Shown piece after piece: positions 1 to 64,000 of a DNA stretch of 64,000 nt; positions within the stretch are counted from its first letter, which is position 1; each line of letters starts with the position of its first letter. The notes beneath the pieces are model-generated. The model was not told where the DNA came from and made no database searches. It saw nothing but the letters and a program-made list of their open reading frames with translations. Origin of the DNA: Antrihabitans stalagmiti (GTDB lineage Bacteria > Actinomycetota > Actinomycetes > Mycobacteriales > Mycobacteriaceae); the NCBI RefSeq assembly GCF_016482825.1, contig NZ_JAEMNV010000003.1, positions 124,001 to 188,000 of the forward strand, in the 5' to 3' direction. The translations under genes and the position numbers were made by a program.

Positions 1-1486
1 CGAATCGAGAAGCGTTGGTCTTCAAGTACTCCCGAAGAATCTGCGCATCGAGAGTAGACCCAGGACGACGTACGACGTAGGCGGCAAGACGATGACCGAA
101 GGCGTCGTCGGGCACGCCGGTGACGGCGTTGTCCGCGACGTCAGGATGACGATCCAATGCATTGCTGACTGCACGCGGATAGACGTTTTCGCCGCCGGAG
201 ACGATCATGTCGTCGTCCCGGCCTTCGATGAACAGCCGGCCATATTCGTCGACGTACCCCATGTCGCCGGTGCTTGTCAGCCTGTCGACGACCGCCTTGG
301 TCGCACCGTCGGTGTAACCGTCGAATGCCAGGTCCCCGCCGACGAAGATTCTGCCGACAACTCCTGGTGTCACAGGCGATCCCGCGTCGTCGAGTATCCG
401 AATTGGTGATCCGACGACGGGACGGCCAACCGTGCCCGGTGCCTGTCGCAAGTCGTCCGGCGTAGCGAAAGTGCCGATGCCCACCTCCGACGATCCGTAG
501 CCGTTGTAGAGGATGTCGCCGAATGTTTCCATAAATCTCTCGGCCAGCGCCGGACTCAGCGGAGCCCCACCCGAGATCGCAACGCGTAAACGTCGCAGGG
601 GGTTTCGGGCGATGACCGCATCCGGCAGATCCACAATGCGTGCGAACATGATCGGCACTCCGGCGATGGCATCCGCCCGGTGCAGCGAAGCCTGTGCCAA
701 CGCCGCTTCTGCATCGAAACGACGTCGTGTGATCATCGTGCCGCCGAGCGCGGTTGCAAGGGTGAGGATCCCAAATCCGAACGCGTGAAACATCGGTACT
801 GCGAGCAGTATCCGAGTGCCGACGCGTAGACCGGTCCGGTCGAGGATTGTCGCTCCAACACCGAGTACGGGCCCGATAGCAGGTGTCCTCGGCACGCCCT
901 TCGGGACACCGGTCGTACCGGACGTCAGCAGGACGATTCGTCCGGCGGCCGCAGGGGTCACGCGGATACGACTGTCGACCGTCGACTGCACGGCGGGATC
1001 CAGTGCGACAACACTGGTGTCTGCCGAGGTGACGAGCTCCATAAACTCGCTGTCGCACAAAACAACTCGGATCTTGTGTGCAGCGATCGCGCCAGCAAGG
1101 GCACGTGAGTCGAAGTCGGTGTTCAGAAGCACAACGTCGGCTCCGGTCGCTGCCGCCGCGAAAGTTGCTCCGACAAAGCCGCGACCGTTGCGGCAGAGGA
1201 TTCCAACCGCAGCGCCGGTGCCGATGTTGTTTCGCGTCGACAGCGCCGCTGCGAGTTCGGCTGTTCGGATACTCAACTCGCGGTAGGTGATTGCTCCGTC
1301 GTCGTCGATGACGGCCGCGCGGTTGGGCCAGCGGGCAGCGGCTACGGAAAGTAGAGTCGCAGGGTTGGCGCCGCCACGGTGAACCGCCCTTGCCATGCCG
1401 TAGATACGTTGCGGCGCAATGGGTGCAACGAGACGCGAGCGTGTCAGTGCACCAATTCCGGTCCGGGCGGTATCGACGAGTGTCAT
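1..1486 (-). CDS. fadD: FadD-type acyl-CoA synthetase (AMP-binding), C-terminus cut by window start
   Basis: Activates a carboxylic acid to acyl-AMP and then acyl-CoA (ANL superfamily). The frame is open from ATG at 1486 to base 1, about 495 residues, so only the last few dozen residues are missing. Visible motifs: P-loop TSGTTGVPKG, the A5-type YNGYGSSEVG, and SGGENVYPRAV of the C-terminal hinge region; after that VTGVPDDAFGHRLAAYVV follows the usual C-domain pattern. The catalytic Lys of the C-domain lies outside the window. The start overlaps the stop of the upstream SDR by 4 bp (ATGA), indicating translational coupling in a TetR-SDR-FadD operon. It resembles the second FadD at 58458-60083 (both read DDDGAITYR near the N-terminus). 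Substrate is unknown; a lipid or alicyclic acid is inferred from context. Confidence 0.9.
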   Translation of the reverse strand, partial: MTLVDTARTGIGALTRSRLVAPIAPQRIYGMARAVHRGGANPATLLSVAAARWPNRAAVIDDDGAITYRELSIRTAELAAALSTRNNIGTGAAVGILCRNGRGFVGATFAAAATGADVVLLNTDFDSRALAGAIAAHKIRVVLCDSEFMELVTSADTSVVALDPAVQSTVDSRIRVTPAAAGRIVLLTSGTTGVPKGVPRTPAIGPVLGVGATILDRTGLRVGTRILLAVPMFHAFGFGILTLATALGGTMITRRRFDAEAALAQASLHRADAIAGVPIMFARIVDLPDAVIARNPLRRLRVAISGGAPLSPALAERFMETFGDILYNGYGSSEVGIGTFATPDDLRQAPGTVGRPVVGSPIRILDDAGSPVTPGVVGRIFVGGDLAFDGYTDGATKAVVDRLTSTGDMGYVDEYGRLFIEGRDDDMIVSGGENVYPRAVSNALDRHPDVADNAVTGVPDDAFGHRLAAYVVRRPGSTLDAQILREYLKTNASRF

Positions 1487-2361
1487 CGTGTGCCGCCGAG
1501 TGCGCTGGCGGTGTCGGTCGAGAACCGGTGCATGATTCGCATTGCACGGTCGACCGGCCCCGGTGCAATCGCGGACCCGAGCTCTGCAGGCCACGTCCAC
1601 CACGGTTCGAGAGTTCGCGGACGCTCGATGATGGCCTTCGACACGATGTCTGCCGCTTCGTCAGGATGCAGGCCAGGCAGTTTGCGCATGATCGGTGTCG
1701 GAGCACTCATCCGTGTGTGGATGAGCGCCATGTACAACGAGCTGACGTGGACGCCATCGGCGTTTAGTTCGGGACTGACGCTGCGCAGCCACGTATCGAA
1801 GGCACCTTTCGATGCCTGGTACGCACCCCATCGAGGTCCCGGCGCGATCCGAACGCCGATCGTCGACACGTTGACCACATGTCCGGTTCGAGCCTCACGC
1901 ATGGAAGGCAGAAGGCCAAGGAGGAGGCGGACCGGACCCAGGTAGTTGATGTCGATCGTCCGCTGGAAGTCCTGCGGGCGGTCGTATTGCAGATCGAGGG
2001 AACGCCGAATCGACTTCCCGGCGTTGTTGACGACGATATCCGTGGCGCCATGTTCCTCGGTGATTCGTTTCGCCAACTCGGCCGTCGATGCTTCGTCGGT
2101 GAGATCGATTGGATAGGCGACGGCTGATCCCCCGCCGGCGTTGATGGATGCGGCGACGTCATCGAGCTTCTCGGCGGTCCGCGCGACCATCAACACTGTG
2201 GCTCCTGCCGCGCCGAGCTTGCGCGCGGTCGCTTCGCCGAGGCCGTAGGACGCGCCTGTCACGAGAACGACTTTTCCGGATACGGCTGCGCGTAGGCGAT
2301 CGGGATCGGCGGATCGTGGTGGATTGACCAGACGGTCGAGCATGGTGTCGACGACGTTCAT
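1483..2361 (-). CDS. Short-chain dehydrogenase/reductase (SDR)
   Basis: 292-residue classical SDR, an NAD(P)-dependent oxidoreductase for an alcohol/ketone substrate. The cofactor motif TGASYGLG lies near residue 34, NNAG follows in mid-protein, and the catalytic pair is in YQASK. It carries about 28 extra N-terminal residues before the Rossmann fold. ATG at 2361 overlaps the TetR stop by 4 bp, and the stop overlaps the fadD start by 4 bp, so TetR, SDR and FadD are read as one coupled unit. The C-terminus contains EPWWTWPAELGSAIAPGPVD, common in lipid-associated actinobacterial SDRs (family impression). An internal ATG at 2343 is possible but would lose the ATGA overlap. Confidence 0.9.
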   Translation of the reverse strand: MNVVDTMLDRLVNPPRSADPDRLRAAVSGKVVLVTGASYGLGEATARKLGAAGATVLMVARTAEKLDDVAASINAGGGSAVAYPIDLTDEASTAELAKRITEEHGATDIVVNNAGKSIRRSLDLQYDRPQDFQRTIDINYLGPVRLLLGLLPSMREARTGHVVNVSTIGVRIAPGPRWGAYQASKGAFDTWLRSVSPELNADGVHVSSLYMALIHTRMSAPTPIMRKLPGLHPDEAADIVSKAIIERPRTLEPWWTWPAELGSAIAPGPVDRAMRIMHRFSTDTASALGGTR

Positions 2362-2960
2362 TGTGTCTGCCTTTCGGTGATGAAACCACGGACGAGACCG
2401 CGGGCGGCGAATCGGACGGTTTCGTCCCAGGTGTAGGTGTGCAGCTCGTGCCGGATGCTGGTGAAGTGGTTCGCGAGGCCAGTGATCGTCGACCACAAGA
2501 CGGTCATTGCAAGATCGGGCTGACCCACGGCGACACCGTCGATGACTTTTCGAAGACCCGCGAAGACCTGGATCGTCGAAGCTGCGAGTTGCGCACGGAC
2601 AGCAGGATCGAGCTCGGGACGACCCTCGAGGACGGAGAGGATGTCCAGGTCTTTGCCATATTCGGCGTAGACGTCGCGATAGCTCGTCGCAACTATGACG
2701 AAAAGCTCCTCGGGGTCGGTCTGCGTCTCGAGCGCGGGCTCGAGTTCGGTGAGCATCCGGTCGAGTCGCTCGGCATACATGGCCGCATACAGGGACTCTT
2801 TGGTAGGGAAGTAGGTATAAACCGTGCCAAGCGCGATCCCTGCGCTGCGGGCAACCTCCCGCATTTGCAAGGCGGCTAAACCGTTCTCGCGCAACAGTTC
2901 TCGACTCACGCGAAGTATGTCCGATCGCCGTGCCTCGCGGTCGCCCCACTTGGTTGCCAT
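2358..2960 (-). CDS. TetR-family transcriptional regulator, first gene of the TetR-SDR-FadD operon
   Basis: 200 residues from ATG 2960 (an upstream TTG at 2984 is possible but would run into the operator). The N-terminal helix-turn-helix is clear: MREVARSAGIALGTVYTYFPTKESLYAAM. The C-terminal ligand domain includes TSIRHELHTYTWDETVRFAARGLVRGF. It is co-transcribed with the SDR and FadD and divergent from the lipase at 3153. Two matching palindromes in the divergent region (2985-3003 and 3096-3118) are the obvious operators, so it probably represses both directions in response to an acyl-CoA or lipid-like ligand (inference). Confidence 0.92.
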   Translation of the reverse strand: MATKWGDREARRSDILRVSRELLRENGLAALQMREVARSAGIALGTVYTYFPTKESLYAAMYAERLDRMLTELEPALETQTDPEELFVIVATSYRDVYAEYGKDLDILSVLEGRPELDPAVRAQLAASTIQVFAGLRKVIDGVAVGQPDLAMTVLWSTITGLANHFTSIRHELHTYTWDETVRFAARGLVRGFITERQTQ

Positions 2961-2984
2961 GCCGTCCAATCTTGGTTTCAGCAA

Positions 2985-3003
2985 TTATGAACAGTGTTCA
3001 TAA
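2985..3003. promoter_or_regulatory. Perfect TetR-type operator palindrome, site 1
   Basis: TTATGAACAGTGTTCATAA: two perfect 8-bp arms with a 3-nt centre. It lies 25 bp upstream of the TetR ATG at 2960, so a bound dimer would block that promoter or leader. The TGAAC half-site recurs in site 2. Confidence 0.8.
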
Positions 3004-3095
3004 TGCTCCCCGGCATCGTCGATGGCAAGCCCGGTTGCAATCGGGCGCCGACTGTTGACAGCTGTCGGCAAGTGCTGGCACGCTCGGGCGCAACT

Positions 3096-3118
3096 CATTA
3101 TGAACAAAGTTCAGAATG
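3096..3118. promoter_or_regulatory. TetR-type operator palindrome, site 2
   Basis: CATTATGAAC and GTTCAGAATG around AAA: 10-bp arms with one mismatch, sharing TTATGAAC and GTTCA with site 1. It lies 35 bp upstream of the lipase start at 3153. Centre-to-centre distance to site 1 is about 113 bp, which leaves room for each site to serve its own promoter. Confidence 0.75.
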
Positions 3119-3152
3119 GCGGGAAGTCAACGATGACAGACGGACGAGTTCG

Positions 3153-4250
3153 ATGATCGGGCAGGCAGTACGCATCGACGGTGAGTTTCGCCCTGGCGAT
3201 CTGCTCGACGCAGAGCGGATGAAGGCCTACATCGTTCCCGGTGTGCCTATGCCCGCTCGCGCATGGCGCATCAGGTATCGATCCACCTCGGCAACCGGCC
3301 ATCCGACTATGGTGTCGGGCGTCGTTCTGGTCCCGACGACTCGGTACCGCGGCAAGGGGGCGCGACCGCTGATCGGGTACGCAATCGGAACTCAAGGTCT
3401 GTCGAACGCCTCGGCGCCCTCGCGCCAGCTGGCGGCCGGTACGGAGTACGAGGCCGTCCTCATCGCAGGTGCGCTACGGCGTGGGTGGGCGATTACGCTG
3501 ACCGACTATCCGGGATTGGCAACGCCAGGTGATCACCCCTATGTCATGGGCCGCGCATTGGGTCCTGCGGTCCTCGACTGCGTGCGGGCTGCCCGCCAAC
3601 TCGGTGCCGCAGGGCTCGATCCAGAAGGCCCCCTTGCCATTTACGGCTATTCCGAAGGAGGGCACGCAGCAGGGTGGGCATTGGAACTGCAGCCGACGTA
3701 CGCGCCCGACCTGCCGCTCGTCGGTGGCGTCGTCGGTGCTGCGCCCGCCGACCTCGAGCAGATGATCCCGACGCACGACGGTGGAACCTTCGCGTTTCTG
3801 TTGATCTACGGGCTGATAGGCCTCAACGCCGCCTACCCCGAACTCGACGTGTACAGCCACCTCACACCGAAGGGGCATCGCGCTGTCGAGAGGTTCGGCA
3901 ATACGAATATCTTCTCAGCAATTGCTTTGGGGGCGAGCATGTTTCCGAAGAAGGTATCCGCATACGTGCAGCAATCACCCTACGAATTGCCCGAGGTTAT
4001 CGCCCGACTCCGCGAGAACGCCCTCGGTTCAGTAGCGCCTGCAGCGCCGGTACTCATCGGTGCCAGCACGCACGATCAGATCATCCCGCACGCTCAAGCG
4101 CGAAAATTGGAACGGGACTGGCGAGCCGCCGGCGCGGACGTCCGACGCTACGACATGCGCGCTCGTGAACATGTGACCGGTGGAATATTTCTGGCACCCA
4201 AAGGATTCGGATTTCTGGCCGAGCGTTTCGCCGCACACGATCAGCGGTGA
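3153..4250 (+). CDS. Secretory-lipase-family (PF03583-like) alpha/beta hydrolase without signal peptide
   Basis: 365 residues from ATG 3153. The frame is open upstream to 2994, but that stretch covers the operators and has no protein-like composition. Nucleophile elbow IYGYSEGGHA places Ser near residue 167; ASTHDQIIP supplies the likely Asp and REHVTGG the likely His near the C-terminus. The central segment AGWALELQPTYAPDLPLVGGVVGAAPADL is typical of the fungal-type secretory lipase family. No signal peptide or lipobox is visible with this start, unlike the relative at 56916-58316. Divergent from and probably repressed by the TetR at 2358. Likely esterase or lipase acting on acyl esters. Confidence 0.82.
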   Translation: MIGQAVRIDGEFRPGDLLDAERMKAYIVPGVPMPARAWRIRYRSTSATGHPTMVSGVVLVPTTRYRGKGARPLIGYAIGTQGLSNASAPSRQLAAGTEYEAVLIAGALRRGWAITLTDYPGLATPGDHPYVMGRALGPAVLDCVRAARQLGAAGLDPEGPLAIYGYSEGGHAAGWALELQPTYAPDLPLVGGVVGAAPADLEQMIPTHDGGTFAFLLIYGLIGLNAAYPELDVYSHLTPKGHRAVERFGNTNIFSAIALGASMFPKKVSAYVQQSPYELPEVIARLRENALGSVAPAAPVLIGASTHDQIIPHAQARKLERDWRAAGADVRRYDMRAREHVTGGIFLAPKGFGFLAERFAAHDQR

Positions 4251-4258
4251 TTCGCGCG

Positions 4259-4272
4259 GATCGGATCCGATC
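4259..4272. promoter_or_regulatory. 14-bp perfect palindrome in a short intergenic gap
   Basis: GATCGGATCCGATC is fully self-complementary. It lies 9 bp after the lipase stop and about 48 bp before the epimerase start. It could be an operator or chance in GATC/CG-rich sequence; no loop or T-tract supports a terminator. Confidence 0.3.
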
Positions 4273-4319
4273 GCGATCGCGGAACGTTTGTGTGGACGAG
4301 CTGCGGGTACTCGCGCAGT

Positions 4320-5324
4320 ATGGGAATCACAGTTGCAGTGACCGGTCCGACAGGCGAGATCGGAATTTCAGCTGTGACAGCGTTGGAGAACGATCCCGCG
4401 GTGGAGCAGATCTGGGGAATGGCAAGGCGCCCATTCGATCCCGCCGATCACGGGTGGAAGAAGGCGACCTATATCGAGGGTGACATTCTCGACCGAGAAG
4501 CGGTTGAAAAACTGGTCGAGAAGGCCGATGTCGTTGTCCACCTTGCGTTCATCGTGATGGGGTCACGGGCCGAAAGCGAGCGGATCAATCTGGCCGGTAC
4601 CCGCAATGTCTTCGAAGCGACGGTCGCGGCCGAACGTCCGTCGCGACTCGTCTACACGTCGTCGGTAGCGGCGTACGGATATCACTCGGACAACCCGGTG
4701 CCGCTCACCGAAGATGTGCCGACGCGCGGTTCGAAGGAGCACTACTACTCGGCGCAGAAGGCCGCGTGCGAGGCGGCGCTCGTCGAAGCTACCGAGGGGT
4801 CGGACTTGGAGGTCTACGTCCTCCGGCCGTGCATTGTTGCGGGTCCGAAGGCACCCGCGCTCGCGGATGCGATGCCGTGGGCTCAGCTCCCGGGACCTGT
4901 CCGTGAAGCAACGAAACTCGTTCCCGCACTCAAGCCGTTGATTCCCGACCCAGGCATACCGCTGCAGCTCGTCCACCACGACGACGTCGCTTTGGCGATC
5001 GCCATGTGCGCGACAACGACCGCTCCGGCAGGCGCCTACAACATTGCGGGCACAGGAGAGATCTCGCTGTCGGACGTCGTCACGGCGTTTGGTGCGCGGC
5101 CGGTTCGAGTTCCTGCGGTTACGGCGAAGATCGCGTCCGCCGTGCTCGCGTATGCGCCGTTCGTTCCGTCTGCACTCGAATGGCTACACGTCGGGCGGAC
5201 ATCCGTAGTGATGGATACAACGAGAGCCGAGACCGTCCTCGGCTGGCATCCAGCTCATACAGCCGCTGAAACCCTTGCGGAGCTTGCGGATTCGCGGTAT
5301 TCGACCGCGGTCACTCGCCTCTGA
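4320..5324 (+). CDS. NAD-dependent epimerase/dehydratase (extended SDR)
   Basis: 334 residues from ATG 4320. Extended-SDR Rossmann motif VTGPTGEIG at residues 6-14, VVVHLAF in the beta4 region, VYTSSVAAYG, and the catalytic YSAQK pair. The C-terminal half has YNIAGTGEISLSDVV and VLGWHPAHTAAETL, typical of nucleotide-sugar epimerase and 3-beta-HSD-like proteins. Substrate cannot be read from sequence; sterol/lipid and sugar nucleotides are both possible. It follows the lipase after a 69-bp gap and its 3' end overlaps the convergent unknown gene by 14 bp. Confidence 0.87.
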   Translation: MGITVAVTGPTGEIGISAVTALENDPAVEQIWGMARRPFDPADHGWKKATYIEGDILDREAVEKLVEKADVVVHLAFIVMGSRAESERINLAGTRNVFEATVAAERPSRLVYTSSVAAYGYHSDNPVPLTEDVPTRGSKEHYYSAQKAACEAALVEATEGSDLEVYVLRPCIVAGPKAPALADAMPWAQLPGPVREATKLVPALKPLIPDPGIPLQLVHHDDVALAIAMCATTTAPAGAYNIAGTGEISLSDVVTAFGARPVRVPAVTAKIASAVLAYAPFVPSALEWLHVGRTSVVMDTTRAETVLGWHPAHTAAETLAELADSRYSTAVTRL

Positions 5325-6852
5325 CGCGGTCGAGCAGCGCTGCGACGTCCACTTCGGTCGGTGGTTCCATCGATCGATCCGAGATGCGACGAAGACCGTC
5401 GGCGACAACCCAGACCGTGCCGTCCGGATCGATGGTGACGCTGGGATCCGGCCTGAAAATGGGTGCGCTGACTATCGGTTCGAAGTTCGCGTCCAGGAGA
5501 GTGAACAACCACGCCTGCCGTGTGGCGTCGTTGGGAACGGGGCCGTCCACTGGCCACCAGCCGGAGCGACCTGAGCCGTCCGGTGGGTGGTCGACGATCC
5601 AAAAGTACGGACCTACTTGGCCGCCGTAGATAGGCGACCTGGGAAGGGTGCCGACGGCGCGAAGAGTCAGATCGTCGGCCGCAATGAACAGTTCCGCGTC
5701 CTGGCACACACGCAGCGGTTCCCCCGCAAGTAGGGCGCGATAGCGGGATCCGAATGTCGTTGCGGGTCCTAGTTTTACATCGCCACCGACGCCGACTCGG
5801 ACAAGACGGTCCCGCGCTGTCGTGTGGTCCTTCTGGTCGGGCTCGCGCAGGAGGACCACAAACGAGCCGTCGTCGGTGACGATCGACTGAACCAGACCCT
5901 TGGGAGCTTCGATAACAATCGGTTCGTCGTCCGGTGTGTGCAGCGTCCATGGTCCGCGTGCGCTGCACGCGAGCAGCGTCTCGCCGATCGCGGCGCCAGC
6001 TCTGACGGCAACGCTGTCGATGCGGCGTGGAGGTTGACCGTCACCGCAGCGATATGTCCCGTCGCTACCCGCTACCCAGCAGCCTGTCGGCGTGGCCCAG
6101 ATGCTTCTACCGAGTTCGCTGGTGATAGCGCCGGGTAAAAGCTGTTCTACAGCAGCGCCATTGGAAATTTGGACGACAAGCGGCAACTCGCGATCGAGCA
6201 CCCAGAGGGTGTTTGCCGCACTGGACACCGCACCCGGGACGATGCTCTGACGAAGCGGCAGATCAGGTACGTCATCGAGATCGAGCTCGATCAGGGCGCC
6301 TACTTCGCGGTCGAATTCGCGCGGCTTGTCTTCGGTCGACTCAACTCGGTACGTATCTCCCCTATCGAAGAATCGAGGTGCTCGATCGACTTCACGAAGC
6401 TTCCGATATCCACCGAGGAGTCGCCACGAACGGCTCTCGCCAGGTTTCGGTTGAAATCGCTCGCTGACAATCTGCACACGGCGTACTCGTCCCCGAACCC
6501 GCCCGTCGGTGTCGTATCCCATTACGCCGTAGAACTTTCCGGTGAGTTCCACCGCACCGGTCAGCGGTCGGTCGCCACGCCACGATGCGGTCCAGCCGTC
6601 GCCACGAAGAAGTCCTGTCCATTGCCAGCGGTGCATGGCGTCGAGGCCCGTTCGTTGCAGGACGGGATTGTGCTCGTTCGGCTCGAGGACCGCTCGTATG
6701 GTTACGGCATCCCCGCAGGAGGATGGCAGTTCGACGAAGCGCAACGGAAACTCGATGACGGCGTCCACCTGAGGCGGGGTGATCTGGCCGTCTTCGATCG
6801 CAACTTCTTGGATCAGAACGGAGATCGTGCGCTGCGCCCGACCGGCGCTCAT
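5311..6852 (-). CDS. Conserved-looking hypothetical protein, possible beta-propeller-like C-terminal part
   Basis: 513 residues from ATG 6852; I do not recognise the family. The N-terminal 180 residues are rich in beta-strand-like segments (AVTIRAVLEPNEHNPVLQR, TGKFYGVMGYDTDGRVRGRV, SWRLLGGYRKL). From about residue 190 there are spaced repeats of short hydrophobic strands ending in W or V followed by D/G turns (NTLWVLDRELPLVVQI, GRSIWATPTGCWVAGSDGTY, GSFVVLLREP, GTVWVVADGLRRIS), the look of a blade-repeat fold. No signal peptide or membrane segment. Its 3' end overlaps the convergent epimerase by 14 bp. Confidence 0.7.
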   Translation of the reverse strand: MSAGRAQRTISVLIQEVAIEDGQITPPQVDAVIEFPLRFVELPSSCGDAVTIRAVLEPNEHNPVLQRTGLDAMHRWQWTGLLRGDGWTASWRGDRPLTGAVELTGKFYGVMGYDTDGRVRGRVRRVQIVSERFQPKPGESRSWRLLGGYRKLREVDRAPRFFDRGDTYRVESTEDKPREFDREVGALIELDLDDVPDLPLRQSIVPGAVSSAANTLWVLDRELPLVVQISNGAAVEQLLPGAITSELGRSIWATPTGCWVAGSDGTYRCGDGQPPRRIDSVAVRAGAAIGETLLACSARGPWTLHTPDDEPIVIEAPKGLVQSIVTDDGSFVVLLREPDQKDHTTARDRLVRVGVGGDVKLGPATTFGSRYRALLAGEPLRVCQDAELFIAADDLTLRAVGTLPRSPIYGGQVGPYFWIVDHPPDGSGRSGWWPVDGPVPNDATRQAWLFTLLDANFEPIVSAPIFRPDPSVTIDPDGTVWVVADGLRRISDRSMEPPTEVDVAALLDRVRGE

Positions 6853-6963
6853 GCGCCTTTCTGCTGTGTCATACCTTCGAGGCTAGCAAAGGGGTCAGTC
6901 GATTCGTCCTCCCTTCAACGGGGCACTCTGGCTCGCGGTGCAGCTGCTCGACGCTCTCGCGAG

Positions 6964-7647
6964 TTAGGTATTGCTGCGAACCTTGTCGATGGCTCGCGAG
7001 AAGATGTCGTCGAACTCAGGCTGATAGGCCCTGCCTTGATGTGCCAGAACCAGGACCGTGTAGCCATTGACGGCAGCGAAGCCGAGCGTGATCTCGTCGT
7101 CGGACCACCTCGGATTCGCGTGATCGGTCACCCTGGACAATATGACGGCATCCTTCGCGGAGGGTAGTACCAGGCGCGCAGTCTTCACCGATCTTTCGGA
7201 AGTGTGGTCGGTGCTACTCGATGTGCGCACATAGGACGAGCACATGCCGGTATGTGCTTCGGCGACTCGCTCTAGGTCCAGGTCCGTCTCGCTGACCAGT
7301 ATCACGTAGGTTCGCTCACCATCGATCCGCGCAGCGCTACCAGAGGCGTCCTTGACCAGCGAGAGGCGCGATTCATCTGCGTAGGTGGAGCTTTCGGCGC
7401 ATTCCGGGGGTGAATAATCCACAGTTGCCTCCGGTAGTCCGAGGTCGTCACTGCTCATGGCGTCGAGAGCCACGCCCAGAACCAGTTGGTCGTCGCCTTC
7501 GAGCGTCACGAGCTCGGAATTCGGTGGCAACTCGTCTATGACAGGTAGTAGATCGTGTCTCGCAAGCGGCGAGTCAGGTTCGACAGCATCACATCCTCCA
7601 ACAAGAAGTCCAGTCACTCCCAACGCAATTGCCCACCGCTTCGACAT
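6964..7647 (-). CDS. Putative lipoprotein of unknown function
   Basis: 227 residues from ATG 7647, with a G-rich Shine-Dalgarno stretch just upstream. MSKRWAIALGVTGLLVGGC is a short signal peptide ending in a lipobox-like VGGC, so Cys19 should be acylated and the protein anchored to the outer face of the membrane. The mature part has spaced Cys residues (PPECAE and TGMCSS) that could form a disulfide. The pattern resembles mycobacterial lipoproteins and sensor-kinase ectodomains of unassigned function, but no family is claimed. Confidence 0.75.
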   Translation of the reverse strand: MSKRWAIALGVTGLLVGGCDAVEPDSPLARHDLLPVIDELPPNSELVTLEGDDQLVLGVALDAMSSDDLGLPEATVDYSPPECAESSTYADESRLSLVKDASGSAARIDGERTYVILVSETDLDLERVAEAHTGMCSSYVRTSSSTDHTSERSVKTARLVLPSAKDAVILSRVTDHANPRWSDDEITLGFAAVNGYTVLVLAHQGRAYQPEFDDIFSRAIDKVRSNT

Positions 7648-7696
7648 TTGTCCCCCCGTTCTCTCAGGTCATTCGACCCGCGACAACGCTACTCGA

Positions 7697-8032
7697 CTAC
7701 GTTGCGGCGATCTCGGCGACGAACTCCCGAGCCTCCAACAGGTATGCCAAGCATGAACTTTCGTCGAGATCGGCGAGCTGGACCCACTCTTTCATCGGTC
7801 GACCGGGCCGTGGTGAGCACGGTGTGCCCACGCCGGTGGAGATGAGCTCCGAAACCCGCGCCCGCGGGAGTTTGACGATGACGTCGGTCGCCGTGACAAA
7901 GGCGTAGAACTTCCCCGAAGTCTCGAGGCCAGGCGACTGCAGCATGCGTCCCTCCTCGTCGCCGACGTGTAGGTCGAGTACGCGGTCACGCGCGGCGCCG
8001 AATACAACGCCAATCGAATTCTTCTCGTGCAC
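7697..8032 (-). CDS. TfoX_N / YjbR-like small protein
   Basis: 111 residues from GTG 8032, chosen because AGGAG sits at good spacing upstream. The core reads GKFYAFVTATDVIVKLPRARVSELI and ends in GRPMKEWVQL, the pattern of the TfoX N-terminal domain family in actinobacteria. Many members are stand-alone domains with no proven role; no competence role is implied. It follows the sigma-factor stop by one nucleotide, so it is the last gene of the DGPF-sigma-TfoX_N operon. Confidence 0.75.
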   Translation of the reverse strand: MHEKNSIGVVFGAARDRVLDLHVGDEEGRMLQSPGLETSGKFYAFVTATDVIVKLPRARVSELISTGVGTPCSPRPGRPMKEWVQLADLDESSCLAYLLEAREFVAEIAAT

Positions 8033-8033
8033 T

Positions 8034-9278
8034 TCAGTTCTCCTGACTTTGCGTGAGCTGCAGGAAGGTGTCCCGTCGTTGCCGTCGATGACTCCGCTCC
8101 TGCGCGGTCGCGTTGCCTGCCAGCGATTCATCCAAGGCCGCAACCGCTTCCGTGTACCTCTGCTCACGAGCGAGCAGTTCCGCGCGTACCGCATGGAGTC
8201 GTGGACTCGACGCAAGCCCGTCGAGCGCTGTCAAACCGACTGTGGCTCCGGATGTTTCGGCCACTGCCACCGCCCGACCCAGTCGAGCGGCCTCACTCGG
8301 AGCGATCGACAGCAGCAGATCGTAGAGCCGCACGATCTCCGACCAGTCGGTTGCCTCGTAGCTGGAAGCGCGAGTGTGCTCCGCGGCGATAGCGGCCTGA
8401 AGCTGGTATGGATCAGCCTGACGCGCGGTGCGAAGGAGTGAGTCGTTCAGCAGCGCGATACCTCGGGCGATGGCAACACCGTCCCATCGAGTCCGGTCGG
8501 CGCTGTCGAGCGTCACGACGTCGCCGTAGTCGTCCAGACGCGTCGATCGGCGCGCTTCGGTGAGTAGTAGCAACGCCAAAACGGCTGCAGGCATTGGCTG
8601 TTCGGGAAGCAGATCGTAGAGGAGCTCGGCGAGACGTACGGCCTCCGCGCAGGCGTCCACGTCGAATGCGAAATCGCCCTCCAACGGGGCGTGACCCGCG
8701 GTGTAGAGGCTGTGCACCACGCCGCACACGGCGGGCAAGCGATCTGCAAGGTCGTGCTCTGCCGGTATCCGATAGGGAATATTCGCCGCCGCGATCTTTT
8801 GTCGACCGCGCGTAAGTCGTTTGTCAACAGCAACTTCGGTGGTCAGCAGCACGCCGGCAATCTGCGCGGGCGACAGACCGCACAGCGTTCGCAGTGCAAG
8901 TGCGATTCTGGTCGGCGGGGACAGAGCGGGGTGGCAGGAGGTGAAGATCAGCCGTAGCAGGTCGTCGTGCACGACGGACTCCTGTGGCAGGTCTGGTGTC
9001 TCGAGTTCGCGTAGGCGAAGTGCGTCGAGTTCCTTGTCCGGTCTGGCCCGCTCGCGTCGGAGAATATCGATCGCCTTTCGTCGCGCGGCGACGGTGAGCC
9101 ACGCCCTCGGCTCCGGCGGTACTCCATGCGTCGGCCAGGTCGTGAGGGCAACGAGACTCGCTTCCTGGACCGCGTCTTCGGCGATCTGCACGTCGCCGAC
9201 GGTCCGAATCAAGGTCGCCAGAATGCGAGCACCCTCGACCCGGATCGTCTGTGCGAGCGCGATTTGTTCTGCTGCCAC
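8034..9278 (-). CDS. ECF sigma factor with long C-terminal extension (ECF42-like)
   Basis: 414 residues from GTG 9278. Sigma region 2 covers about residues 8-75 (AEDAVQEASLVALTTWP, PEPRAWLTVAARRKAIDILRR), region 4 about 105-160 (LRTLCGLSPAQIAGVLLTTEVAVDKRLTRGRQKI). The remaining roughly 240 residues form a helical, TPR-like extension (VLALLLLTEARRSTRLDD, ending in YTEAVAALDESLAG). This architecture and the adjacent DGPF/YCII gene match the ECF42 group, where the extension rather than a classical membrane anti-sigma factor is thought to control activity. No anti-sigma gene is visible nearby. Probably regulates the neighbouring dgpf gene and itself. Confidence 0.9.
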   Translation of the reverse strand: MAAEQIALAQTIRVEGARILATLIRTVGDVQIAEDAVQEASLVALTTWPTHGVPPEPRAWLTVAARRKAIDILRRERARPDKELDALRLRELETPDLPQESVVHDDLLRLIFTSCHPALSPPTRIALALRTLCGLSPAQIAGVLLTTEVAVDKRLTRGRQKIAAANIPYRIPAEHDLADRLPAVCGVVHSLYTAGHAPLEGDFAFDVDACAEAVRLAELLYDLLPEQPMPAAVLALLLLTEARRSTRLDDYGDVVTLDSADRTRWDGVAIARGIALLNDSLLRTARQADPYQLQAAIAAEHTRASSYEATDWSEIVRLYDLLLSIAPSEAARLGRAVAVAETSGATVGLTALDGLASSPRLHAVRAELLAREQRYTEAVAALDESLAGNATAQERSHRRQRRDTFLQLTQSQEN

Positions 9279-9284
9279 GGCGAT

Positions 9285-9635
9285 TCAGTTGGCTGCTAGG
9301 ACCGGGCGGACTTCGATGGCTCCGACGCCCCAGGCAGCGGGCAACTTGGCTGCGATCGCGATCGCATCGTCCAGGTCCGCGGCTTCGATCAGGTAGTAGC
9401 CGGTCAACGCTTCTTTTGTCTCGGCGTACGGTCCGTCGGTGGTGATGACGTTTCCACCGCGCGCGCCTTCGACGCGGACGACAGTCGCTGTGCTGGTCGG
9501 ATGCAGGACGGCGGCAGCCTTGATGCTTGCGGCGTTGTCCTTTGCGAACTGCACGTATTCGGCCAGCTCAGCTGCTTGTTCGGGGGCGAACCAATCCACG
9601 TCCGCCGTGTAGGTCAATGCGAGGTACTGCGGCAA
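9285..9635 (-). CDS. YCII-related DGPF-family protein
   Basis: 116 residues from a TTG start at 9635 preceded by GAAGGAG at proper spacing. The signature DGPYAETKEALTGYYLIEA is the family's DGPF motif, with Tyr in place of Phe. PQYLALTYTADVDW at the start and WGVGAIEVRPVLAAN at the end match the usual family length and ends. DGPF proteins are the regular partners of ECF42 sigma factors; their biochemical role is unsettled. The sigma gene starts 6 bp downstream, so the two are co-transcribed. Confidence 0.88.
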   Translation of the reverse strand: MPQYLALTYTADVDWFAPEQAAELAEYVQFAKDNAASIKAAAVLHPTSTATVVRVEGARGGNVITTDGPYAETKEALTGYYLIEAADLDDAIAIAAKLPAAWGVGAIEVRPVLAAN

Positions 9636-9788
9636 CGGATTCTCCTTCGTCGACTGTCAGGTTCCAGTTTGGTCCCTCGGCAAAGGAACGAACGGGCGGA
9701 CGCGACGAGGACATTTTCTGTTTGTGCATTTGCGCGTGACCTAGCGCGGAATTCATAGAAAGTGCACACCCAGGGTTGCTTGCAATCC

Positions 9789-9805
9789 GCTAGCGGGCAG
9801 CTAGC
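9789..9805. repeat. Short inverted repeat in the divergent DGPF / small-membrane-protein region
   Basis: GCTAGC, GGGCA, GCTAGC: two identical self-complementary hexamers with a 5-nt centre, about 60 bp before the 55-residue ORF and 150 bp before the DGPF start. It could be an operator or small hairpin. The rest of 9636-9865 shows no other clear structure. Confidence 0.35.
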
Positions 9806-9865
9806 ATGGAAGAAGATGCGCACATTCGCATGTGATCTGGACCTCGCGTCCGGAGCGGAGAGGCA

Positions 9866-10033
9866 ATGTTCTACCTGCTGATAGCAGCCGCAATCGTGGT
9901 CGCCTCGATCGTGGGGGGCCTGGCGCTTCCGGCTGCAATGACGTGGTGGATAAGCCGAGGCATGACAGCGGCCGCTACTCGCGCTCTCGCCGAGGATTCG
10001 ATGAACGACGAGCTCGTCGACAAGGCGGCCTGA
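9866..10033 (+). CDS. Small single-pass membrane protein (55 aa)
   Basis: ATG 9866 is preceded by GGAGAGG at good spacing. The product starts FYLLIAAAIVVASIVGGLAL, one hydrophobic membrane segment, followed by PAAMTWWISRGMTAAATRALAED and an acidic tail ending VDKAA. Real-gene arguments are the RBS, the membrane-then-charged-tail layout and the fit between divergent and convergent neighbours. No family is recognised. It is convergent with the TetR at 10059-10694. Confidence 0.6.
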   Translation: MFYLLIAAAIVVASIVGGLALPAAMTWWISRGMTAAATRALAEDSMNDELVDKAA

Positions 10034-10058
10034 CCGCCTGCCGAGCGCGTACCACTTG

Positions 10059-10694
10059 TCACCTGCTCGCGACGGCGCTGTCCTGAAGCTTGGTCTTCCA
10101 GAGCTTGATGGTTTCGGTGAAGCCGAACGACGACTCGTTCACGGTCGCGATTCCCGTCGCGCGACCGACTGCGAGCCCACTGCCGAGCGAAAGCATCGAA
10201 ATCGTTGCAACATCGGTCATTTCGAGGAACGAACCATCGTCTACCGCTCCGAAATTTTCGATGATAATGCTGCCGACCACCGACTTGATCAGGCCGACGT
10301 ATTCCAGCATCGATGCTCGCTGTGCAGGATCGCGCCATGCCGCGAGCATGTACTCGGCTACGAGGAACGTGAGATCGTGCTGACTGGTCAGCGTCTCCCA
10401 CCACTCGGTGAGCAGGTCGAGCTTGGCGTCGAGTGAGCTTGCGGTAGCGAGGGATATTCCGAGGTCGGTGAACGACTTCAGGTAGCGACGTCGGATGACT
10501 TCCAGGCACAGGGCGTCTTTGCTTGCGAAGTTCCCGTAGATGGAGCCTTGGGTCCGCACCGCCTTCGACGCGATCTGCGCGACCGTAGTTGCGTGAAAGC
10601 CGTTGGCAATGAACAACTCCTCGGCGGTCTGCAGGATCAGTTCGCGAGTCTGCTCTTGCGCTTCGGCTCTGCTGATCGGCTTCGGACTGCTCAT
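10059..10694 (-). CDS. TetR-family regulator, divergent from the BVMO operon
   Basis: 211 residues from ATG 10694 with GGAAGAG upstream. The HTH reads HATTVAQIASKAVRTQGSIYGNFASKDALC, near residues 30-60. The ligand-binding half is generic (WWETLTSQHDLTFLVAEYMLAAWRDPAQRASMLEYV). It is a paralogue of the TetR at 43953-44597, which has HATSVAQIGANAGRTPGSIYGNF in the same position. Divergent placement makes it the likely repressor of the seven-gene operon that starts at 10908. Confidence 0.9.
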   Translation of the reverse strand: MSSPKPISRAEAQEQTRELILQTAEELFIANGFHATTVAQIASKAVRTQGSIYGNFASKDALCLEVIRRRYLKSFTDLGISLATASSLDAKLDLLTEWWETLTSQHDLTFLVAEYMLAAWRDPAQRASMLEYVGLIKSVVGSIIIENFGAVDDGSFLEMTDVATISMLSLGSGLAVGRATGIATVNESSFGFTETIKLWKTKLQDSAVASR

Positions 10695-10786
10695 TTTGTC
10701 ACTCTTCCCCTCCGTGCGGTTCGGCGCCGGACGTAGGGACAACCGCAGGTAACCAGGAACGCATCGACTTCTCCGATAGCAATGCT

Positions 10787-10856
10787 ACACAGATTGCATC
10801 CAAGATTCCATGGGTATTGGGGTAGCAAAACAATTCAAATTGCATTACTATTCTGA
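10787..10856. promoter_or_regulatory. AT-rich divergent promoter region with candidate operator elements
   Basis: Against the GC-rich background this stretch is AT-rich and holds ACAGATTGCA near 10791-10802 and the dyad CAATTCAAATTG near 10831-10842 (5-bp arms, 2-nt centre). The ACAGATTGCA element recurs in inverse orientation upstream of the paralogous TetR at 43953. It is the natural location for promoters of the TetR (minus) and esterase-BVMO operon (plus). Confidence 0.4.
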
Positions 10857-10907
10857 CCAGCCGAGGTTGCCCTTCGGCACGACACTTCAACGACGAAGGA
10901 GCCGGAG

Positions 10908-11873
10908 ATGGCGGCAATATCGCACCATCCCGTGACCAGCTGGCAAGCTCGGCTCATCGGACGCGGTATGCGAATTGCGGTTCGACCGCTGCTCACGCAC
11001 GCCCCGCTGACGGATTGGACCATGGCTCGACTGCGCTGGGCGGATCTGGCGGGAAGCGCGCTGGCTCTGCCCGAGGGCGCTACCGCAATCCGGCGTAGCT
11101 TCGGTGAGTTCGATGCTGAACTCGTCACGGGCGCAGGTGTATCCGACTCCGCGCCGTCGATAGTCATCTACTTTCACGGCGGCGCATTCGTTATGGGCGG
11201 TCTTCGTTCGCACCGGAGACTCGTCTCTCGGATCTCGTCGGCCGCGGGTTCACCTGTACTGCAGGTGAATTACCGCCAGCTTCCTGCAGTGACACTCGAG
11301 CACACCGTCGACGATTGTCTCCGCGTCTACCGCGAACTCCTCGACGACGGGTATCCGGCAAGTCGGATCGCCTTCGCAGGCGACTCAGCGGGCGGCTATC
11401 TCGTCTTCGCCGTCGCGCACGCTGCGATGGCGCAGGGTTTGCCGGTGCCGGCTGCCATCGCGGCGCTCTCGCCCTGGGTCGACCTGACCTGCAAGTACAG
11501 CACCGATCATCCGAATGCTCGAACCGACAGCTACCTTCCCATTCGGCAACTTTCTGCGATCGGGAAACGGCTTGCGCCAGCCGGCGACCCACTGCTCGCC
11601 CTGCTGGAAGCCGACCTCGCGCGCATGCCTCCGACCTTGATCCAGGTCGGCTCGACGGAGGTGCTCCGATCCGACGCCGAGCTTATGACCGATCGGCTTT
11701 CTTCGGCGGGAGTGCAAGTAGCACTGCAGATCTGGGATCGCCAGATACACGTATTTCAAGCAACCGCAGACGTGGTTCCCGAGGCGAACGCCGCAATCGG
11801 CGAGCTCGGTCGCTTCATCCACGAGAAGCTCGCCGGACCCTTGCGCACCGTGAACAAGAAAGTAGCCACATGA
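10908..11873 (+). CDS. Alpha/beta hydrolase, HSL-type esterase/lipase
   Basis: 321 residues from ATG 10908 with GAAGGAG upstream. The oxyanion-hole motif HGGAFVMGG and nucleophile elbow GDSAGGY mark the hormone-sensitive-lipase family (alpha/beta hydrolase_3). The catalytic Asp is in the SDAELMTDRL region and His in RQIHVFQA. First gene of the BVMO operon, joined to the next gene by a 4-bp ATGA overlap. A good candidate to hydrolyse the ester or lactone produced by the downstream BVMOs, as LipR is paired with MymA in mycobacteria (context inference). Confidence 0.9.
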   Translation: MAAISHHPVTSWQARLIGRGMRIAVRPLLTHAPLTDWTMARLRWADLAGSALALPEGATAIRRSFGEFDAELVTGAGVSDSAPSIVIYFHGGAFVMGGLRSHRRLVSRISSAAGSPVLQVNYRQLPAVTLEHTVDDCLRVYRELLDDGYPASRIAFAGDSAGGYLVFAVAHAAMAQGLPVPAAIAALSPWVDLTCKYSTDHPNARTDSYLPIRQLSAIGKRLAPAGDPLLALLEADLARMPPTLIQVGSTEVLRSDAELMTDRLSSAGVQVALQIWDRQIHVFQATADVVPEANAAIGELGRFIHEKLAGPLRTVNKKVAT

Positions 11874-13477
11874 CGAAACTCCGTACCGACGCAGCTCCGA
11901 ACGCTCGCAGCTCGGCGACTCCTTCGCCCGATCACCAGACGGTCATCATCGGAGCCGGCCCAGGAGGTATCTGCGCCGGAGTCAGGCTCAAGCAGAACGA
12001 CCTCGACGACTTCGTCATCCTGGAACGGGCAAACGAGGTCGGCGGAAGTTGGCGTGACAACGACTATCCGGGAATCGGCGTCGATGTCCCCGGTGTCACC
12101 TACCAGTACTCGTTCGCGCGAAATGCCAAGTGGTCTAGGCTCTTTCCGAAGGGAGCCGAGGTAAAGGCCTACCATCAGGACGTTGCAGAACGCTTCGGTC
12201 TGATGCCGCACCTGCGCTTCGGAGTGACAGTCGTGCGAGAGGTCTGGGACGAGACCAACCAAGTGTGGGCAATCCACACCGCCGACGGCGAGATTGTCAC
12301 TGCACGATTCCTCATCTCCGCGGTGGGTGCCTACATCGTCGCCAAGGAGGATCCCGGGATCGCCGGATTCGCGGATTTCGCGGGCAAGATATTGCGTCCG
12401 ACCGACTGGGATCACAACTACGACCTCACCGGTAAGCGCGTTGCCGTGATCGGTACCGGCGCGAGTTCCGTTCAGATCACCCCTGCCATTGCTCCCGAAG
12501 TGGCGCACCTCGATGTGTACCAGCGGACCCCGGTCTGGTGTGTGCCCAAGCCGGACCTCGCGATGCGCCCGTGGATGCAGAAATTTCTCGGAATCCCCGG
12601 CGTAGGTGCGGGATTGAGCGGTGTATCGCTTGCCGCGGTCGACGTCGTGCTGCGGTCCATCATCTATACACCGCCCGCTGTGTTCGGTCCGGCGGCGCGC
12701 GGATTCGACGCTGCCGCGCGGGCCGCATATCGCTCCTATCTCCGACGAACCGTTGTCGACGAAGCGGATCGTGAGGCCCTGGCTCCGAAGTACGGCCTGC
12801 TCGGCAAGCGCCCGACGACGTCGAACCTGTTCCTGCAGGCGTTCAATCGCGACAACGTCGATCTCGTCACCACTCCGATCGCCAGGATCACCGCCGACGC
12901 GATCGAGACCGACGATGGCGTCACCCATCCGATCGACGCCCTCGTCGTAGCTACCGGATACGAACTGTTCTCCGATCCCGAGAGCTACCGCACCGGAACG
13001 ATAGTCGGCCGTGACGGGTTCGACCTGGGAGACTTCTACGCAGAGAATCATCTGCAGGCCTACGAAAGCGTCGCTGTTCCGGGGTTGCCGAACCGTTGGA
13101 TGCTTGTCGGACCCTACTCGTGGACCGGAACCGGGTGGCACGCGCTTGTGGAGATCAGTGCAGGCCACGCCGTTCACGTCATTGCGGAGGCGATTCGACG
13201 TGACAAGTTGGACGTCGAGGTCTCGGCGGCGGCGCACAGCAAGTACCACAACATGATTCGCAAACAGGGACGCAACGTCCAGTACTACTTCAACACGATC
13301 AACAAGGGTCTTCGAACCTACTACGTCAACTCGCAGGGCGATATGCCGTACATCCGTCCCACGTCGTTGTTGAGTGCGCGGCGCGCGAGCAAGCATGTTC
13401 GCTTCGACGACTACGAGTTTGCGGATACCGCTGCGACGTCGACGAGCGAGCGCGACACAGCGAAGGCGAGTGCCTGA
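11870..13477 (+). CDS. BVMO-like flavin monooxygenase with Arg replacing the fingerprint His
   Basis: 535 residues from ATG 11870. FAD-binding GAGPGG at 28-33 and NADPH-binding GTGASS at 195-200, in the arrangement of class B flavin monooxygenases. The fingerprint FxGxxxHxxxW[PD] is present at 170-181 as FAGKILRPTDWD: everything fits except the central His, which is Arg176 (CGT at 12395-12397, one transition from CAT). The two other BVMO-like proteins in the window keep the His. The enzyme may therefore have altered oxygenation chemistry or act as an oxidase or N/S-monooxygenase; a sequencing error is unlikely but possible. Starts by ATGA overlap with the esterase; its stop overlaps the next ATG by 1 nt. 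Confidence 0.88.
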   Translation: MTKLRTDAAPNARSSATPSPDHQTVIIGAGPGGICAGVRLKQNDLDDFVILERANEVGGSWRDNDYPGIGVDVPGVTYQYSFARNAKWSRLFPKGAEVKAYHQDVAERFGLMPHLRFGVTVVREVWDETNQVWAIHTADGEIVTARFLISAVGAYIVAKEDPGIAGFADFAGKILRPTDWDHNYDLTGKRVAVIGTGASSVQITPAIAPEVAHLDVYQRTPVWCVPKPDLAMRPWMQKFLGIPGVGAGLSGVSLAAVDVVLRSIIYTPPAVFGPAARGFDAAARAAYRSYLRRTVVDEADREALAPKYGLLGKRPTTSNLFLQAFNRDNVDLVTTPIARITADAIETDDGVTHPIDALVVATGYELFSDPESYRTGTIVGRDGFDLGDFYAENHLQAYESVAVPGLPNRWMLVGPYSWTGTGWHALVEISAGHAVHVIAEAIRRDKLDVEVSAAAHSKYHNMIRKQGRNVQYYFNTINKGLRTYYVNSQGDMPYIRPTSLLSARRASKHVRFDDYEFADTAATSTSERDTAKASA

Positions 13478-15033
13478 TGGACCAAGCACCCGACACAGCG
13501 TTGCTCGATCATCAAGTGGTGATCGTCGGCGCCGGCTTCGGCGGCATCGGTGCCGCAATAGAGCTGAAGCGAGCCGGCATTGCTGACTTCGTGATAATCG
13601 ACAAAGCGACCGATATCGGTGGAACCTGGCATGCCAACACCTATCCCGGTGTTGCAGTGGATATTCCGTCGATCTACTACAGCTTTTCCTACGAACCACC
13701 CAAGAAGTGGTCACGATTCTTCGCCCCTGGCCAGGAAGTCAAGGCCTACGCAGATCAGTTGGTCGACAACTACGATCTGCGACCGCATCTTCGGCTCAAC
13801 ACGACCTTGAGTGCGATGGAATGGAACGACGCGACGCGCACCTGGACCGCGACGTTGTCCACCGGAGAGACGGTGACGTCGAGATTCGTGATCGGAGCAG
13901 TCGGCGGACTGGAACAACCCAAGTTGCCAGATATCGAGGGTGTCGACACCTTCGAAGGCAAGGCCGTCCACACCGCGCGATGGGATCACGATTACGACTA
14001 CAGCGGCAAACGAATCGCCGTCATCGGAACGGGTGCCACTGCGCTGCAATTGATCCCGGAAATTGCGCAGATCGCGGGCCAGGTGGACGTATTTCAGCGC
14101 ACGCCGATCTGGGTGGCACCGAAGCCCGACTTCGCGATGGCAGCTGCCTCTCGCACCGCACTTCGGTTTGTGCCCGGCCTACGCCGGTCCGTTCGAGCGG
14201 GTGTCGTTCTCGGTATCGACGTCGGGTTGACTGTCGCCAACTCCATGCACGACAAACTGCCTTTCGTCCTCGATGCGGCAGGTGCTGCGTTGAAGCTCTG
14301 GTACAAGTCGCAGGTGCCCGACCCCGTCTTGCGTGAGAAGCTCACGCCGACATACGCATTGGGTTGCAAGAGGCCGTCCGTATCCAATCGCTATCTCGCA
14401 ACTTTCAACCGCAGCAACGTGGAGCTGATCACCGATCCGATCACCCGTATCACCGCGACCGGCGTCGTGACCGCCGACGGTCGCGAACATCCGACGGATG
14501 TGATCGTCTACGCAACCGGCTTCAAGGTGATGGAACGTGGTGCGACACCGCCGTTTCCGCTCCTCGGTCGACACGGTGTGGATCTCAACGAATGGTGGGA
14601 CCGAAACCGGTATCAGGCATACCAGGGCGTCAGCGTTCCCGGATTCCCGAACTCTTTCCTGATCACAGGGCCGTACGGGTTTGCGGCAGGGTCGTACATC
14701 GCCATGATCGAATGCACGAGCCGGCATGCCGCGCGAGTGATCGTCGAGACGCTACGTCGCGGTGAGACGACGGCGGAGATCAAGCAGAAGCCGCACGACG
14801 ACTACTACGCACTGTGCCGCAAGCGTGGAGACGGGTCGTTGTGGCACAGCGGATCCTGCGCTGGTTCGAACACGTACTACCTCAACTATCAGGGTGACCC
14901 GGCGCCTATCCGGCTGTCGACCCACGCCGAGATGTGGTGGGGCAATAAACATTTCCCTCTCGACAACTACCAGTACTCGACGACAGCCTCGTCCAACACC
15001 GTGTCGAGAACACTTACGAGCGGGACGGTGTGA
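13477..15033 (+). CDS. Baeyer-Villiger-type flavin monooxygenase
   Basis: 518 residues. GAGFGG at 18-23 binds FAD, the complete fingerprint FEGKAVHTARWD is at 159-170, and GTGATA at 184-189 binds NADPH. DIGGTWHANTYPGVAVDIPS is the usual class B stretch after the first Rossmann motif. Predicted to insert oxygen next to a ketone carbonyl, giving an ester or lactone; substrate unknown. Starts with a 1-nt TGATG overlap with the preceding BVMO-like gene. It resembles the BVMO at 35946-37523 more than its direct neighbour (for example shared NTYPGVAVDIPS and CAGSNTYY). Confidence 0.92.
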   Translation: MDQAPDTALLDHQVVIVGAGFGGIGAAIELKRAGIADFVIIDKATDIGGTWHANTYPGVAVDIPSIYYSFSYEPPKKWSRFFAPGQEVKAYADQLVDNYDLRPHLRLNTTLSAMEWNDATRTWTATLSTGETVTSRFVIGAVGGLEQPKLPDIEGVDTFEGKAVHTARWDHDYDYSGKRIAVIGTGATALQLIPEIAQIAGQVDVFQRTPIWVAPKPDFAMAAASRTALRFVPGLRRSVRAGVVLGIDVGLTVANSMHDKLPFVLDAAGAALKLWYKSQVPDPVLREKLTPTYALGCKRPSVSNRYLATFNRSNVELITDPITRITATGVVTADGREHPTDVIVYATGFKVMERGATPPFPLLGRHGVDLNEWWDRNRYQAYQGVSVPGFPNSFLITGPYGFAAGSYIAMIECTSRHAARVIVETLRRGETTAEIKQKPHDDYYALCRKRGDGSLWHSGSCAGSNTYYLNYQGDPAPIRLSTHAEMWWGNKHFPLDNYQYSTTASSNTVSRTLTSGTV

Positions 15034-15034
15034 C

Positions 15035-15259
15035 GTGTTCGATCCCAAGCAGTCCACGACATCGGACCTGGGCGACGTCCTCGGTCACGACCTGCCGGTG
15101 CTCGCTCAGTTGACCAGCGAGCAGAGTGCAGACCTCGTCGCTCTCATAAGACAGACCCGCACCAGTCAGCAGAACGCGCTCGATATGGCGATCACCGAGG
15201 CGCTCGGCCATTTTCCGTGGGCGGTACGCGGTGCTGCCCGCAAGATTCTGTTCGGTTAG
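15035..15259 (+). CDS. Small hypothetical protein in the BVMO operon (74 aa)
   Basis: GTG at 15035, one nucleotide after the BVMO stop. The product is mostly predicted helix with an acidic start (TSDLGDVLGHDLPVLAQL), a middle LTSEQSADLVALIRQTRTSQQ and a basic end (GAARKILFG). No signal peptide or membrane segment. I recognise no family; the tight packing and codon use like its neighbours argue it is real. Confidence 0.7.
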   Translation: MFDPKQSTTSDLGDVLGHDLPVLAQLTSEQSADLVALIRQTRTSQQNALDMAITEALGHFPWAVRGAARKILFG

Positions 15260-15270
15260 GGCGCGCAGAC

Positions 15271-16011
15271 ATGACTACCGACTTGCGAACGCAAACGCAG
15301 ATCGAACTCCTCGCTGTCCTGCTCGAAACCGAACCGGCTCGGCTCGAGACCTTGGCTCCGCTCGGCGCCGACGCTGTTTACCAGCTGCGACAGCGTATTT
15401 CGGACAACTTGTTCGACTCGATGGCGGCGATGTTTCGCCGAATCAGCGCGTTGTCGCCCTTGGCCCCAACCGGCGTTGTTGTCAAAGTGGCGCACGCTGC
15501 CATCCCACCCCTCGTCGGCGGCCGCGTAGGTGGTGCCCTGGGACTCGATCACCCGGAGAAGGGCCAGGCTGTCCTCGCAAAACTGCGGCCGGCGTACATG
15601 GCGGATGCGGCGCCGTATCTCGACCCCCGTGCGGTCGCAGATCTCGCGCCGACGATCCCCGCAGAACTGTTGCTGGATGTCGCGCGAGAACTGTTGCACC
15701 GTAAAGCTTTCGCGCTCGCCGGAATGTTCCTCGAGTTCACCACACCCGAACAGATCGACGTACTCGTCGCGGGTGTGTCCGACAACGCGGGTTTGCTGCA
15801 TGCTGCGGCGCGCGTCCATCCGTCGGACAAGTTGAGCGCGATCGTTCGGCGGATCCCAGAAGTGCGTATGCGTGAAGTACTCAGCGCGGCCTCTGGATCA
15901 CGCGACCTGCACGCGGTCGCAGGGTCGGTCCTTTCTCGGATCGACGACGATCTCGCGCAGAAGTACAGGACCGAATTCGAGAACGTCAACGAGAAGGAAC
16001 GCAGTCGATGA
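15271..16011 (+). CDS. Hypothetical helical protein in the BVMO operon
   Basis: 246 residues from ATG 15271. Reads as an alpha-helical, Ala/Leu-rich soluble protein (RLETLAPLGADAVYQLRQRI, AELLLDVARELLHRKAFALAG, AAARVHPSDKLSAIVRRIPE). The segment 60-100 (SALSPLAPTGVVVKVAHAAIPPLVGGRVGGAL) is hydrophobic but contains charged residues and may be a membrane-associating patch. No recognised catalytic motif. It overlaps the next SDR by 4 bp (ATGA), so stoichiometric co-expression with the oxidoreductases is likely. Confidence 0.72.
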   Translation: MTTDLRTQTQIELLAVLLETEPARLETLAPLGADAVYQLRQRISDNLFDSMAAMFRRISALSPLAPTGVVVKVAHAAIPPLVGGRVGGALGLDHPEKGQAVLAKLRPAYMADAAPYLDPRAVADLAPTIPAELLLDVARELLHRKAFALAGMFLEFTTPEQIDVLVAGVSDNAGLLHAAARVHPSDKLSAIVRRIPEVRMREVLSAASGSRDLHAVAGSVLSRIDDDLAQKYRTEFENVNEKERSR

Positions 16012-16916
16012 AGACAGTCGTGATCACCGGCGCGGGCAGCGGTATCGGCCGAGCCATTGCCAAGCGGTTTGCCAAAGACGGCGCAAACGTCATAGTCGCC
16101 GACATCAACGAACAGACCGGCCCCGAGACGGTCGAGTTGATCACCGCCAAAGGCGGACGCGCGGAGTTCAGGCGTCTCGACGTTGCCGACGTCGCAGATT
16201 GGGAAGTGTTCACGGAATCGGTGTGCAACGACCATGGCGTGCCGGACGTCATCGTGAACAACGCAGGAATCCTCATCGCCGGTGGGTTCCTCGAGCAGAC
16301 CGGTGCGGACTGGCGCCGAATGATCGCGATCAACATGATGAGTCCGCTCGTCGGGTCGCGGCTGTTCGGTCAACGGATGGTCGATGCCGGGGTTCGCGGG
16401 AACATCGTCAACATCTGTTCCGTCGGTGCCTTTATGCCAACAGCAGTTGCTCCTTCGTACACCGCTGCGAAAGCCGGCGCATGGTTCGGCACGCAGGCGC
16501 TCCGAGCAGAGCTCGCGCCGCACGGCATCGGTGTCAGTGCCGTTTGTCCCGGCCTGATCGCGACGAATCTTGCTGCAAACGGCAGTCGTGGCGGCGTCGA
16601 CGACGCCGAAAGCAACAGCTGGGCAGCCAAACTCGCTGGTGGTCAGCAGTTCTTAGGTCGATCACCCGACCGGGTTGCCTTTGCTGTCAGCCAAGCGATT
16701 CGGTGGAACATCTCGACGGTTCCGGTCGGGTTGGAAGCGTGGGGAGGCTGGTATCTCTCCCGGATTTCACCATCGGCAATGCGGGGCTTGATGAGCCTCG
16801 GTCGCATGAGCCTCGCTGACCTCGGCGCAGAACTCAGCGGCAAGATCTTCGGCAAGAATGTCGACAACGCAGCTCAGCGAGTCGTCGCTGACGAAGTGAG
16901 CGGAGCAGCGAAATGA
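16008..16916 (+). CDS. Short-chain dehydrogenase/reductase (SDR)
   Basis: 302-residue classical SDR. TGAGSGIG at 7-14, NNAG, and catalytic YTAAK. The C-terminal extension (about residues 240-302, with RISPSAMRGLMSLGRMSL) is longer than in minimal SDRs and recalls the SDR of the mycobacterial mymA locus. Probably forms the ketone substrate for, or handles the alcohol product of, the BVMO/esterase steps. Starts and stops by ATGA overlaps with both neighbours. Confidence 0.9.
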   Translation: MKTVVITGAGSGIGRAIAKRFAKDGANVIVADINEQTGPETVELITAKGGRAEFRRLDVADVADWEVFTESVCNDHGVPDVIVNNAGILIAGGFLEQTGADWRRMIAINMMSPLVGSRLFGQRMVDAGVRGNIVNICSVGAFMPTAVAPSYTAAKAGAWFGTQALRAELAPHGIGVSAVCPGLIATNLAANGSRGGVDDAESNSWAAKLAGGQQFLGRSPDRVAFAVSQAIRWNISTVPVGLEAWGGWYLSRISPSAMRGLMSLGRMSLADLGAELSGKIFGKNVDNAAQRVVADEVSGAAK

Positions 16917-17779
16917 AGACCGTCATCGTCACTGGCGCAGGTGCTGGGATCGGGCGCGAGACCGCAAAGTTGTTCGCGCGAGGCGGGGACCGAGTCATCA
17001 TCGCGGATATCGACCTGACCGCTGCGGAAGATGCCGCGATCGAGATCATCGCCGACGGTGGCCTTGCGGTCGCTCACAAACTCGATGTGTCGAGTGAGGA
17101 ACAGTGGGAGCGGTTCGGCGCGTGGGTACTCGACGAGTTCGGACCGCCCGATGTGCTGGTCAACAACGCCGGCGTCATGGACCTCGGCGGGTTTCTCGAG
17201 ATGGGTGCGGAGCAGTGGCAACGGACGATCGACATCGACCTGATGAGCGTCATCTACGGGTCACTGGTATTCGCGAAACAGATGATCGACGCCGGTGTGC
17301 GAGGCCATATCGTCAATATCTCCTCTGTCGCAGCCTTCTTCCCGTCCAAGCTCGGACCCGCCTACGGAGTTGCGAAGGCAGCGGTGCTTATGGCCACTCA
17401 GTCGCTGCGAGTTGAGTTGGCGCAGTACGGAATCGGCGTCACAGCCATCGCGCCCGGAGCTATCAGGACCGATCTGATCGCCCATGGCAACCGCGCGGGC
17501 CTCACGAGCGAGGCGGAACAGGACTGGTCCGCCAAAGCCAGCGCTGTGCAGGGACTTGCGTTTGCCGGTCCGGACAAGGTGGCGCGGGTAATCCATCGTT
17601 CCGTACGGCGCAACTGGGCGATCGTTCCCGTCAATCCCGAAGCGTGGGCGATGTTTTACCTGTTCAGGCTTTCGCCGGACTTGGTTCGGATCGGTTTGGG
17701 AATTCTCTCGTTCGAGAGGGCCGAGGCGCTACTTGCTCGGTTCGCACCGCTGATCGATCGTCTCGTGACCTCGAAATGA
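16913..17779 (+). CDS. Short-chain dehydrogenase/reductase (SDR), second of a tandem pair
   Basis: 288 residues, a diverged duplicate of the preceding SDR: both begin MKTV-V/I and share the long C-terminal extension ending in helical, membrane-proximal-looking sequence (MFYLFRLSPDLVRIGLGIL). TGAGAGIG at 7-14, NNAG, catalytic YGVAK. Last gene of the operon; its TGA directly abuts the stop of the convergent PucR-type regulator with no gap. Confidence 0.9.
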   Translation: MKTVIVTGAGAGIGRETAKLFARGGDRVIIADIDLTAAEDAAIEIIADGGLAVAHKLDVSSEEQWERFGAWVLDEFGPPDVLVNNAGVMDLGGFLEMGAEQWQRTIDIDLMSVIYGSLVFAKQMIDAGVRGHIVNISSVAAFFPSKLGPAYGVAKAAVLMATQSLRVELAQYGIGVTAIAPGAIRTDLIAHGNRAGLTSEAEQDWSAKASAVQGLAFAGPDKVARVIHRSVRRNWAIVPVNPEAWAMFYLFRLSPDLVRIGLGILSFERAEALLARFAPLIDRLVTSK

Positions 17780-19006
17780 TCAGCGATCTGGGAATGCATG
17801 GGCGATGGTCAGCGCAGCGGCAAGCAATCGGGAGCCGGACGGCTCGGTCGGATCGATACCGGTCAAATCCGCGACCCGACGAAGTCGATAGCTGAAAGTG
17901 TTCGGATGAATGTGCAACTCGTCCGCCGCGCTCTTGCGATCGAGCCCGTGGCGAATATGGGAGCGCAGTGCATCGAGCAGGTGCGATTGCTCGCGAAGCG
18001 GTTCGAGTCTCCGGCTGATTTTGTCGCGAGCTGTACCGGGGCGGGTTACCTGGTATTCGAGCAGCATGTCGTCGATGCGGTACAGCCCGGCGGGTCGGCC
18101 GAGTTGCCGAGCCAGTGCCGCGACTTCGGCTGCCTCGACGGCTGCTGTGGGCAGCGCAGAAATGACAGCGGGTTCGGATTCGCCCGCAAAGACGTTGTCG
18201 TTGAGCAGCTTTGCAATTCCGTCGACGAGCATGTCGGTACCGTTGTCCGGGTGGTCGTCCGGTGCGATCGGAAGCAGGAGGACGCCGGAATGACCGTCGA
18301 ACGTGGTCAACACAGGTACTCGCGCATAGTTTTCCGCGATTCGTTGTGCATCGCGAACGCGTCGCCGTGTCAACACTGTCTCGACGGCATCCGCGGCGGT
18401 GGAAGGCTTCGTGGTCGTCGAGAGCGCAAGAACCCGATAACGCTCGTGCAGCATGATCCCAGCGTTCGACGGCAGATCGCTCACGTCGTCACCGCAGAGC
18501 AACGCCACGGCCAGCCGTCGCCGAGCTTCGTTCGCGGGACCGAAGATCGTCTCTTGGACGTCGACGTAGGTCTGGGTCATCGCGGTACTGAGCAATTGGA
18601 TGTATTCGATCAGTTGATCGCCGAACGCGGCGAGGTCTGCCGTGTCCTCGGGTTGAGCGGAGGCAGCGACGATCCGCCAAATTCTCCGCGTTCCACTGAA
18701 CAGCGCGGACGCGAGAGTTTCGAAGGGAATCAGTTCCTCGGCACGTCGCGTCGAATACTCGACGACCGCCTCGACGTCAACCGGATCGATCGCCCCTTCG
18801 GTGATGAACGACTTGACGAATCCCGCGCAGACCTGCATCACGACCGGCAGTATCTCCTCGGCGAGGATCTCCGGTGGAATGTGCGCGTAGGCAGGCACCG
18901 ACGCAACCGTGTCCGACATCGCGATCTCGGCAATGTCCGAAAGACGCGGCAGCAAGCGTTGCACGATCGGAGCATCGAGGGACAGACGCGGAAACTGTTC
19001 AGTCAT
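17780..19006 (-). CDS. PucR/CdaR-type transcriptional regulator
   Basis: 408 residues from ATG 19006. The C-terminal HTH of the PucR family (HTH_30) is plain: LLDALRSHIRHGLDRKSAADELHIHPNTFSYRLRRVADLTGID. The middle carries a degenerate GGDEF-like region usual for such regulators (VPVLTTFDGHSGVLLLPI). The N-terminal 150 residues are helical. It is divergent from mce operon 1 (start 19305, 298 bp away) and convergent with the BVMO operon, so the first regulatory target to consider is mce operon 1, plus itself. Confidence 0.87.
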   Translation of the reverse strand: MTEQFPRLSLDAPIVQRLLPRLSDIAEIAMSDTVASVPAYAHIPPEILAEEILPVVMQVCAGFVKSFITEGAIDPVDVEAVVEYSTRRAEELIPFETLASALFSGTRRIWRIVAASAQPEDTADLAAFGDQLIEYIQLLSTAMTQTYVDVQETIFGPANEARRRLAVALLCGDDVSDLPSNAGIMLHERYRVLALSTTTKPSTAADAVETVLTRRRVRDAQRIAENYARVPVLTTFDGHSGVLLLPIAPDDHPDNGTDMLVDGIAKLLNDNVFAGESEPAVISALPTAAVEAAEVAALARQLGRPAGLYRIDDMLLEYQVTRPGTARDKISRRLEPLREQSHLLDALRSHIRHGLDRKSAADELHIHPNTFSYRLRRVADLTGIDPTEPSGSRLLAAALTIAHAFPDR

Positions 19007-19304
19007 TGCAGCATTGTCACAGGAGACAAGGTTCGACACGCAACTTCTCGCTCTCGTGCAGTGACCGCTGCCACGTTTGCGTCAATACTTGTCGAATGCC
19101 CAAAAGAGGTCGAGTTCCTCTTTCTCCGGTCGAGAACGCTCTGCTCGGCTACTCGTTCGGCGCAGCCGTTGCGCTCGCCGGTCGATTACGAGCATCGCGG
19201 TGAAGTGATCAGCGGTCTGTTCAATATTCGCCCGAACAACGTACCGCCCGCGTAAGAACAAGCATGTCGACTACCTCTTGTGCCAGTTATGGAAGGCCGT
19301 TCGT
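19007..19304. promoter_or_regulatory. Divergent promoter region between the PucR-type regulator and mce operon 1
   Basis: 298 bp with no credible gene. It must hold the promoters of both divergent units. A weak dyad TGTTC-N11-GAACA lies near 19218-19238; no strong palindrome was found. GGAAGG about 10 bp before ATG 19305 is the likely RBS of yrbEA. Confidence 0.45.
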
Positions 19305-20159
19305 ATGACGCCAATTACCCCGACTCCGACTGCTTCGACGAAGCCGTCGCCCGGGCGCGTACTTCGGGACAATTTTTCCGAGACGATCGTGTCGAGTCTG
19401 CGTACGTTCGGTCGGGCTGTGGATGTTGCGATCGAGACTGTCACCGGGACGGTCACTGATGTTGCGCGCGGCAAGTTTCAGTGGAAAGAGACGTTGCATC
19501 AGAGTTGGTATCTGCTGACGGTGACGGCGATTCCGGCGATTCTGATGGCTGTGCCGTTCGGTGTCATCGTCTCGATTCAGGTCGGCAATCTCATCCATAC
19601 CCTCGGTGCGGATTCGTTGCTCGGTGCAACGGGTGGCCTCGGGGTGATCAAGCAGGGCGCGCCGATGGCGACGGGGTTCCTGCTGGGCGGTGCAGGTGCT
19701 GCTGCGATTGCGGCCGACCTGGGGGCCCGAACCATTCGCGAAGAAATCGACGCACTGAAGACGATGGGTATCAGCCCGATCAGTCGGCTTGTCATTCCTC
19801 GGGCGGTGGCGATGCTGATCGTCGCTCCGTTGTTGAACGTGTTGATCATCTTCGTCGGCGTCCTCGCGGGCTATGCGATCGCGATCGGTGGCCAAGGCGT
19901 CACGCCGGGTAGCTATTGGGCGACGTTCGGGTCGTTCACCACCGTCATCGATGTCTGGATCTCGATCGTGAAGGCGATGATCTTCGGGTTCCTCGTCGTG
20001 GTCATCGCCTGTCAGCGTGGTCTGGAAGCGAAGGGCGGTCCGCGCGGGGTGGCCGACGGGGTGAATGCTGCGGTGGTTCTGTCGGTGGTGTCGATCGTCG
20101 TGGTGAATTTGCTGATCACTCAGGTCACGACGATGTTCGTGCCGACGAGGCTTGCCTGA
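19305..20159 (+). CDS. yrbEA: YrbE/MlaE-family permease of mce operon 1 (YrbEA)
   Basis: 284 residues from ATG 19305. Integral-membrane permease half of an Mce lipid importer, equivalent to MlaE. Hydrophobic segments include YLLTVTAIPAILMAVPFGVIV and the long run around LIVAPLLNVLIIFVGVLAGYA. The conserved cytosolic stretch ADLGARTIREEIDALKTMGI (EExDA coupling motif) docks the ATPase. About 60 N-terminal residues precede the first membrane segment. Overlaps yrbEB by 1 nt. No MceG-type ATPase gene lies in the window. Confidence 0.95.
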   Translation: MTPITPTPTASTKPSPGRVLRDNFSETIVSSLRTFGRAVDVAIETVTGTVTDVARGKFQWKETLHQSWYLLTVTAIPAILMAVPFGVIVSIQVGNLIHTLGADSLLGATGGLGVIKQGAPMATGFLLGGAGAAAIAADLGARTIREEIDALKTMGISPISRLVIPRAVAMLIVAPLLNVLIIFVGVLAGYAIAIGGQGVTPGSYWATFGSFTTVIDVWISIVKAMIFGFLVVVIACQRGLEAKGGPRGVADGVNAAVVLSVVSIVVVNLLITQVTTMFVPTRLA

Positions 20160-21025
20160 TGACCGCGGCACCGCACACACCACGCGGCTTCGGCTGGGCC
20201 GGTCGGCTGTATACCCGCAGACGGGGACTGCTGTCGCCGTTCGAATCGTTCGGCTTCCTGCTCGGATTCATGTGGCAGGTGCTCTCGTCGATTCCGTTGA
20301 CGCTCAGTCGATATCGCGCCGAGACCATGCGAACGATCACCAACATGACGTGGGGTCGCGGGTCGATCATCGTCGGCGGTGGGACTGTGCCGATGCTCGT
20401 CGTTCTCGGAATTGCGATGGGCGCCTCGGTCGGGGTGGAGTCGTTCGCCACGCTGGACATGATCGGGATGGGTCCGGTCACCGGGATCGTGTCGGCATTC
20501 GCCACGACGCGTGAGCTTGCCCCGATCGCCGCGGCGATCGGCTTCGCGGCCCAGGCCGGGTGTCGGATGACTGCCGAGATCGGGTCGATGCGGATTTCGG
20601 AGGAGATCGACGCCATCGAATCGCTCGGGCTGCGGTCGGTGCCGTTCGTTGTGACGACGCGGGTGATTGCCGGTGCGATCGCGATCGTTCCGACGTTCCT
20701 GATCGCGTTGATCCTCAGCTACATCTCCTGCCGCACGTTGATCACCGTGGTGCACGGTCAGGCTGCGGGCGTGTACGACCACTACTTCTTTCAGTTCGTG
20801 ACCGGCGCCGACATCATCGCCGCCGTCATCAAAGTGATGATCTTCGGTGTCGTGGTGATCATGATCCATTGCTACCACGGCTTTTTCGCCTCCGGTGGAC
20901 CCGAGGGTGTCGGTATCGCGTCGGGTCGCGCAGTTCGCGCGAGCTTCGTCGCGATCATCGCCATCGACATGGTGATCAGCATGGTTGTGTGGGGCTTCAA
21001 CAACGCGATCAGTTTCACGGGATAG
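20159..21025 (+). CDS. yrbEB: YrbE/MlaE-family permease of mce operon 1 (YrbEB)
   Basis: 288 residues. Second permease subunit, pairing with YrbEA. MTAEIGSMRISEEIDAIESL carries the ATPase-coupling EEIDA motif. Several membrane segments follow (VIAGAIAIVPTFLIALILSYI, MVISMVVWGFN near the end). The typical GFFASGGPEGVGIASGRAVRAS appears before the last helix. Starts within TGATG at the yrbEA stop; mceA begins 4 bp after its stop. Confidence 0.95.
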   Translation: MTAAPHTPRGFGWAGRLYTRRRGLLSPFESFGFLLGFMWQVLSSIPLTLSRYRAETMRTITNMTWGRGSIIVGGGTVPMLVVLGIAMGASVGVESFATLDMIGMGPVTGIVSAFATTRELAPIAAAIGFAAQAGCRMTAEIGSMRISEEIDAIESLGLRSVPFVVTTRVIAGAIAIVPTFLIALILSYISCRTLITVVHGQAAGVYDHYFFQFVTGADIIAAVIKVMIFGVVVIMIHCYHGFFASGGPEGVGIASGRAVRASFVAIIAIDMVISMVVWGFNNAISFTG

Positions 21026-21029
21026 CGCG

Positions 21030-22085
21030 ATGCCGAAATACGGAATGCCTGGAGTCGAATCCGATCGTGGCTCGTCGCTGCGCACTGGCATCGTCGCGGC
21101 CGTCGTTGTCGCCGTCGTTGTTGCGGGCTGGTCGATCTACAGCAGCACCCGCACCGACGACCGCCTCGAGATCGCCTTGCAGACCGAGCAACTCGGCGAC
21201 GGCATCACCGACACCACGGAGGTGCGACTCGACGGAGTTCAGGTCGGAAAAGTTACCGATATCGAACCGGTGGGTGAAGGTCTGCAGCGAATCACGATGA
21301 GGTTGAACGAATCCCAGTTGTTCGGGATCGACGACAGCCTCGCGGTGGACTACGCGCCCGCGAACCTGTTCGGTATCAGTGAGATCGAACTGAAACGCGG
21401 GAAGGGCGGGTCGCCGTTGGTCGACGACATGGTTATCGACCTGACAGGTTCGCGTGCAGACGACGTGTACGACGCGACCATGGGAAGCCTGCTCCGCAGT
21501 CTTGCGTCGGTGAGCAACGATGTGCTGACTCCTCAACTGTCGAGCGTGCTCGAGAAGCTAGCGACAAACGTCAAGGCGTTCACTCCGCTGTTGCAGGCGA
21601 TAGTCACCGGCGCGCGGACCGTCTCGGAGCAGCAGCGCTACGAATTGTCTTTCCTGTTCGGCGAATACGGATCGGCGCTGAGTGGCGTCGCGCCGTTTGT
21701 CTCCTCCACGGTGGACGTGCTCGATCGGGTCGACAACATCGAAGTGTTACGCAACGACCGTGCCCATTTCGACGCGACGATCGCGGCGGTCATAGACCAG
21801 ATCTTCCCGGCGCTGAGCGGGATGCTGTTCAGCGCGCGGGACGCCCTGGGTGCCTACGCCGAGATGTTCACGCCGTTGCTCGGTGCACTTGCGCAGACGG
21901 TCTCCGCGCCACAGCAGTCGAGTGCTCAACTGCGGGAGATCTTGGTGCGACTCGGCTCTGCCATACAGGACACCCCTGATGGTCCGGTCCTCAACCTGGC
22001 CATCGATTTGCGCGGTGTGCCTGCGCTCGCTGTGCCGTTGCTGGCGGGGCTGCCCGTGACCTATCCACAGGAAGGACCGCGATGA
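21030..22085 (+). CDS. mceA: MceA of mce operon 1
   Basis: 351 residues from ATG 21030. An N-terminal anchor (GIVAAVVVAVVVAGWSIY, about residues 19-36) is followed by the MCE/MlaD domain (about 42-120, with VRLDGVQVGKVTDIEP), then a helical needle-forming region. Shorter than mycobacterial Mce1A because no long C-terminal tail is present. MCE subunits A-F are thought to form a hexameric lipid-conducting tube across the periplasm. ATGA overlap with mceB. Confidence 0.94.
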   Translation: MPKYGMPGVESDRGSSLRTGIVAAVVVAVVVAGWSIYSSTRTDDRLEIALQTEQLGDGITDTTEVRLDGVQVGKVTDIEPVGEGLQRITMRLNESQLFGIDDSLAVDYAPANLFGISEIELKRGKGGSPLVDDMVIDLTGSRADDVYDATMGSLLRSLASVSNDVLTPQLSSVLEKLATNVKAFTPLLQAIVTGARTVSEQQRYELSFLFGEYGSALSGVAPFVSSTVDVLDRVDNIEVLRNDRAHFDATIAAVIDQIFPALSGMLFSARDALGAYAEMFTPLLGALAQTVSAPQQSSAQLREILVRLGSAIQDTPDGPVLNLAIDLRGVPALAVPLLAGLPVTYPQEGPR

Positions 22086-23086
22086 GTTCTGTCCTGAAGT
22101 CTGCGCTGAAGCTTGCCGTCTTCGCGATGGTCATGGTGTTGGCCCTGGTTGTCATCATCTCTGCGATCAAGCGACCGGTGTCCGGTGATACCGAGTCGCA
22201 CCTGGCGCTGTTCACCGATGCGAACGGGCTCAAATCCGGTGACGACGTCCGGATGTACGGCGTGCAGGTCGGCAAGGTCGAATCGGTGTCGCTGGAAGAC
22301 AATCTGGCGAACGTTCGGCTCGTGGTTCAACAATCGCATGCGATCTACGAGAACAGTGAACTTGCCATCCGCTACCAAACCCTCACCGGCCAGCGGTATG
22401 TGGACATTCAGCAGCCGCCGATGCCGACCGAGCGAATTGCAGACGGTGCGACCATCGGTACCGACCGCACGATCCCGTCGTTCGACGTGACGTCACTGTT
22501 CAACGGACTCAAACCCGTTCTCGCGAATCTATCGCCGGGCGACCTCAATCGGTTCGCAGAAAGTTTGGTTGCGGTGATCGAAGGTGACGGCAACGGAATC
22601 GGCCCAGCGCTCGATGCCATCGGCAACCTGTCGAGTCACGTGAAGGACCGACAAGCGGTGATCTCCACGCTGGTGCGGAACCTGTCGGAAATTCAGAATC
22701 AAATCGGTGGTCGCTCACCGCAACTGGTTGTCCTACTCGCGAAAATCGCCGACGTCTTCGAAGTGCTGCAACAGAAGATCGATGGTCTCGTCGTCTTTGC
22801 TCTCACTGCGCCGGCGGTATTGACGCCGCTCGACAGCCTGTTGGACACGTTGGGACTGACCCGGTCGTCGAACCCCGATATCGATAACATCGTAGCCAGA
22901 CTGTTCCCCGCCCCCGGCGAAGCTGTCGAGGTACTGTCCCGACTGCCCGGCCTGCTCGATTCCCTGAACGCAGCTATTCCACACAACGTTTCGGGAGTCG
23001 AATTGACCTGCTCGCGCGGAACCGCCGACCTTCCGCCGGTCGTGTCCGTTCTTCTTTCCGGACAACGGATTTCGATATGCAACTGA
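22082..23086 (+). CDS. mceB: MceB of mce operon 1
   Basis: 334 residues. Membrane anchor VFAMVMVLALVVIISAI (12-28), MCE domain with GLKSGDDVRMYGVQVGKVESV, then helices. Ends VSVLLSGQRISICN, the usual short Cys-containing MceB tail. Overlaps mceA by 4 bp and mceC by 10 bp. Confidence 0.94.
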   Translation: MSSVLKSALKLAVFAMVMVLALVVIISAIKRPVSGDTESHLALFTDANGLKSGDDVRMYGVQVGKVESVSLEDNLANVRLVVQQSHAIYENSELAIRYQTLTGQRYVDIQQPPMPTERIADGATIGTDRTIPSFDVTSLFNGLKPVLANLSPGDLNRFAESLVAVIEGDGNGIGPALDAIGNLSSHVKDRQAVISTLVRNLSEIQNQIGGRSPQLVVLLAKIADVFEVLQQKIDGLVVFALTAPAVLTPLDSLLDTLGLTRSSNPDIDNIVARLFPAPGEAVEVLSRLPGLLDSLNAAIPHNVSGVELTCSRGTADLPPVVSVLLSGQRISICN

Positions 23087-24105
23087 ACAAACGAAGCTGG
23101 ATGCCCGGCAACAAGCCCATCCGAACCGCAGCGCAGACCCGCCGACGCGAAATTCGCCTCGGCATCATCGGCGCCATCGGGGTGGCCATTCTTGTCGCAG
23201 TGAGTGCGGTGCTCTACGTCGTTCCGATCGGCAAGACCACCTACACCGCGTATCTCGACGAAGCACAATCGGTCAAAGCGGGCGACGACGTGCGCGTCGC
23301 AGGAATCCCGGTCGGCTCCGTCGAATCGCTGACGCTGCATCCCGACAAGGTTGTGATGACATTCACCGTCGACGACGACGTATTCGTCGGCGATCAGACA
23401 TCCCTCGATATCAGAATGCTCACAGTCGCGGGCGGGCACTACGTCGCGGTGTTCCCCGCGGGCACGGAACCGTTGGGCGACAACGCGATTACCGCAGATC
23501 GCGTTCGCTTGCCCTACAGCCTCGTGCAGGCCTTCCAAGACGCAAGCGACCCGATCCGGGAAGTGGACGGCACAACGCTTCGCGAGAGTTTTGCGGCGAT
23601 CGAATCGGCCACCGTCGACAGCCCCGATGGTCTACGCAAGATGTTGGGCGGAGTCGAGAGTCTCATGGACGTGCTCGACAAGCAGAATGCCGATGTGTCG
23701 AAGGCACTTGCCTTGGCCGACGAGTACGTGAGCGGGCTCGAGTCGGCGAAATCCGAACTCGGCCGACTTGTCACGAAGGTCAACATCCTCGAAACAGTCT
23801 TGACCGACAACCGCGCCGAAGTGAAACAAGCAGTACTGTTGCTGCGCAGCGTGATCGAGCGGCTCGCAGCGCTTGCCCCCGCGTGGAACAGCACCTTGAA
23901 ACCGATGGCGGTGGAGCTCGCAAACGCGCTGCCCGCGCTCGACGCACTCGGTGCCAAGTTGGACAGCCTCGTCCGTTCGGTCGATGGACTCGGCACCAAG
24001 ATGACCACGCTGATCACACCGGCAGGCGGAATCGGGCTCGATCAGTCCGACGTCACGATCACTGCACCGCCGCTGTGTGTACCGGTTCCGGGAAAGGCGT
24101 GCTGA
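23077..24105 (+). CDS. mceC: MceC of mce operon 1
   Basis: 342 residues. Begins with a basic stretch (TAAQTRRREIRLG), then an anchor (IIGAIGVAILVAVSAVLYVV), then the MCE domain (SVKAGDDVRVAGIPVGSVESL). Ends PPLCVPVPGKAC, a Cys-containing tail matching that of the mce operon 2 MceC (GLCIPTAAKGC). Starts inside mceB with a 10-bp overlap. Confidence 0.94.
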   Translation: MQLNKRSWMPGNKPIRTAAQTRRREIRLGIIGAIGVAILVAVSAVLYVVPIGKTTYTAYLDEAQSVKAGDDVRVAGIPVGSVESLTLHPDKVVMTFTVDDDVFVGDQTSLDIRMLTVAGGHYVAVFPAGTEPLGDNAITADRVRLPYSLVQAFQDASDPIREVDGTTLRESFAAIESATVDSPDGLRKMLGGVESLMDVLDKQNADVSKALALADEYVSGLESAKSELGRLVTKVNILETVLTDNRAEVKQAVLLLRSVIERLAALAPAWNSTLKPMAVELANALPALDALGAKLDSLVRSVDGLGTKMTTLITPAGGIGLDQSDVTITAPPLCVPVPGKAC

Positions 24106-25205
24106 TGTTGAACAAGATGCTCGGCGCACGTGCGTTTATGTCGGTTGCAGGCGTCGTTGTCATTGCTTTGGTTACGACGGTCGCCTACTTCGTGATCATG
24201 AAACCGACCAAGGAGATGACGTCGTACTGCGCGGTGATGGCTGACAGCATCGGCCTCTACCCCGGCAATCACGTCACCATGCGCGGCATGCCCGTCGGCA
24301 CGGTGACCGCCACGACGCCACAGGGACCGACGGTGCGCGTCGAATTCGACGTGGATGCGAAGTTCCCGCTGCCAGCTGATGTTTCGGCAACGACGATGTC
24401 CGACACGCTCGTTGCGGACCGGGATCTTGCTGTGCTCGGCATGGGAACGACAACCGAAAACTGGGACAGCGGTATCTGTATCACCAAAACGCTCACTCCG
24501 AAGAGCCTGACCGAAACCCTCGACTCGCTCGCCAAGCTGTTCAGCGAGACGCTCGGCTCCGAAGCTGGATCTGCTCGGACCGTGCTCGGCGATGGAATAA
24601 GCGCACTCGACAACGCGACGGTCGGTTCCGGGCCACAACTCAACGACATCATCAACAAGCTCGGCAGTGCGTTGAAGTCCCCCGATGCAGCCATAGGTCG
24701 TATCGGATCGTTGATCGACGCGCTGAGCTCGCTTGCGTCGAGCATCGCCCTCGGGTGGAGCGACATCAAATCCATGATGATTCGGTTCACTCCGGTCATC
24801 GATCAGGTCAACAACGAACTGTTCGTCGAGGTGCCTCCCATCGTGGATGGTTTCCAGCAGCTTCTGCCGATGCTCAACGACATCACCACCATATTCGGAG
24901 ACCCGATCTTCAAGGTCCTCGACAGCACTGTGCCGTTGCTGCGCTGGATCTCGGCGAATGTCGGTTCCCTGCAGGAGATCATCGCGATGATTCCGCCGAT
25001 AGCGACGGCCTTCACGCGATCGGTCGATCCAGTGTCCGGTGCGACCGCGATGTCCTACGCGACGCCGACTGTGGCGGTAGCGCAACCGCAGGCCGACCTC
25101 GCCTGCGCTGCAATCAATGCTATAACGCCGGGCCAATGTAGAGGCGAGGAGATGATGCGCGTTCCGCTTGCGCAGCTGTTGCTCGGGATTGCAGGTGCAC
25201 GATGA
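24105..25205 (+). CDS. mceD: MceD of mce operon 1
   Basis: 366 residues from ATG 24105, overlapping the mceC stop by 1 nt. Anchor VAGVVVIALVTTVAYFVI (13-30), MCE domain with SIGLYPGNHVTMRGMPVGTVTA, then a long helical stretch with repeated leucine spacing. Two Cys residues sit near the C-terminus (ADLACAAINAI and PGQCRGEE). ATGA overlap with mceE. Confidence 0.93.
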   Translation: MLNKMLGARAFMSVAGVVVIALVTTVAYFVIMKPTKEMTSYCAVMADSIGLYPGNHVTMRGMPVGTVTATTPQGPTVRVEFDVDAKFPLPADVSATTMSDTLVADRDLAVLGMGTTTENWDSGICITKTLTPKSLTETLDSLAKLFSETLGSEAGSARTVLGDGISALDNATVGSGPQLNDIINKLGSALKSPDAAIGRIGSLIDALSSLASSIALGWSDIKSMMIRFTPVIDQVNNELFVEVPPIVDGFQQLLPMLNDITTIFGDPIFKVLDSTVPLLRWISANVGSLQEIIAMIPPIATAFTRSVDPVSGATAMSYATPTVAVAQPQADLACAAINAITPGQCRGEEMMRVPLAQLLLGIAGAR

Positions 25206-26281
25206 ATCGTCAGATGCGACAAAAGCTTTGGCGACCGCTGGTCGCGATGGCGGTTGCGGCGACACTGGCTGCACTGAGCGGGTGTGCGATCGATCCGTCG
25301 ACAGTCCCTGTGCCAGGTACGACCGTCTCGGGGGAGACGTACCGTGTGCAGATCGAACTTGCGAACGCTCTGAATCTGCCTGCCCGTGCGAAGGTGCTCG
25401 CCAACGGTGCCCAAATCGGCACTGTCGCAGGCGTTCACGTGGTCGACCCGACGGCCGACACTCCGGTCGGGTACGTCGTCGTCGACATCGACGTGTCGGA
25501 GTCGGTGCGGTTACCACGGACCACACGTGCCGAATTGCGGCAGAACACCATCTTGGGCGACATCCACATTGCGGTGACGACACCACCCGATGGGTTCGGC
25601 GATCCGATCCCGCCGGACGGTGTGATCCCGATCGAGCAGACGAAGCCGCCCGTCCAGATCGAAGACACGATGGCCGGCATGGCTCTGTTCGTGCAGGGTG
25701 GCGCTATCACTCAGTTGCAGGACATAGTCAAACGTGTGAATGCGGTGCTGCCGCAGGACCCGAGGGAGACCGCCCGCATCGCGGACACGGTCGGTTCCGA
25801 CATCCAAGACCTGTCCCGCAACCTCGACCAGGTCGACGCACTCTTGGATTCTCTCGTCGCGACGTCGGCAGCGGTGCAGGAGGATCTACCGGTCTTCGCC
25901 GATATCCTGACCGAACCGACGGTCCAACACATCGCGGATGCTGTCGCGTCGATCGCCGAGGTCGTCGGTGTCCTCGGCGCGCTGGGCGAAGTAGGGGTCG
26001 CGCTGCAATGGTTGGGACCGCTGATCACCGAAGGCGATGCCGCAGCGAAGGCTTTCGTGCCGTTGGCGTTCACGCGTCGACCGTTCGATCTCGACGCCCC
26101 GTCGAACCTGAACCTGCTCGTCTCGCTGTTGCGGGACAAAGTGATTCCGTTCGTCGAACGTGGTCCGAAGGTCAACGTGGTCGGGGTGACCACCACAGAC
26201 GCCGCAGCTGAGGTGGTGTCCTCCGACGACCAGGTCGATCGAATTCTGCAGACGCTGCGCATGATCGGGGCTGTGCGATGA
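25202..26281 (+). CDS. mceE: MceE lipoprotein of mce operon 1
   Basis: 359 residues. Signal peptide AVAATLAALSGC has a classic lipobox LSGC, so Cys28 is the predicted lipidation site; this is the LprK-type subunit. The MCE domain begins VSGETYRVQIELANALNLP and includes AKVLANGAQIGTVAGV. FGDPIPPDGVIPIEQT is the usual end of the domain. Overlaps mceD and mceF by 4 bp each. Confidence 0.95.
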   Translation: MNRQMRQKLWRPLVAMAVAATLAALSGCAIDPSTVPVPGTTVSGETYRVQIELANALNLPARAKVLANGAQIGTVAGVHVVDPTADTPVGYVVVDIDVSESVRLPRTTRAELRQNTILGDIHIAVTTPPDGFGDPIPPDGVIPIEQTKPPVQIEDTMAGMALFVQGGAITQLQDIVKRVNAVLPQDPRETARIADTVGSDIQDLSRNLDQVDALLDSLVATSAAVQEDLPVFADILTEPTVQHIADAVASIAEVVGVLGALGEVGVALQWLGPLITEGDAAAKAFVPLAFTRRPFDLDAPSNLNLLVSLLRDKVIPFVERGPKVNVVGVTTTDAAAEVVSSDDQVDRILQTLRMIGAVR

Positions 26282-27237
26282 AGATCAGTTCGATCGCGTC
26301 GTTGGGATCCATTGTTGCCGTCCTTGTCTTCGGGTCCGCCTACCTTGCCTTCGGTGTGGTTCGAGTGGATACGTTCCGCGAATTCGATTCGATGTCGATG
26401 GTGTTGACCAATTCCGGCAGTGTCGGTCCACGGTCGCCGGTGCTGCTCACCGGTGTCGAAGTCGGTGAGGTGACCTCGGTCGCCAACGTCGAGGATGGTG
26501 TGCAGGTCGACTTCCGAGTCGAACGCAAGTTCAGCATCCCGACGGCGAGTGTCGTTCGCATCGAGAACATTTCGGCACTCGGTGAGCCGTACATCGAATT
26601 CACCCCGCGTACTGCCGACGGGCCGTATCTCACCGATGGCGCGCAGGTCGACACCAGCACCATCCGGATGCCGATCTCCATTCCAGAGGTATCCAGATTG
26701 GTGACCGAGGTACTGAATCAGCTCGATCCGACTGCGATCTCGTCGTTGATCAATACGTTCGACGAAGCGTTGGAGGGGACCGAGTCGATCGTCCCGCAAC
26801 TGTCGAGATCGACCGACCTGCTGGCCGCTACCCTGCTGAGCAGAACGCCGAAGTTCGCAGGCTTGCTGATCGATCTGCAGGCGATTGCACCTGATATGGA
26901 TTGGGTCGGTCCGGCATTCGAGACCGGTTCGCCGCTGTGGCGGCAGTTCGCGGAACGTGTCGACTCAATCACGCAGTCGGTCGAGCGTTTCAGTAACACG
27001 GGCGACACGCCGGCAATGTATGTAGAGGGCAACGGACTTGTACCGTTTCTGAATCGCCTGGCCGAGTACTTCGATACGACGGGTCCCGATTTCCGGGCAC
27101 TCGCTCCAGCAGTCCAACCGCTGGCGGAACTGGCGACCGACAACTTTCCGCAGGTGGACCTCAGTGCGCTGATCGCGCAAGCGTTGGAGTCGACAAGTCC
27201 CGACGGCGCAGTCCGCCTACAGATCAACGTCAAGTAG
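26278..27237 (+). CDS. mceF: MceF of mce operon 1
   Basis: 319 residues. Anchor SLGSIVAVLVFGSAYLAFGVV (8-28), MCE domain with GPRSPVLLTGVEVGEVTSV and EPYIEFTPRT, then helices. Much shorter than the roughly 500-residue Mce1F of M. tuberculosis because the Pro-rich tail is missing. Followed after 20 bp by the Mce-associated gene. Confidence 0.93.
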   Translation: MKISSIASLGSIVAVLVFGSAYLAFGVVRVDTFREFDSMSMVLTNSGSVGPRSPVLLTGVEVGEVTSVANVEDGVQVDFRVERKFSIPTASVVRIENISALGEPYIEFTPRTADGPYLTDGAQVDTSTIRMPISIPEVSRLVTEVLNQLDPTAISSLINTFDEALEGTESIVPQLSRSTDLLAATLLSRTPKFAGLLIDLQAIAPDMDWVGPAFETGSPLWRQFAERVDSITQSVERFSNTGDTPAMYVEGNGLVPFLNRLAEYFDTTGPDFRALAPAVQPLAELATDNFPQVDLSALIAQALESTSPDGAVRLQINVK

Positions 27238-27257
27238 CACTGACATAGGAGTCATCG

Positions 27258-27860
27258 ATGACAACCGACGAAACGAACGATGTAACGAGCGCGGACAAGG
27301 TCGCGCCCGCAGCACCTTCGACCGAGCCACGCCCGCCCCGGACTCTGTCGCTACGGATGTCGACGATCGCGATCACCGCGGCGATCGTCGCTCTGGTCGT
27401 TGCGGTCGCGATCCTGGGCTTCCTCCTGATCTCGGCTCGTGGTGAGATCGACGACACCGCCGCGGCGGCCGCCGACGATCAACGAGCCGAGCAGGTCGCA
27501 ACCGACTACGCCATCGGCGCGTCGAACATCGACTTCCAGAACGTCGACGACTGGTTGGCAAAGCTGAAAGCGAACACCAGTCCCGAGTTGGCCAACAAAT
27601 TCGATGCCACGGCACCGAAACTGCAGGAGATCCTGGTCCCGCTCAAATGGACATCCTCGGCGACCCCGATCGCCGCCAAAGTCGCATCCGACAGCGGCGG
27701 CATCTTTATCGTCAACGTGTTCGTCAACGTCACCTCGACGAGCGCTCAAACTCCGGACGGAGGACAGACCACCGTGACCTACAACGTGACCGTCGACAAG
27801 AACTCCGACTGGAAAATCACCGATGTCGGCGGCATGGAAGGTGCACTTCCGGTCAAATAG
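27258..27860 (+). CDS. Mce-associated membrane protein (Mas), mce operon 1
   Basis: 200 residues from ATG 27258 with TAGGAG upstream. Acidic/Pro-rich N-terminus, one membrane segment (ITAAIVALVVAVAILGFLLI, about 39-58), then a periplasmic domain with the typical Mas features: RAEQVATDYAIGASNIDFQNVDDWL and a C-terminal half ending in SDWKITDVGGM. Mas proteins stabilise or assist Mce transport. Only one Mas gene follows each mce operon here, where two are common. Confidence 0.88.
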   Translation: MTTDETNDVTSADKVAPAAPSTEPRPPRTLSLRMSTIAITAAIVALVVAVAILGFLLISARGEIDDTAAAAADDQRAEQVATDYAIGASNIDFQNVDDWLAKLKANTSPELANKFDATAPKLQEILVPLKWTSSATPIAAKVASDSGGIFIVNVFVNVTSTSAQTPDGGQTTVTYNVTVDKNSDWKITDVGGMEGALPVK

Positions 27861-27907
27861 GGCGACAATCTTCTCGGACAGTTCGCCTGGGATAGGCAGG
27901 AGTAGCC

Positions 27908-28615
27908 ATGGCAGCTTTGCCACCGCTTCGCATCGGAGCCGCGCTGCCCGATCCGCCGTTCGAGTTGTATGTCGATGGTGCAGCAACGGGATTCGACATC
28001 GAGTTCACTCAGGCCATTGCACGTGTCCTCGGCCGGAACTGGGAGTTGGTCCCCTACGAGGGAACCGATTTCAACGGAATCTTCACCATGCTCGACGACA
28101 ACATTGTCGACTGCATCGCGTCGGGCACGACCGTAACGCCGGGACGACGCGAGCGGGCCGACTTCTGTTCTGCCTACTTCCAGTCGGGTCAATCGATTGC
28201 CGTCGACACCGAGCGCTTACCGCACGTGCGCGGCATCGACGATCTCGAAGGCCTGACAATCGGGGTCCAGCAGGGCAATACAAGCCAGCCGATCGCCAAC
28301 GCGCTCGTCGCTCAGGGGCGTGCGGAGGCGGTGCGTACCTACGACTATCACGACATCGGCAAGGCGCTCGACGATCTGTCGTCGGGCGGGTGTGACGTCG
28401 TGATGAAGCTAGCTCCCGTGCTCACCTGGTTGGTACGCGACCGCCAGAATGTCGATGTGGTGCAACGCGCTATCTCCCACGAAGAGATCGCAGTCGCTGT
28501 TCGGAAAGGCGACGGCGGACTGCGGGGCCTCATCGACGGCGCGCAACGTGACCTGACTGCGGACGGAACCCTTGCCCGATTGGTCGAGCAATGGCTGGAC
28601 CCGCGACCGACGTAG
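27908..28615 (+). CDS. Substrate-binding-protein-like (SBP_bac_3) protein without signal peptide
   Basis: 235 residues. The fold signature is plain: LRIGAALPDPPFELYVDGAATGFDIEFTQAIARVLG at the start, DGIIs-type VDCIASGTTVTPGRRERADFCSAYF, GLTIGVQQGNTSQP and the C-terminal AVRKGDGGLRGLIDGAQ. Family members normally carry a signal peptide or lipobox; none is present, and no upstream in-frame start would add one (the preceding bases hold the Mas stop and spacer). No ABC permease or ATPase gene is nearby. It may act as a cytosolic ligand sensor or have lost export. Confidence 0.82.
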   Translation: MAALPPLRIGAALPDPPFELYVDGAATGFDIEFTQAIARVLGRNWELVPYEGTDFNGIFTMLDDNIVDCIASGTTVTPGRRERADFCSAYFQSGQSIAVDTERLPHVRGIDDLEGLTIGVQQGNTSQPIANALVAQGRAEAVRTYDYHDIGKALDDLSSGGCDVVMKLAPVLTWLVRDRQNVDVVQRAISHEEIAVAVRKGDGGLRGLIDGAQRDLTADGTLARLVEQWLDPRPT

Positions 28616-28766
28616 CTGTCGCAGCCAGGGGGCCAACGAGCGCTCTATGGCGCCCGTCACAAGCGAGATCTCATCCAGGTGTGCGACCATTCGATATTGC
28701 TCGAAAGTCGCTGACATCCCGGTCGGCTAAGTGCGAGTGAGAGGAAAGTCGAGAACCTCGTGACGA

Positions 28767-31400
28767 ATGCCCGAAGGCGGACGGCAGGCTGCAGGTGTTG
28801 ATATGACCTGGCCACGCGCCGCTTTTGGAATCGCGCTCGTGTGCGCTGTGGTTGCGCTCGTGCGACCGCAGAGTCTTGACTTCCTTCTCGTTGCAACTGC
28901 CTTCGGTGCTGCAATCGCATGTGTGCTCGGTTCGACGAGGCAGGTTGCGGTTGCGCGATGCGGCTGGCTTCTGATCGGCTTCGGTCAACTCTGCAACGGG
29001 GTCGGAAATCTGTGGGTCCTTTCGGATCCGAACTTGTGGTTTGTCGGTTCCGAATGGACCACCAGCATTGTTTTCAACGTTGCAACTCTCGTAACAGTTC
29101 TCGGATTGACGGCGTTGGTGTTGCCGCAGAACTCCGTGGAAAAGCTCGCTGAGGTATGTCTGGACCTGCTCGCGATCACGGGTTGCGCGTTTGTCATCGG
29201 GGTTCAGTGGGACATCGTTCGGTTCTTCGGTGAAGGCGGGAACGAGACGACATCCGCGTGGGGGTTGATGGGTTTTCTCGCCGTCGTCGTGGACTGGGTG
29301 GGGGTTGCGATTGCCGCGATCGTATGGGGGAGAAAGCCGTTCGGTCAGGTAGCGGGTCGGTGTGTAGCCGCGGGACTCTTTCTGTCGATGCTCGGCGACT
29401 CACGGGTACTCGGCAGTGCTGTCGACGTGTCCGATTCGCTCGCGGCCTACCTCTGGGTGTCGTCGTCGTTGCTTATCCTCGTCGGTGGGGTATGCATCAC
29501 CACAAAACCGGAGACTGTGCGACCGCTCGACGACGGACACGTCGTTCGGATCGCGACAGTGCTCGAGATCGTCACCGTGTGCGCGGTGATATTCGGTGGC
29601 GCAACGTCGCCGGGGACTCGAATAGTTCTTGCGATCGTTCTGCTCGTCATCACCGCGCGCCAGTGGCGGGTCGTTCGAGCGAACCTGTGGCTGCATCGCC
29701 AGATAGAAGCGAGCGAACGGCATTTCCGCGCGCTCGTCGACAGCACGGGCGATGTGATCGTGCGGGTCGGGCCGTCCGGTCTCGTCGAGTACGCGAGCCC
29801 CGCCGCACGGCGAGTCCTGCTGCGCGATCCCTCGTCGATGTACGGACGTCGAATCGACGAGTTCGTACGCGACCCACGCGACACGGATGTGCTGGGGTGG
29901 CTGACGAGTCCGAGTCGAACGGCGTCGGATCACCTGTCGTTTCTGGCGGCCAGGCCAGATGGGACAACTGTCCATATCGAGGCAAGTTGGGCACGGCTCA
30001 GCAAAGGCTACATGCTTGCGTTGCGAGATGTCGACGACCAGATTCTTATGCGCACGCAACTCGAATTCGCCGCCCGCACAGACAGTTTGACCGGTTTGGC
30101 GAATCGCGCCTATTTCGAGGCGGAGCTCGGGAAGAGGCTGCTGACGTGCGGAGCGGCGACAGTTATGTTCTGCGACCTGGATCGGTTCAAATCGGTCAAC
30201 GATATGAACGGACACTCGGTCGGCGACGCACTGTTGGTCGAGGTCGCGCAACGTCTCGGCCGGTCGGTCGATGACGCCCTGATAGCGCGCTTCGGTGGTG
30301 ACGAGTTCACCATCATGTTGCAGGCAGGCCTGAGTCGATCCAGGGCAATGGCCACCGCCGAACGTATCAAGGCGGCTGTGTCGGGTCTGTACGACCTCGG
30401 CAGTATGGCGTTCGCAGTCAGCATGACAGTGGGCATCACTGTGGAGCAGGAAGGTTCGGTCGACGAGGTGCTGCGTTGTGCAGATATTGCGCTCGCAGCC
30501 GCAAAGATTGCGGAGCGAGGGTCGATCGCAGAGTTCGAAACAGCCATGTACGAGACCGCGATTCATCGGATTCAGATGGACAAGCGCTTTCGGTCGGCGT
30601 TCGCAGCGCGGGAACTGTCGTTGGTCTATCAGCCGATCGTCGACTCCGTCGGCGGTGCGGTTGCGGCAGCCGAGGCGCTGCTGCGCTGGCTGGACGAGGA
30701 CGGGAATCCCATCCTCTCCGCGCCGGAGATCGTCGATCTCGCCGAATCCTTCGGCACTATGGCCGAACTCGGCGACTGGGTGATGCGCACCGCTTTCGCG
30801 CAAGCCGTGACGTGGGCCGAACTCGGCTGGCCGATCCGAATTTCTGTGAACGTGTCCAGTCAACAGATCACAGATGCGGCATTCGCGGTTCGTGTGACGA
30901 AAGCGCTACTCGATACGAAACTCGATCCGACCCAGTTGGTCCTCGAGATCACCGAAGATGCATTTCTCGAGGGCAACGATGCAGTGCTGGCGTCGTTGGA
31001 GACGCTTCGTGGTTCGGGTGTTCGGTTCGCCATCGACGATTTCGGAACGGGCTATTCGAATCTCGGATACCTCAACCGCTTACCGATCTACGGCATAAAG
31101 CTCGACCGGACTTTCGTTGCAGGCCTTGGCGAACGACCCGAGCAGGAGCCGATTGTCCGAGCTGTGGTCGGACTTGCGCACGAACTCGGCCTTGTCATCT
31201 GCGCCGAAGGCGTCGAACGCGTCGACGAGCTACAGGTGCTGCAGGACTTGGGTGTGCACTTCCTGCAGGGCCATCTCACAGGATATCCGTTGCATCCGAA
31301 CGAGTTCCACGATCTACTTCGTCGTGGTCCCTACGATATGAGACCTGGGATCGAGGCCGACAGCCTTCGGCATTCAGGTTCGTCGGATCGGGCTACCTGA
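28767..31400 (+). CDS. Membrane PAS-GGDEF-EAL protein, cyclic-di-GMP turnover
   Basis: 877 residues from ATG 28767 (ATG 28803 is an alternative). The first roughly 300 residues hold about 8-9 hydrophobic segments, then a PAS domain (about 312-430, SERHFRALVDSTGDVIVRVG), a GGDEF domain with intact GGDEF at 510-514, and an EAL domain with EALLRW at 636-641. The EAL metal and catalytic signatures are all present: NVSSQQ, LEITEDAF, IDDFGTGYSNLGYL, KLDRTFV, CAEGVE, FLQGHL. No RxxD inhibitory site is at the canonical position. Predicted to be able both to make and to break c-di-GMP, likely tuned by its membrane sensor. Monocistronic-looking. Confidence 0.92.
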   Translation: MPEGGRQAAGVDMTWPRAAFGIALVCAVVALVRPQSLDFLLVATAFGAAIACVLGSTRQVAVARCGWLLIGFGQLCNGVGNLWVLSDPNLWFVGSEWTTSIVFNVATLVTVLGLTALVLPQNSVEKLAEVCLDLLAITGCAFVIGVQWDIVRFFGEGGNETTSAWGLMGFLAVVVDWVGVAIAAIVWGRKPFGQVAGRCVAAGLFLSMLGDSRVLGSAVDVSDSLAAYLWVSSSLLILVGGVCITTKPETVRPLDDGHVVRIATVLEIVTVCAVIFGGATSPGTRIVLAIVLLVITARQWRVVRANLWLHRQIEASERHFRALVDSTGDVIVRVGPSGLVEYASPAARRVLLRDPSSMYGRRIDEFVRDPRDTDVLGWLTSPSRTASDHLSFLAARPDGTTVHIEASWARLSKGYMLALRDVDDQILMRTQLEFAARTDSLTGLANRAYFEAELGKRLLTCGAATVMFCDLDRFKSVNDMNGHSVGDALLVEVAQRLGRSVDDALIARFGGDEFTIMLQAGLSRSRAMATAERIKAAVSGLYDLGSMAFAVSMTVGITVEQEGSVDEVLRCADIALAAAKIAERGSIAEFETAMYETAIHRIQMDKRFRSAFAARELSLVYQPIVDSVGGAVAAAEALLRWLDEDGNPILSAPEIVDLAESFGTMAELGDWVMRTAFAQAVTWAELGWPIRISVNVSSQQITDAAFAVRVTKALLDTKLDPTQLVLEITEDAFLEGNDAVLASLETLRGSGVRFAIDDFGTGYSNLGYLNRLPIYGIKLDRTFVAGLGERPEQEPIVRAVVGLAHELGLVICAEGVERVDELQVLQDLGVHFLQGHLTGYPLHPNEFHDLLRRGPYDMRPGIEADSLRHSGSSDRAT

Positions 31401-31437
31401 GGATGCATTCGTAGCACGCGTCGGTACGATCGTCCTC

Positions 31438-32091
31438 GTGCCAACTTCTGAGTCCAACGCGTCGGAGCGCCGCGTATACGGTGGACGTTCCGCTGCCGAA
31501 CGTGGCGACGAGCGGCGCCGCAGGTTGGTCGACGCTGCACTCGAACTCTTTGGCACCAAAGGCTTTTCGGCGACATCGATCGAGCAACTGTGCTCCGCCG
31601 CGAACGTCTCCACCCGCAGCTTCTACGAAGACATCGGAAGTCGCGAGAAGTTGCTCATCGCGCTTGTCGAAGATCTGACCTCGAAGGCCACGCAATCGGC
31701 TCTGGACGCCCTGGCGGAGACGCAGGGCGAAGCAATGCCTGTCAGGATGAGCCGCGCGTTTCGTGCCTACCTGGCCGTGACGTGCCGCGACAGGCGATCG
31801 GCCCGTGTCTGTTACGTCGAGGTTGTCGGTGTCAGTCAAGTTGTCGAGGAATGGCGCAAAGGTTGGCGCGAACGAATCGCTGCAGTGGTCGTCTATGAGG
31901 CTGACAGCGCTGTCGAGCGTGGTGAGGCCAAGTCGAGGGAGTACCGCCTGTTCGCCGTTGCAGTGATCGGTGCGGTGAACTCGTTGGCACAAGAACTCGC
32001 TCTCGCCGACGAAAGTGCCGAAGCAGCAGTAACTCTCGACGATATCTGCGACGAGATAACCCATTTGGCAGTTGCGGGCCTCACCGTCTGA
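31438..32091 (+). CDS. TetR-family transcriptional regulator
   Basis: 217 residues from GTG 31438. HTH SIEQLCSAANVSTRSFYEDIGSREKLLIAL near residues 44-75. The C-terminal part has CRDRRSARVCYVEVVGVSQVVEEWRKGWRE, a pattern shared by a subgroup of actinobacterial TetRs. Precedes the secreted lipase gene on the same strand by 118 bp; the dyads in that gap are candidate binding sites. Confidence 0.88.
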   Translation: MPTSESNASERRVYGGRSAAERGDERRRRLVDAALELFGTKGFSATSIEQLCSAANVSTRSFYEDIGSREKLLIALVEDLTSKATQSALDALAETQGEAMPVRMSRAFRAYLAVTCRDRRSARVCYVEVVGVSQVVEEWRKGWRERIAAVVVYEADSAVERGEAKSREYRLFAVAVIGAVNSLAQELALADESAEAAVTLDDICDEITHLAVAGLTV

Positions 32092-32148
32092 CGAACCGTC
32101 CTCCGCTGTGCGACCAGGCGACGAGCGGTGAGCTCGAGAAAAACGACA

Positions 32149-32178
32149 CCTTGTTACAAACAAGGAGCCGTGTTGTAA
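32149..32178. promoter_or_regulatory. Candidate operator upstream of the secreted lipase
   Basis: CCTTGTTACAAACAAGG (32149-32165) is a perfect 7-bp-arm dyad with 3-nt centre. It overlaps a second dyad made by TTACAA (32154-32159) and TTGTAA (32173-32178). The lipase GTG is about 30 bp downstream, so a repressor here could block its promoter. The TetR just upstream is the likely binder. Confidence 0.55.
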
Positions 32179-32209
32179 TCGGGGCTCACAAAGTAGTGAA
32201 GGAGTTGCT

Positions 32210-33181
32210 GTGCCGGGGTTCAGCTCTGCAGTTCTCGGTCGGTTCGCGACCGCATTCTCGATCGCGTTGTCGTGCCTTGTCGTTTCGGCGGCAGAAGCGC
32301 CGGCGAATCCCCTGCCCGTCTCCGATCCTCTGCCTGTTCACTACGGGAATGGCTACGCGTTCGGAACGGTCGCGATCAACGACTGGAACGGACAAGTCCC
32401 GGGCGCGGACAACTACGAGTGCACGCCATCGGCGGCGCATCCGAATCCAGTCGTTCTTGTTGGCTCGACCTTCCTCTCGGCTGCGGTGACCTGGACCGCC
32501 TTGGCTCCGTACCTCTACAACCAGGGCTATTGCGTCTACACGATCAACTACGGCCGCAAGATCTACAACGTGCCGCCGGGAATCATCGGGCTCGACCCAG
32601 TCGCCAACTCCGCTCGTGAGGTTGCCGACCTCGTCGCTCGGGTGCGACAGGCAACGGGCGCCGCGAGAATCGATATGGTCGGTCACTCGCAGGGCGGATT
32701 GGTGTCGCGGTACTTCATCGAACAACTCGGCGGCGCTGAGGTCGTCGACAAGATGGTGCTGCTCTCTTCGCCGTACAAGGCGACCGGACTCCCTGTAGAT
32801 CTCGCCGCTATAGCGCGAAACACCATCCCGCAGAGTGTGTTCGACGCGATCGAACGCAACGGGGTCGTTCCGCCGATCCCGTTCAACTTCATCAACCCGT
32901 ACGCGCTCGGTCTCGCGACGGACCATCTGACGCCCTCGGTCACCTACACCCAGATCACCGACATCGCCGATGAGGTCGGTCTCTACGGTGGACTGACTCC
33001 GCCTGCGGGTGCGCCGAACGCGAGCATCGAGTACATAAATCAGGCCTGCCCCACCGACTTCTCCCAGCACTTCGCCCAGCCGTACTCGCCGACGGCAGTC
33101 GCGTTGATCGGCAACGCCTTGGGGACAGCCGAGCAGCGCCGGCCTGTCCCGTGCACCTTCGTTCCGCTGTACGCACTCTGA
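32210..33181 (+). CDS. Secreted triacylglycerol lipase/esterase
   Basis: 323 residues from GTG 32210 with a strong GAAGGAG. A signal peptide covers about residues 1-32 (AFSIALSCLVVSAAEAPA). The nucleophile elbow GHSQGG follows ARIDMV; the likely His is in FSQHFAQP near the C-terminus. TFLSAAVTWTALAPYLYNQGYCVYTINYG is typical of extracellular actinobacterial lipases with PGAP1/EstA-like fold. Conserved Cys residues in ECTPS, QGYCV, QACPTDF and PVPCTF suggest two disulfides. Probably releases fatty acids outside the cell. Confidence 0.9.
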   Translation: MPGFSSAVLGRFATAFSIALSCLVVSAAEAPANPLPVSDPLPVHYGNGYAFGTVAINDWNGQVPGADNYECTPSAAHPNPVVLVGSTFLSAAVTWTALAPYLYNQGYCVYTINYGRKIYNVPPGIIGLDPVANSAREVADLVARVRQATGAARIDMVGHSQGGLVSRYFIEQLGGAEVVDKMVLLSSPYKATGLPVDLAAIARNTIPQSVFDAIERNGVVPPIPFNFINPYALGLATDHLTPSVTYTQITDIADEVGLYGGLTPPAGAPNASIEYINQACPTDFSQHFAQPYSPTAVALIGNALGTAEQRRPVPCTFVPLYAL

Positions 33182-33243
33182 TTCTCGGTTGCCTGTCGAC
33201 ACACCGTCTTCGGCTGGACCGTGTGTGAACTAGAGTGCGACGA

Positions 33244-33954
33244 GTGGCGAAGGACAGTACTTCCGCGCGAGGGCGCCTACCCGAATTGAAGGGTGACGCC
33301 CGGACGGACCGATGGCGCGAACATCGGGCCGGCGTGAAGGCTGATCTGATCGAATCGACCTTGCGAGCCATCGACGAATTCGGGCCCGATCTGTCCATCG
33401 ACGACATCATCGGCACCGCAGGGATTCCGCGGCCCAAGCTGTATCGCTTCTTCCGCGACAAGGAAGAATTGTTCGAGGGCGTCAGCGAACGGGTTCAGGA
33501 ACTGGTGCTGGAACGGCTGACGCCGCACCTGGTTGTCGCCGGAGCCGCCCTCGAAGCAGTTCGATCAGGGCTTCGCGCCTACGTCGATCTGGTCGACGAA
33601 CGGCCGAATGTGTTTCGCTTCGTTGTCAATTCGCAGTTCTCCGGCTCACACTCGGCGACGAATTTGCTGGAACGTGGGATGGCGCTTGCGGATGCAACCG
33701 TCGCCATGCTCGGCTCCATCATCCGGATGCGAGGCGGAAACGGCGACAACATGGAGTACTTGGTCGATGCGATACTCGGCGCCGTGGCGTTGAGCGTGCT
33801 CCGCTGGTTGAATACCCCGACGATCGAGAAGGATGCGCTCGTCGACGAGTTGACCGTCATCGTGTGGGGCGCGCTCTCTGCGTCGGCCGCATCCCGCGGT
33901 GTCGTTCTCGATCCCGACGAGGAACTCTCCGTCGTACCGAATCTCTTTGACTGA
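33244..33954 (+). CDS. TetR-family transcriptional regulator
   Basis: 236 residues from GTG 33244 (GTG 33235 in the same frame is also possible; neither has a strong RBS). HTH SIDDIIGTAGIPRPKLYRFFRDKEELFEGV near residues 50-80. The C-terminal half ends AASRGVVLDPDEELSVV. Same strand as, and 180 bp before, the ferritin-like/BVMO operon, so it may control that operon. Confidence 0.87.
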   Translation: MAKDSTSARGRLPELKGDARTDRWREHRAGVKADLIESTLRAIDEFGPDLSIDDIIGTAGIPRPKLYRFFRDKEELFEGVSERVQELVLERLTPHLVVAGAALEAVRSGLRAYVDLVDERPNVFRFVVNSQFSGSHSATNLLERGMALADATVAMLGSIIRMRGGNGDNMEYLVDAILGAVALSVLRWLNTPTIEKDALVDELTVIVWGALSASAASRGVVLDPDEELSVVPNLFD

Positions 33955-34074
33955 CTGAGTGTTACGGCTGGCTTGATCCAGTCGGTCCGCCCGGTCGCAG
34001 TCCCGCGCCGGCGAAGGTCGCGCGCTGAAGTACGTATGTCGCGAGCACTTGCCAAACCCCCCGTGTGGACTTAG

Positions 34075-34121
34075 CCTCGAACATGTACGAACTCGTAGTA
34101 CTAGATACTTACTGTTCGAGG
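34075..34121. promoter_or_regulatory. Long-spaced inverted repeat upstream of the second oxidative operon
   Basis: CCTCGAACA at 34075-34083 and TGTTCGAGG at 34113-34121 are perfect 9-bp inverted arms separated by 29 bp. The AT-rich spacer contains a smaller dyad, AGTA-CTAGA-TACT. The right arm ends 13 bp before ATG 34135 and overlaps its RBS (GAGGAAAGG), so binding or folding here could affect transcription or initiation. Confidence 0.5.
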
Positions 34122-34134
34122 AAAGGCCAAGTTC

Positions 34135-34998
34135 ATGGTGACAACGTCGACACCGCCTGCTGCCTACCCGAAGACGAGGCGGATTCGCTTTCGTTTCGGG
34201 GAGCAAAGCGCGGCCGCGAAGTACTTCGTCAACAACGATCCGGTGTTCAGCCACTTCGTGGCCGGACTTTCGGCATCGTTTCCACCGGGGGAAGAGTCGT
34301 TCATCCGCTCTGTCCGACGGTTTGCCGATCAGATCACGGACCCGGTGCTGAAGAAGCGCGTCGCAGGGTTCATCGGGCAGGAAGCGATGCACGGACAAGA
34401 GCATCGCCGACTGAACCAGCAACTTGTCGAGTTGGGCTACCCGATCGAATGGTTCGACCGAGACTCGGTGAAGGAGAGGCAGATTCGGTTCGAGGACCGC
34501 ATCCCGGACCTACTGCATCTGGCGATGACCGCTGCTGCGGAGCACTACACGGCCGTTCTCGCCGAGCGTGTGTTGTCCAATGACGAGGTGCAGGCAATTC
34601 CGGGTGAACCGGAGATGTGGAATCTGCTGAATTGGCACGCGCTCGAGGAGCTGGAGCACAAGTCGGTCGCCTTCGACGTGTACCAGGCAGTCGGCGGATC
34701 CGAGCGAATGCGAATCGCTGTGATGGCCGCGGTGCTGGCACTCACGATTCCGCTCACGTTCACCACTTTGACGGTGTCGCTAGCGCGGGACCCGTATGCA
34801 CGTCGAAGGCCGGTGCAACGGGTGCGGGAGGCGTACGCGTTGTTCCGTGGCCCGATGTTCAAGGGCCTGATGCCAGAACTGGCCAAGTACCTGCGCCGCG
34901 GCTTCCATCCGGACGACATCGAGTCCAACGAGCTGCTGGAGCGCTGGCAGAAGGAACTCTTCGGCACCGAGGGTGTCCTCGTCGATCACCTCAAATAG
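34135..34998 (+). CDS. Metal-dependent hydrolase-like (PF10118) protein, ferritin-like motifs, copy 1
   Basis: 287 residues from ATG 34135. The family is annotated as predicted metal-dependent hydrolase, but the residues read like a four-helix di-iron protein: GEESFIRSVRR, then QEAMHGQEH, AAAEHYTA and ALEELEHKSVAFDVY supply repeated E-x-x-H pairs. A hydrophobic segment (VMAAVLALTIPLTFTTLTVSL) near residues 200-220 may touch the membrane. Paralogue of the next gene; they lie 28 bp apart. Possible role: oxidation/desaturation or hydrolysis of a lipid feeding the BVMO; function unproven. Confidence 0.8.
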   Translation: MVTTSTPPAAYPKTRRIRFRFGEQSAAAKYFVNNDPVFSHFVAGLSASFPPGEESFIRSVRRFADQITDPVLKKRVAGFIGQEAMHGQEHRRLNQQLVELGYPIEWFDRDSVKERQIRFEDRIPDLLHLAMTAAAEHYTAVLAERVLSNDEVQAIPGEPEMWNLLNWHALEELEHKSVAFDVYQAVGGSERMRIAVMAAVLALTIPLTFTTLTVSLARDPYARRRPVQRVREAYALFRGPMFKGLMPELAKYLRRGFHPDDIESNELLERWQKELFGTEGVLVDHLK

Positions 34999-35026
34999 AT
35001 TCCGTCGCAACAACTTAGGAAACATC

Positions 35027-35923
35027 ATGGTGTCACACCACAACGGCGTGGTTTCGACCGATCGTGTCCAGTCCCGCCCGTACCCGAAGGTGCGACGAAT
35101 GAGGTTCCGGTTCGGTCAACCCGAACCGATGCATCATCATTTCGTCGAAGGTCATATCGTTTGGAGTCACTTGGCCGCGATGCTGTCGGCCAGCTTTCCG
35201 CCTGGCGAGGAATCCTTCATCCGCTCGGTGCGGCGGTTCTCCGATCAAGTCGCCGATCCGGTCTTGAAAAAACGGGTGGCTGGGTTCATCGGTCAGGAGG
35301 CCGTGCACGGTCGGGAGCACCGGCAACTCAACGAGCAACTCGTCGAGGTCGGGTATCCGATGGTCCGCCTCCTTATGTTCGAACCGGACAGCAGGCGCCA
35401 GAAATGGCTGGTCCGAGGGGAGAACATACTGCCGGGCTACGTGCATCTCGCGTTGACCGCGGCGGCGGAGCATTACACCGCGACAGTCGGCGAGCGACTG
35501 CTGTCGAGCGAAGAGCTGCAATCGATTCCGGGTGATCCCGAGACATGGCACCTCCTGAACTGGCATGCCATGGAAGAGCTCGAGCACAAGTCCGTCGCGT
35601 TCGATGTCTATCGCGCGGTCGGTGGCCCGGAGTCCGTGCGCATCGGAGTTATGGCATTTATGTACTTCTTCACCATTCCGTTCGTGTCGGCAGGTGTGTT
35701 GGCGTCGATATTGACCGATCCCAGCGCGTGGCGACCGATCACGGTGGCTCGACAGGCCATCGATGTCTATCGCGGCCCGCTGGTCCGAGGGCTGATGGCC
35801 GACCTGCGCAAATATCTGAAGCCGGGGTTCCATCCCGACGACATCGATACCAACGAGGTCCTCGAAAAGTGGCAACGGGAGCTCTTCGGTGCCGACGGCA
35901 TCCTCCAAGATCGCGTCAAATAG
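35027..35923 (+). CDS. Metal-dependent hydrolase-like (PF10118) protein, ferritin-like motifs, copy 2
   Basis: 298 residues from ATG 35027 with TAGGA upstream. Same layout as copy 1: SFPPGEESFIRSVRRFSDQ, GFIGQEAVHGREH, AAAEHYTA, NWHAMEELEHKSVAFDVY, then a hydrophobic stretch (VMAFMYFFTIPFVSAGVLASI). All putative metal-ligand Glu and His positions of copy 1 are kept. Adjacent duplication implies a heteromer or two substrate ranges. The BVMO starts 22 bp after its stop. Confidence 0.8.
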   Translation: MVSHHNGVVSTDRVQSRPYPKVRRMRFRFGQPEPMHHHFVEGHIVWSHLAAMLSASFPPGEESFIRSVRRFSDQVADPVLKKRVAGFIGQEAVHGREHRQLNEQLVEVGYPMVRLLMFEPDSRRQKWLVRGENILPGYVHLALTAAAEHYTATVGERLLSSEELQSIPGDPETWHLLNWHAMEELEHKSVAFDVYRAVGGPESVRIGVMAFMYFFTIPFVSAGVLASILTDPSAWRPITVARQAIDVYRGPLVRGLMADLRKYLKPGFHPDDIDTNEVLEKWQRELFGADGILQDRVK

Positions 35924-35945
35924 GCCTACGGGCAGGACGGAAGAG

Positions 35946-37523
35946 ATGAGCACAACTACAGACGTCGAGCCTGCACCGACGGCGCAGCGACGTATCCCAG
36001 ACTACGAAGTTGTTGTCATCGGCGCGGGGTTCGGCGGTATCGGCACCGGTATTGCGTTGCAACGCCGAGGTATTCACGACTTCGTCATACTCGACAAATG
36101 GGATCAGGTCGGCGGAACGTGGCATGCCAATACCTATCCCGGTGTTGCCGTTGATATCCCGTCCTTCATCTACAGCTTCTCCTTCGAGCAGCGTGGCAAC
36201 TGGTCGCGTGTCTTCGCTCCAGGCAACGAACTGAAGGACTATGCGGACGACGTCGTCGACAAGTACGGGTTGCGAGACAAGTTGCGGCTGAACACAACTG
36301 TCACGTCGGCGATCTACGACGAATACAACGGACTTTGGCGGCTGGCGACGGACGGCGGCACCGAGATCACCGGTCGCTACGTCGCGATGGCGATCGGCGG
36401 CCTGGAGCGGCCGAAAATGCCGGCGATACCCGGACTCGACAGCTTCGGCGGCACCTTGATGCACACCGCTCTGTGGGATCACGACGTGGCGCTGGCCGGA
36501 AAACGGGTGGCGGTGATCGGGACCGGCGCAACGTCGTTGCAATTGGTGCCCGCTATCGCCGACGAGGTCGGTCACCTCACCGTCTTCCAGCGGACACCTA
36601 TCTGGGTGTTCAAGAAGCGCGACGCCGAGGTCGGTCCCATCGGCCGACAAATCATGGAGCGCAAACGAATTCGGTCGGCGGTCCGACTCGTCGGCACGGT
36701 GGCTACCGAGCTCGCGATGAGTGGAATGCTCACCGGCCCGACCTGGCTGGTCGATTCGACGCGGAAGCTGCTCGAGGGTCCGGCACGGAAGTGGATGCGC
36801 AGTCAGGTCGACGATCCGGTCATCCGCGAAAAGCTCATCCCAACTTACGGGCTCGGCTGCAAGCGGCCGTCCATGTCGAACGAGTACTTGAAGACGTTCA
36901 ACCGAGACGACGTCACTCTGGTGACCGACTCGATCGACCGCATCACCGAGAACGGGGTGGTGACGGCAGACGGCGTCGAGCACGAGATCGACGTCCTGAT
37001 CTGCGCAACCGGGTTCAAGCTGTGGGAGAAGGGCGCAGTGCCGCCGTTCCCCGTCGTCGGCCGTGACGGCAAGGATCTCGAAGAATTCTGGGATACGAAC
37101 AGATACCAGGCGTACCAGGGTGTTTCGATGCCTGGGTTCCCGAACATCTTCACGATCACGGGTCCGTACGGGTTCGTTCTCGGGTCGTACCTGTGGATGA
37201 TCGAGGCTACTGCGGCGCATCTGAGCCGCGCGATCGCCGAGACGAAACGCCGCGGGGCGACGACGTGCGAAATCCGGCAGGACGTGCACGACGACTACTT
37301 CCAGAAATGCTTGAGTAGGCAGGAGCGGAACTTCCTGTTCACACCGACCTGCGCGGGATCGAACACCTACTACATCGACGACAAGGGTGATTCGCCGTTC
37401 CGGCCGTCGACCCATGGCGAAATGTACTGGGAAAACCGGCATTACGACCTCGATGTGTATCAGTACGGCGTCGCGGCCGCTGAATCGGTCGACAGCTCGG
37501 TCGCAGCCAAGGAGACCGTATGA
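35946..37523 (+). CDS. Baeyer-Villiger-type flavin monooxygenase
   Basis: 525 residues from ATG 35946 with GGAAGAG upstream. GAGFGG at 26-31 for FAD, complete fingerprint FGGTLMHTALWD at 167-178, GTGATS about 14 residues later for NADPH. Very similar in layout to the BVMO at 13477-15033, including GGTWHANTYPGVAVDIPS and CAGSNTYY near the C-terminus. Predicted ketone-to-ester or lactone oxygenation. Overlaps the following SDR by 4 bp. Confidence 0.92.
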   Translation: MSTTTDVEPAPTAQRRIPDYEVVVIGAGFGGIGTGIALQRRGIHDFVILDKWDQVGGTWHANTYPGVAVDIPSFIYSFSFEQRGNWSRVFAPGNELKDYADDVVDKYGLRDKLRLNTTVTSAIYDEYNGLWRLATDGGTEITGRYVAMAIGGLERPKMPAIPGLDSFGGTLMHTALWDHDVALAGKRVAVIGTGATSLQLVPAIADEVGHLTVFQRTPIWVFKKRDAEVGPIGRQIMERKRIRSAVRLVGTVATELAMSGMLTGPTWLVDSTRKLLEGPARKWMRSQVDDPVIREKLIPTYGLGCKRPSMSNEYLKTFNRDDVTLVTDSIDRITENGVVTADGVEHEIDVLICATGFKLWEKGAVPPFPVVGRDGKDLEEFWDTNRYQAYQGVSMPGFPNIFTITGPYGFVLGSYLWMIEATAAHLSRAIAETKRRGATTCEIRQDVHDDYFQKCLSRQERNFLFTPTCAGSNTYYIDDKGDSPFRPSTHGEMYWENRHYDLDVYQYGVAAAESVDSSVAAKETV

Positions 37524-38464
37524 AAGTGAATGCCTTGAGACCGGCACTGGTGGTAGTGACCGGGGCGGGTAGCGGCATCGGTCGCGCAACCGCTATCAGG
37601 TTCGCCAAAAGTGATGCCCACGTGATCGTTTCCGATCTCGACCTGGATGCGGCACTGGCAACAACGGCGATGATTCGGGCGCAGGGCCACACGGCGTCCG
37701 CGTCGAGGCTGGATGTCACCAAATCCGACGAGTGGGAAACCTTTGCCAGGGACGTTCTTGCCGACCACGGCGTTGCAGACGTCTTGGTCAACAACGCGGG
37801 CATGCTGGTGGGAGGCGCATTCCTCGACCTCACGCCTGCCGACTGGGATCGTCAGCTCAGCGTCAATCTGATGGGCGTCGTCCATGGCTGCAGGGTGTTC
37901 GGGTCGCAGATGATCGAGCGCGGCCAAGGCGGCCACATCGTCAATATCGCGTCGGCCGCAGCGTTCACGCCGACACCGGTCATGTCGGCGTATTCGGTGT
38001 CCAAAGCGGGCGTGAAAATGCTGACAGAGTGCCTACGGCTGGAGTTCGGGCCCAAAGGCATCGGTGTCAGCGCCATCTGTCCCGGTGTCATCAACACCAA
38101 CATCGGCCAGAACTCGATTACGGTCGGCGTCGACAGTGATCTCGTCGAGCATGGAAAAGAGATCAGCAAACAGATTCAGGAGTTTGCCGAGCGGCTTCCC
38201 TTCGCCCCGATGAGTCCCGATCTCGTTGCGCGGGCCGCTGTTCGAGCCGTTCGGTTCGACCTGGCCGTCGTTCCGGTTCGAACCGAGGCGTGGCTCGGCT
38301 ACTTTATGCTCAGGATCGCACCTGGAATCAATCGACGTATCGCGCAACCTTTCTCGATCGAGTCGATGGAGAAAATGGGGACGCGGGTTTTGAATCGCCT
38401 GGCGTCGCCGACCAGCAAGCCCGAAGCCGAACGAACTGGCCTTCCGATCGGAAGCAGCCGATGA
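37520..38464 (+). CDS. Short-chain dehydrogenase/reductase (SDR)
   Basis: 314 residues. TGAGSGIG at 14-21, NNAG, catalytic YSVSK, and a C-terminal extension with LGYFMLRIAPGINRRIAQPF resembling the extensions of the SDRs at 16008-17779. Likely provides the ketone for the BVMO from an alcohol, or the reverse. ATGA overlaps on both sides. Confidence 0.9.
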   Translation: MKVNALRPALVVVTGAGSGIGRATAIRFAKSDAHVIVSDLDLDAALATTAMIRAQGHTASASRLDVTKSDEWETFARDVLADHGVADVLVNNAGMLVGGAFLDLTPADWDRQLSVNLMGVVHGCRVFGSQMIERGQGGHIVNIASAAAFTPTPVMSAYSVSKAGVKMLTECLRLEFGPKGIGVSAICPGVINTNIGQNSITVGVDSDLVEHGKEISKQIQEFAERLPFAPMSPDLVARAAVRAVRFDLAVVPVRTEAWLGYFMLRIAPGINRRIAQPFSIESMEKMGTRVLNRLASPTSKPEAERTGLPIGSSR

Positions 38465-39375
38465 GCAAGGTGGCGCGAATCGCGAAGCGGATGGAGTATC
38501 GATTTCCGCGTCCCGACGACGCGTGGTTGCACGTCACCGAATGGGGTTCGCCCCAACCTGATGTGACGATCGTCCTTGCCCATGGCTGGACGTTGTCGAG
38601 CCAGGGTTGGGAGGATGTAGCAGAAATACTGGTTGCGGCCGACCCCACACTTCGCGTGCTTGCCTACGACCATCGTGGGCACGGGAAGTCTGCGAAAACG
38701 GTTGCGTCGCTAGATATTCTGGCCGACGACCTCGCGGCCCTCATCGAAGCTGTCGTTCCGGTCGGACCGATCGTATTCGGTGGTCATTCGATGGGTGGGA
38801 TGACGATGATGGCGCTCGCCGAGCGTCATCCGCGGTTGGTCGCCGAGCGGTTGGTCGGCGTCGCATTCGTGTCGACTGCTGCGGGAAATCTGTTGGGGCA
38901 GTATCGGTCGCTACCGGGATTTCATCGCTTCGCGGCGGCAGCACTTGCGCTCTCGGCGCGGGTGAAGCTGCCGAGTCGGCCGCTGTTCCTCGCGCGGCAG
39001 GGAACGCGCCGCGGATTGTTCGGCGCCCGACCCCGCCGGCACGACATGAACCGAGCGGTTTTGCAAGCCGCGCAAGCACATCCACGCTGTGTCGCAGCAC
39101 TCGGGGCATCGATTCTGGAGCATGATCGGCACGTCGTGCTTTCGTCGTTCGCAGGGCTGGACGTCGTGGTCATGACAGGCTCGCGAGACCGTCTGACGAC
39201 AGTCGAGCACGCTCGCATCATCGGTCAGCATGTCGCGGGAAGCCGGGTACTGATCTTCCGCGATTCCGGTCACTATCTGCCCTACGAGCGGCGCGAAGAA
39301 GTCACGGCACAGTTGCTCGGAATGGCCACGAAAGCTCGCGTTGCGGTACCGGATTGGGCGGGAGCGGCAGGATGA
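38461..39375 (+). CDS. Alpha/beta hydrolase
   Basis: 304 residues. Oxyanion-side motif AHGWTLSSQGW, nucleophile elbow GGHSMGGM (Ser), acid in TGSRDRLT and His in DSGHYLPYE. A lid-like insert (residues 150-210) is basic (ARVKLPSRPLFLARQGTRRG). No signal peptide. In this operon it is the candidate hydrolase for the ester or lactone made by the BVMO. ATGA overlaps with both the SDR and the reductase. Confidence 0.88.
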   Translation: MSKVARIAKRMEYRFPRPDDAWLHVTEWGSPQPDVTIVLAHGWTLSSQGWEDVAEILVAADPTLRVLAYDHRGHGKSAKTVASLDILADDLAALIEAVVPVGPIVFGGHSMGGMTMMALAERHPRLVAERLVGVAFVSTAAGNLLGQYRSLPGFHRFAAAALALSARVKLPSRPLFLARQGTRRGLFGARPRRHDMNRAVLQAAQAHPRCVAALGASILEHDRHVVLSSFAGLDVVVMTGSRDRLTTVEHARIIGQHVAGSRVLIFRDSGHYLPYERREEVTAQLLGMATKARVAVPDWAGAAG

Positions 39376-40436
39376 ATTCTCGTGCACATCAGGTCGCCGT
39401 GTTCGAGGTGATCAAGGAAACCGTCGATGCCGTCACTCTGGTCCTCGATGTGCCGCAGGCTGTCCGGGAAAAGTTCACCTATTCGCCAGGGCAATTCCTG
39501 ACGCTGCGGATCCCGAGCGACCAAGACTGTCGTGATGGATCGGTGGCGCGGTGCTATTCGTTGTCCAGCAGTCCACACACCGACGACAGGCCGGCCGTCA
39601 CGGTGAAGCGGACGGCCGGCGGCTACGCGTCCAACTGGATCTGTGACAACGTCGCTGTCGACACCGTTCTCACCGTATTGGAGCCGTCCGGCTCGTTTGT
39701 CCCACGTTCTCTCGATGCCGATGTACTGCTGTGTGCTGCGGGTAGCGGTATCACTCCGGTGGTGTCGATCGCTAAGTCGGTCTTGACCGCCGGTTCCGGT
39801 GACGTCGCATTGTTCTACGCGAACCGGGACCGGGATTCGGTCATCTTCGCCGGTGTGTTGGGCGACCTGGCCGCGCGCTTCCCCGGCCGACTGACGGTAG
39901 CCGAGTGGCTGGAAGAAGAGCACGGCCTGCCGGGGAGTGCGGACATCGCCGCGCTCGTCCGGCCATTTGCCGACCGTGACGCATATATCTGCGGGCCAAC
40001 GGGTTTCACGGCTGCCGCGCACGCAGCGCTTGCGCAGCTGGATGTTCCGCTATCGCGAATCCGCAACGAAGAGTATCGATCGTTGGAGATCTCTCCGTTC
40101 GACGGACCCGAGGCGTCGGTGACACCACCCGGGGCCGGCCGTAGTGCCGCACCCGGAGCCCACACCGCGACAATCGAATTCGAAGGCGAGACGTACGACA
40201 TCGATTGGCCGAAGAACGTACCGCTACTCGATGTGCTGCTCGCCAAGGGGCTCGACGTGCCGTATGTGTGCCGTGAGTCGGCCTGCGGGACGTGCGTGTG
40301 TTCGGTCCGCAGTGGACGAACTCGTATGTTGCTCAACGAATCTCTGATCGACGACGAACTCGATCGTGGACTCACGTTGGCGTGCCAGACAGTTCCGGAA
40401 ACTGATGGAGTGCACATCGCCTTCGATCAGGATTGA
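39372..40436 (+). CDS. Oxygenase reductase: FAD/NAD(P) FNR-type domains with C-terminal 2Fe-2S ferredoxin
   Basis: 354 residues. FAD domain with RCYSLSSSP (RxYS motif), NAD domain with LLCAAGSGITPVVSI and YICGPTGF, then a plant-type ferredoxin domain with Cys300, Cys305, Cys308 and Cys338 in CRESACGTC...ACQT. Same architecture as KshB, HmpA and PaaE reductases that pass electrons from NAD(P)H to a non-haem iron oxygenase. BVMOs need no such partner, so the likely electron acceptors in this operon are the two ferritin-like proteins, or a distant oxygenase or P450 (inference). Confidence 0.9.
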   Translation: MNSRAHQVAVFEVIKETVDAVTLVLDVPQAVREKFTYSPGQFLTLRIPSDQDCRDGSVARCYSLSSSPHTDDRPAVTVKRTAGGYASNWICDNVAVDTVLTVLEPSGSFVPRSLDADVLLCAAGSGITPVVSIAKSVLTAGSGDVALFYANRDRDSVIFAGVLGDLAARFPGRLTVAEWLEEEHGLPGSADIAALVRPFADRDAYICGPTGFTAAAHAALAQLDVPLSRIRNEEYRSLEISPFDGPEASVTPPGAGRSAAPGAHTATIEFEGETYDIDWPKNVPLLDVLLAKGLDVPYVCRESACGTCVCSVRSGRTRMLLNESLIDDELDRGLTLACQTVPETDGVHIAFDQD

Positions 40437-40444
40437 GCCCAGCG

Positions 40445-40491
40445 AATAGTGTTGGTTTGCTCCCGGAATCCGGGAGCAAACCAACACTATT
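40445..40491. terminator. Perfect bidirectional hairpin between convergent operons
   Basis: A 22-bp perfect inverted repeat (left arm 40445-40466, right arm 40470-40491) with a 3-nt AAT loop. The arms end in AATAGTGTTGG on the left and its complement on the right. It lies 8 bp after the reductase stop and 8 bp before the ephD stop, exactly where a shared terminator is expected. No long T-tract follows, which is usual in actinobacteria. Confidence 0.88.
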
Positions 40492-40499
40492 TCCGTGTG

Positions 40500-42311
40500 C
40501 TACTTGGTGATGTCGGTTCGCGTGGCCGCAAACCGCCCGATCGCGGGCATCAGCCTGCTTGCGTGGTATTGCAGATGTGCTTCGGGTGTGACCGGGACGA
40601 TCGATTTGTTCTTTCGGACTGCCTTGACGATCTGCTTCGCGACCTTCTCCGGGCCGTACCGGCGCATCTTGTACAGGCGGTCGAAACGCTCTTGCTTCTT
40701 TGCCTCGTCCTCCTTCGATACCCCGGAAAACGTTGTCGTAGCAACGATATTGGTGTGCACTATGCCGGGACAGATCGTGCTGACGCCGATATCGGCGGAG
40801 GCAAGTTCGGCACGGAGGCAGTCGGAGAACATAAAGACCGCGGACTTGCTTGTCGAGTAGGCGGAGAAGCCCTGCTGAGGTGAATAGGCGGCCATGCTCG
40901 ACAGGTTGACGATATGTCCGCCGAGGCCGCGGGCAGCCATCTTGGAGCCGAAAGCTCTGCTGCCGTTGATAACTCCGTAGAGGTTGATATCGAGCACACG
41001 CTTGAATTCTGCCGCAGGGGTGTCGAAGAACTGGCCTGCCTGGCCGATGCCTGCGTTGTTGACAAGAATGTCGGGAACACCGTGCTGTTCGATCACCTGG
41101 TCGGCGTGGGCGTCCACCGCCGCCTCGTCGGAGACATCTAGTTGGTAGGCGTGCGCCGTGCCGCCTGCCTCGGCAATCAGCGCCGCGGTCTCCTTGGCCG
41201 ATGCGAGGTTGATGTCGGACAGCACTACCTCGGCACCGTCACGTGCGAATGCGAGCGCAGTCTCCCGGCCGATGCCGGAGCCTCCGCCGGTGATCACCAG
41301 CAGCTGATCCTCGAACGGACGCCGCTGCCTACCCATCTCGGCACGTCGCAGGGCGCGTGCAGGCGTCTTGCCGGAGACTGCGTCGATCAGTTCGATTGTC
41401 GCTGTTGCCAACAACTCCGGATGGGAGAAGGGGAGCCAATGCCCGCCTTTCACGACGCGGCGCCACACCGAGGGTGCCCACTTGAGCTCGTCGTCGTAGC
41501 CGGATTGTCGAACGGCTGGGTCGCGGGTGCCGACGATCACCTGGACCGGCACCGAGGTGAACCGGTCCCGCGGCCGCGCCAGGGCTGGAATGGCGTTGGC
41601 GCGGTAGACGCGGAGACCGTTTCTGATGTCGTCCTTGAACGTCGGCCCTAGATGAATATCGCCTAGCGGCGCACCTTCTGCCTGCGAAAGACCCTGTCGC
41701 CAGCGCTGTTCGGACATACCGACGGTGAAGACCGCTTTCGGAACGACGGGCAGCATAAAGAAGAACATGTAGCCGATGGACCCAAGCTGAGCCAGCCCGA
41801 GACCCACGTTCCTCGGCGTGGGACGGGTGAGCCTGTTGCGTGCCCATTTGCTCAGATGCTCGGCATTCGGACCGGAGACCGACGTGAACGACTTGATCTT
41901 CGCCTCAGCGCCGGACTCGCATACCGCCTCCCACATGGCGACGCTGCCCCAGTCGTGAGCCAGCACGTGCACCGGTTTGTCCGGGCTCACCGCATCGATC
42001 ACCGCGAGGTAGTCCGATGCCATCGCCGACAGGCTGAAGTCGCGAAAGCTCTTCGGGTTCGTGGATTCTCCGTGTCCCCGATTGTCAACGGACACAACGT
42101 GAAATCGCTCGACAAGATGCGGTGTCACCCCGTCCCACACGTGGTGCGAATCAGGCCAACCGTGCAGGAGCAGCACCGTCTCGCCATCGAGATTGCCCTG
42201 CTCGAACACGGCAATGTCGATGTCGCCGTTGCGAACCGTCCGCTGGATGACAGTGCCGGTCGCTTGCGGGGTCTGTGCCGGTGCGAGCCCAGTTACCTGT
42301 TTGGAAGACAT
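40500..42311 (-). CDS. ephD: EphD-type fusion: alpha/beta hydrolase plus SDR
   Basis: 603 residues from ATG 42311. Residues about 20-310 are an epoxide-hydrolase/dehalogenase-type alpha/beta hydrolase: HGWPDS near 50, nucleophile Asp120 in LAHDWGS, acid in GTRDPAV and His in GGHWLPF. From about 335 to the end is a classical SDR with TGGGSGIG, NNAG and YSTSK. This two-domain order and length match mycobacterial EphD, linked to oxygenated mycolic-acid metabolism. Convergent with the oxidative operon across a shared hairpin. The RBS (GAGG) sits unusually close to the ATG. Confidence 0.93.
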   Translation of the reverse strand: MSSKQVTGLAPAQTPQATGTVIQRTVRNGDIDIAVFEQGNLDGETVLLLHGWPDSHHVWDGVTPHLVERFHVVSVDNRGHGESTNPKSFRDFSLSAMASDYLAVIDAVSPDKPVHVLAHDWGSVAMWEAVCESGAEAKIKSFTSVSGPNAEHLSKWARNRLTRPTPRNVGLGLAQLGSIGYMFFFMLPVVPKAVFTVGMSEQRWRQGLSQAEGAPLGDIHLGPTFKDDIRNGLRVYRANAIPALARPRDRFTSVPVQVIVGTRDPAVRQSGYDDELKWAPSVWRRVVKGGHWLPFSHPELLATATIELIDAVSGKTPARALRRAEMGRQRRPFEDQLLVITGGGSGIGRETALAFARDGAEVVLSDINLASAKETAALIAEAGGTAHAYQLDVSDEAAVDAHADQVIEQHGVPDILVNNAGIGQAGQFFDTPAAEFKRVLDINLYGVINGSRAFGSKMAARGLGGHIVNLSSMAAYSPQQGFSAYSTSKSAVFMFSDCLRAELASADIGVSTICPGIVHTNIVATTTFSGVSKEDEAKKQERFDRLYKMRRYGPEKVAKQIVKAVRKNKSIVPVTPEAHLQYHASRLMPAIGRFAATRTDITK

Positions 42312-42364
42312 ACCTCGGAATGTACACGGAACCGTCGGTATTGGATACTACTTGTTTGAGATAG

Positions 42365-42435
42365 GCGGCTACGCCGCTCGTGAGTCCTTTCGGCGCGCCC
42401 GACCTCCGAAAAGACTCACGAGGCGCGGCGCGCCA
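42365..42435. repeat. 71-bp hairpin repeat, copy 1 (at the P450 3' end)
   Basis: 71 bp matching copy 2 (44607-44677) in the same orientation with 4 mismatches by eye. Core stem: CTCGTGAGTCCTTTCGG and CCGAAAAGACTCACGAG, 17-bp arms with one mismatch around a 12-nt loop. It contains the last codons and stop of the P450 gene (minus strand) and probably ends its transcript before ephD. Confidence 0.85.
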
Positions 42436-43765
42436 GAACCTGAATATTGTTGGTAGGCAACAGGTTGGTGGTTGTCTTCTTGTTCGAATGGAAGGTGAGT
42501 TCGACGTCGCGCAGGATCGTGCGCAGCATCAACTTGGCTTGAAAGAGGGCCAGCCGGTCACCGACGCAACGGTGCGTCCCGCCGCCGAACGGGATGAGCG
42601 TGAAGGTGCCGGGCTTGGTGTCGACGAAACGTTCCGGCCTGAACACGTTCGGGTCCGGATACAGCGTCGCATCGCGGTGAATACCGTGGATGAACGGCAA
42701 AACGAGGCTGTTCGGAGCGATGGCGTAGTTGCCCAATTGGTATGTGGTGCGGGTGACTCTGCCGAACACTGGGGCTGGTGCGTGCATTCGCAGGGTCTCG
42801 TGGAGTACGGCTTCGATGTAGGAGTAGTCGTCGGAGTCGGTCCGGGCTTCGGCCGTTGCGATGGCCAGCTGCTGCGGGTTTTGTAGGAGGTAGTCCACCG
42901 CCCAGGTGACGGTCGATGCGGTGGTTTCGTGGCCTGCGAGCAGGATCGTGAACAGTTGGTCGCGCAGTTCTCGGTCGGAGAGGGGCGGCCCCTCGAGCCG
43001 CATCATGAGGTCGAGCAGGTCGGGTTGCTCGACCTCCCGCGCATTCCGGCGCCGAGCTATTTCGGTGTAGATCAGGGACTCGCAGGCAGCGATCTCGGCG
43101 TGCAGCTTCGTCCACGTCTTGAGTCCGCCGAGCCGTCGCGTTGCGTAACGCACGATGTACTCGTTCGACATCGCGGTGCGCAACATCGCGTGCATCGGCG
43201 GTTTCCAGATCGGCATCTGCTCCTCGGTAATACCGAGCGTGATCTGCAGGATCGATTCCAAAGTTACGTCGAGCATCCGTTCCTGCACGTGCACCGGACC
43301 GGCGCCTGCCCAGGTTGCGACGTCTGTGCGGACGCTCGAGTCGAGGCCGTCGCCCCACTTCTGTAGTTCGTTTCCGCGTAGCCGAGGTAGGACAAGCTTG
43401 CGGATGCGTTGGTGGTCTGGTCCGTCGACGAGAAATAGCGATCGATCGCCGTAAAGCAGTTCGAGGACGTGATTGGCCAGGGTTGGATCGACAACTTCCG
43501 CGGACGCGGTGAAGAGGGGCTTCACCAAGTTGGGATCACGGAACAGGACGACGGAGCGGACTCCGTCGAGAATCTCGAACCCGATCGGCACGTCGACCCG
43601 AAAGATGTCTCCGTAGCGGTCGAACAGTTTGTCGACGACGTCGTCGCCGTAGCGGGCGTAGTCGACGAGCAATCGTGGCAGGCTCCACCATTTCACGGTG
43701 GGAACAGCGAGTTGTGTTGTTGCCGAATACGACTGCTTCGTTGCGGTGTGTAGTCGGGTGCTCAT
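42416..43765 (-). CDS. Cytochrome P450
   Basis: 449 residues from ATG 43765 with AGGAG at good spacing. I-helix AGHETTAST (acid/Thr pair for oxygen activation), K-helix ETLR, and haem-binding FGGGTHRCVGDRLA with Cys400 as thiolate ligand. Soluble bacterial CYP with no membrane anchor. Needs an external ferredoxin and reductase; none is in this pair, but the FAD/2Fe-2S reductase at 39372 is 3 kb away. Substrate unknown; lipid or terpenoid hydroxylation is plausible. The stop lies inside the 71-bp repeat. Divergent from a TetR. Confidence 0.94.
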   Translation of the reverse strand: MSTRLHTATKQSYSATTQLAVPTVKWWSLPRLLVDYARYGDDVVDKLFDRYGDIFRVDVPIGFEILDGVRSVVLFRDPNLVKPLFTASAEVVDPTLANHVLELLYGDRSLFLVDGPDHQRIRKLVLPRLRGNELQKWGDGLDSSVRTDVATWAGAGPVHVQERMLDVTLESILQITLGITEEQMPIWKPPMHAMLRTAMSNEYIVRYATRRLGGLKTWTKLHAEIAACESLIYTEIARRRNAREVEQPDLLDLMMRLEGPPLSDRELRDQLFTILLAGHETTASTVTWAVDYLLQNPQQLAIATAEARTDSDDYSYIEAVLHETLRMHAPAPVFGRVTRTTYQLGNYAIAPNSLVLPFIHGIHRDATLYPDPNVFRPERFVDTKPGTFTLIPFGGGTHRCVGDRLALFQAKLMLRTILRDVELTFHSNKKTTTNLLPTNNIQVLARRAS

Positions 43766-43846
43766 CGTCGAATCTCCTATGCCCGGCCCGGTACCGACGG
43801 TTGTGGTGGCGAATCCGGCCGAGCGGTTCCACAAAACCATATATCA

Positions 43847-43880
43847 GTGCAATCTGTATTTCAATGAAATCTGTAATTCA
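43847..43880. promoter_or_regulatory. AT-rich operator-like region between P450 and TetR
   Basis: Contains the dyad ATTTCA-A-TGAAAT (43858-43870) and two direct repeats, AATCTGTATTTCA and AATCTGTAATTCA, spaced about 17 bp apart. TGCAATCTGT near 43848 is the complement of ACAGATTGCA found upstream of the paralogous TetR at 10694. A likely binding region for the adjacent TetR. Confidence 0.5.
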
Positions 43881-43952
43881 GCCTCACGGGGAGCAACCTG
43901 AGATACTGTCCGACGTCTGGTTGTCGTACGCGAAAGGTGCTGAGGTGAGAAC

Positions 43953-44597
43953 GTGGTGAAGCGGCGCCGGCCGCTGACTCGCGAAGAGAGTCAAGCCCTT
44001 ACGCGTGAGATCGTGCTCGAGGCTGCCGAGGAACTGTTCCTGGAACAAGGGTTCCACGCCACATCGGTTGCTCAGATCGGGGCGAACGCGGGCCGAACCC
44101 CCGGGTCCATCTACGGCAACTTCCCCAGCAAGGAAGCGCTCTGTTTTGCAGTACTCGAACGCCACTACAAACAGGTGATCGGCGAGCTTGCAGACTCGAT
44201 GGGTGCTGCGGGTGAGGATGTCGACAGCAAGCTGGATACGTTCGGTCGGTGGTGGAAGACGTTCAGTTCGAACCAGCGCTTCACGATGCTGTCCGCGGAG
44301 TACATCGCCGCTGTCCGTCGTGATGCGCAACGGTTCGACGAGCTGACGGCATTCTGGACAGTCGCCAAGATGATGCTCCGATCGATACTCGCCGCCGTCG
44401 GCGAAGTCTCCGCCGATGACAAAGGTGCGAACGCGTTGCTCGACTCAGCATTGGTCGGAATCACCTCCAGCGCGCTCGGTCTGATGGTCAGCGAAGCAGG
44501 CACCATGGTCGACAGCGAAACATCGGCAACGGTTCTCACCGACACGATGCGACTCTGGATGAACCGCATCCAAGAGTCCGGCAAACCTCGGAAATAG
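43953..44597 (+). CDS. TetR-family regulator divergent from the P450
   Basis: 214 residues from GTG 43953 (or the next codon, also GTG). HTH ATSVAQIGANAGRTPGSIYGNFPSKEALC near residues 30-60. The C-terminal part (WWKTFSSNQRFTMLSAEYIAAVRRDAQRFDEL) parallels the TetR at 10059-10694, so the two are paralogues that may share ligand type. Presumed repressor of the P450 and itself. Its stop is 9 bp before repeat copy 2. Confidence 0.9.
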   Translation: MVKRRRPLTREESQALTREIVLEAAEELFLEQGFHATSVAQIGANAGRTPGSIYGNFPSKEALCFAVLERHYKQVIGELADSMGAAGEDVDSKLDTFGRWWKTFSSNQRFTMLSAEYIAAVRRDAQRFDELTAFWTVAKMMLRSILAAVGEVSADDKGANALLDSALVGITSSALGLMVSEAGTMVDSETSATVLTDTMRLWMNRIQESGKPRK

Positions 44598-44606
44598 CGG
44601 CGAGAT

Positions 44607-44677
44607 GCGGCTGCGCCGCTCGTGAGTCTTTCCGGCGCGCCCGACCTCCGAAAAGACTCACGAGGCGCGGAGCGCCA
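44607..44677. repeat. 71-bp hairpin repeat, copy 2 (after the TetR)
   Basis: Same 71-bp unit as copy 1, same orientation, 4 mismatches. Stem CTCGTGAGTCTTTCCGG and CCGAAAAGACTCACGAG with one mismatch. Lies between the TetR stop (44597) and the DUF445 start (44710), where it can end TetR transcription. Confidence 0.85.
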
Positions 44678-44709
44678 TATTGTTAGACCGCGACACCGAG
44701 GGAGCACAC

Positions 44710-46062
44710 GTGGACATAGTTGCGTCCGGTCCGTTCATCGATTGGGAGGCGATGACCGGTCTGTCGAAGTTCTGGATCGACATGATCAGCGTCCCGCTGT
44801 TCAGTGCGGTGTCCGGCGTTCTGGTGAACTGGACCGGTGTGTACATGCTGTTCACGCCGATCAACTTTCGCGGCTTCTATGTGCCGGGTCTGAAGACGCT
44901 CTTTCCGTTTCTGCCGAGAAAGGTTCAGCAGTTGCCCATTTGGGCGCCCGGCGGAATCATCGGCTACCAAGGCTTCATACCCGCCCGCGCCGAAAAGATG
45001 GCGTGTTACATCGTCGACAAAGCCGTCGCTCGCATCGGAAGCGTCAAAGATTTCTACTACGAGTTCGATCCGCAATCGGTAGCCGTTCACATGACCGAGG
45101 TGGTGAAGCGTGACTTGCGGCCGCTGGTTGCGTCGGTGATGGAGCGCGAACATCCGGGACTGTGGCGCGACATGACGCCGGCGATGCGCGAGGTCGTCTA
45201 CGACAGAATCGAAGCGGAGATGCCCGATATCGCCGAGCGTGCGCTCGAGCGGATCGGTGAAAACGTCGAGCAGATGATCGACATCAGGTTGATGGCGATG
45301 AGGTTCTTGAAGAACAATCCGCAGACGCTGAAGGACATCGTCTGGAACATCGCGGCGCCCGAGCTGAAGTTCATGGTCAGAGTCGGCCTGCTCGGTTTGC
45401 CGTTCGGCATGCTGTTCGCGCTGGTCATCTACTACTACAAAAACGTGCCCCTGCTGTCGGCCGTCCCGGGTTGGGTCGTGGTGCTGGGCGGCGCGGCCCT
45501 CATCGGCGTTACGGTGAATCTGCTCGCGATCAAAGTTGTCTTCGAGCCCGCGGATCCGCAGCCCCGCTACAAGTACCTGTGGAAGCAAGCGAAGCTGGCA
45601 AAGCGGCAGCCGCAGGCGGCAGAGGACTTCGGCAAGCTACTCGCGACGAACGTGATCAACATTCCGAACGTCGCAGACGAATTGCTCAACGGCCCCCGCG
45701 GGGATCGAGTCCGCGGATTTATGGAAAACATCGTCACCCAAGAACTCGACCGAATTCTCGGCCGGATGCAATCAGTGGTTCGTGCTGCGGTCGGCACCAA
45801 GGAGTTCGATGCCATCAGGGCGGGTTCGATGGAGGCAGGGCTCGAGTATGCACCGACCATGGTCAACGACGAAGAGTTCAACGCCGTGCAAGCCGAGAAG
45901 ATCGAACGCTTCGCGCGAGACAAGCTTCGAGAACTGAAGCCGGCGCAGTTCATGGAATTGATCTACTCGGTGATCGAGCAGGATGCCTGGCTCCTCTACG
46001 TACACGGCGCGTTGCTCGGACTCGGGGTCGGCGGCTTGCACCTACTACTTTTCGGATCATGA
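44710..46062 (+). CDS. DUF445-family membrane protein
   Basis: 450 residues from GTG 44710, chosen for the GAGGGAG just upstream. DUF445 hallmarks: VSGVLVNWTGVYMLFTPINFRGF near the start, PFLPRKVQQLPIWAPGGIIGYQGFIPARAEKMA, and amphipathic helices with repeated E/R patterns. Membrane segments at about 220-240 (LGLPFGMLFALVIYYY), 255-275 (WVVVLGGAALIGVTVNLLAI) and the C-terminus (HGALLGLGVGGLHLLLFG). Function of the family is unknown, with proposed envelope roles. The Abi-alpha-like gene begins 2 nt after the stop. Confidence 0.85.
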   Translation: MDIVASGPFIDWEAMTGLSKFWIDMISVPLFSAVSGVLVNWTGVYMLFTPINFRGFYVPGLKTLFPFLPRKVQQLPIWAPGGIIGYQGFIPARAEKMACYIVDKAVARIGSVKDFYYEFDPQSVAVHMTEVVKRDLRPLVASVMEREHPGLWRDMTPAMREVVYDRIEAEMPDIAERALERIGENVEQMIDIRLMAMRFLKNNPQTLKDIVWNIAAPELKFMVRVGLLGLPFGMLFALVIYYYKNVPLLSAVPGWVVVLGGAALIGVTVNLLAIKVVFEPADPQPRYKYLWKQAKLAKRQPQAAEDFGKLLATNVINIPNVADELLNGPRGDRVRGFMENIVTQELDRILGRMQSVVRAAVGTKEFDAIRAGSMEAGLEYAPTMVNDEEFNAVQAEKIERFARDKLRELKPAQFMELIYSVIEQDAWLLYVHGALLGLGVGGLHLLLFGS

Positions 46063-46063
46063 C

Positions 46064-46969
46064 ATGAGCGACGACACCACCCCGAAAGCCGACGCGGAGC
46101 CGTCCGAGCACGAATCGAAATCCACTCTCGAGGTCGCCACCGAGATCGCCAAATTTGCCACCAATCCCGTCGAGATCGCCGGGGTCGCGAAGTTGTCGGC
46201 TGCGGCCCTGCTTCGCGCTGTCGGCGCGATCGGTCAGGGTTCGGTGGATGCGGCGAACGACATCGCCAAACAGATCAGTTCCGGCGAGGGGATAACTCAG
46301 ATCGTCGACGAACGAATCGTGCAGGTGTTGTCCGCCGCAATGTCAGCATTGGGCGCTGAAGAGACTGCGGATCAACGTGATTCGGACCGATCGTCGCGCC
46401 GGTCGAAGCGTCCGCTGAAGGAACGTGGCGACGCTCTGCTCTCCCGCTCCTGGAACGCAGCGGCGCAAACTGGTTCCAAGCACCCGGCATTCGACCGAAT
46501 TCTCGGTGAGATCACTCCTGACGAAGCGCGCATCCTGCGGTTCCTCGCGATCGCAGGTCCGCAGCCTGCGATCGACATCAGGACGAATACGCCGTTCGGG
46601 ATCGGTTCGCAGCGCCTCGCAGTCGGTATTTCCTTCATTCCCGACATGGCTGGATGTGCCTGGCCTGCGCGCAGCAAGAACTACTTCGGCAACCTGCACG
46701 GTCTCGGTCTGGTGAGCTTTTCGACGGAACCGGTCGAGGATTTCCGCAGATATCAAGTGACGGAGGCGCACCCGGACGCGGTGGCGGCCTCGCGTCGAGC
46801 GAAGCGCACGATTGCGGTATACCGCAGCATCTTCTTGTCCGACTTCGGCATGCAGTTCTGCCGCGAATGCTTCACGCTAGAGGGCTACGACGCCGGCGGC
46901 TGGACGAAGTACGAACACCACGACCAGTACTGGGGCAAGGGTCCACGACTGCCGAAACCGTTGGACTGA
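46064..46969 (+). CDS. Abi-alpha (DUF4393)-like protein
   Basis: 301 residues from ATG 46064. An acidic N-terminus (SDDTTPKADAEPSEHESKS) is followed by a helical region (TEIAKFATNPVEIAGVAKLSAAALLRAVGAIG), a basic linker (DRSSRRSKRPLKERG), then the C-terminal domain starting ILGEITPDEARILRFLAIAGPQPAIDIRT and ending with GMQFCRECF. The ITPDEARIL segment matches my memory of the Abi-alpha family, named for abortive-infection proteins. A defence role is not shown by sequence; co-location with DUF445 suggests a membrane-linked function. Confidence 0.65.
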   Translation: MSDDTTPKADAEPSEHESKSTLEVATEIAKFATNPVEIAGVAKLSAAALLRAVGAIGQGSVDAANDIAKQISSGEGITQIVDERIVQVLSAAMSALGAEETADQRDSDRSSRRSKRPLKERGDALLSRSWNAAAQTGSKHPAFDRILGEITPDEARILRFLAIAGPQPAIDIRTNTPFGIGSQRLAVGISFIPDMAGCAWPARSKNYFGNLHGLGLVSFSTEPVEDFRRYQVTEAHPDAVAASRRAKRTIAVYRSIFLSDFGMQFCRECFTLEGYDAGGWTKYEHHDQYWGKGPRLPKPLD

Positions 46970-47051
46970 AGGCGTATTCGGTCATGAGGCGTACCGAGGG
47001 TAGAGCGGAATTCGTCGATGAGAGCTCGGGGCAGTTGGTCAAGATGGGCAC

Positions 47052-47999
47052 ATGGAAGAACTGACCCGATACCAGGAGAACTGCGCCGCGATGGTGGTCT
47101 CGCGAGACGGGGACGAACTCGTGTTCTGGTCGGACTTCGACGACAACGGCAGATCGATAATGTCCGAATCTCGCGTGGCCATAACCGATTACATCGCGAA
47201 GGGTGAAGGTCCATGGCCGTGGTACGACCTGCGTGACCGACGATCGGGTGCTCTGCAGGTGTGCGCCGCGCTTGGCGTCACACCGCCGCCGTGGACCGAA
47301 CCGCTCGCTCCCGATGTTCAGTCGCTCTTCGATCGCGCCGGCAATGGCTGGGCCTCGGTCACCGATCTGCTCGGGAAGGGAATCGATCCCGACGTGCTCG
47401 ACGCCTGCGGGGCATCGCCGCTTTGGTACGCCGTGCGCTCGTTGCAGCCAGAGGCCGCCCTAGCGCTGCTCGACGCCGGCGCAGACCCGGGTCGGCGGAT
47501 CGAATTGTCCGCGCGGGGTGACCGTTTCACGACGATCCTGCACGAGATCGTGCTGCTCGGACGTACGACGGCCTTGCAGCGGGCCCTGTCGCGCGGTGTC
47601 GACCCTTCGTTGCGGGACTCCGACGGAGCCACACCGATTCACCGCCTCGGCGAGCGCAGCGACCACGTGAATCCTGAACTGGTACGCCGCCTCGTGGCGG
47701 CAGGAGCCGACGTGAATGCCGCGACGACGAGCGGACAGCGACCGATCGAGGCTGCGGCGCTACAGCTCCTTCCAGCCACGCTCGCGACGCTCCTGGACCT
47801 CGGTGCCGAGCCGGCCCGCGCGCTCACCGCACTGCTGGTGTGGTGGTCGGCGAACGTCCGTTGGGCGGGATATCGCGCAGGCGACGTCGTCGAGGTTGTC
47901 GAGCTGCTCCGGATCGGCGGAGCGGCGATCACCGACCGTGACCGCGAACTGGCCACGCAGGCCGGTCACGCGAAAGTGGCCGCGGCCCTGCAGGGCTAG
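47052..47999 (+). CDS. Ankyrin-repeat protein
   Basis: 315 residues from ATG 47052. The N-terminal 85 residues form a small domain without recognisable family (EELTRYQENCAAMVVSRDGDELVFWSDFDDNG). From about residue 90 come degenerate ankyrin repeats: DACGASPLWYAVRSLQPEAALALLDAGADPG, DSDGATPIHRLG...ELVRRLVAAGADVN, TTSGQRPIEAAALQLLPATLATLLDLGAE. No signal peptide. Protein-protein interaction role; partner unknown. Confidence 0.85.
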   Translation: MEELTRYQENCAAMVVSRDGDELVFWSDFDDNGRSIMSESRVAITDYIAKGEGPWPWYDLRDRRSGALQVCAALGVTPPPWTEPLAPDVQSLFDRAGNGWASVTDLLGKGIDPDVLDACGASPLWYAVRSLQPEAALALLDAGADPGRRIELSARGDRFTTILHEIVLLGRTTALQRALSRGVDPSLRDSDGATPIHRLGERSDHVNPELVRRLVAAGADVNAATTSGQRPIEAAALQLLPATLATLLDLGAEPARALTALLVWWSANVRWAGYRAGDVVEVVELLRIGGAAITDRDRELATQAGHAKVAAALQG

Positions 48000-48022
48000 C
48001 AGGTTACGGGCACAATCGAGCA

Positions 48023-48346
48023 ATGCCGGTGAAGGACGTGTGCGCACTCTTGCTCGGGCTTGGCATTGCGATCGTGGCGACGCTACTTGCACGGCAGGTC
48101 CGGGACGAGGCCGACGCGTCGATGCGCTGGGAGGGTGGAGTCGCCGTCGGGTTCGCCGCGCTGCTCTACATAGGTCCGTTCTGGATCGCACAGCTTGTGC
48201 TCACGGTGCTGGCGACAATCGACGACTCAGGCATCGCTTCGGGTTGGCTGTGGGCATGGTTGTTCGCCGCTCCGGCGATCGGAATATCGCCTCCCGCTAC
48301 AGGATTGGTCCGCTTGCTCCGCCGCGGTCGACCTGGTGTGGACTGA
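48023..48346 (+). CDS. Small membrane protein (107 aa)
   Basis: Three hydrophobic segments: VCALLLGLGIAIVATLLA, VAVGFAALLYIGPFWIAQLVLTVLA and WLWAWLFAAPAIGISPPATGLV, then a short basic tail RLLRRGRPGVD. RBS is weak. No family recognised. Its stop is 8 bp from the convergent stop of the mce operon 2 Mas gene. Confidence 0.6.
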   Translation: MPVKDVCALLLGLGIAIVATLLARQVRDEADASMRWEGGVAVGFAALLYIGPFWIAQLVLTVLATIDDSGIASGWLWAWLFAAPAIGISPPATGLVRLLRRGRPGVD

Positions 48347-48354
48347 CCTGACGA

Positions 48355-48927
48355 TCAGCTCTCCTTGGGACCGTAATCGTCGACCAGCCACTTGCCGTCG
48401 ATGTGGGCGACGGTCACCGAGAGCAGATTCGGCACACTCGCAGGCTCCGGCTGCTGCACGTTCTGAGTCTTCTGCGTCGCGAAGACCGTCACGATGTAGC
48501 GATCGGTGCCCGACGATTCGACGGATGTCGCTGCGACGCTGCCGGACGCGACAACCTGTGCCTCGGTCATGATCGCGCCGAGGGTCTCGCGGACCTGGGT
48601 GTATCTGTCCTGCAACGTATTCGAGGCGTCCTGGGCGACGCCGGCGAAGAAGCCGTCGAGGTTCTTGTAGTCGTAGGTCAACGACCGCAACACGTAGTCG
48701 TTCGCGAGTTGTGCTGCTGCGGCGCGGTTCGCCTGTTCCGCGGTGATGGCATTCAGATCGTTGGAGGCCGCGTGCCACTTCCAACCGAGGACCGCGACGA
48801 TTGCGACCATTGCAATGGTGAACGCGGCTGCGAGAGTCGTCGTCCTTCTGCTGACGCGCGCTGGTTGGAGCGATGCTTCATCGACGGATTTGTCGGCGAT
48901 CGTCGGATTCTCTTGTGTAACAGTCAT
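48355..48927 (-). CDS. Mce-associated membrane protein (Mas), mce operon 2
   Basis: 190 residues from ATG 48927 with GAGGTGAG upstream. One membrane segment (LAAAFTIAMVAIVAVLGWKW, about 33-52), then a Mas-type periplasmic domain: AAAAQLANDYVLRSLTYDYKNLDGFFAGVAQDAS and a C-terminus ending LSVTVAHIDGKWLVDDYG. Last gene of mce operon 2, 10 bp after mceF. Confidence 0.88.
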   Translation of the reverse strand: MTVTQENPTIADKSVDEASLQPARVSRRTTTLAAAFTIAMVAIVAVLGWKWHAASNDLNAITAEQANRAAAAQLANDYVLRSLTYDYKNLDGFFAGVAQDASNTLQDRYTQVRETLGAIMTEAQVVASGSVAATSVESSGTDRYIVTVFATQKTQNVQQPEPASVPNLLSVTVAHIDGKWLVDDYGPKES

Positions 48928-48937
48928 TCGTCTCACC

Positions 48938-49885
48938 TCACTTGTTGGGCACTGCCACTGCGACACGGGCCGGACCACCGTCCGGGAACACTGTGAGCAG
49001 GATGTTCATGATCGAGCCGAGATCGACTCGAAGCGGTCGGAGTTGCGATGTCGCGGGTTTGACGACCGTCGATACCAACGCAAGATCGGGCGCAAGAAGT
49101 GCGAGGTACTCGCCGATCTTTGCTACCAGAGGTCCGATCGGGTGATCCCAGACGTGCTCGGCGACGTGGGAGTATTCCTCGAATTCTTGGATGATCTGAA
49201 CACCGTTGGGAGTCAGAGCCGAGACCACAGGCGTCGTGTCACCGAGCACACTGCCGTAGCCGTCGAAGTTGTCGCCGAGTGTCTGCAGGTTGACGTAGAG
49301 CCGCGTGATCGGGTCCTTCTTGTCCTGCAGCATCTGCGCGAACATCATGGTCGCCCGGCTCAGGTTTGCTATGTCGGCCTCACGCCCCTTGTTGCCGACG
49401 GACACCGTGGTTACCAGCCGTTCCAAGGTTGCTGCATCCAATTGTCCAGTCAGCGAATCGATTTTGGTCAATGTGTCGCTGACTGTCGCGGATGCCTTCA
49501 CCTGCGTTGCAGGAACAATCGCGCCGTCGCCGAGATAGGGTCCGTCGGCGGACGGTGGCCGGAAATCGAGGTACTGCTCGCCCGCGGCAGACAGATTGCC
49601 GATCCGTACTTCGCTGTCGACCGGGATCGGGTAGGCCGCGTCCACCTCGATCTCCACCGCAAGGCCGTCGGCTGTTGTCGAAATCTGCCGTACGCGGCCG
49701 ATTTTCATACCTCTCAGGTCGACTTCGGAGGTCTCCATCAGACCGCCCGACGAGTCGACGAGGACGGTGATCGTGTTCGTGTCCCGTCGCGGATCGATGT
49801 CGAGGACCGCAACGGCCATGTAGGCCGAACACACCAACGTCATTGCGAGCAGCATGACTAGCGAGACAGGTGCCGGAATCTTCAT
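48938..49885 (-). CDS. mceF: MceF of mce operon 2
   Basis: 315 residues. Anchor VSLVMLLAMTLVCSAYMAVAVL at the start, MCE domain with MKIGRVRQISTTADGLAVEIEVDA and GEQYLDFRPPSADGPYL, then helices. Lacks the long mycobacterial MceF tail. Overlaps mceE by 4 bp. Confidence 0.93.
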   Translation of the reverse strand: MKIPAPVSLVMLLAMTLVCSAYMAVAVLDIDPRRDTNTITVLVDSSGGLMETSEVDLRGMKIGRVRQISTTADGLAVEIEVDAAYPIPVDSEVRIGNLSAAGEQYLDFRPPSADGPYLGDGAIVPATQVKASATVSDTLTKIDSLTGQLDAATLERLVTTVSVGNKGREADIANLSRATMMFAQMLQDKKDPITRLYVNLQTLGDNFDGYGSVLGDTTPVVSALTPNGVQIIQEFEEYSHVAEHVWDHPIGPLVAKIGEYLALLAPDLALVSTVVKPATSQLRPLRVDLGSIMNILLTVFPDGGPARVAVAVPNK

Positions 49886-50874
49886 CTCACAACCCCGATC
49901 GAACGCAGGATCTGGATAAGGTGATCAGCTTGCGCCGAGGCGTCGATGTGAATGTTCGGTGTGGTCGAGAGGAAGGGAATGAGCTTGTCTCGCAACAACT
50001 GATTGGTCTTGTCGATATTCATCGGAACCGTTGTGTCGGCGTTGCCTATCGTCACCAGCGCCGGTGCGATGACAGCAATAATGTCGCGGAGGTCGCCCGA
50101 TATCGGAACAAGGATGTCACCGAGCGGTTGCGCCAGGTCCCTCAGCCGAAAGATCAACTCGACGACGCCGAACACGACGCCGCTGAGTCCCTCTGCACGT
50201 GCCGGACCGTACTGCAGCATCTGGTCGACACGCTCCTTGTTCGCCGCCAGATCGGTCGAGATCGACGCCGCCGAATCGAGAATGTTGTCGATATCGTCGG
50301 TGTTGACCGTCAGATCGCGCAGAGCGCTCTGACCTGCGACGAATATCCGTTGAAAGTCTTCGTCCGTCGCAGGGAAGGCCGAATTGAACTGATTGACGAC
50401 ATCCTGCAATTGCGCGAGCCGTCCACCGGACACGATGCTCGACATTCCGCGAAGTAGATCCTCGATATTGTCGGCCGGTGCGGTCTGCGCTCTCGGGATG
50501 GTGTCACCGTCGGCGAGGTAGGGTCCCGACGAGTTGTCCGGGGGCTGCAGCGACACGTAGATCTCGCCGAGAATTGTCGCCTGGCGCAACTCTGCACGGG
50601 TCGAGACAGGAAGGCGGACAGCGCTTTGCAGGTCGACCGCTGCGACAGCGGAATCGCCGACCAGATCGACGCTGTCTACTATGCCGACCTCCACTCCCTC
50701 GGATACAACCTTCGCTTTGTCGGGAAGGTTCAGTGCGCTGGAGAACTCGACGCGCACCGAGTATTTGTCGCCGTCCACGTAGGTGCCTGGAATCGGCAGT
50801 TCCGCGGGGTTGAAACCGCAACCGGCGACGCCGATTACGACCAACGCGAGTGTTGGTGCGAGTCGCTGTTTCAT
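49882..50874 (-). CDS. mceE: MceE lipoprotein of mce operon 2
   Basis: 330 residues. Signal peptide LALVVIGVAGC with lipobox VAGC (Cys19). The MCE domain starts YVDGDKYSVRVEFSSALNLPDKAKVVSEGVEVG. GPYLADGDTIPRAQTAPADN closes it. The GFNPAELPIPGT stretch right after the Cys is typical of the LprK type. ATGA overlaps with mceD and mceF. Confidence 0.95.
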   Translation of the reverse strand: MKQRLAPTLALVVIGVAGCGFNPAELPIPGTYVDGDKYSVRVEFSSALNLPDKAKVVSEGVEVGIVDSVDLVGDSAVAAVDLQSAVRLPVSTRAELRQATILGEIYVSLQPPDNSSGPYLADGDTIPRAQTAPADNIEDLLRGMSSIVSGGRLAQLQDVVNQFNSAFPATDEDFQRIFVAGQSALRDLTVNTDDIDNILDSAASISTDLAANKERVDQMLQYGPARAEGLSGVVFGVVELIFRLRDLAQPLGDILVPISGDLRDIIAVIAPALVTIGNADTTVPMNIDKTNQLLRDKLIPFLSTTPNIHIDASAQADHLIQILRSIGVVR

Positions 50875-51929
50875 CGCGGCACCGCCTGACCGAGAAGCAA
50901 CGAAAGCAGGTCGACCTGAGTCTGTTGGCCGTCCCGGCGAACTTCGATCTGCGGTGGTAGATACTGCACGCGAACGGCATTCGAGACCGGGTCGAACATT
51001 GCGAGCAGATCCCGCGACGCCTGGGGAAGATAGGCGAGGAGATCGCGGATATCACCAGCGCGGCTGAGCAATTGGTGTGCGAATGGAATCGCTTTGTCCA
51101 GGAACGTATAGGACTGCTCGTCGTACTTGTCGATGGTCCTTGCCGCGACCGGCAGCAGCTCGTTCACTCGTGCAATTGCTGTGCCGAGTCCCTGGACAAC
51201 GCCGTCCACCGTTTCGAGACCGTTCCCGAGGTTGTCCAGCAGCGTGCGGAAATCGGGCCAATTGGTGACGAACATGGTTGTCAGGCGGTCGAGGTTGTCG
51301 ATGAGTCGCCGGACCGTTACGTCGCGACCCGCCGGATCGCCGACCAACGTCGACAAACGCCGCAGCAATGAATTGAACGTCGGACCGGTGTCGACGAGCG
51401 CCGCGTCGAGTGAGTTGAGGGTGTCCGAAAGGATCGGATCCGGCTGTGTCGCTGGAGTTCCCGCCGCTGTCTTGGTACCGAGCAGGTCTGCAGCGACGGT
51501 GTTGACCGCGTCGAACGTCTCGCTGATACCGATCGGCGTACGGGTGCGGTCGAGTGGGATGCATTGTGCAGCAACAAAACGGGGCCCGTCGCGGTGTATG
51601 CCGGTGAGCTCGACATGCCGATCGGTGACGATCGAGCTGGACATGGTCACTGCACCGACATCTGCGGGAAGATCGATGTCGTCGTCGACCTTCATCGTCA
51701 CCCGCATTCGGTCGCCGACTGGTTCGATCGCAGTGACACTGCCGATCTCGATGCCCATGAGGCTGACGTTGTTGCCCTCGTACAGCCCGACCGTGTCCGT
51801 GAACTCCGCGCACAGGGTTTTCGTCGAGTAGAGATCGACGCTGTTTGCCGCGGAGGTCGCTGCCCCACTGAGGACCACGACAGCAACTGCGGCGAGGGCG
51901 ACATAGGTGAGCTTTCGACGGTCTGCCAT
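50871..51929 (-). CDS. mceD: MceD of mce operon 2
   Basis: 352 residues from ATG 51929, one nucleotide after the mceC stop. Anchor YVALAAVAVVVLSGAATSA, then the MCE domain (DTVGLYEGNNVSLMGIEIGSVTAI, SSSIVTDRHVELTG), then helical needle segments. Ends VDLLSLLLGQAVPR, close in form to the MceD tail of operon 1 (PLAQLLLGIAGAR). Confidence 0.93.
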   Translation of the reverse strand: MADRRKLTYVALAAVAVVVLSGAATSAANSVDLYSTKTLCAEFTDTVGLYEGNNVSLMGIEIGSVTAIEPVGDRMRVTMKVDDDIDLPADVGAVTMSSSIVTDRHVELTGIHRDGPRFVAAQCIPLDRTRTPIGISETFDAVNTVAADLLGTKTAAGTPATQPDPILSDTLNSLDAALVDTGPTFNSLLRRLSTLVGDPAGRDVTVRRLIDNLDRLTTMFVTNWPDFRTLLDNLGNGLETVDGVVQGLGTAIARVNELLPVAARTIDKYDEQSYTFLDKAIPFAHQLLSRAGDIRDLLAYLPQASRDLLAMFDPVSNAVRVQYLPPQIEVRRDGQQTQVDLLSLLLGQAVPR

Positions 51930-51930
51930 G

Positions 51931-52953
51931 TCAGCAGCCCTTCGCTGCGGTCGGAATGCAGAGGCCTGTGCCGGTGATCGTGTTGGCAGACTGATCGATG
52001 GTGACACCGTCGATGCCGAGCATCCCCGAGATCTTTGCCATGAACTCCTTGATGCCGCTGATGACGTCGTCGATCTTGCCCTGGTCCGAGAACACCTTCT
52101 GCACAACTGCTTCGAGATCGGCGATCGGCGGCTCGAGTCCCTCCGCGTAGGCCATGACCGGACGGTGCACGACATCGGCAAGTCGACGCAGGAGCTGGAA
52201 GGTCTGCACTACATCGGCTTTCTGGGAACCTAGTTTCACCGCGACGATCCCGAGTTGTCGGACGAAGTCGGCAAGGATCGCCTGGTCGTCGGCAATGGCG
52301 GCGACAAACTCGTCGGAGACTGCGAGTCCCTTGTCGAGTTGGTCCGAGCGTTGCGCAAGAACCCCAGTCAGGTCGTTCACGTTGGTCAGCAGGTTGCGAA
52401 TCGAATCGGGTTGGCCCGCGATCGCGTTGTTGACCTCGGTGATCGTTGCGCGCAAAGTCTGGCCGTCGACGTCGCGCAGTACGGGTGTGGCGTCCTGGAG
52501 GATGTCGGTGATCTCGTACGGAGTCCGGGTGCGTTCCGGTGGTATGTGATTCGTGCCGAGGTCGTTGTCGCCGTCCGGTGACAGCGACAGGTAGTGGCCA
52601 CCGATCGGTGTGAGCATCTTGATCTCCACGGCGGAAAGATCGCCTACGTGTGTGTCTCGGTCGACACTGAAGCGAATCTCTACGTGGTCGTCGGCCAAGC
52701 GCACCGATTCGACTGCGCCGACCTTGATTCCGGCGACGCGGACCTCGTTGCCGCTGCGCGCACCTGCGGCGCTGGAGAAGTCGGCGACGTAGGTCTTGGT
52801 GCCGAACGGAACGAGATAGATGACGGCGCTCGCGGCGAGGGCGAGGATCGCGACGACGATACCGATTACACCCCAACGGAGTTGGGTCTGTGCCTCGTCC
52901 TCAGCGGTTCGGCGGGTCCTGATCGTGTGCTTGCGGATCGTCAGCTTCGTCAT
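51931..52953 (-). CDS. mceC: MceC of mce operon 2
   Basis: 340 residues from ATG 52953, which gives an ATGA overlap with mceB; an in-frame GTG at 52959 would recreate the 10-bp overlap seen in operon 1. Basic N-terminus (RKHTIRTRR), anchor VIGIVVAILALAASAVIYLV, MCE domain (GARSGNEVRVAGIKVGAVESV, IGGHYLSLSPDGDND). Ends GLCIPTAAKGC with the paired-Cys tail of MceC. Confidence 0.93.
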   Translation of the reverse strand: MTKLTIRKHTIRTRRTAEDEAQTQLRWGVIGIVVAILALAASAVIYLVPFGTKTYVADFSSAAGARSGNEVRVAGIKVGAVESVRLADDHVEIRFSVDRDTHVGDLSAVEIKMLTPIGGHYLSLSPDGDNDLGTNHIPPERTRTPYEITDILQDATPVLRDVDGQTLRATITEVNNAIAGQPDSIRNLLTNVNDLTGVLAQRSDQLDKGLAVSDEFVAAIADDQAILADFVRQLGIVAVKLGSQKADVVQTFQLLRRLADVVHRPVMAYAEGLEPPIADLEAVVQKVFSDQGKIDDVISGIKEFMAKISGMLGIDGVTIDQSANTITGTGLCIPTAAKGC

Positions 52954-53945
52954 TTGCACACCACCAGGCTTTGGTTCCCGAGTACGACGTTGCCGATTCC
53001 GGGGATGTCCGCGCCGCCGCTCGTGCAGTTGTAGCTCGCGGCGTCGGTACGACTGTCGAGACCACTCAGCAACGACGGCACGAGCGACAGAATCTCGACC
53101 AGTTGGTCGGCGCGGGGAGTGAGTCGTCTGAACAATCCGTCGAGCGGGAGATAACTCTGGTCATAGCTGTCCTGCAACTGCTCGAGCAGTTCGACAGCCG
53201 GCTGGAGCGCGCGATTGGCAGTCTTGGTCGAGACAACGATTTCGTCTGCCTTGGTACTGAATCTGCTGAGCAAGCTGCCGAGCTGCTCGACGAGATCGCC
53301 TACCTGCGCCGATTTTCCGGCTATCTGGTTGGAGATTTCGCCGAGATTCTTTATGAGTAGCACGATTACGGCCTCGCGGTCCTTTGCATACTTCGTCAGG
53401 CTGTCCAAGTCCGCGAGGACAGGGCCGATCCCGGCACCATCGCCCTGGAGAACTCGAAGGATGTTTTCTCCGAACCGATTGAGCTGTGCCGAGTCGAGTG
53501 TGTCGAACAAGGGCCGAAAGCCGTTGAACAACTTGGACACATCGAAACTCGAGATCGTGCTTTCGAGCGGGAAGGTGTAATCGCTTTCGACCGGTGCGTC
53601 CGCGCTTTCCGGTTGGACAAGTTCGATGTAGCGCTGTCCCAACAGGTTCTGATAGCGAATCGCGGGTTGCGTCGTGCGGAACACCGGTCGATCCGTCTGC
53701 ACCGTGAATCGCACTCGCGCAACGACGCCGTCGAGTTCGACAGTCTCGACCTTTCCTACCTGCACGCCCGACATTCGGACGTCGTCACCTGCGAACAGAC
53801 CCGACACGTCGGCGAACAAGGCGTCGTATTCGAATTGCTTGCCCTCCACCGGTGTTCTGAGGGCAGTGACGATGACGACCGTGCATGCGGTGACAACTGC
53901 GACGAAGATCGTCAGCCGCACGACGGCAGCACGGAGGGTCATCAT
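52950..53945 (-). CDS. mceB: MceB of mce operon 2
   Basis: 331 residues from ATG 53945 (a second ATG follows directly). Anchor VVRLTIFVAVVTACTVVIVTAL, MCE domain with GLFAGDDVRMSGVQVGKVETV, then helices. Ends GNVVLGNQSLVVCK with the usual terminal Cys. ATGA overlap with mceA. Confidence 0.94.
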   Translation of the reverse strand: MMTLRAAVVRLTIFVAVVTACTVVIVTALRTPVEGKQFEYDALFADVSGLFAGDDVRMSGVQVGKVETVELDGVVARVRFTVQTDRPVFRTTQPAIRYQNLLGQRYIELVQPESADAPVESDYTFPLESTISSFDVSKLFNGFRPLFDTLDSAQLNRFGENILRVLQGDGAGIGPVLADLDSLTKYAKDREAVIVLLIKNLGEISNQIAGKSAQVGDLVEQLGSLLSRFSTKADEIVVSTKTANRALQPAVELLEQLQDSYDQSYLPLDGLFRRLTPRADQLVEILSLVPSLLSGLDSRTDAASYNCTSGGADIPGIGNVVLGNQSLVVCK

Positions 53946-54970
53946 TTCGGCACTCCGACAATCGAATTCACCAGATAGGGCATGTCCTTCGAGATCAGTT
54001 CGAGCTGCAACTGCACTCGGCCGTCGACAACAGGGAACGCGGCACCGATCCGCTCGAGCAGTTGCGGCAGTCGGTGATATGTCGGCGCGACGGTGCCTAT
54101 CGAAGCCGCGATCGGTATCACCAGGTCAAGGAGGGTGTCGACGATGGTCGAGATGTCGGTCTGGTTGTCACTCAAGATGACCGCAAGCGGGGTGAGCGCT
54201 TGATCCGCCAGACCCGAGATCGCCTTGTTCGTTCGATCCTGGTTTGCTGTCTCGCCGAAATACGCGCTTGTGTCCAGTAGTCGAGCAATAAGGTCGACGA
54301 CGGGTGGCGTGAGTTCGGTAGCGCCTGCGCCGACTTCGCCGCCGATCCTCAGGTATTCCGCAACAGGTGCGCGCTTGTTGTCCGCAAGCAACTTCGCGGT
54401 TTCGAAGAAGGCCCGAACCGTTGGACCGAGTGTTTCCGTGTTGGTTATCAGCAGATCGAAGAGCTGGTCGACCTCGTCAGTGTCGAGCACCCGGGTCAGC
54501 TGTCCGGCCTTGCGGAACACGCTGGTTATGGTTGCGTTCGCGCTGTTCTCACCGATGTGCAGTGTCGCGCCCTCGGCGAGCGGAGCACCTCCGCCGCGGT
54601 TGACGAGTTCGATTGCGGTCGAACCGAATACGTTCGACGAGGTGTACTGCGCCGTCACATCGTCGGTCAGGTGCTCGGCTTGGGATCGATCGAGGGAGAG
54701 CTCCAACTGCTGGTGGCCGAACCCGAGCGTGTCGATCTGCGTGACCTTTCCGATTGCGAAGCCGTACAACTTCACCTCGGCGCCGGGGGCTAGACCCTCC
54801 CCTACTGTCGATGCGTCGATCCAGACGGTGAACCGGTCGCTGAACTTGCCGTCGCTGTATGCGGAGAGAGCGACCGCTGCGACCGCGACTACTGCTGCGA
54901 CAGCGAGGCCACGGAGCCGCAGCGAGGCTCGACCTGCTGCTCGACCCGAGAAGTCTTGGAATACAGGCAC
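53942..54970 (-). CDS. mceA: MceA of mce operon 2
   Basis: 342 residues from GTG 54970, 2 nt after the yrbEB stop. Anchor RLRGLAVAAVVAVAAVALSAYS, MCE domain with GLAPGAEVKLYGFAIGKVTQI and SSNVFGSTAIELVNRG, then a long helical part. The start is set by the tight packing; no ATG is available nearby in frame. Confidence 0.92.
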   Translation of the reverse strand: MPVFQDFSGRAAGRASLRLRGLAVAAVVAVAAVALSAYSDGKFSDRFTVWIDASTVGEGLAPGAEVKLYGFAIGKVTQIDTLGFGHQQLELSLDRSQAEHLTDDVTAQYTSSNVFGSTAIELVNRGGGAPLAEGATLHIGENSANATITSVFRKAGQLTRVLDTDEVDQLFDLLITNTETLGPTVRAFFETAKLLADNKRAPVAEYLRIGGEVGAGATELTPPVVDLIARLLDTSAYFGETANQDRTNKAISGLADQALTPLAVILSDNQTDISTIVDTLLDLVIPIAASIGTVAPTYHRLPQLLERIGAAFPVVDGRVQLQLELISKDMPYLVNSIVGVPK

Positions 54971-54972
54971 AG

Positions 54973-55848
54973 TTACCCCGAAATCCTGATTCCGGAGTCG
55001 AGTCCCCAGAAGATGAGTGTCATCACCATGTCCGCGATGACGACGCCGATCAGACTGGCGCGGATCGCGCGTCCCGAAGCACGGCCGACGCCCTCTGGCC
55101 CGCCGCTTGCGTAAAAGCCTTGGTAGCCATGAATGATGATGATCATCACGACGAATACGACCGCTTTGACGATCGAGAAGAACACGTCGGACGGCGCGAT
55201 GAAGGCACCGAAGTAGTGGTAGTACGTTCCAGACGACTGACCGTGCAGCACGTTCACGACGACAGCGCACGAGAGGTAGCTCAGGATCAAGGTGAGCAGA
55301 AACAGCGGGACAATGGTGATGACACCCGCAATGACCCGGGTCGTCACGACGAACGGAATCGGCCGTACCGCAGTCGCTTCCAGAGCATCGATCTCCTCGG
55401 AGATACGCATCGCGCCGATCTCTGCGGTCATTCGGCAGCCCGCTTGAGCTGCGAATCCGATTGCGGCGATCATCGGTGCCATCTCACGGGTATTGGCGTA
55501 TGCCGAGACGAAGCCCGTCAGCGGACCCATGCCGACCATGTCCAGCGTCGAGAAGCCCTCGACGCCGATCGATCCGCCGACCGCCACGCCGAGAAATGCA
55601 AGTACCGCAACGGTTCCGCCGCCGACGATGATCGAACCGTTGCCCCAGGTGATGTCGGTGAGGATGAGCATCGTCTGGCGTCGATACGACCGGATGGTGT
55701 GTGGCACCGCAACGAGTACCTGCCAGGCGAACGTGAACTGGTGTCCCAGGTGCTCCGCGACGTTTGCGGGCGATCGAGCGATCTTGGCCGCAGCGTCGAC
55801 AACGTGTTTGGTGCCGTACGGCCGCACCTTCGCCGTCGTATCGATCAC
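54973..55848 (-). CDS. yrbEB: YrbE/MlaE-family permease of mce operon 2 (YrbEB)
   Basis: 291 residues from GTG 55848, 2 nt after the yrbEA stop. Coupling motif MTAEIGAMRISEEIDALEAT, membrane runs VITIVPLFLLTLILSYLSC and VIADMVMTLIFWGL, and the usual GFYASGGPEGVGRASGRAIRAS before the last helix. The N-terminal 60 residues are soluble. Confidence 0.95.
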   Translation of the reverse strand: MIDTTAKVRPYGTKHVVDAAAKIARSPANVAEHLGHQFTFAWQVLVAVPHTIRSYRRQTMLILTDITWGNGSIIVGGGTVAVLAFLGVAVGGSIGVEGFSTLDMVGMGPLTGFVSAYANTREMAPMIAAIGFAAQAGCRMTAEIGAMRISEEIDALEATAVRPIPFVVTTRVIAGVITIVPLFLLTLILSYLSCAVVVNVLHGQSSGTYYHYFGAFIAPSDVFFSIVKAVVFVVMIIIIHGYQGFYASGGPEGVGRASGRAIRASLIGVVIADMVMTLIFWGLDSGIRISG

Positions 55849-55850
55849 GA

Positions 55851-56681
55851 TCAGCCGATCCTGGTTGGCATGAACATCGAAACAAGCTGAGTAATAACCA
55901 GATTGACGCCGAATGCGGCCATCACTCCGATGACCACGGCGGCGTTGACGGCATTGGCAACGCCCTTGGGTCCGTGGGTGGCCTCCAAGCCGCGCTGGCA
56001 GGCAACGATCACGACGATCACGCCGAAAAGGATCGATTTTGCCAGGGCGACAAAGAGATCGGAGATCGTTGCGAACGACGCGAAGGAGGAGAGGTAGCTG
56101 CCGGGCGTTCCGCCCTGTGCGCCGACATTGATGAGGTAGCCGGTTCCTACCCCCATGAACACGATGACGAGGCAGAGCAGCGGCGCCATCGCTGCCATCG
56201 CCGCGAGCCGTGGCGCGACGAGCCTGCGGACGGGATCGATTCCCATCGTCCTCATGGCGTCGATCTCCTCGCGGATGGTTCGGGCGCCGAGGTCGGCGGC
56301 GATCGCTGATCCCGCGGCACCGCCGAGAAGCAGGGCCGCGACAATCGGTGCGCCCTGCCTGATGACGCCGAGTCCGCCTGCAGCGCCTGCGATCGACGTC
56401 GCGCCGACCTGCTGCGTGAGGCTACCGACCTGCACGGAAACGATCACTCCGAACGGTATGGAGACCAGCACGGCAGGAAAGGCGGTCACGCTGACGATGA
56501 ACCACGCCTGCAGCAGCGTCTCTCGCAGGGGATGTCGAAGCCGCACCGTGTCGACGGCGAGGTAGATGCCTGCGTCGAGGCCGAGTCGGAGCGCTCGACC
56601 GACAGTGCGGGTCGCCGACAGACCGAGATCGATGCCCCAGCGGAGCGTCCGAGCAGGAGTCCGGGCGAGCGTGTCGAGCAT
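55851..56681 (-). CDS. yrbEA: YrbE/MlaE-family permease of mce operon 2 (YrbEA)
   Basis: 276 residues from ATG 56681 with GAGGGG upstream; the frame is open further but covers the promoter. Membrane segments IVSVTAFPAVLVSIPFGVIV and MAPLLCLVIVFMGVGTGYL; coupling motif ADLGARTIREEIDAMRTMGI. First gene of mce operon 2. An operator-like 16-bp dyad lies 82 bp upstream at 56763-56778. Confidence 0.95.
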   Translation of the reverse strand: MLDTLARTPARTLRWGIDLGLSATRTVGRALRLGLDAGIYLAVDTVRLRHPLRETLLQAWFIVSVTAFPAVLVSIPFGVIVSVQVGSLTQQVGATSIAGAAGGLGVIRQGAPIVAALLLGGAAGSAIAADLGARTIREEIDAMRTMGIDPVRRLVAPRLAAMAAMAPLLCLVIVFMGVGTGYLINVGAQGGTPGSYLSSFASFATISDLFVALAKSILFGVIVVIVACQRGLEATHGPKGVANAVNAAVVIGVMAAFGVNLVITQLVSMFMPTRIG

Positions 56682-56762
56682 GGACGCGCCCCTCTTTCCT
56701 CGAGTGATGTCAGTTACCGACGCAACAGCCGTCGGGCGATGTGAAACGTAGCACATTAATCG

Positions 56763-56778
56763 GACTGATTCATCAGTC
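56763..56778. promoter_or_regulatory. Regulon operator, site 1 (mce operon 2)
   Basis: GACTGATTCATCAGTC: perfect 6-bp arms around 4 nt. ATTAAT precedes it with a 2-nt gap on the plus strand (56755-56760), and ATTAATCG recurs at 56783. The same dyad, with ATTAAW at identical spacing, occurs at 60830 and 62271, upstream of other minus-strand genes. ATTAAT may form part of the -10 element for the minus-strand promoter. Confidence 0.75.
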
Positions 56779-56915
56779 TTGTATTAATCGCTCCGATCCC
56801 AGGCGAAGCCAATCATCAGAAGAAAGTTGGATTTCTCGCTACGCTGCAGGTCGTAGGCACCGCCGAGTCTGTGATAGCGCGATCGTGAGTAGGAATGCCA
56901 CGATCGCGCGTGCGA

Positions 56916-58316
56916 TCACCGACCCGCGCCGATCGCCTGGCCGACGAGTGCCTGCGCCGCCGCGGGCAAGATTGCTGCGAGTCCTGGTCCGAACTGCGGA
57001 TCGTTCACGAGCGTCTGTGGGCTCGTGCTCGAGCAGCCTGCAGGTGCGGGAACACCCTCCAGTCGATCCTTGAGCCAGTAGAAGCCGCTCGGCAACTGAG
57101 TGAAGACGCCGGAGATATGTTCGGCGAGGAACTCTCGGACGTAGGTCACGCTCGATGCGCCTTCGTTGCAGTACTTCTCGTAGATGCGGTCGGTGCCTGC
57201 GATCGGGATGATCTCGTCGTTCTGAGCGTGATACATGAACACGGGCACCGACGGGGTGCGCTGACCGAGCGAGTTGTCCATGATCGCGTGTTTGATCTCG
57301 GGGATGAGCAATGGATCGGCACCCTGGAATGTCCCGAGGTAGTTGAGGCCCGGGAAGACTGCCGTTCCCATCGGGTGGCACAGGAATTTTTTCGAGGCGA
57401 GGACGAACTGGCCGACGATGTCGACCCGCTCGCGTAACACTCGTTGCATGTCCGGGTACTCGGTGGCGATTCCGACGAACGCGCCGCTGATGAGTCCCGC
57501 ATACAGACCGTTGTTGTTATGCCGCACAACGGCTTCGAAGTCTGCGGCAGCGACGCCGCCCGATGCTGCACCTACGATGTTCAAGTCCGGTGCGTACTCG
57601 TCTTTGATCTCGGCGGCGAATGCGGTTGGAATGGTGCCGCCGGAGTAGCCCCACAGGGCTGCCGGGGTCGACGGACCGCTCAGCTCCGATGGAGCGAAGT
57701 TTTCCGCGGCACGGATCCCGTCGAGTGTGGCTTGGGCGCCGAGGCGCGACGCGCCATACGCCGAGTTGGGGCCCTCGTAGTCGGGCATCGCCACGGTCCA
57801 GCCCTGACCGAGGCCTGCCGCGATGGGGATGAGAATCTCGGCAGCGTTGACGTAGTCGGCCGGGATCGCGCCGGACTGGACGACGTACGACGGCGCGCAG
57901 TATTGCGCGGCCGAGTCCTCGGCTATCTGATAGGACAACAGTTTTCGTCCGCCGGCAGGTGCCGGTCCACGTGGGGTCAGGATCGTGGTGACGGTCGCGA
58001 TCGGCTGGCCCTGGCTGTTGTTCGTGCGGTAGAGCAACTGATGCGCGTCGACGTCCATGTGCAGGATGCCGAAGAATGCTGGCAGGATCGCGCGCGCCCG
58101 CAGAATTTCACCGGGTTCGGCATCGGCAACCAGACCAGCTGCTGGTCGATAGAACTCGTCGAACTCTGGCGGAAGGGTCACGGCGGGTGCGGGTTCGATC
58201 GCTACCGCGGAGGGCGCTGGATCGGCGTCCGCGACCAGACCGGACATCAGGGTCGTCAGCAACGCGGCCGCGGCGCCACATACGAGGAGGCGAGTCGATC
58301 TACGGGCAGTCATCAT
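56916..58316 (-). CDS. Secreted lipase of the secretory-lipase family (PF03583-like)
   Basis: 466 residues from ATG 58316. Signal peptide 1-32 (LLVCGAAAALLTTLMSGLVADADPAPS). Nucleophile elbow ALWGYSGGTIPTAFAAE, acid in YHAQNDEIIPIAGTD, His in FLAEHISGVF. AGLGQGWTVAMPDYEGPNSAYGASRLGAQATLDG is the family's typical region before the Ser. Secreted or cell-wall-associated release of fatty acids; placed directly upstream, in the direction of transcription of neither, between mce operon 2 and fadD. Ends 235 bp before the yrbEA start. Confidence 0.92.
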   Translation of the reverse strand: MMTARRSTRLLVCGAAAALLTTLMSGLVADADPAPSAVAIEPAPAVTLPPEFDEFYRPAAGLVADAEPGEILRARAILPAFFGILHMDVDAHQLLYRTNNSQGQPIATVTTILTPRGPAPAGGRKLLSYQIAEDSAAQYCAPSYVVQSGAIPADYVNAAEILIPIAAGLGQGWTVAMPDYEGPNSAYGASRLGAQATLDGIRAAENFAPSELSGPSTPAALWGYSGGTIPTAFAAEIKDEYAPDLNIVGAASGGVAAADFEAVVRHNNNGLYAGLISGAFVGIATEYPDMQRVLRERVDIVGQFVLASKKFLCHPMGTAVFPGLNYLGTFQGADPLLIPEIKHAIMDNSLGQRTPSVPVFMYHAQNDEIIPIAGTDRIYEKYCNEGASSVTYVREFLAEHISGVFTQLPSGFYWLKDRLEGVPAPAGCSSTSPQTLVNDPQFGPGLAAILPAAAQALVGQAIGAGR

Positions 58317-58457
58317 CGAAGGCTTTCTTTCGGGGGAGACGCCGCCACATCACGACGTTGCATGTGCGGGCCGTCACAACTGGCATAACGGTAATTTAGA
58401 TTTTCAGATTGTCAATGCACTGAGCCAATAGGGGCATCGGGTCGAAAAGAGGGCTAG

Positions 58458-60083
58458 CTACAACTGCCGAAGCAGCCGCGGAACCACCTTTCCCGTCGGA
58501 TTGCGGGGTAGGGCGTCGATGAAGTGAACTTCCCGTGGCACGCTGAATCGCGCCAGGCTCTGCTTAACCGCAGACTTGACGGATTCTTCTGTGGGAGTAT
58601 CGGATTCGGAGTCGGAGCGGACGACGAAGGCGACCAGCCGTTGCCCGAATTCTGGATCCGGAACGCCGATCACCGCGACCTCACGTACGCCGGGTAGTTC
58701 GGTGATAAGCCGCTCGACCTCTTGCGGATAGACGTTCTCGCCACCGGAAACGGCCATGTCGTCGGCCCGTCCGGCTAGGAAGAGGAGTCCATTCGAATCG
58801 AGTCGTCCGAGGTCGCCCGTATCCATCAGCCCGTCGATGACCTGTTTCGACTCGCCCGCACGCGTGTACCCGTCGAACAACATCGAGTTTCCGACGAATA
58901 CGCGACCGACGGTTCCCGACGGAACTGGACGGCCGTCGTCGCCGAGTATCGCCAGCGTGGTCCCGAACGGTGCCCTGCCGGAGGTAGTCGGATGCGCTGC
59001 AAGCTCTTTGGGTGTCGCAATCGAGGCGAACGACACCTCGGTACTGCCGTAGATGTTGTAGAGCGTGGGTCCGAATCGCCTCAGGGAGCCAACTACGACG
59101 GGTGCTGGAATTGCAGAACCGCACGCGATGATCGCGCGCAGCGTAGATGTATCAGCCGCTTCCAGTTCGTCTTTCGGTAGTTGAAGTATTCGACCGAGCA
59201 TGATCGGGACGACGAACAGCGAGTCCACTCGATGCTTCGCTATCGCGTGCAGTGCTGCAGCGGGATCGAACTGCCGCTGCAACACTGCGGTCGAGCCCAT
59301 CGCGACGGCGCTCATCAACGCACCGAAGCCCCACGAGTGAAATACCGGAGCGCAGATGAGGTCGATGCTGCCTGCACGCAACGGAATTCGCGACAGCAAC
59401 GCTGCTGCCGCGAGTGGATTGCGCGGTGCACTTCGTTTCGCACCTTTCGGTGTGCCCGTCGTGCCGGAGGTCAAGATGATGGAACGACCGACCCGCGGCC
59501 GGAAGGGCAAGCGCGTATTGGACCGGGATGCAACAAGTTCCGCGATTGTCGGAATGTTCGTCCCGAGGCGCGGCGCGTCCGATGGTGCCCAGGCTTGAAC
59601 TACCTTCAGACCCGGTAGGCCCGCGGTCTCGGAGAAGTCGGCATCGACGATGAGAACGTCTGCCCGCTGCTCGCGTAACACTTCGGTGAGCTGACCGCCC
59701 GCAAGACCGGTATTCATCAGAATGTGGTCGGCGCCGATCCGCCCGGTAGCAACAACCGCTTGCAGAAAGCCTCGGTGATTGCGGCACAGAATCGCGACCC
59801 GGCTGGTGGCATCCACGCCGCGACTCGCGAGTGCCTTTGCAAGCGCGGTGCTTTCGTCGTCGAGCGTGCGATAGGTGATCGCTCCGTCGTCGTCGATCAG
59901 CGCGACTCGGTGCGGGAAGCGTCGTGCGCCTACAGCGAGAGCAGCGGCGGGAGTGACGTCCCATCGCAATGCTGCAACGCCCATCTTCGCCAATCGTGCA
60001 GGCGAGGACGGGCGGAGCGCACCGGACCGGATGACCGGTCCAGCGGCTCGGGCGAGCCCGAATGCTGCGCTGAAGGGCTCCAC
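58458..60083 (-). CDS. fadD: FadD-type acyl-CoA synthetase (AMP-binding)
   Basis: 541 residues from GTG 60083, 1 nt after the stop of the 226-residue gene. P-loop ILTSGTTGTPKGAKR, YGSTEVSFAS, DTGDLGRLDSNGLLFLAGRADDM, SGGENVYPQEVE, and catalytic Lys in LPRNPTGKVV: all ANL motifs are complete. Activates fatty or other lipid acids to acyl-CoA. Its operon is preceded by regulon operator site 2, which ties it to mce operon 2, so it may activate what that system imports. Confidence 0.93.
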   Translation of the reverse strand: MEPFSAAFGLARAAGPVIRSGALRPSSPARLAKMGVAALRWDVTPAAALAVGARRFPHRVALIDDDGAITYRTLDDESTALAKALASRGVDATSRVAILCRNHRGFLQAVVATGRIGADHILMNTGLAGGQLTEVLREQRADVLIVDADFSETAGLPGLKVVQAWAPSDAPRLGTNIPTIAELVASRSNTRLPFRPRVGRSIILTSGTTGTPKGAKRSAPRNPLAAAALLSRIPLRAGSIDLICAPVFHSWGFGALMSAVAMGSTAVLQRQFDPAAALHAIAKHRVDSLFVVPIMLGRILQLPKDELEAADTSTLRAIIACGSAIPAPVVVGSLRRFGPTLYNIYGSTEVSFASIATPKELAAHPTTSGRAPFGTTLAILGDDGRPVPSGTVGRVFVGNSMLFDGYTRAGESKQVIDGLMDTGDLGRLDSNGLLFLAGRADDMAVSGGENVYPQEVERLITELPGVREVAVIGVPDPEFGQRLVAFVVRSDSESDTPTEESVKSAVKQSLARFSVPREVHFIDALPRNPTGKVVPRLLRQL

Positions 60084-60084
60084 G

Positions 60085-60765
60085 TCAGGCGGTCAGTTCG
60101 AGGGTGCCACGCGGATTCCACGGCATCGGCCCGGTCGGAAAGCTGAACCGCAGCAACCGATGTGAGTTGTCGGCTTCGAAATGTGCGACGAAGGGCGGCA
60201 GGAAGCCTGCGATGACCTTGTCGAGCAGGCCGTTGATATGACTGAATCCCGGCCGGATGCGGACCTGCCAGGCGTCGAAGCTGCCTGCCGTGATGTCCAC
60301 CCTTGTGCGCTTCTCGATCTTGACCTCGAGCGGCCAGTAGATCGAAAACGCAAGCCAGATGTTGTGTTTGGACTTCGCGCCCTTGGTGAAGTCGAGTCCC
60401 CGCAACAGGGTCAGTCCGCCGATCAGCGGCATGACACCCTTCGGGAACGGCTGGAGTTCGCCGCCGAACTGCAGGTGTTGGGTGTCGACGAAGTAGCCCT
60501 CTTCGCGGGTGACCAGTTTGCCGTCGAAAAAGCTTGCCGCTTTGTAACTTTCGGCGTGAATCCGGCCGCCTTCGCGGCGGAATCGTTGCTCGACCTGCAT
60601 CGAGAGTTGATCTTTGACCCCGGCTTCGACCGCCGAGACGTACGAGGCGCCGTCGTGCTCGACGATGCTCGATACCTCGTACATCGTTGGGTCGTCCCCG
60701 ACCCGAATTCCGTAGACCGACTTCTCGCCGTCGGCTATGTCGGGGTCGCGGAAGGGACTGGTCAT
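60085..60765 (-). CDS. Hypothetical protein co-transcribed with fadD
   Basis: 226 residues from ATG 60765, chosen for AGGAG at good spacing. I do not recognise the family. The sequence alternates short beta-like strands (TMYEVSSIVEHDGASYVSAVEAG, LSMQVEQRFRREGGRIHAESY, HNIWLAFSIYWPLEVKIEKRTRVDI) and has no signal peptide, consistent with a beta-barrel or lipocalin-like lipid-binding fold (speculative). First gene after operator site 2, which lies 65 bp upstream. Confidence 0.7.
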   Translation of the reverse strand: MTSPFRDPDIADGEKSVYGIRVGDDPTMYEVSSIVEHDGASYVSAVEAGVKDQLSMQVEQRFRREGGRIHAESYKAASFFDGKLVTREEGYFVDTQHLQFGGELQPFPKGVMPLIGGLTLLRGLDFTKGAKSKHNIWLAFSIYWPLEVKIEKRTRVDITAGSFDAWQVRIRPGFSHINGLLDKVIAGFLPPFVAHFEADNSHRLLRFSFPTGPMPWNPRGTLELTA

Positions 60766-60829
60766 TGCGTTCTCCTGAGCGGTATCGAGCACTGCCACGG
60801 CTGCGGGGCAAGCATCAGCTGATTAAACC

Positions 60830-60845
60830 GACTGATGTATCATTC
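60830..60845. promoter_or_regulatory. Regulon operator, site 2 (226-aa gene and fadD)
   Basis: GACTGATGTATCATTC: 6-bp arms with one mismatch around 4 nt. ATTAAA precedes GACTGA with the same 2-nt gap as ATTAAT in site 1. It overlaps the stop codon of the ADCK-type gene (60840-60842) and lies 65 bp before ATG 60765. Confidence 0.72.
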
Positions 60846-62225
60846 GTCAAATATTCGTGAGCTTTCCCACTCGGCATGAGCGGTGCCGAGCGTGGTCTGT
60901 GGCGGATCGTCGTAGACCCACTCTCTGGCGATTCGATGCCAGTTGTTCGTTGCGCCGAGCTGACCGAGGACGCCGAACGTGAGAAACTCCGCTCTCCTGG
61001 AGAAGATGTGCTCGGGCGGCAGGTTCTGATGCCGCATGCCGGAGAACTCGGAGATTCGCGGATCTATCGCGAGCAACATGCTCCCACTCGCCATCGCGGG
61101 AGTTATCTCGATCGATTCGTCGTTCAGGTGCCAGCCTGCGGCTCCGTAGACGTAGTCGAGGCACTCGTCGATCGACACCCCTGCGTCGGCGTTGATCACG
61201 CCCCTGCGCACCATCAGATCGAAAAGGTCCTGGCTGCGGTTCTCCGATGCGGCACGGAGGCATTGCTTCTCGAAGTCGACGTGGACGGGATCCATCTTGT
61301 TGTAGAGCCCGAAGTCGATGAAGCCGACCTTTCCGTCCGAGCCGAGCAGGATATTTCCGGGGTGTGGATCACCGCAGAACTCGCTGTAGCTGAACATCGA
61401 ACCGATGTAGAACCGGTAGATAATCTCGCCCACTCGATCTCGATCCTGTTGCGGCAGTGCGCGAATCGCGTCGAAAGGTTGTCCGTCGAACAGCTCGGTC
61501 ACAACCACACGCCGACCGCTGGCTGCCGGAACGCTGTCGGGTACCGCGATGAACGGATGGCCTGCGAACAGCTGCGCGAGCTTGTGCTGTGTACGGGCTT
61601 CGCGCTCGTAGTCGAGCTCGCTCTCCATGTTCAGCTTGATCTCTCGTGCGAGTTCGGGAGCGGCAACAGTGGGGATCGTCGAACGCCAGAACTTGAGAAA
61701 CATGGCGAGGTTCTTCATGTCGGCACGGATCGCGATGTCGATGCCGGGGTACTGCACCTTGACCGCCACGCGACGTCCGTCGTGGAGTCGGGCGCGATAC
61801 ACCTGGCCTATGGAGGCCGCCGCGATCGGCACTTCGTCGAACTCGGCAAACACGTCGCTGATGCTGCGCGCCAGGTCGTCTTCGATGATCTTCCGCATTG
61901 CGTCGAACGAGACCTTGGGTGCCTGATCGCGCAGCACCGCGAGCTTGCGCTGAAAGTGCTCGCGATGGGATTCCGGAACGAGATCGAGGTCGATCACCGA
62001 GAGCATCTGCCCGATCTTCATCGCCGCGCCCTTCATGCTGCCCAGCACGGTGACGAGTTGATCGGCGGCTTGCAGCACTGCCTTCTCCGAGATCCTGGCC
62101 TTCGCCTCATCGGAGCGCCCGAGCATGGATGCACGTGTGCCCGCATTGCGTAGGGCCTGGCCAGCGGCTGCCTTCCCGATCTTCGAGCCGCGCGCTACTC
62201 GGGAGGTCGGTACTCGGTCGTTCAT
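60840..62225 (-). CDS. ADCK/UbiB/ABC1-type atypical kinase
   Basis: 461 residues from ATG 62225. Atypical kinase hallmarks in order: KxGQ-region MKGAAMKIGQMLS near residue 67, AAASIGQVYRA (the Ala-rich loop replacing the P-loop), VAVKVQYPG (the conserved Lys), ELDYEREA (ExD), CGDPHPGNILL (catalytic loop) and GFIDFGL (DFG). Members support ubiquinone and other prenyl-lipid metabolism through ATPase or lipid-handling activity. Preceded by operator site 3. The target lipid here is unknown. Confidence 0.92.
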   Translation of the reverse strand: MNDRVPTSRVARGSKIGKAAAGQALRNAGTRASMLGRSDEAKARISEKAVLQAADQLVTVLGSMKGAAMKIGQMLSVIDLDLVPESHREHFQRKLAVLRDQAPKVSFDAMRKIIEDDLARSISDVFAEFDEVPIAAASIGQVYRARLHDGRRVAVKVQYPGIDIAIRADMKNLAMFLKFWRSTIPTVAAPELAREIKLNMESELDYEREARTQHKLAQLFAGHPFIAVPDSVPAASGRRVVVTELFDGQPFDAIRALPQQDRDRVGEIIYRFYIGSMFSYSEFCGDPHPGNILLGSDGKVGFIDFGLYNKMDPVHVDFEKQCLRAASENRSQDLFDLMVRRGVINADAGVSIDECLDYVYGAAGWHLNDESIEITPAMASGSMLLAIDPRISEFSGMRHQNLPPEHIFSRRAEFLTFGVLGQLGATNNWHRIAREWVYDDPPQTTLGTAHAEWESSRIFDE

Positions 62226-62270
62226 ATGGACCCTTCGGTAGCCCCATGTGCCGTGCTATCGCATTAATTA

Positions 62271-62286
62271 GACTGACGTGTCACTC
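62271..62286. promoter_or_regulatory. Regulon operator, site 3 (ADCK gene / 113-aa membrane gene)
   Basis: GACTGACGTGTCACTC: 6-bp arms with one mismatch around 4 nt; ATTAAT precedes with a 2-nt gap as in site 1. It lies 46 bp before the ADCK ATG (62225, minus) and 74 bp before ATG 62360 (plus), so it can serve both divergent genes. Confidence 0.73.
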
Positions 62287-62359
62287 TATCTACACCGGTG
62301 AACTTCGAGCGTAGCCGTTCGCCGCACCAAGAGCATTCGCCACGAAAGGAACGTCGCAG

Positions 62360-62701
62360 ATGAACGGACGCAAACGCAAGGCCAAGCAAGCACTCGTGTC
62401 AGGCAGGGCATCGAAAACCCCGGTCGTGCTCAAGGTACGCACCCCCGACAGTCTGCCCGCACGGGTGATCGGGCTCGGCCTTGCGGGAACGGGCGCCGCG
62501 CACTTCACAGCGCCGCGAGCTTTCGACACCCTCACCGCCACTGCATTTCCGGAGAAGACACGCCAGTGGACCTACCGAAACGGGTTCACCGAACTGCTGC
62601 TCGGCCTGGCCATCACCTTCCGCCGGACGCGTCCGGTCGGTGCGATTGGCTCGGTTGCCTACGTGGCGTTCCTAGCGAATCGTGTGTCTTCGCAACGCTG
62701 A
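62360..62701 (+). CDS. Small membrane-associated protein (113 aa)
   Basis: ATG 62360 with GAAAGGA upstream. Basic N-terminus (NGRKRKAKQALVSGRASK), then hydrophobic stretches (VIGLGLAGTGAAHFTAP, GFTELLLGLAITF, IGSVAYVAFLANRV). The GxxHFxxP...RNGFTELLLG layout recalls DoxX-like membrane proteins, but the family is not certain. Divergent from the ADCK gene across operator site 3. Confidence 0.7.
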   Translation: MNGRKRKAKQALVSGRASKTPVVLKVRTPDSLPARVIGLGLAGTGAAHFTAPRAFDTLTATAFPEKTRQWTYRNGFTELLLGLAITFRRTRPVGAIGSVAYVAFLANRVSSQR

Positions 62702-62772
62702 ACGACCAGGCCGGTACGGTTCGCAGAAGCGAGAGAACATAGAACTAGACGGCGACGCGAGGCGGTGAACAG

Positions 62773-63450
62773 GTGACGGGCGACACGACAGACGCCGACG
62801 TGGTGCGCCCACGCCGCGGAAGACCCAAGCAGGAGGGCCTCGCCGAACGCCGTCGAGAGCAGATCGTCCAGTCTGCGTATCACGTTTTTGCCGCCAACGG
62901 CTACGAGTCGACGACCATCTCCGACGTCGCACGGCATGCGGGTGTCGGACAGGGCACGGTCTACCGGTACTTCGAGAGCAAGCGCGAAATTCTCGACCAC
63001 GTCTTCGATTACGCGGCGGGACAGTTCGTCGGCGTGATCATGACCGATGATCTGATGAGACCGATCGACTCGCTCGACGAATTCTCGGATCGACTGGTCG
63101 ATATCGCGAAGCGAATGGCTGCAACGCTCGAAGTTCAGCCGGATCTGTTGAAGCTGATCCTGGTCGAGGCAAGCGCGGCAGATGCCGAATTGAACGCGCG
63201 CATGCTCGGGTTGGAAGGGTTTCTCGCAGAGGCGATCGCGCGCGTCATGCAAGACGGCCAGGAGAAGGGCTGGGTACGCGCGGAGGTCGACACCGCGATG
63301 TACAGCCATTACGTCATCGCTCTCGTGATGCCGGGTGTGCGGCACGCGATTCTGGGCACCTTGACGCCGACGGTGAGCGATCGGTTCGCGACCGCAACGG
63401 TCGCCATACTTGCCGCGGCCCTTCGCGTTCCCGAGACCACGGCATCATGA
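62773..63450 (+). CDS. TetR-family regulator, first of an overlapping pair
   Basis: 225 residues from GTG 62773. HTH TISDVARHAGVGQGTVYRYFESKREILDHV near residues 48-78, preceded by an AT-hook-like RPRRGRPKQ. The C-terminal half ends TPTVSDRFATATVAILAAALR. Its stop overlaps the next TetR start by 4 bp. The closest regulator gene to operator sites 2 and 3, so a prime candidate for binding them. Confidence 0.9.
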   Translation: MTGDTTDADVVRPRRGRPKQEGLAERRREQIVQSAYHVFAANGYESTTISDVARHAGVGQGTVYRYFESKREILDHVFDYAAGQFVGVIMTDDLMRPIDSLDEFSDRLVDIAKRMAATLEVQPDLLKLILVEASAADAELNARMLGLEGFLAEAIARVMQDGQEKGWVRAEVDTAMYSHYVIALVMPGVRHAILGTLTPTVSDRFATATVAILAAALRVPETTAS

Positions 63451-64000
63451 CCGCGCAGGAAGCCGTTGATCGGCTGGAAGCACGCCGAGCCGACCTGGTG
63501 CACGCAGCGTCGGATCTGATTCTGAGCAAGGGCTACCGGAACACGTCGGTGGCGGACATCGTCAGCGCGCTCGGCTTGAGCCACGGCACGTTCTACAACT
63601 ACTTCGACAGTAGACGCGACGTGCTCGACGCCGTTATCGACTACGGCAGCCAACGACTCGCCGATCGGCTCGTCGGGTCGGACGATCCGGGTTCAGCGAC
63701 CACCCTCGACGACTTTCTCGCACAGCTGGACCGCATCAACAGACGACTGCACGAGTTGGTTGCCGACGAGCCGCGGCTGGTGCAGTTCATCGTTTTCGAA
63801 GCTGCCTCGATCGACCAGGAGCTCGTGCAGCGCATGCTGACGGCGTATCAGGGATTCGTCTCCTCGAACCGGAGCTACGTCGAGAACGGTATCGAAAAGG
63901 GTTTTCTCCGTAGTGATCTCGACTCCGAGGTGGCAAGCGAAGCGCTGTTGACGATGTTGCTGTCGAGTACGGTCGGCGCGCTCGGCGGGCAAGGTGTCGC
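63447..64000 (+). CDS. TetR-family regulator, second of an overlapping pair, cut by window end
   Basis: 184 residues are visible from ATG 63447; the C-terminus runs past the window. HTH NTSVADIVSALGLSHGTFYNYFDSRRDVLDAV near residues 32-62. The ligand domain begins DDFLAQLDRINRRLHELVADEPRLVQFIVFEAASIDQELVQRML, similar in spacing to the preceding TetR (LKLILVEASAADAELNARML), so the two look like diverged duplicates that could form heterodimers. Confidence 0.88.
   Translation, partial: MTAQEAVDRLEARRADLVHAASDLILSKGYRNTSVADIVSALGLSHGTFYNYFDSRRDVLDAVIDYGSQRLADRLVGSDDPGSATTLDDFLAQLDRINRRLHELVADEPRLVQFIVFEAASIDQELVQRMLTAYQGFVSSNRSYVENGIEKGFLRSDLDSEVASEALLTMLLSSTVGALGGQGV

Follow-up and report, generated by a model that had tools for sequence, protein, structure and literature searches.

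A promoter dyad and a tandem TetR pair as a predicted switch for lipid import and oxidation in Antrihabitans stalagmiti and its relatives

Results

On the minus strand of the window, by which we mean the whole 64,000-nucleotide stretch of A. stalagmiti DNA analysed here, lies mce operon 2. Its first gene, yrbEA (55851–56681; PF02405, E=5.6e-62), is adjacent to yrbEB (54973–55848, minus strand; PF02405, E=6.9e-60), and the two form the MlaE-type permease pair of an mce/YrbE lipid importer. The mceA to mceF ORFs (48938–55270, minus strand) have approximate boundaries and some overlong starts; their labels come from gene order, and relatives contain matches in the same order. The same strand carries a FadD-type acyl-CoA ligase (58458–60083; PF00501/PF13193), a 226-aa protein that we call X226 (60085–60765), and an ADCK/UbiB-type atypical kinase (60840–62225) with an ABC1 kinase-like domain (PF03109, E=2e-60), which scores below the NCBIfam cut-offs for UbiB and MABP-1. 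X226 appears to be a remote DUF3108 relative (PF11306, E=0.16), its Amycolatopsis homologue reaching E=2.4e-5 and 24.7 bits, under the cut-off of 26; its predicted structure was too poor for use (mean pLDDT 39), and the all-beta outline suggested by AlphaFold was set aside and carries no evidential weight.

On the plus strand, a small membrane protein (62360–62701), weakly DoxX/MauE-like at E values of 0.02–0.05 that fall below the cut-offs, and with homologues in 15 of the 77 loci compared below, stands upstream of two TetR genes. TetR1 (62773–63450, plus strand; helix-turn-helix GVGQGTVYRYF) and TetR2 (63447–64000, plus strand, running beyond the window to a total of 206 aa; GLSHGTFYNYF) overlap by ATGA, and both belong to the TetR family, with a TetR_N helix-turn-helix (PF00440) above cut-off (E=3.1e-16 and 8.3e-13, respectively).

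The original prediction placed a shared dyad, GACTGA-N4-TCANTC, upstream of the minus-strand mce permeases, the X226/FadD pair, and the ADCK kinase with its divergent small membrane protein, 46–82 bp from the start codons. All of this was confirmed, and the three exact matches are the only ones in the window. Dyad 1 (GACTGATTCATCAGTC, 56763–56778), a perfect palindrome and the proposed operator of the mce operon, is 82 bp away from the start used for yrbEA; dyad 2 (GACTGATGTATCATTC, 60830–60845), the proposed operator of the X226-FadD operon, lies 65 bp from its start; and dyad 3 (GACTGACGTGTCACTC, 62271–62286), between the ADCK gene and the small membrane protein that precedes the TetR pair, is 46 bp from the former on the minus strand and 74 bp from the latter on the plus strand.

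Each dyad is accompanied at a 2-nt gap by an AT-rich hexamer: ATTAAT at 56755–56760 and 62263–62268, and ATTAAA at 60822–60827. The fixed spacing of this companion stands, whilst its role as a part of the operator does not: judging from the sequence, the hexamers are best read as the -10 box of the target gene, and therefore the dyad would occupy the promoter spacer. On the minus strand, the first would be the probable -10 of the yrbEA promoter and the second that of the ADCK promoter, and the third reads as a -10-like TTTAAT of the X226 promoter, 17 nt from a -35-like TTGACG (60845–60850, minus strand) that shares the last base of dyad 2. Across 57 site–target pairs, a TTAAAT-like element recurs at a fixed spacing from the dyad, with A at +5 in 37 and at +6 in 40, counted after the dyad. 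This position bears on the sign of control. Some TetR-family members do activate, and NCBIfam names FasR as an activator; a protein bound between -35-like and -10-like positions should nevertheless exclude polymerase, and we regard it as very unlikely that the TetR pair activates its targets rather than represses them.

As a loose pattern the dyad discriminates poorly. Allowing up to two mismatches, the window returned 14 rows, below the shuffle mean of 20.6, and the genome scan that had been proposed gave, at up to one mismatch, 22+26 matches against 15+11 for the mirrored control, a weak enrichment; with mismatches (48 matches versus 26), the pattern was rejected as a genome-wide detector. 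Exact matches to the loose pattern occur at eight distinct places in the genome, three in the window and the others at C43:115620, C44:231651, C23:502840, C23:502894 and C23:369929, the last of which is inside a 370-aa ORF. A refined core, GACTGAYNYRTCANTC, occurs at five places, each 26–82 bp ahead of the start used, and the mirrored control has no match; this restriction was chosen after seeing the matches, and the independent tests are other genomes. Two core places beyond the window precede an HSL-type esterase gene and an MPAB/Lcp oxygenase gene. The upstream position at C43 rests on a chosen internal ATG (L028:7572): the longest ORF, which begins with GTG, would include the site. At C44, the site has its gene on one side and another TetR gene, divergently oriented, on the other.

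These places raise the question of which protein binds. The dyad could be bound by a regulator encoded elsewhere or by one of the genome's TetR paralogues (C23:444517, C23:502988 or that at C44): C23:502988 is flanked by two GACTGA-N4-TCA[TG]TC dyads, those at 502840 and 502894, relatives may share half-sites, and the C44 site adjoins another TetR. Against this, the C23 dyads fall outside the YNYR core and, across genera, it is the TetR1–TetR2 pair that adjoins the site, such that we consider a paralogue or unlinked binder unlikely.

Comparison of orthologous promoters found all three window sites kept in the sister genome, Antrihabitans sp. YC2-6, the mce site with one mismatch; this conservation concerns the three window sites, out of the five core places. 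The proposed membership of a 'FadD operon' survives in part: X226 is the conserved member, as no match to FadD was found at the corresponding place in YC2-6.

Further afield, we compared 77 loci selected by TetR1 homology (80 were returned, and the very weak matches L204–L206 were dropped); because the loci were chosen in this way, co-occurrence within them is partly by design. A matrix built from the three window sites only recovered 67 sites in 45 of these loci at a threshold of 16, 49 in 37 at 18 and 9 in 7 at 20, with 1, 0 and 0 mirror matches. A second matrix, from 14 Antrihabitans sites, recovered 74 sites in 51, 69 in 49 and 53 in 40 of the 75 other-genus loci at thresholds of 16, 18 and 20 in that order, with one mirror match each. 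Chance, that is, a loose 16-mer that happens to be common to three promoters, would fit the near-background behaviour of the pattern with mismatches, yet the matrix test contradicts it; the site is kept in the sister species as well as in genera held out of the matrix, with almost no mirror matches, and the probability of chance is close to negligible. The site adjoins TetR-pair homologues under 11 genus names and precedes TetR1 itself in six loci. Operons for mce importers and for flavin monooxygenases recur among its targets, along with esterase genes, ADCK and the genes of the TetR pair, and in many Nocardia loci the operator takes the perfect-palindrome form GACTGACACGTCAGTC.

Among 301 family genomes, 26 contain an exact core match, and in 10 of these, three being Antrihabitans, the same contig carries a TetR1 homologue no more than about 25 kb away. 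The core was matched in 11/37 TetR1-positive genomes (E<2e-33, a cut-off picked afterwards) versus 15/264 others (Fisher p=4.7e-5, shared ancestry uncorrected), and, excluding the four Antrihabitans genomes, in 8/34 versus 15/263 (p=0.002, likewise uncorrected). In G001, of the same genus, neither TetR1 (at 1e-22) nor the core has a match, and paralogous ADCK/X226/monooxygenase clusters that lack the TetR pair (L034, L035) have no site. The proposal of one regulon under the adjacent TetR pair thus gains support from comparative genomics (the sister sites, the recurrence near the pair, and G001), whilst binding by the TetR proteins is still a prediction.

Several loci and genomes do not fit. 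At a threshold of 18, 26 of the 77 loci have no site: 8/9 from Tsukamurella and 6/7 from Williamsia, with none in the fetched DNA despite nearly identical helices, and also 3/26 from Nocardia, 4/4 from Rhodococcus and five others, some of these last on short contigs. In the four Rhodococcus loci, where the absence also counts in favour of the TetR pair as regulator, the TetR1 helix reads GLGT/GMGT, and a simple palindrome scan upstream of the monooxygenase found none common to all four. A palindrome in Tsukamurella (L190, L195, L197 and L176), GAACGACCTGTCGTTC, was considered as a diverged operator and dropped, lying ~5 kb past the TetR pair. Neither a one-mismatch scan of L032 nor the matrix scan found a site at the AurF-AurF-monooxygenase-SDR-reductase operon right of TetR2, which we leave out of the predicted regulon. 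Conversely, in 16 of the 26 genomes with the motif there is no TetR1 homologue within 25 kb; the mirrored core gave 14 matches in 13/301 genomes, which suggests that most of these 16 are chance.

TetR1 and TetR2 stand in tandem in 36 of the 37 loci with a TetR1 match, and are fused in 10 of those 36, all in the Tsukamurella group; the predicted structure of the fused pair was too poor for use (mean pLDDT 52). One possibility, to which we give just short of an even chance, is that TetR1 and TetR2 work only as a heterodimer – a 'split Mce3R', arisen independently or from an old ancestor – and act on a palindromic operator; in Mycobacteriales and some Amycolatopsis this would be a common switch for lipid import, tying mce transport to an ADCK kinase and flavin monooxygenases. 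Alternatively, a single TetR homodimer could bind the palindrome, its partner having another role or operator. This variant of the same explanation is credible, if somewhat short of even odds: many of the operators are perfect palindromes, as with ordinary TetR homodimers, but the genes are tandem in 36/37 loci and fused in 10, with both helices conserved. The better half of the dyad faces the gene in 26 unique site–target pairs, the weaker half does so in 13, and 7 are symmetric, with divergent sites entered in both directions; this asymmetry is a trend only, and we do not take it as proof of a heterodimer.

Discussion

To our knowledge, the cargo of many mce importers is an open question. 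Their regulators offer a way into it, as co-regulated enzymes indicate the substrate class; here, an mce operon shares one candidate operator with genes for an ADCK kinase, a DUF3108-like protein, flavin monooxygenases and HSL esterases. The operator-linked loci under 11 genus names include Nocardia and non-tuberculous mycobacteria, and the outcome is a testable regulon with a candidate ligand class.

We put at roughly 80% the probability that a TetR1–TetR2 repressor of lipid import and oxidation uses the dyad as its operator, a reading drawn from sequence comparison. We infer binding by the TetR pair and repression, and with them a ligand and a pathway: the repressor would sit between -35 and -10, blocking RNA polymerase at the promoters of the mce operon, the X226-FadD operon and the ADCK gene, and from the other side of dyad 3 it would likewise shut off the gene of the small membrane protein and those of TetR1–TetR2. 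The two distal promoters, of the HSL esterase and the MPAB/Lcp oxygenase, carry the same site and could respond alike. The repressor is probably released by a lipid or acyl-CoA that the pathway imports or produces, which would turn on uptake, CoA activation, oxidation and ester hydrolysis for one lipid class at the same time.

A search of open-access titles and the beginnings of abstracts, in which the site strings were also searched literally, found no description of this operator or of a tandem TetR pair with mce/ADCK. Mce3R is among the nearest known systems. Published accounts describe this M. tuberculosis protein (PDB 9b7y) as a double TetR in one chain that acts on an mce operon, lipid genes and its own gene (PMC11667970, PMC2277422), through nonpalindromic operators of 25 bp (PMC11667970). 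Like Mce3R, the system here has two TetR units; going by its promoter sites, it may also act on an mce operon, lipid genes and itself. A single chain of the Mce3R kind is found in the Tsukamurella group, where the two TetRs are fused. Unlike Mce3R, the window pair is encoded by two ORFs rather than as one polypeptide, and a 16-bp inverted repeat takes the place of a nonpalindromic operator of ~25 bp. Orthology, which the double-TetR plan might suggest, is unsupported: Mce3R ranks 6th among the PDB matches of each TetR profile, and the fused-pair alignment has no match to it at 1e-12. One fused protein does match Mce3R at 7e-10, as the second of two matches and through weak helix-turn-helix pieces. 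Most likely, the system would be analogous to Mce3R, with a palindromic operator.

Rv3574 (KstR) has been proposed as the mce4 repressor (PMC2277422). There is a likeness to the KstR/KstR2 cholesterol regulons, in which TetR repressors govern lipid catabolism; TetR1, at 34.7 bits, falls short of the NCBIfam KstR equivalog cut-off of 280. KstR and KstR2 are single TetRs with other motifs. TetR1 and TetR2 score 67.5 and 33.7 bits against the NCBIfam FadR model, both below its cut-off of 200, and the best PDB sequence matches of the two profiles are to FadR of Bacillus and relatives (3whb, named fatty acid metabolism regulator). FadR is a single-gene regulator; PDB 5gp9 and 1vi0 are presumably also FadR of Bacillus and relatives. 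The mymA operon of M. tuberculosis brings together a flavin monooxygenase, an SDR, an HSL-type esterase and FadD; its regulator is VirS, of AraC type, and the operon is not known to be joined to mce or ADCK. Running from two separate genes to a single fused one, the TetR pairs offer a natural series for the origin of asymmetric TetR repressors.

A shared dyad in the window and the genome

The dyad GACTGA-N4-TCANTC, which the original prediction had placed at three positions of the window, lies exactly at 56763, 60830 and 62271 (dyads 1, 2 and 3), in the promoters of yrbEA/mce operon 2, of the pair formed by the 226-aa protein X226 and FadD, and of the ADCK kinase; no other exact match occurs in the window. 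An ATTAAT or ATTAAA stands beside each at 2-nt spacing and the minus-strand starts lie 82, 65 and 46 bp away, within the predicted 46-82 bp, so that position, spacing and start distance are all confirmed. With up to two mismatches the window holds 14 matches against a shuffle mean of 20.6, and thus no excess over shuffles. Across the 6.39-Mb genome, this loose pattern gave 48 matches with up to one mismatch, compared with 26 for the backward pattern, and exact matches at 8 distinct places: the three dyads, C43:115620, C44:231651, two next to a TetR paralogue and one within a 370-aa ORF. For the C43 site to lie upstream of its esterase, translation must begin at an internal ATG, as the longest ORF would span the site.

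The inner letters YNYR are common to the window dyads and the C43 and C44 sites, which gives the core GACTGAYNYRTCANTC. This core occurs at 5 places in the A. stalagmiti genome, 4 in Antrihabitans sp. YC2-6 and 4 in A. stalactiti, with none in a further Antrihabitans genome (G001) and zero mirrored matches in all four. As the core had been tightened after the matches were known, testing was moved to other loci.

Association with a tandem TetR pair

Rightward from dyad 3 come the small membrane protein and then two plus-strand TetR genes sharing an ATGA overlap, TetR1 (62773..63450) and TetR2 (from 63447), which had been proposed as the regulator. TetR1 is matched at 1e-22 in 72 of 301 family genomes. 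Of the 80 TetR1-homologue loci found, three with very weak matches (L204-L206) were left out and 77 kept. A matrix built from the three window dyads alone finds 67 sites in 45 loci at threshold 16, 49 in 37 at threshold 18 and 9 in 7 at threshold 20, against 1, 0 and 0 mirrored matches. When built from 14 Antrihabitans sites and applied to the 75 loci of other genera (1.48 Mb), it finds 74 sites in 51 loci, 69 in 49 and 53 in 40 at the same three thresholds, with 1 mirrored match at each. An earlier matrix, whose training set included some of the scanned loci, gave 76 sites versus 1 in the control at threshold 18; its count was reached by 0/200 column-permuted versions at threshold 18 and 2/200 at threshold 15.

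The exact core is present in 26 of the 301 genomes, 10 of which (3 Antrihabitans, 7 others) also have a TetR1 homologue no more than ~25 kb away on that contig. Kinship ignored, 11/37 TetR1-positive genomes (E<2e-33) contain the core versus 15/264 others (p=4.7e-5), or 8/34 versus 15/263 (p=0.002) without the four Antrihabitans genomes; other cut-offs with Antrihabitans excluded give p=6e-5 to 0.002. The mirrored core has 14 matches in 13/301 genomes, so that many of the 16 unlinked core matches are probably due to chance.

Counting against the association, no site reaches threshold 18 in 26 of the 77 loci, including 8/9 Tsukamurella and 6/7 Williamsia loci despite nearly unchanged recognition helices. 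These helices are alike across loci, typically GQGT-YRY in TetR1 and HGTFYNY or HGSFYNY in TetR2; four Rhodococcus loci have GLGT or GMGT in TetR1, and the site is absent in 4/4. Two labels, 'Kitasatospora arboriphila' (L170, a Williamsia-like locus) and a 'Bifidobacterium breve' MAG (L192), are perhaps wrong or reflect contamination.

A site stands before TetR1 itself in 6 loci (A. stalactiti, Nocardia mexicana, N. wallacei, Mycobacterium sp. 1274756.6, Mycolicibacillus koreensis and Tsukamurella ocularis), which fits autoregulation. Together with the association of site and pair across genera, these sites support the adjacent TetR pair as the likely regulator. Sequence comparison thus supports a reading of the dyad as a conserved operator, through which, in Antrihabitans and its relatives, the tandem TetR pair would control lipid uptake and oxidation. 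Searches of the open-access literature found neither the operator nor the TetR pair described.

Conservation of promoters and extent of the proposed regulon

In YC2-6, all three window promoters keep their site at orthologous positions: before yrbEA (1 mismatch), before X226, and between ADCK and the small membrane protein; the conservation shown is that of these three promoters and does not extend to evidence on the distal C43 and C44 targets. Searching YC2-6 around X226 gave no match to FadD, so that of the predicted pair it is X226, a remote DUF3108 relative, that stands as the conserved target. A distal YC2-6 site (L072) precedes another esterase, of the same family as that at C43 and 38% identical to it.

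At threshold 18, a census of 82 loci (the 77 plus L028, L029, L032, L071 and L072) yielded 83 sites, 63 of them within 260 bp of a recognised gene start and none inside a recognised gene, a check limited to genes with a reference protein. With divergent sites counted twice, the targets are yrbEA (27), an HSL-type esterase (16), a monooxygenase (8), ADCK (7), TetR1 (6), X226, the small membrane protein and an SDR (3 each), and both members of the C44 pair (1 each). The yrbEA sites fall in 21/26 Nocardia loci, both Amycolatopsis, two mycobacteria, the window and YC2-6. The predicted regulon of mce, X226 operon and ADCK is thus supported at its core, and would extend to monooxygenase and esterase genes in relatives.

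Clusters that combine ADCK and X226 with monooxygenases, SDR and reductase also occur without the TetR pair or dyad in A. stalagmiti (L035, C44:184000-203000) and A. stalactiti (L034), pointing to a second, differently controlled version of the enzyme set. To the right of TetR2, a dyad-less run kept in YC2-6 (L032:12137-17690; L127) encodes two AurF-type diiron oxygenases, a flavin monooxygenase, an SDR and a 2Fe-2S reductase. A secretory lipase of the LIP family (56916-58316), also without an upstream dyad, sits between the mce and FadD operons.

Promoter architecture and the probable reader of the proposed operator

Aligned in gene direction, the 57 distinct site-target pairs reveal a TTAAAT-like element 3-8 nt past the dyad (A at +5 in 37, A at +6 in 40, T at +8 in 36), and the -10-like TTTAAT of dyad 2 has a TTGACG 17 nt upstream of it; the dyad would thus fill the promoter spacer. 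A protein bound there should keep polymerase out and so repress, and the inducer, judging from the partner genes, could be a lipid or acyl-CoA.

Among 37 retrieved loci matched by TetR1, TetR2 comes directly after it in 36 (the exception is a paralogue in A. stalagmiti), and in 10 of the 37, all under one genus label and 7 of them assigned to named Tsukamurella, the two form a single chain of ~450 aa. In Tsukamurella sp. PLM1 (L172), the fused frame is open back into ADCK (925 aa), which matches in two pieces, possibly an assembly error or a decayed fusion. The constant order, the overlap in the window and the fusion argue that TetR1 and TetR2 act together, as do the two TetR halves within the one chain of Mycobacterium tuberculosis Mce3R (PMC11667970). 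The near-perfect palindrome of the operator argues for a symmetric reader; of its two half-sites, that facing the gene fits better in 26 unique site-target pairs and worse in 13. A TetR1-TetR2 heterodimer as reader would be the bolder but possible reading.

Whilst the TetR-pair system may work in the same way as Mce3R, both operator form and gene form set it outside Mce3R membership. Among PDB profile matches Mce3R ranks sixth for TetR1 and TetR2 alike, and the fused-pair alignment does not match it at 1e-12; sequence therefore does not single it out.

Other dyads in the genome

The core match at C44:231651 (L029:7652) has an MPAB/Lcp-type oxygenase gene on one side and, on the other, a different TetR gene in divergent orientation, to which it may belong rather than to the TetR1-TetR2 pair. 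At C23:502840-502909 (L030:4841-4910), two GACTGA-N4-TCA[TG]TC dyads 54 bp apart lie next to a TetR gene whose product is 32% identical to TetR1; since their inner letters are unlike those of the core, they may be the similar operator of a related regulator. At C2:211560 (L031:5561), where the surroundings look like a promoter, a different and AT-rich dyad, TGACTGAAATTTCAGTT, is perhaps another regulator's operator. Finally, a one-mismatch dyad at C43:334226 (L216) abuts the start of a flavin monooxygenase, a possible sixth target.
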